Shown piece after piece: positions 1-8,770 of a stretch of DNA of 8,770 nucleotides (position 1 is the stretch's first letter; every line of letters begins with the position of its first letter). The position numbers and the translations under genes are program-made. This DNA comes from a bacterium (GTDB lineage: Bacteria > B130-G9). A model generated the notes under the pieces. The model was not told the origin of the DNA. It did no database searches and saw only the letters and a program-made list of their open reading frames with translations. The stretch is taken from contig JAGHCW010000237.1 in the NCBI GenBank assembly GCA_021160245.1, positions 1 to 8,770 on the forward strand, in the 5' to 3' direction.

Positions 1-109
1 CTTCTGAGGGTATGGGCAAGGAACAGAAGCTGCCATCAGGGAAGATAGGGCTTGCCACCCCTCCATTTGCGGCATCAAAGCCCTTGCGACTAAAAATAAT
101 CCTCATTCA

Positions 110-388
110 TTATGCCTCCCTTAAGTACAACATAATGCACCTTAACTGGAATTGCCGTTTGACTTCATCCAGGCCATGGGGAGCCAAGCATTGTGAACGC
201 TGGAAGTCGTCCTTGAACGCCTCGGCATAGCCCGCCTCGTTGCTCACATCCCACCCCAGCGCCTTGAACATCGGGTCGGTGAACTCGACGCGAACTGGCG
301 TCTCGTTGTAAGAACCAGATCGATGGGAGTTGATATTATCGCCGAACGTCTTGACGAGGCGCTTAATAGTATCGGGAGCTTGCATCAT
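110..388 (-). pseudogene. N-terminal remnant of a type IIG-like restriction-modification enzyme
   Basis: The frame encodes about 92 residues. The first half, with 'KRLVKTFGDNINSHRSGSYN' followed by ETPVR, EFTDPMFKALGWDV, NEAGYAEAFKDD, matches the conserved opening of large single-chain type IIG/Eco57I-like restriction-methyltransferases, as I know the family from memory. Those enzymes run to around 1000 residues and continue with nuclease and methyltransferase motifs. Here the family likeness stops after 'FKDD', and about 27 unrelated residues lead to a TAA at 110-112, so no catalytic motif is present. I chose the ATG at 386-388; a TTG six codons upstream is also in frame, and neither has a good SD site. 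It reads as a decayed fragment left of lon, transcribed away from it. A small functional protein is possible but unlikely. Confidence 0.6.
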
Positions 389-479
389 AAGCTGGATGTT
401 ATGCAATCAGCGTTCCCGGGTCAAGCAGATGCTCGGACTGCGCTTTGCTCGCGCTGGCGGCGATTCACCGTCCGGTTTG

Positions 480-508
480 TTGACATAATAGGAGCGCTAG
501 ACTATATT
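480..508 (+). promoter_or_regulatory. Sigma70-like promoter of lon
   Basis: A perfect -35 box TTGACA (480-485) and a -10 box TATATT (503-508, one mismatch to TATAAT) are separated by the optimal 17 bases. Transcription would start near 514-516, giving lon a leader of about 40 bases. The 11-base odd palindrome TTTGAATCAAA (507-517) lies over the expected start site and could be an operator, though it may be chance. No CIRCE-type heat-shock element is visible. The promoter also argues against a TTG lon start at 508, which would overlap the -10 box. Confidence 0.65.
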
Positions 509-544
509 TGAATCAAACGGCAACACGTCTATTAGTCTCAATAT

Positions 545-551
545 GGAGAGG
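545..551 (+). promoter_or_regulatory. Ribosome binding site fixing the lon start
   Basis: GGAGAGG lies just upstream of the ATG at 556, with 7 bases between GGAG and the start codon. It selects this ATG over the in-frame TTG at 508, which has no SD site and sits within the promoter. Confidence 0.75.
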
Positions 552-555
552 ATAT

Positions 556-2985
556 ATGTTTTCCAGCAATAAACCCGCAGTGCGACCGAAAGGGAAGCGA
601 GCCTACCCTCTGGTTGCCCTCAGAGATATGGTGATTTTCCCGGACGTCCTAGTGCCGCTTTTTATCGGTCGCGGAATGTCCATAAGAGCCATCAATTCTC
701 TGGCAACCGATGAGGAAATGCTCGTTTTCGCGATGCAAAAAGACGTGAATGATAAGGCCCCCGCCGCCGATGGCATTCATGATGTGGGCGTTCTAGCTCG
801 GATAAAGCAGAAGATCGTGATGTCCGACAAGAGCATCAAGGTGTTAGTGGTCGGTCTCAATAGGGTTCGCATCGGACGTTTTGTCAGGGAAGACGATTAC
901 TTCATGGCGGAGGTGGAGACTATTGAGGAGGCGGAGTTTGCTGACAGCTTTTACTCGCGCTTACTGGATGAGGTGAAAGACAAGTTCGCATACTGTGTTC
1001 AGATCAACCCGCGGCTGGGCAATGAGGTATCGCGTTCCATCGGGCGTATCGAATCGCCTCACAAGCTCTTGGGGGCCATAGCCCATCATCTCTCAACCCC
1101 GAGCGACATGAAGCAGAAGCTGCTGGAGATGGTTAGCGTGAAGGCGCAGTTGATGCGTCTTTTAGACCTTCTGGATGCTGAAGTCAAGACATTGGAGCTC
1201 GATGACAAGCTGAAGGATGACGTTAAGCGGCAGCTTGAGACCACCCAGAAGGAGTACTATCTGGGCGAGAAGATGAAGGCTATACAGAAAGAGCTCGGTC
1301 GGACAGAGGACGGCAAGAACGAGATGCAGAAGCTGAAGGAGCAGATAGAGAAGGCTGGGATGCCTGACGAGGTGAAGAAGAAGGCCGACCAGGAGCTCCA
1401 GCGGATGTCCATGATGCCCCCTATCTCAGCTGAGGCGACCGTCTCGCGGACTTATCTAGAATGGTTAGTTACTTTGCCCTGGGCGAAGCGAACAGATGAC
1501 AATGACGACGTCGAGCTGGCAGAGAAGATCTTGGAGGAGGACCATTGGGGTCTTAAGCAGGTCAAAGAGCGCGTCGTCGAGTATCTGGCCGTGCACAAAC
1601 TCGTCAAGAAGATAAAGGGCCCGATCTTGTGCTTCGTGGGGCCTCCCGGCGTTGGGAAGACTTCCTTTGCGAAGTCCGTGGCTCGGGCTTTGGACCGGAA
1701 ATTCGTGCGCCTCTCACTTGGGGGTGTTCGAGATGAGGCGGAGATTCGGGGACATAGGCGGACTTATATTGGGGCGTTGCCCGGCAGGTTGATTCACGCG
1801 ATGCGCAAGGCCGGCAGCAAGAATCCCGTTTTTCTCTTGGACGAGGTCGATAAGATGAGCTCGGATTTCAGGGGAGATCCGGCGTCTGCGCTTTTGGAGG
1901 TCTTGGACCCTGAGCAGAATCACACGTTCATGGACCATTATCTTGACGTTGATTTCGACCTTTCCGAGGTGATGTTTATCACCACTGCCAACGTCCAGCA
2001 TACCATTCCCCCGGCGCTTCAGGACCGGATGGAGATTATTCGGCTACCGGGCTACACGGAGTTTGAGAAGGTCAAGATTGCGGAGAATTTCTTGACGAGC
2101 AAGCAGATTACTGAGAACGGTCTCGGGGACTACAATCTGGAGTTCACGGAGGATGGCCTCAAGACGGTAATCCGCAATTATACAAGGGAAGCGGGTGTCA
2201 GGAATCTCGAGCGTGAGATAGGCAGCATCTGCCGAAAGCTCGCGAAGCAAGCGGCCAAGGATAAACTAGACGGTCCTGTGGTTATCGATAGCGAGAAAGT
2301 TGAGGAGCTGCTCGGGATACAAAAATACCGAATGGCCAAGCGCGACAAGGAGCATCAGATAGGCTCGGCCGTAGGGCTTGCCTGGACGGAACAGGGCGGG
2401 CAGATTCTGACTACCGAGGTGCTCTTGATGGAAGGCAAGGGCAATCTGCTATTGACCGGTCAGCTCGGCGATGTCATGCAGGAATCCGCAAAGGCTGCCC
2501 TGAGTTTTGTGCATTCGAGAGCGGCCGAGCTCGGCATCTCCGGTGACATTTTTAAGCGTCGGGACGTGCATATCCATATACCGGAAGGCGCGATTCCCAA
2601 GGATGGCCCCTCTGCCGGCATTACTCTGGCGACCTCTCTTGCCTCGGCATTCTCTGGCAGACCCGTTCGATGCGATGTTTCGATGACTGGCGAGATAACA
2701 CTTCGTGGAAACGTGCTTCCCATCGGCGGGCTAAAGGAGAAGGCCATCGCGGCCCACAGCGCACACATCAAGAAGGTTATCATCCCGGCGGAGAACGAGA
2801 GGGACCTGTCGGAGATACCAGATTTGATCAAGGAGGAGATCGAGTTCATTCCCGTCCAGACGATGGATGAGGTGCTTGCGATTGCTCTTCTTCCCGCGAC
2901 GAAGTCTGAGTTTGATGAGCTGATGAAATATAGTAGTTTCCCCGCGGAATCGGACGCTCATCCGGAGACGGACGTCGCCGATTGA
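556..2985 (+). CDS. lon: Lon protease (LonA type, ATP-dependent serine protease)
   Basis: This is a complete LonA of 809 residues, close to the 784 of the E. coli enzyme. It is a cytosolic hexameric protease that unfolds and degrades misfolded and short-lived regulatory proteins, including many antitoxins. Domain order is canonical: substrate-binding N-domain (about 15-205, with 'YPLVALRDMVIFP'), a charged helical region (about 206-310), the AAA+ module, and the protease domain (about 595-790). Visible motifs are Walker A GPPGVGKT (362-369), Walker B FLLDEVDKM with D429/E430, catalytic Ser686 in DGPSAG and Lys729 in GGLKEKAIAA, 43 residues apart as in E. coli (S679/K722). A short acidic tail follows. 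The start is set by the SD at 545 and the promoter at 480-508. It is a single-gene unit convergent with the R-M operon. No lesion is seen. It is not the Lon-like BrxL of BREX, because the LonA N-domain is present. Confidence 0.97.
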   Translation: MFSSNKPAVRPKGKRAYPLVALRDMVIFPDVLVPLFIGRGMSIRAINSLATDEEMLVFAMQKDVNDKAPAADGIHDVGVLARIKQKIVMSDKSIKVLVVGLNRVRIGRFVREDDYFMAEVETIEEAEFADSFYSRLLDEVKDKFAYCVQINPRLGNEVSRSIGRIESPHKLLGAIAHHLSTPSDMKQKLLEMVSVKAQLMRLLDLLDAEVKTLELDDKLKDDVKRQLETTQKEYYLGEKMKAIQKELGRTEDGKNEMQKLKEQIEKAGMPDEVKKKADQELQRMSMMPPISAEATVSRTYLEWLVTLPWAKRTDDNDDVELAEKILEEDHWGLKQVKERVVEYLAVHKLVKKIKGPILCFVGPPGVGKTSFAKSVARALDRKFVRLSLGGVRDEAEIRGHRRTYIGALPGRLIHAMRKAGSKNPVFLLDEVDKMSSDFRGDPASALLEVLDPEQNHTFMDHYLDVDFDLSEVMFITTANVQHTIPPALQDRMEIIRLPGYTEFEKVKIAENFLTSKQITENGLGDYNLEFTEDGLKTVIRNYTREAGVRNLEREIGSICRKLAKQAAKDKLDGPVVIDSEKVEELLGIQKYRMAKRDKEHQIGSAVGLAWTEQGGQILTTEVLLMEGKGNLLLTGQLGDVMQESAKAALSFVHSRAAELGISGDIFKRRDVHIHIPEGAIPKDGPSAGITLATSLASAFSGRPVRCDVSMTGEITLRGNVLPIGGLKEKAIAAHSAHIKKVIIPAENERDLSEIPDLIKEEIEFIPVQTMDEVLAIALLPATKSEFDELMKYSSFPAESDAHPETDVAD

Positions 2986-3253
2986 TTAGAGAGTTGTCCA
3001 CGAAGAGGCCAAGAGCACGGGAGGAAGGGCCTCGGCGCAAGCGACGTGATTTCGACACTGCGGCTGCTAATGTCTCTTTGCAGATGACTTTAGCGCCTCG
3101 CTTTTTTGAGGACGGAGCGGATGCGGCCGGCGAGGCGATCGGGTTGGCTGATTGCTTTTAGCGCCCACGAGGCGAGGCGCTTTGGTGAGCGGAGTTTGTG
3201 GGATAGGTTCAGCCGTTCGATGCGAGTCTCGTATTCTCTGAGGTCGTCGAACG
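2986..3253. other. Convergent intergenic region between lon and res
   Basis: This 268-base gap separates the 3' ends of two converging genes, so it should hold termination signals, but I see no classic stem followed by a T-run. Candidates are weak: a 6-bp stem GAGGCC/GGCCTC (3005-3010 with 3028-3033, 17-base loop) and a widely spaced 10-bp inverted repeat (3092-3101 with 3172-3181). No gene with a start codon can be assigned; a start-less coding-like - strand frame covers the res-proximal part. Confidence 0.6.
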
Positions 3254-3326
3254 TTAGCTCTTGTATTTGCCGAATCCGCTGAGCAGGCTCGCAAATGATC
3301 TTGGTGTATAACTTTTGAATCCCTCT
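3090..3326 (-). other. Start-less open frame, possible 3' fragment of a lost gene
   Basis: A - strand frame is open for 79 codons, from the TGA at 3327-3329 to a TAA at 3090-3092, without any ATG, GTG or TTG. Its first third overlaps the end of res in another frame and is probably shadow. The remainder reads as plausible protein: 'LTFDDLREYETRIERLNL', 'SHKLRSPKRLASWALKAI', and a basic end 'RIRSVLKKARR'. That pattern, a short charged helix followed by a basic amphipathic stretch, resembles the C-terminal tails of some bacterial glycosyltransferases, but I cannot assign it. It may be the stump of a gene replaced when the R-M operon arrived. Confidence 0.25.
3092..3181. repeat. 10-bp inverted repeat spaced by 70 bp
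   Basis: AGCGCCTCGC (3092-3101) and its exact reverse complement GCGAGGCGCT (3172-3181) lie in the lon/res gap. The wide spacing makes a hairpin terminator unlikely, and related short CGAGGCG strings occur between the arms, so this may be compositional. Confidence 0.5.
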
Positions 3327-5932
3327 TCATCTACAAAGACGTAGTCATAGACCATCTTCGTCTGAGCTCGGTTGATATCCGCACACCACTGCTTCAGCCG
3401 CGCCATTTTCAGCGGAACGTTCAAATCCTCCTGCCCCTTTGTCTCGGCAATAATAACCCGTCCATCGGTTAGTTTGACGATAAAATCCGGGTAGTACTCG
3501 GAGATATCTCCATCCGCGTTTGCATAATCCAGCTTGAAGTGAATCGCCAGGAAGTTCTTCGCGTAGGATACAACGTCGTTGCATTGCTCCAGAAAATCCG
3601 CAAACTCAAGCTCGAAGTGGCTGTCGCCGATCAACCGGTTGAAGACCGATTTCCTCGGGATCATATAATCCTGATCCTTGACGATAAATGGTCGCGTTTG
3701 ACGCAGCTTGATCGTGTCGCGAATCTCCGCATCGCCCTTATCCTGTACGGTCAATTCGTTGATCGCTCGCTTGAAAGCCTCGATCACTGTTTTGGTCGCT
3801 GCAAGCTCGGACAGATTCCGCAGAGTATTTGGTGACTCAAGGTCCACGGTCCTACCGAAAAGAGCATCCCGCACAAAGCTCTTCACTTTGCCGTATAGCA
3901 TATCGTAGCCACTCACAAGTCGCAGTTCCTTCATCACCGTTCGGGCGAAATAGCCGATTACGCTCCGGTAATCCGCCAAGCCGGCGCTGTCCAGCACTGT
4001 CGTGTGGGTTATTTCTCCGGTGGTGATGTCCTTGAAGACGATCTCCCGCTGCTCCTCCTCGCTATACTGCTGATATGGCACCACCTGAAACACCATATTG
4101 TCGGTATCCAAATCCACCAGGTTTTTGTATTCTCGATAGACACGAGGCGTCAGCACCGGAATCTCGATGTCTAGTTTGTCGATGTCCTTGTTGACGTTTT
4201 CATTATCAATTTCGACCACCAGTGGTGTCTTCGGTCGTGTTCCCTCGCCCATGGCCTTGCGCTCCAGTTCGACACCTTCGGCCTGAATCGACTCGACGAA
4301 TTCCATGAATGCCTCGGTCCCGATAACGCTTACATATTCCTCCTCGCTGCCGGGATACATCTTGCGCAAGCCACGCCCCAGCGTCTGCTCTGGCAGGATG
4401 TTGCTCTTGGCCGAATACGCTCGTAAACCCACAATCGTTGTTACATTGCGCACGTCCCATCCCTCTTTCAGCATGATCACGGACACAATCGCCTTGTAGG
4501 GACTGTCGGAGCTGTCTATCTCATTAGCCTGCTTGCGCAGCGCTTCCAGCTCCTCCTTCTTCTTGCCGGATTGCGCCTCGGATATCTCACCATTGTTCTT
4601 TGTATGGATCATCAGCACGCCCCCCGCCAGTTCGGAATAGCAGTTCTCCAGATACTCCGCCACGTCGTCGCAGTTTCTGGTGTCATCCGTCATGACGAAT
4701 AGAATCGCCTTCTTGCCCATCTTTTGGTGCTCATCGTGGGCTTTGCGCCATTCGATCACACCGAGGTCGAGGTAATCCGCGTATTTCTCAGTAAACTTGG
4801 CGCTTTGTCTCTCTCGCAACTTCGCCCGGCTGGCCGCGTCAGGTAACACCGGATGCTTGACCACATTCTGCGAAATGGCCTCAACAAGCGGATAATCGGC
4901 AACCGTCTGCACGAAAATCGCCCCGTTGTTGTGCCTCGGCGTTGCCGTGAAATCCACCTGCAGGCTCAATTGCCCTCCTTTTTGTAGCAACCGGTTGTGG
5001 ATGTCCTCGATTGATTTGAACCACGCCAACTTCGACTCGTGGATATGGTGCGCCTCGTCATTGAGAACCATCAGTTCATCGATGTCCCGCACGATCATCC
5101 CCAGGTCCACCTTAGAATCCGTCGTCTTCCCCGTCGGACGCTTGCCGAGGAAGTAGTCCATCGTGTTCTCGTCGTCCGGTGAGGGTGGAATATCATCGCC
5201 CGCATAGACGCGGTGAATGTTGGTCAAGAAGATGTTGCCGGTGGAGCGCGTGATGCGCACTTCATCCTGCTTATGCAAGGTTAGCTGAAAGTCATTCCGC
5301 CAGTTGTGCCCGTCAAAGCCGTTGTCCGGCAGCACCGGGTCCTCATAGAATATCCGTAGGCCTTGAAAGTCTCTGTAGATACGGTCCAGCACAATGATAT
5401 TCGGCGTGATAACAAGAAAGTTGCGCGACAGCTCCGAATCTGGCTCATATAGCTTATGAAAAAAACTCCACGCGAGAGCAAGACTCATTACCTTCGTCTT
5501 GCCGCTCCCGGTTGCCATCTTTATCACATATCGCCGCCAGTTCTCATCGAACATGCTGGTCGCGATCGCGCCGGAACTGTCGAAACGCATAAGGTCATAT
5601 TTGTCTTTTGCGCCCACAACATCATAGAGATATACGATGGTCTCGATCGCTTCTTGTTGCGCAAAATAATACGTGAAACTGCCCATGATGCTGCCCACGC
5701 CAGGCAATAGATGAGGCGCCTTGAACCACCAGTTGAGGAGGCTCTTGCTCGTCTCGCTGGCGCCCGAATAGCCACTATCGCGAAACTCCTTCACCTTACG
5801 CCGCAATTGTGCCACAAGCGGCGGCATCAGCTTGCCCATGCTGGTCCGCAGCGTCTCATCTGCCGGAAACCAACGCATCTCTGGCGCCAAAATTGCGTGA
5901 GGTGAATCAGGAAAGTCTGGATGCAGCGCCAT
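3254..5932 (-). CDS. res: Type III-like restriction enzyme Res subunit (DEAH helicase plus PD-(D/E)XK nuclease)
   Basis: This 892-residue protein is the restriction subunit of the R-M system. In type III systems Res works in complex with Mod, using ATP-driven movement along DNA to sense unmodified sites and then cutting. Superfamily 2 helicase motifs appear in order: motif I ATGSGKT (140-146), motif II DEAH (292-295), motif III TAT (329-331), and motif VI 'QTLGRGLRK' (516-524). The C-terminus carries a nuclease signature: P815-D816, then E830-x-K832 in 'IIAETKG'. All key residues are present, and the length fits the family (roughly 900-1000). The ATG at 5930-5932 overlaps the hepT TAA by one base, with GGGAG 8 bases upstream, implying translational coupling. 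The oddity is its separation from mod by about 1.4 kb of other genes, when the pair is usually adjacent. Family assignment is secure; the exact type rests on its pairing with mod. Confidence 0.93.
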   Translation of the reverse strand: MALHPDFPDSPHAILAPEMRWFPADETLRTSMGKLMPPLVAQLRRKVKEFRDSGYSGASETSKSLLNWWFKAPHLLPGVGSIMGSFTYYFAQQEAIETIVYLYDVVGAKDKYDLMRFDSSGAIATSMFDENWRRYVIKMATGSGKTKVMSLALAWSFFHKLYEPDSELSRNFLVITPNIIVLDRIYRDFQGLRIFYEDPVLPDNGFDGHNWRNDFQLTLHKQDEVRITRSTGNIFLTNIHRVYAGDDIPPSPDDENTMDYFLGKRPTGKTTDSKVDLGMIVRDIDELMVLNDEAHHIHESKLAWFKSIEDIHNRLLQKGGQLSLQVDFTATPRHNNGAIFVQTVADYPLVEAISQNVVKHPVLPDAASRAKLRERQSAKFTEKYADYLDLGVIEWRKAHDEHQKMGKKAILFVMTDDTRNCDDVAEYLENCYSELAGGVLMIHTKNNGEISEAQSGKKKEELEALRKQANEIDSSDSPYKAIVSVIMLKEGWDVRNVTTIVGLRAYSAKSNILPEQTLGRGLRKMYPGSEEEYVSVIGTEAFMEFVESIQAEGVELERKAMGEGTRPKTPLVVEIDNENVNKDIDKLDIEIPVLTPRVYREYKNLVDLDTDNMVFQVVPYQQYSEEEQREIVFKDITTGEITHTTVLDSAGLADYRSVIGYFARTVMKELRLVSGYDMLYGKVKSFVRDALFGRTVDLESPNTLRNLSELAATKTVIEAFKRAINELTVQDKGDAEIRDTIKLRQTRPFIVKDQDYMIPRKSVFNRLIGDSHFELEFADFLEQCNDVVSYAKNFLAIHFKLDYANADGDISEYYPDFIVKLTDGRVIIAETKGQEDLNVPLKMARLKQWCADINRAQTKMVYDYVFVDEEGFKSYTPRSFASLLSGFGKYKS

Positions 5933-6303
5933 TACTCGAACTCCCGTATCATTCTGCGTATGGTCTCCAAGAGACGAGGCATCTTCCTCTTGCAGGTGAA
6001 GAAGACTGTTGTTGCATCGACGTTGGCATAGTGATGCGTGATGATGTCCCGCATACCTTTTGCGTTTTTCCAGTCCACATCGGGATAACGCGACAACAAC
6101 TCACCACCGGTTATTTTATCGAGATGCTTCAGCGATTCACCGACCACGATCAGCATCATACAGATTGCGTCCATTTTTTCTATGCCGGCGGGGCTGTCTG
6201 TGAAATCGGAGACCTGGCGTATGGCCTCGAAACGGGTTACGATCCTGGCCGCGGCCGTTTCCACTTGGCGTAAGACCTCCTGGCAAAGCTCCCTGTCAAG
6301 CAT
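5932..6303 (-). CDS. hepT: HepT-like HEPN ribonuclease toxin (DUF86)
   Basis: This 123-residue, largely helical protein belongs to the HepT/DUF86 HEPN family. These are ribonuclease toxins; characterised members cleave RNA, including tRNA, and are silenced by MntA, which adds AMP to the tyrosine of the active-site motif. The RX4HXY motif is intact: R85-DIIT-H90-H-Y92, in 'RDIITHHY'. The conserved mid-protein 'VVGESLKHLDK' is also typical. I set the start at the ATG at 6301-6303 because GGGGAGG lies 6 bases upstream; an ATG five codons earlier lacks an SD site. The gene overlaps mntA by 8 bases and the next gene, res, by one, so toxin, antitoxin and restriction enzyme are probably translated together. 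The intact motif suggests an active toxin, but that is inference. Confidence 0.9.
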   Translation of the reverse strand: MLDRELCQEVLRQVETAAARIVTRFEAIRQVSDFTDSPAGIEKMDAICMMLIVVGESLKHLDKITGGELLSRYPDVDWKNAKGMRDIITHHYANVDATTVFFTCKRKMPRLLETIRRMIREFE

Positions 6304-6586
6304 ACACTGCCTCCCCATTGATTCGCTCCTTCAGAAATCGATTCATGCCATCTGTGTAGGCGACGAGGTCCACGGGTTGGTGAAGCCTCTCCTCCAAATC
6401 GCTCTTGATGCCCGCGAGCATGAACAGGTCCGGCTCTGATATACGTACCACTATGTCCACGTCGCTATTGGCCCCGGCCTCTCCGCGCGCCACTGAACCG
6501 AAGAGACCTATAGCGAGGATTTCGTATCGCTTCGCTGCCTCCTTCTTGTAAACGCGCAGAACCTCAAGAATCTTCCTTATCTCCAT
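6296..6586 (-). CDS. mntA: MntA-like nucleotidyltransferase antitoxin
   Basis: This 96-residue protein is a minimal nucleotidyltransferase (MNT) of the MntA family, the antitoxin partner of HepT. Known members transfer AMP from ATP to the tyrosine of the HEPN RX4HXY motif and so neutralise the toxin. The GSX10DXD signature is exact: G30-S31, then D42-V-D44, in 'GLFGSVARGEAGANSDVDIV'. A third acidic residue, D73 in 'QPVDLV', completes the metal site. The start is the ATG at 6584-6586 because AGGAGG sits 7 bases upstream (6594-6599). A longer frame to 6655 adds 23 residues, but these overlap the dinD fragment and are not expected in the family. The antitoxin precedes and overlaps the toxin gene, as is usual. 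The gene lies 55 bases after the dinD fragment. Confidence 0.92.
   Translation of the reverse strand: MEIRKILEVLRVYKKEAAKRYEILAIGLFGSVARGEAGANSDVDIVVRISEPDLFMLAGIKSDLEERLHQPVDLVAYTDGMNRFLKERINGEAVYA
6310..6316 (-). promoter_or_regulatory. Ribosome binding site deciding the hepT start
   Basis: GGGGAGG on the - strand, inside the 3' end of mntA, lies 6 bases before the ATG at 6301-6303. It favours that ATG over the one at 6316-6318, which the SD itself abuts. Confidence 0.75.
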
Positions 6587-6593
6587 TGCCTTT

Positions 6594-6599
6594 CCTCCT
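6594..6599 (-). promoter_or_regulatory. Ribosome binding site deciding the mntA start
   Basis: A perfect AGGAGG on the - strand lies 7 bases before the ATG at 6584-6586. It indicates that the frame upstream of this ATG is not translated as part of MntA. Confidence 0.8.
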
Positions 6600-6641
6600 A
6601 CGAGCTTTCTAGCAACCGTCTCGAATTCGACACCCTCAAAT

Positions 6642-6917
6642 TCACGTCCATTCATTGACTGCCTGCTGGCCGCCCTTGCCGATCTCGATCATTTTGCTGA
6701 CGTCAGCAAAATGATCCTCAATGCGATGCCCGCTGTTGAAGCAAGCTGTCTTGGCCTTCTCGATCACGCCCTCGAAATTGCGGTATTGGGTGTAGTCCAA
6801 CACCTGGGCTAGAGCTCGGCTTTCCCAATAATCCATATCGTTGTCATTCGTGCGTTTGATTTGCTCGAAAGGCGAGATATGCCCTGCAGTCGCCTTCGTT
6901 ATCTCCTTCGCCATCAT
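6642..6917 (-). pseudogene. dinD: Truncated DinD (N-terminal BRO/ANT-like part only)
   Basis: The frame encodes 91 residues that match the N-terminus of DNA-damage-inducible protein D: 'SPFEQIKR', 'DYWESRALAQVLDYTQYRNF', 'VIEKAKTACFNSGH', then EDHFADVSKMIEIGKGG. DinD is about 270 residues; E. coli DinD is SOS-induced and acts on RecA filaments. Here the chain ends in 'QQAVNEWT' and a TGA just where family members continue with a conserved 'LSRYACYLI'-type stretch. I find no continuation in the other two frames before mntA, so the rest was deleted rather than frameshifted. The start at 6915-6917 overlaps the GxxExxY stop as ATGA, with AGGAGAG about 6 bases upstream; a second ATG follows at once. 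Translation signals are intact, so a short product may still be made. It contains a perfect 30-bp palindrome (6687-6716). Confidence 0.8.
6687..6716. repeat. Perfect 30-bp palindrome inside the dinD fragment
   Basis: The two 15-base halves are exact reverse complements with no spacer, centred on the GACGTC at 6699-6704 and bounded by GATC at each end. Flanking bases (C6686, C6717) break the symmetry. On the - strand it encodes DHFADVSKMI, a stretch I recall as conserved in DinD, so protein sequence may explain part of the symmetry. It could act as an operator, a cruciform or a recombination site. Confidence 0.97.
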
Positions 6918-7366
6918 CCCTCCTCTCCTGTTTTATCCGCAGATGTCACAGATTCACGCAGATTAAAGACGAACCTCTTGTATTGAAGGCTTCTAGCGCC
7001 GAAGTTGATGAGTAGGCCCCGCTTCAGACTAGAGGCCTTAAGGTAGTTGATAATCTGCGCCTCCTCGTTTCCTGAGATTCGCTGGAGAGCTTTCAGTTCC
7101 ACGATCACCGAGTCAAAGCAAATGAAATCAGCTTGATAAAACGCATTCAGAACATCCCCACGATAACACACAGACAGGCGTTTCTCCCGCTCAAAGGGAA
7201 TACTCCGAATCTGAAATTCCCGCTGCAGCGCTTCCTGATAGACCGCCTCCAAGAAGCCATTCCCCAATTCGCTGTGAACCGCCATCGCCGCGCCAATAAT
7301 CGCGTATGTTTGCGGGTCTCGGTCCCCAGAATAATCTGCGTTAATCTGTGTAATCTGCGGATTCAT
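6914..7366 (-). CDS. GxxExxY family protein (PD-(D/E)XK-like, role unknown)
   Basis: This 150-residue protein belongs to the GxxExxY family, named for the motif seen here as G37-FL-E40-AV-Y43 in '[13 protein letters not shown]'. A nuclease-like pattern follows: D80 in 'YQADFICFD', then E90-L-K92 in 'VIVELKAL', which fits a PD-(D/E)XK fold. No biochemical role is established to my knowledge. The start ATG at 7364-7366 overlaps the mod stop as ATGA, with GGAGG 7 bases upstream; the stop overlaps the dinD start in the same way. Its ends are unusual: residues 2-11 ([10 protein letters not shown]) and 135-144 ([10 protein letters not shown]) are encoded by inverted-repeat arms (7332-7363 and 6934-6965) that also occur inside mod. 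The native domain is therefore probably about residues 18-133, with repeat-derived tails. Confidence 0.88.
6934..6965. repeat. Dispersed inverted-repeat arm at the 3' end of the GxxExxY gene
   Basis: This 32-base arm, read on the + strand, begins TATCCGCAGAT and ends ACGCAGATTA. It matches the reverse complement of 7332-7363 at 28 of 32 positions, and matches the arm at 8240-8269 inside mod at 26 of 30. On the - strand it encodes [10 protein letters not shown]. Confidence 0.9.
7332..7363. repeat. Dispersed inverted-repeat arm at the 5' end of the GxxExxY gene
   Basis: This is the partner of the 6934-6965 arm, in inverted orientation. It ends three bases before the first base of the GxxExxY ATG and shares its last base with the mod stop codon. 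It matches the mod arm 8286-8314 at 25 of 28 aligned positions and on the - strand encodes [10 protein letters not shown]. Confidence 0.9.
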
Positions 7367-8770
7367 ACTGCTACCTCCACGATCGTCATCGTGTCAGTGC
7401 CGAAGATATCGACGACCTTCACGGCGAGCTTGCGGCGGCCCGGTCGGCATTCGTGGAAGACGCTCATAAGATCGAGCGAGCGGTCTTTCTTGGTGCGGAA
7501 GGACTGCCACTCGTTCTCGAATATGTAATCACCCGTCCAGCGCTCCTCCCATTCGCCTGTCTCCTCGCTCTTCACGCGGATGATCTCGCGCTTGCTCTCA
7601 TAGTCGAAATCAACCGCCCAGTAATCGATCCAGTCCGTCCACTTCTGGGTGAGCACCTCACGGCTGACTATCCCGTGCGAGTCCTTGCTCACCTTGATAA
7701 TCTGCCCCTTCTCGACAACGATCTTGCTCCTCTTGTCCTTCAGAGTGGCCTCGGCAGCCGCGATGGAATCCTGGGAATAGAAGACCGAGAAATCTGTCAG
7801 CTCGACGGCCACTTTGTTCCCCTTAACGTGCGGTTTGACCTCGATGAAGGAGACGTCGTGGAAGACGACTTGGTTCTTTTCCACCGCCCGCTTGTCGAAG
7901 ACATCGGCGGGGATGTACTTCGCGGCAATGTCAATCCCCTTGCCTCGCGCCTCGTCTAAAACGTTCGGGAAGAGGCCCATCTCGAACTCAAAGCCCAGAA
8001 TGTCAACGCGCGTGATGTGCTTCTTTCGACATTCGAGAATTATCTCCTCCACAAAGAGGCGCGTTACGGGCAGGTTGACCGGACCGACGGCTACTAACCG
8101 TCCAGATTTCTTGCCATTGAAGGTTTTGAAACCATCTGTCTTCTCGGCGCGGTAGGCCTTAAGGATGAGATCGAGGAAGGCGGCCTCCTTTTCCTCGAGA
8201 TTGCGCCGTTTGAGTTCATCTCTATCCGCAGATATTTCGTCCGCAGATTGCACAGATTTCCGCAGATTATTATTCCCTTTTTCTTCATCTGCGTTCATCT
8301 GCGTAATCTGTGGATCAACTCCTATATAATACTGCCGCTCGTACTTGCCCAAGTTCAATATCTCAAAGGCGCGATAATTCTCACCCTTCGCCTTCAACTG
8401 CCGCTGAACGCCGATCATCCGCTTCCGCGTCGTGTGGATGGCGAATTTCCCTAAATCGCTGACAATCCACTTCCGCCCCAACTTCTCCGCTACCGCCGCC
8501 GTCGTCCCAGAACCGCAGAAAAAGTCTGCAACCAGATCGCCCTCGTTGGAGGAGGCTTTGATGATTCGGCCAAGCATAGCTTCGGGTTTTTGGGTGGGAT
8601 AATTCACGCGCTCTCTAGCAGTGGGCGCCAATAATATATCTGGCCATAGTGAAGATGCTGCAACACCCGGACGTTCATCCAGGAAGTACTTTATGTAGGG
8701 CTGGCCGGTACTGCTGTAATACAACTTCCCTTCCCGGTCAAGATCTTCCATATTCTTCCTTGAAAATGCC
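7363..8770 (-). CDS. mod: Type III-like DNA methyltransferase Mod (5' end outside the window)
   Basis: The C-terminal 468 residues of a site-specific DNA-methyltransferase are present; the frame runs open through the window edge. Family members transfer a methyl group from S-adenosylmethionine to DNA, usually to adenine N6, and Mod also gives Res its sequence specificity. Beta-class motif order is visible: motif X 'YPTQKP' (8584-8601), then motif I 'DFFCGSGTT' (8500-8526), which binds the cofactor. The catalytic DPPY motif should lie in the missing N-terminal part. A long C-terminal region ends in '[19 protein letters not shown]', which looks complete. An inserted repeat (8240-8314) adds about 30 residues between 'RQYYIGV' and '[15 protein letters not shown]' without breaking the frame. 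The stop overlaps the next start (ATGA). The ATG at 8749-8751 is internal: the preceding codons read HFSRKN with no stop or SD. Confidence 0.92.
8240..8314. repeat. Palindromic dispersed element inserted in frame within mod
   Basis: Two arms, 8240-8269 and 8286-8314, are imperfect reverse complements (about 22 of 29 aligned positions) around a 16-base spacer. They are homologous to the arms flanking the GxxExxY gene. A further partial unit, TATCCGCAGAT, at 8223-8233 repeats the outer end of the left arm and could be a duplication or a degraded extra copy. On the - strand the element encodes [10 protein letters not shown], a short linker EEKGNN, and [10 protein letters not shown], the same reading phase as in the GxxExxY gene. 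It falls in a hydrophilic part of Mod between the catalytic region and the C-terminal domain. Confidence 0.9.

Follow-up and report, generated by a model that had tools for sequence, protein, structure and literature searches.

The window analysed here, a stretch of bacterial DNA of 8,770 nt that makes up a complete contig, carries a GxxExxY gene directly after mod, which encodes the DNA methyltransferase in a type III-like restriction-modification operon, and two pairs of inverted arms, one around the GxxExxY gene and one inside mod. The coordinates of the features are shown in Table 1. The ATG of the GxxExxY gene at 7366 overlaps the end of mod (7363). The region 5932-6917, between mod and res, contains a 91-aa fragment resembling the start of DinD/Bro-N and a pair consisting of a nucleotidyltransferase and a HepT-like gene, so that the type III operon holds several insertions between its core genes. 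Elsewhere, at three loci in three genomes of the window's phylum (L010, G000:C103; L013, G002:C125; L014, G003:C278), GxxExxY adjoins a DNA methyltransferase gene that is the same at all three. In two of them a cysteine desulfurase-like gene occupies the opposite side of GxxExxY, and in two extra arm pairs surround it; at these loci the GxxExxY gene is probably an inherited insertion. A general link of GxxExxY to methyltransferase neighbours was rejected, since the motif [DNS]PP[YFW] was found beside only 5 of 57 scored loci.

Table 1. Genes and repeat features of the window
Feature	Position	Strand	Remarks
GxxExxY gene, 150 aa	6914-7366	-	TIGR04256/PF13366; core domain 6968-7309
Arm 3' of GxxExxY gene	6934-6965	+	TATCCGCAGATGTCACAGATTCACGCAGATTA; three CRCAGATT units, 9/10-bp steps
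Arm 5' of GxxExxY gene	7332-7363	-	inverted relative to the arm at 6934-6965; outer edge touches mod stop codon
mod, N6/N4 DNA methyltransferase gene, type III-like restriction-modification operon	7363-8770	-	5' end cut by contig end
First arm of arm-only element in mod	8238-8271	+	arm match
Centre of arm-only element in mod, 15 bp	8272-8286	.	between arms
Second arm of arm-only element in mod	8287-8316	-	arm match

The arms of the GxxExxY gene, aligned over 6935-6965 and 7332-7362, are 31 nt each with a complementarity of 90% and enclose 366 nt, the distance given in the original prediction. The same prediction had matched them one for one and in the same orientation to the two arms in mod, which is borne out by identities of 83% (6931-6965 with 8235-8269) and 90% (7334-7362 with 8287-8315). 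A 28-bp arm core occurs three times in the window at up to three mismatches and was found in none of 200 shuffles; a reversed window-type pattern also gave 0 hits, and chance similarity of the arms is thereby ruled out. Arms of the window type start with [AG]TCC and are composed of three CRCAGATT units at steps of 9 or 10 bp. The window's own genome contains 21 two-unit arm hits against 0 for the reversed control, and both of its GxxExxY genes (on C28, the window contig, and on C103) are bracketed by arms. Hairpin-forming inverted arm pairs 40-150 bp apart are numerous in genomes of the window's phylum (likely Coatesbacteria), and the folding of the arm hairpins gave z-scores of -5.7 to -9.7.

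The arm-only element is inserted in mod without a shift of the reading frame and adds about 81 bp, or 27 codons; exactly these 27 residues are missing in the Mods of Sinorhizobium medicae pSMED02 and of an Aminobacter plasmid, which are 78-80% identical. Its arms (8240-8271 and 8287-8315) are separated by 15 nt, not by the 16 bp claimed earlier, and the element folds as a hairpin with a z-score of about -6. The element around the GxxExxY gene begins at the stop codon of mod, where the outer edge of the arm touches the end of mod at 7363, and in the Aminobacter plasmid the next gene follows mod directly, with no GxxExxY gene between them.

Membership of the predicted protein in the GxxExxY family was established with TIGR04256 (142.5 bits, cut-off 35) and PF13366 (132.6 bits, cut-off 22), the profile being covered from position 3 to 116 of 116. 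The family domain comprises residues 20-133 and leaves the arm-coded ends outside. It had been proposed that the element supplies both ends of the protein; the arms do code for the first and last residues of the reading frame, but these ends lie outside the domain and are predicted to be disordered (residues 9-14 and 139-150, pLDDT below 50 in the AlphaFold model), which makes a role as functional parts of the protein unlikely. The AlphaFold model has a pLDDT of 85.6 and a PD-(D/E)XK fold. Its best structural match in the PDB is the Cas4-family protein SSO0001 (4ic1, Z 9.4), followed by lambda exonuclease and RecB-type nucleases, while a sequence search of the PDB gave no significant relative. 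Residues D80, E90 and K92 are invariant in 73 GxxExxY homologues. The nuclease-like D-ExK pattern noticed earlier is thus that of a Cas4/RecB-like fold, and by predicted fold and conserved D...ExK the protein is placed in the PD-(D/E)XK nuclease superfamily, with DNA cleavage as its predicted activity. Most measurable pairs of GxxExxY genes have a dN/dS of 0.05-0.14, which shows that the protein is under purifying selection.

Profile searches of the element detected PDDEXK_3/GxxExxY only and no known transposase or recombinase. The window protein has no match among the PADLOC models, and a known anti-phage defence gene was therefore rejected as its identity; a GxxExxY protein of a sister class matches the Cas4 models of PADLOC weakly (E 8e-5). 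GxxExxY genes are rare on plasmids (8 of 72,556 records), are absent from phage records by tblastn and have no match in PHROGs. Plasmid or phage cargo is ruled out by these data, and the distribution is unlike that of ordinary transposons or defence cargo.

The flanks of GxxExxY genes were compared at 80 loci from many phyla, which were collected with a core-domain alignment without the arm-coded ends. As the hits most similar to the window were retained, the sample is tilted to the window's clade. For each locus the upstream 200 bp were locally aligned to the reverse complement of the downstream 200 bp, with a score of at least 14 counted as an inverted repeat. Such repeats were found at 69 of the 80 loci and at 3 of 400 matched control positions of the same loci; the expectation that arms flank GxxExxY genes more often than other positions is thereby confirmed. 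Window-type CRCAGATT arms lie within 300 bp of the gene at 26 of the 80 loci, and the remaining loci mostly carry variants of the same three-unit grammar, such as CACGAATT, CACGAAGG, CGCGAATGAA, CACAAATT and CGCGGATT. Across loci the arms consist of three tandem units of about 9-11 bp beginning with [AG]TCCRC, and the arm types differ among loci (CAGATT, CGAATT, CGAAGG, CAGAGG and others). At one locus (L016/L017, G002:C146:110885-111236) the GxxExxY gene is split into two frames and flanked by CACAGAG-type repeats, not by CAGATT arms. The 5' neighbour is co-oriented at 63 of 74 GxxExxY loci; among control genes the figure is 341 of 500 (p 0.0025). The median distance from the stop codon of this neighbour to the start of the first arm is 9 nt. 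The proposed insertion exactly at the end of mod fits this wider pattern, and a preference for sites directly behind an upstream gene appears to be general.

Presence and absence were compared among 57 genomes of the Methylophaga family, 13 of which have a GxxExxY gene. A class-matched arm was found within 220 bp on at least one side of 13 of 14 GxxExxY hits in this family. Window-type arms occur in 11 of the 13 genomes with the gene and in 3 of the 44 without it, so that arm copies, which the original prediction had suggested counting, are common with the gene and nearly absent from relatives that lack it (Fisher p 1.4e-7 with three genomes with simple 9-bp arrays set aside, 4e-6 if they are kept). 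The three genomes, which have no GxxExxY gene, carry short arrays of the exact 9-mer CCACAGATT (G060:C11:91997-92058, G072:C12:401860-401885 and G091:C112:53200-53243), and these arrays look like simple tandem repeats rather than arms. The two GxxExxY-positive genomes without window-type arms contain genes of a sister class with CACAGAGG arms. In G039, G043, G049 and G053 window-type arms are kept and a gene of the window class was not found.

One intergenic site between two convergent genes, occupied in genome G004, was examined with flank-joined queries in 24 Methylophaga genomes, and 13 copies were read or compared. The site is empty in G037, G040, G041, G056, G057 and G058. In G004, G044 and G048 it is occupied by a window-class gene with CRCAGAT arms, the gene of G044 having one internal stop codon. 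In G039, G049, G053 and G054 the same site holds a sister-class gene (...LGPGLLE..YEECL...) with CACAGAGG arms, and both arm kinds are present there in G039, nested. Arm-only sites in Methylophaga likewise occur in filled and empty states, and at one of them the arms are of the CAGAT type or the CACAGAGG type, depending on the species. Syntenic loci with and without the segment, as anticipated, therefore exist for gene-bearing and arm-only elements alike. The target duplications that were to be sought at the junctions did not appear: neither a target-site duplication nor a clean junction rule was seen in the aligned flanks, which are diverged and AT-rich. The GxxExxY gene and its own arm type act as a unit, which is present or absent at the same sites and is shared between phyla.

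The agreement of arm type with protein class was measured on a tree of 102 GxxExxY cores, in which many forks are unresolved owing to the short protein, and compared with 500 label shuffles. The two central letters of the unit change 11 times on the tree (shuffle mean 23.5, minimum 20) and the unit spacing 19 times (29.9 in shuffles). Within one genome, GxxExxY paralogues bear different arms, each according to its own subfamily. Agreement at the GxxExxY gene itself could result from linkage alone, since the arms there lie next to the gene; arm copies were therefore also counted genome-wide. Twelve genomes with a CAGAT-class gene contain 472 CAGAT and 52 CGAA/CTAA-type matches; in 14 genomes with a CGAA-class gene the figures are 279 CGAA/CTAA-type and 91 CAGAT matches, 66 of the latter in the genome of L119 (G033, Phycisphaerales; CGAA-class gene), where a second GxxExxY class may be present. 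The arm class found genome-wide differs with the resident GxxExxY class at p 7e-5 (Mann-Whitney). Dispersed arms are hairpin-forming doublets, found mainly where a gene of the same class is resident or possibly once was.

These counts bear on the very improbable explanation that GxxExxY and its flanks are merely transferred as a block by homologous recombination and that the dispersed arms are unrelated. Cross-phylum relatives with similar arms do imply horizontal transfer, but arms at unlinked positions agree in type with the resident class and depend on the presence of the gene, and the reversed-pattern controls for the window type are empty, so that transfer of a linked block is largely contradicted. 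The main alternative, also rather unlikely, is that the arms are REP-like sequences and owe their movement to a different enzyme, such as a RAYT/Y1 transposase encoded elsewhere, while GxxExxY is cargo trapped between two arms in the manner of a composite transposon. No classical transposase is encoded in the element, arms greatly outnumber genes in some genomes, and REP-RAYT systems provide a precedent for short palindromes moved in trans (Nunvar et al. 2010, PMC2817692; Bertels and Rainey 2011, PMC3116915), all of which would fit such an arrangement. It is weakened by the class pairing, because cargo is not expected to specify the sequence of the arms: arm type tracks the class of GxxExxY not only across phyla but also within single genomes and at one shared site, and close relatives without GxxExxY are nearly free of arms.

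The genome of Oligosphaera ethanolica (G006, NZ_JAUSVL010000001.1; L129-L148) has at least 147 strict arms, mostly single, and one GxxExxY gene. Its arms often form tandem arrays of 100-160 bp that adjoin a second three-unit motif (CGCGAAGG x3). They lie mostly on the minus strand in the first 2 Mb and mostly on the plus strand at 2.7-3.9 Mb, a strong bias that roughly follows the sign of the GC skew.

A 190-bp element of Methylophaga sp. OBS4 (L186) has intact arms around the start (..YTIIGAAMTVH..) and the end (..LQHKYLFLN) of a GxxExxY gene, and the alignment of its centre with the full gene outscores all of 300 shuffles. It is clearly an internal-deletion derivative of a gene-bearing parent, as the definition of a MITE demands. 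In L190 an end-like QYKRLVF remnant is suggestive of the same origin at the 3' end only, the whole centre scoring no better than shuffles, and signs of a deletion derivative were not seen in L181, L182, L184, L187 and L189. The pairing of a full element with a MITE-like deletion derivative, originally proposed for the two arm pairs of the window, is thus realised in OBS4, whereas the 15-bp centre in mod is too short to tell.

The derivative also bears on a regulatory function, in which the arms would be putative binding sites, GxxExxY or the hairpins of its mRNA would regulate its own and neighbouring genes, and spread would be due to ordinary recombination and selection and not to the nuclease activity of the protein. 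The strong hairpins directly beside the gene, the position shortly behind the stop codon of a gene in the same orientation (63 of 74 loci, median 9 nt) and a unit repeat close to one helical turn, a spacing known from multi-subunit binding sites, are what such a function would predict. It is nevertheless distinctly unlikely in view of syntenic sites that are cleanly empty or filled, arm-only copies included, of the internal-deletion derivative, of the copy in frame inside mod and of the invariant catalytic residues.

The segment 6934-7363 is probably a complete small element, in which two inverted three-unit arms enclose one gene for a Cas4/RecB-like nuclease, with the copy in mod (8238-8316) as its arm-only, non-autonomous relative and with nuclease-driven spread similar to that of REPIN-RAYT systems. 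Several observations speak against this reading: no target-site duplication was seen in the diverged flanks, the element encodes no known transposase or recombinase, window-type arms persist in four genomes in which no window-class gene was found, G033 contains 66 arms of the other class, and the arms of Oligosphaera, at least 147, are mostly single and accompany one gene. We infer that the GxxExxY protein recognises the arms of its own class. Their perfect or near-perfect pairing makes a hairpin or cruciform the probable form that is recognised, and the nuclease would cut DNA at the arms. Host repair or replication would then place a copy of the element in another intergenic site, in most cases directly behind a stop codon. 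The scheme would resemble REPIN-RAYT, except that a nuclease takes the role of the tyrosine transposase. With slightly better than even confidence, this can be extended to a broad class of mobile elements in many phyla, in which a stand-alone Cas4/RecB-like nuclease propagates three-unit hairpin arms and each lineage reads its own unit sequence and spacing.

The joint change of GxxExxY and arms across many phyla suggests an undescribed kind of mobile DNA element; no earlier description of the pairing was found in the open-access journal papers searched, and one may exist elsewhere. No function has been assigned to GxxExxY, a large annotated family with a placeholder name, and the pairing offers it a testable role. 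The pairing also accounts for very common short palindromic repeats in many bacterial phyla, and the element accounts for odd protein ends and in-frame inserts in annotated genes. If the nuclease moves the arms, it would allow DNA to move without any known transposase, and the naturally occurring pairs of nuclease and arm, with their varied letters and spacing, would be a system for studying how small nucleases read DNA.

Among known systems, MITEs are likewise short and non-autonomous, with inverted ends, and some derive, like L186, from a gene-bearing parent by internal deletion, but the parent described here has no DDE transposase. No target-site duplication was visible, though the aligned flanks are diverged. 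Rickettsia palindromic elements are palindromes inserted in frame within genes and resemble in this respect the copy in the window's mod; their sequence is not known to be related to the arms, and they are not known to have a partner nuclease. Cas4/RecB-family PD-(D/E)XK nucleases share the predicted fold, the catalytic D...ExK and the following Q with GxxExxY, which differs as a stand-alone 115-aa domain in an element without cas genes or helicase; sequence similarity to the Cas4 models is weak and confined to a sister class.

The closest parallel is the REPIN-RAYT system. RAYT genes are always flanked by inverted REPs with which they co-evolve, and REP abundance correlates with the cognate gene (Nunvar et al. 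2010, PMC2817692). GxxExxY similarly forms a single-gene unit between two inverted repeats, at most loci if not all, the same repeats are scattered as inverted, hairpin-folding doublets, gene and repeats co-evolve with repeat abundance correlating with the presence of the cognate gene, and gene copies per genome are usually few. In contrast to RAYTs, the enzyme is a predicted PD-(D/E)XK nuclease and not a Y1/HUH tyrosine transposase, the arms are built of three tandem units beginning with [AG]TCCRC and lack a GTAG/CGTC head, and the system is found across many phyla. With the same three properties, an unrelated enzyme and differently built repeats, the GxxExxY element would work like REPIN-RAYT systems without being a member of them.
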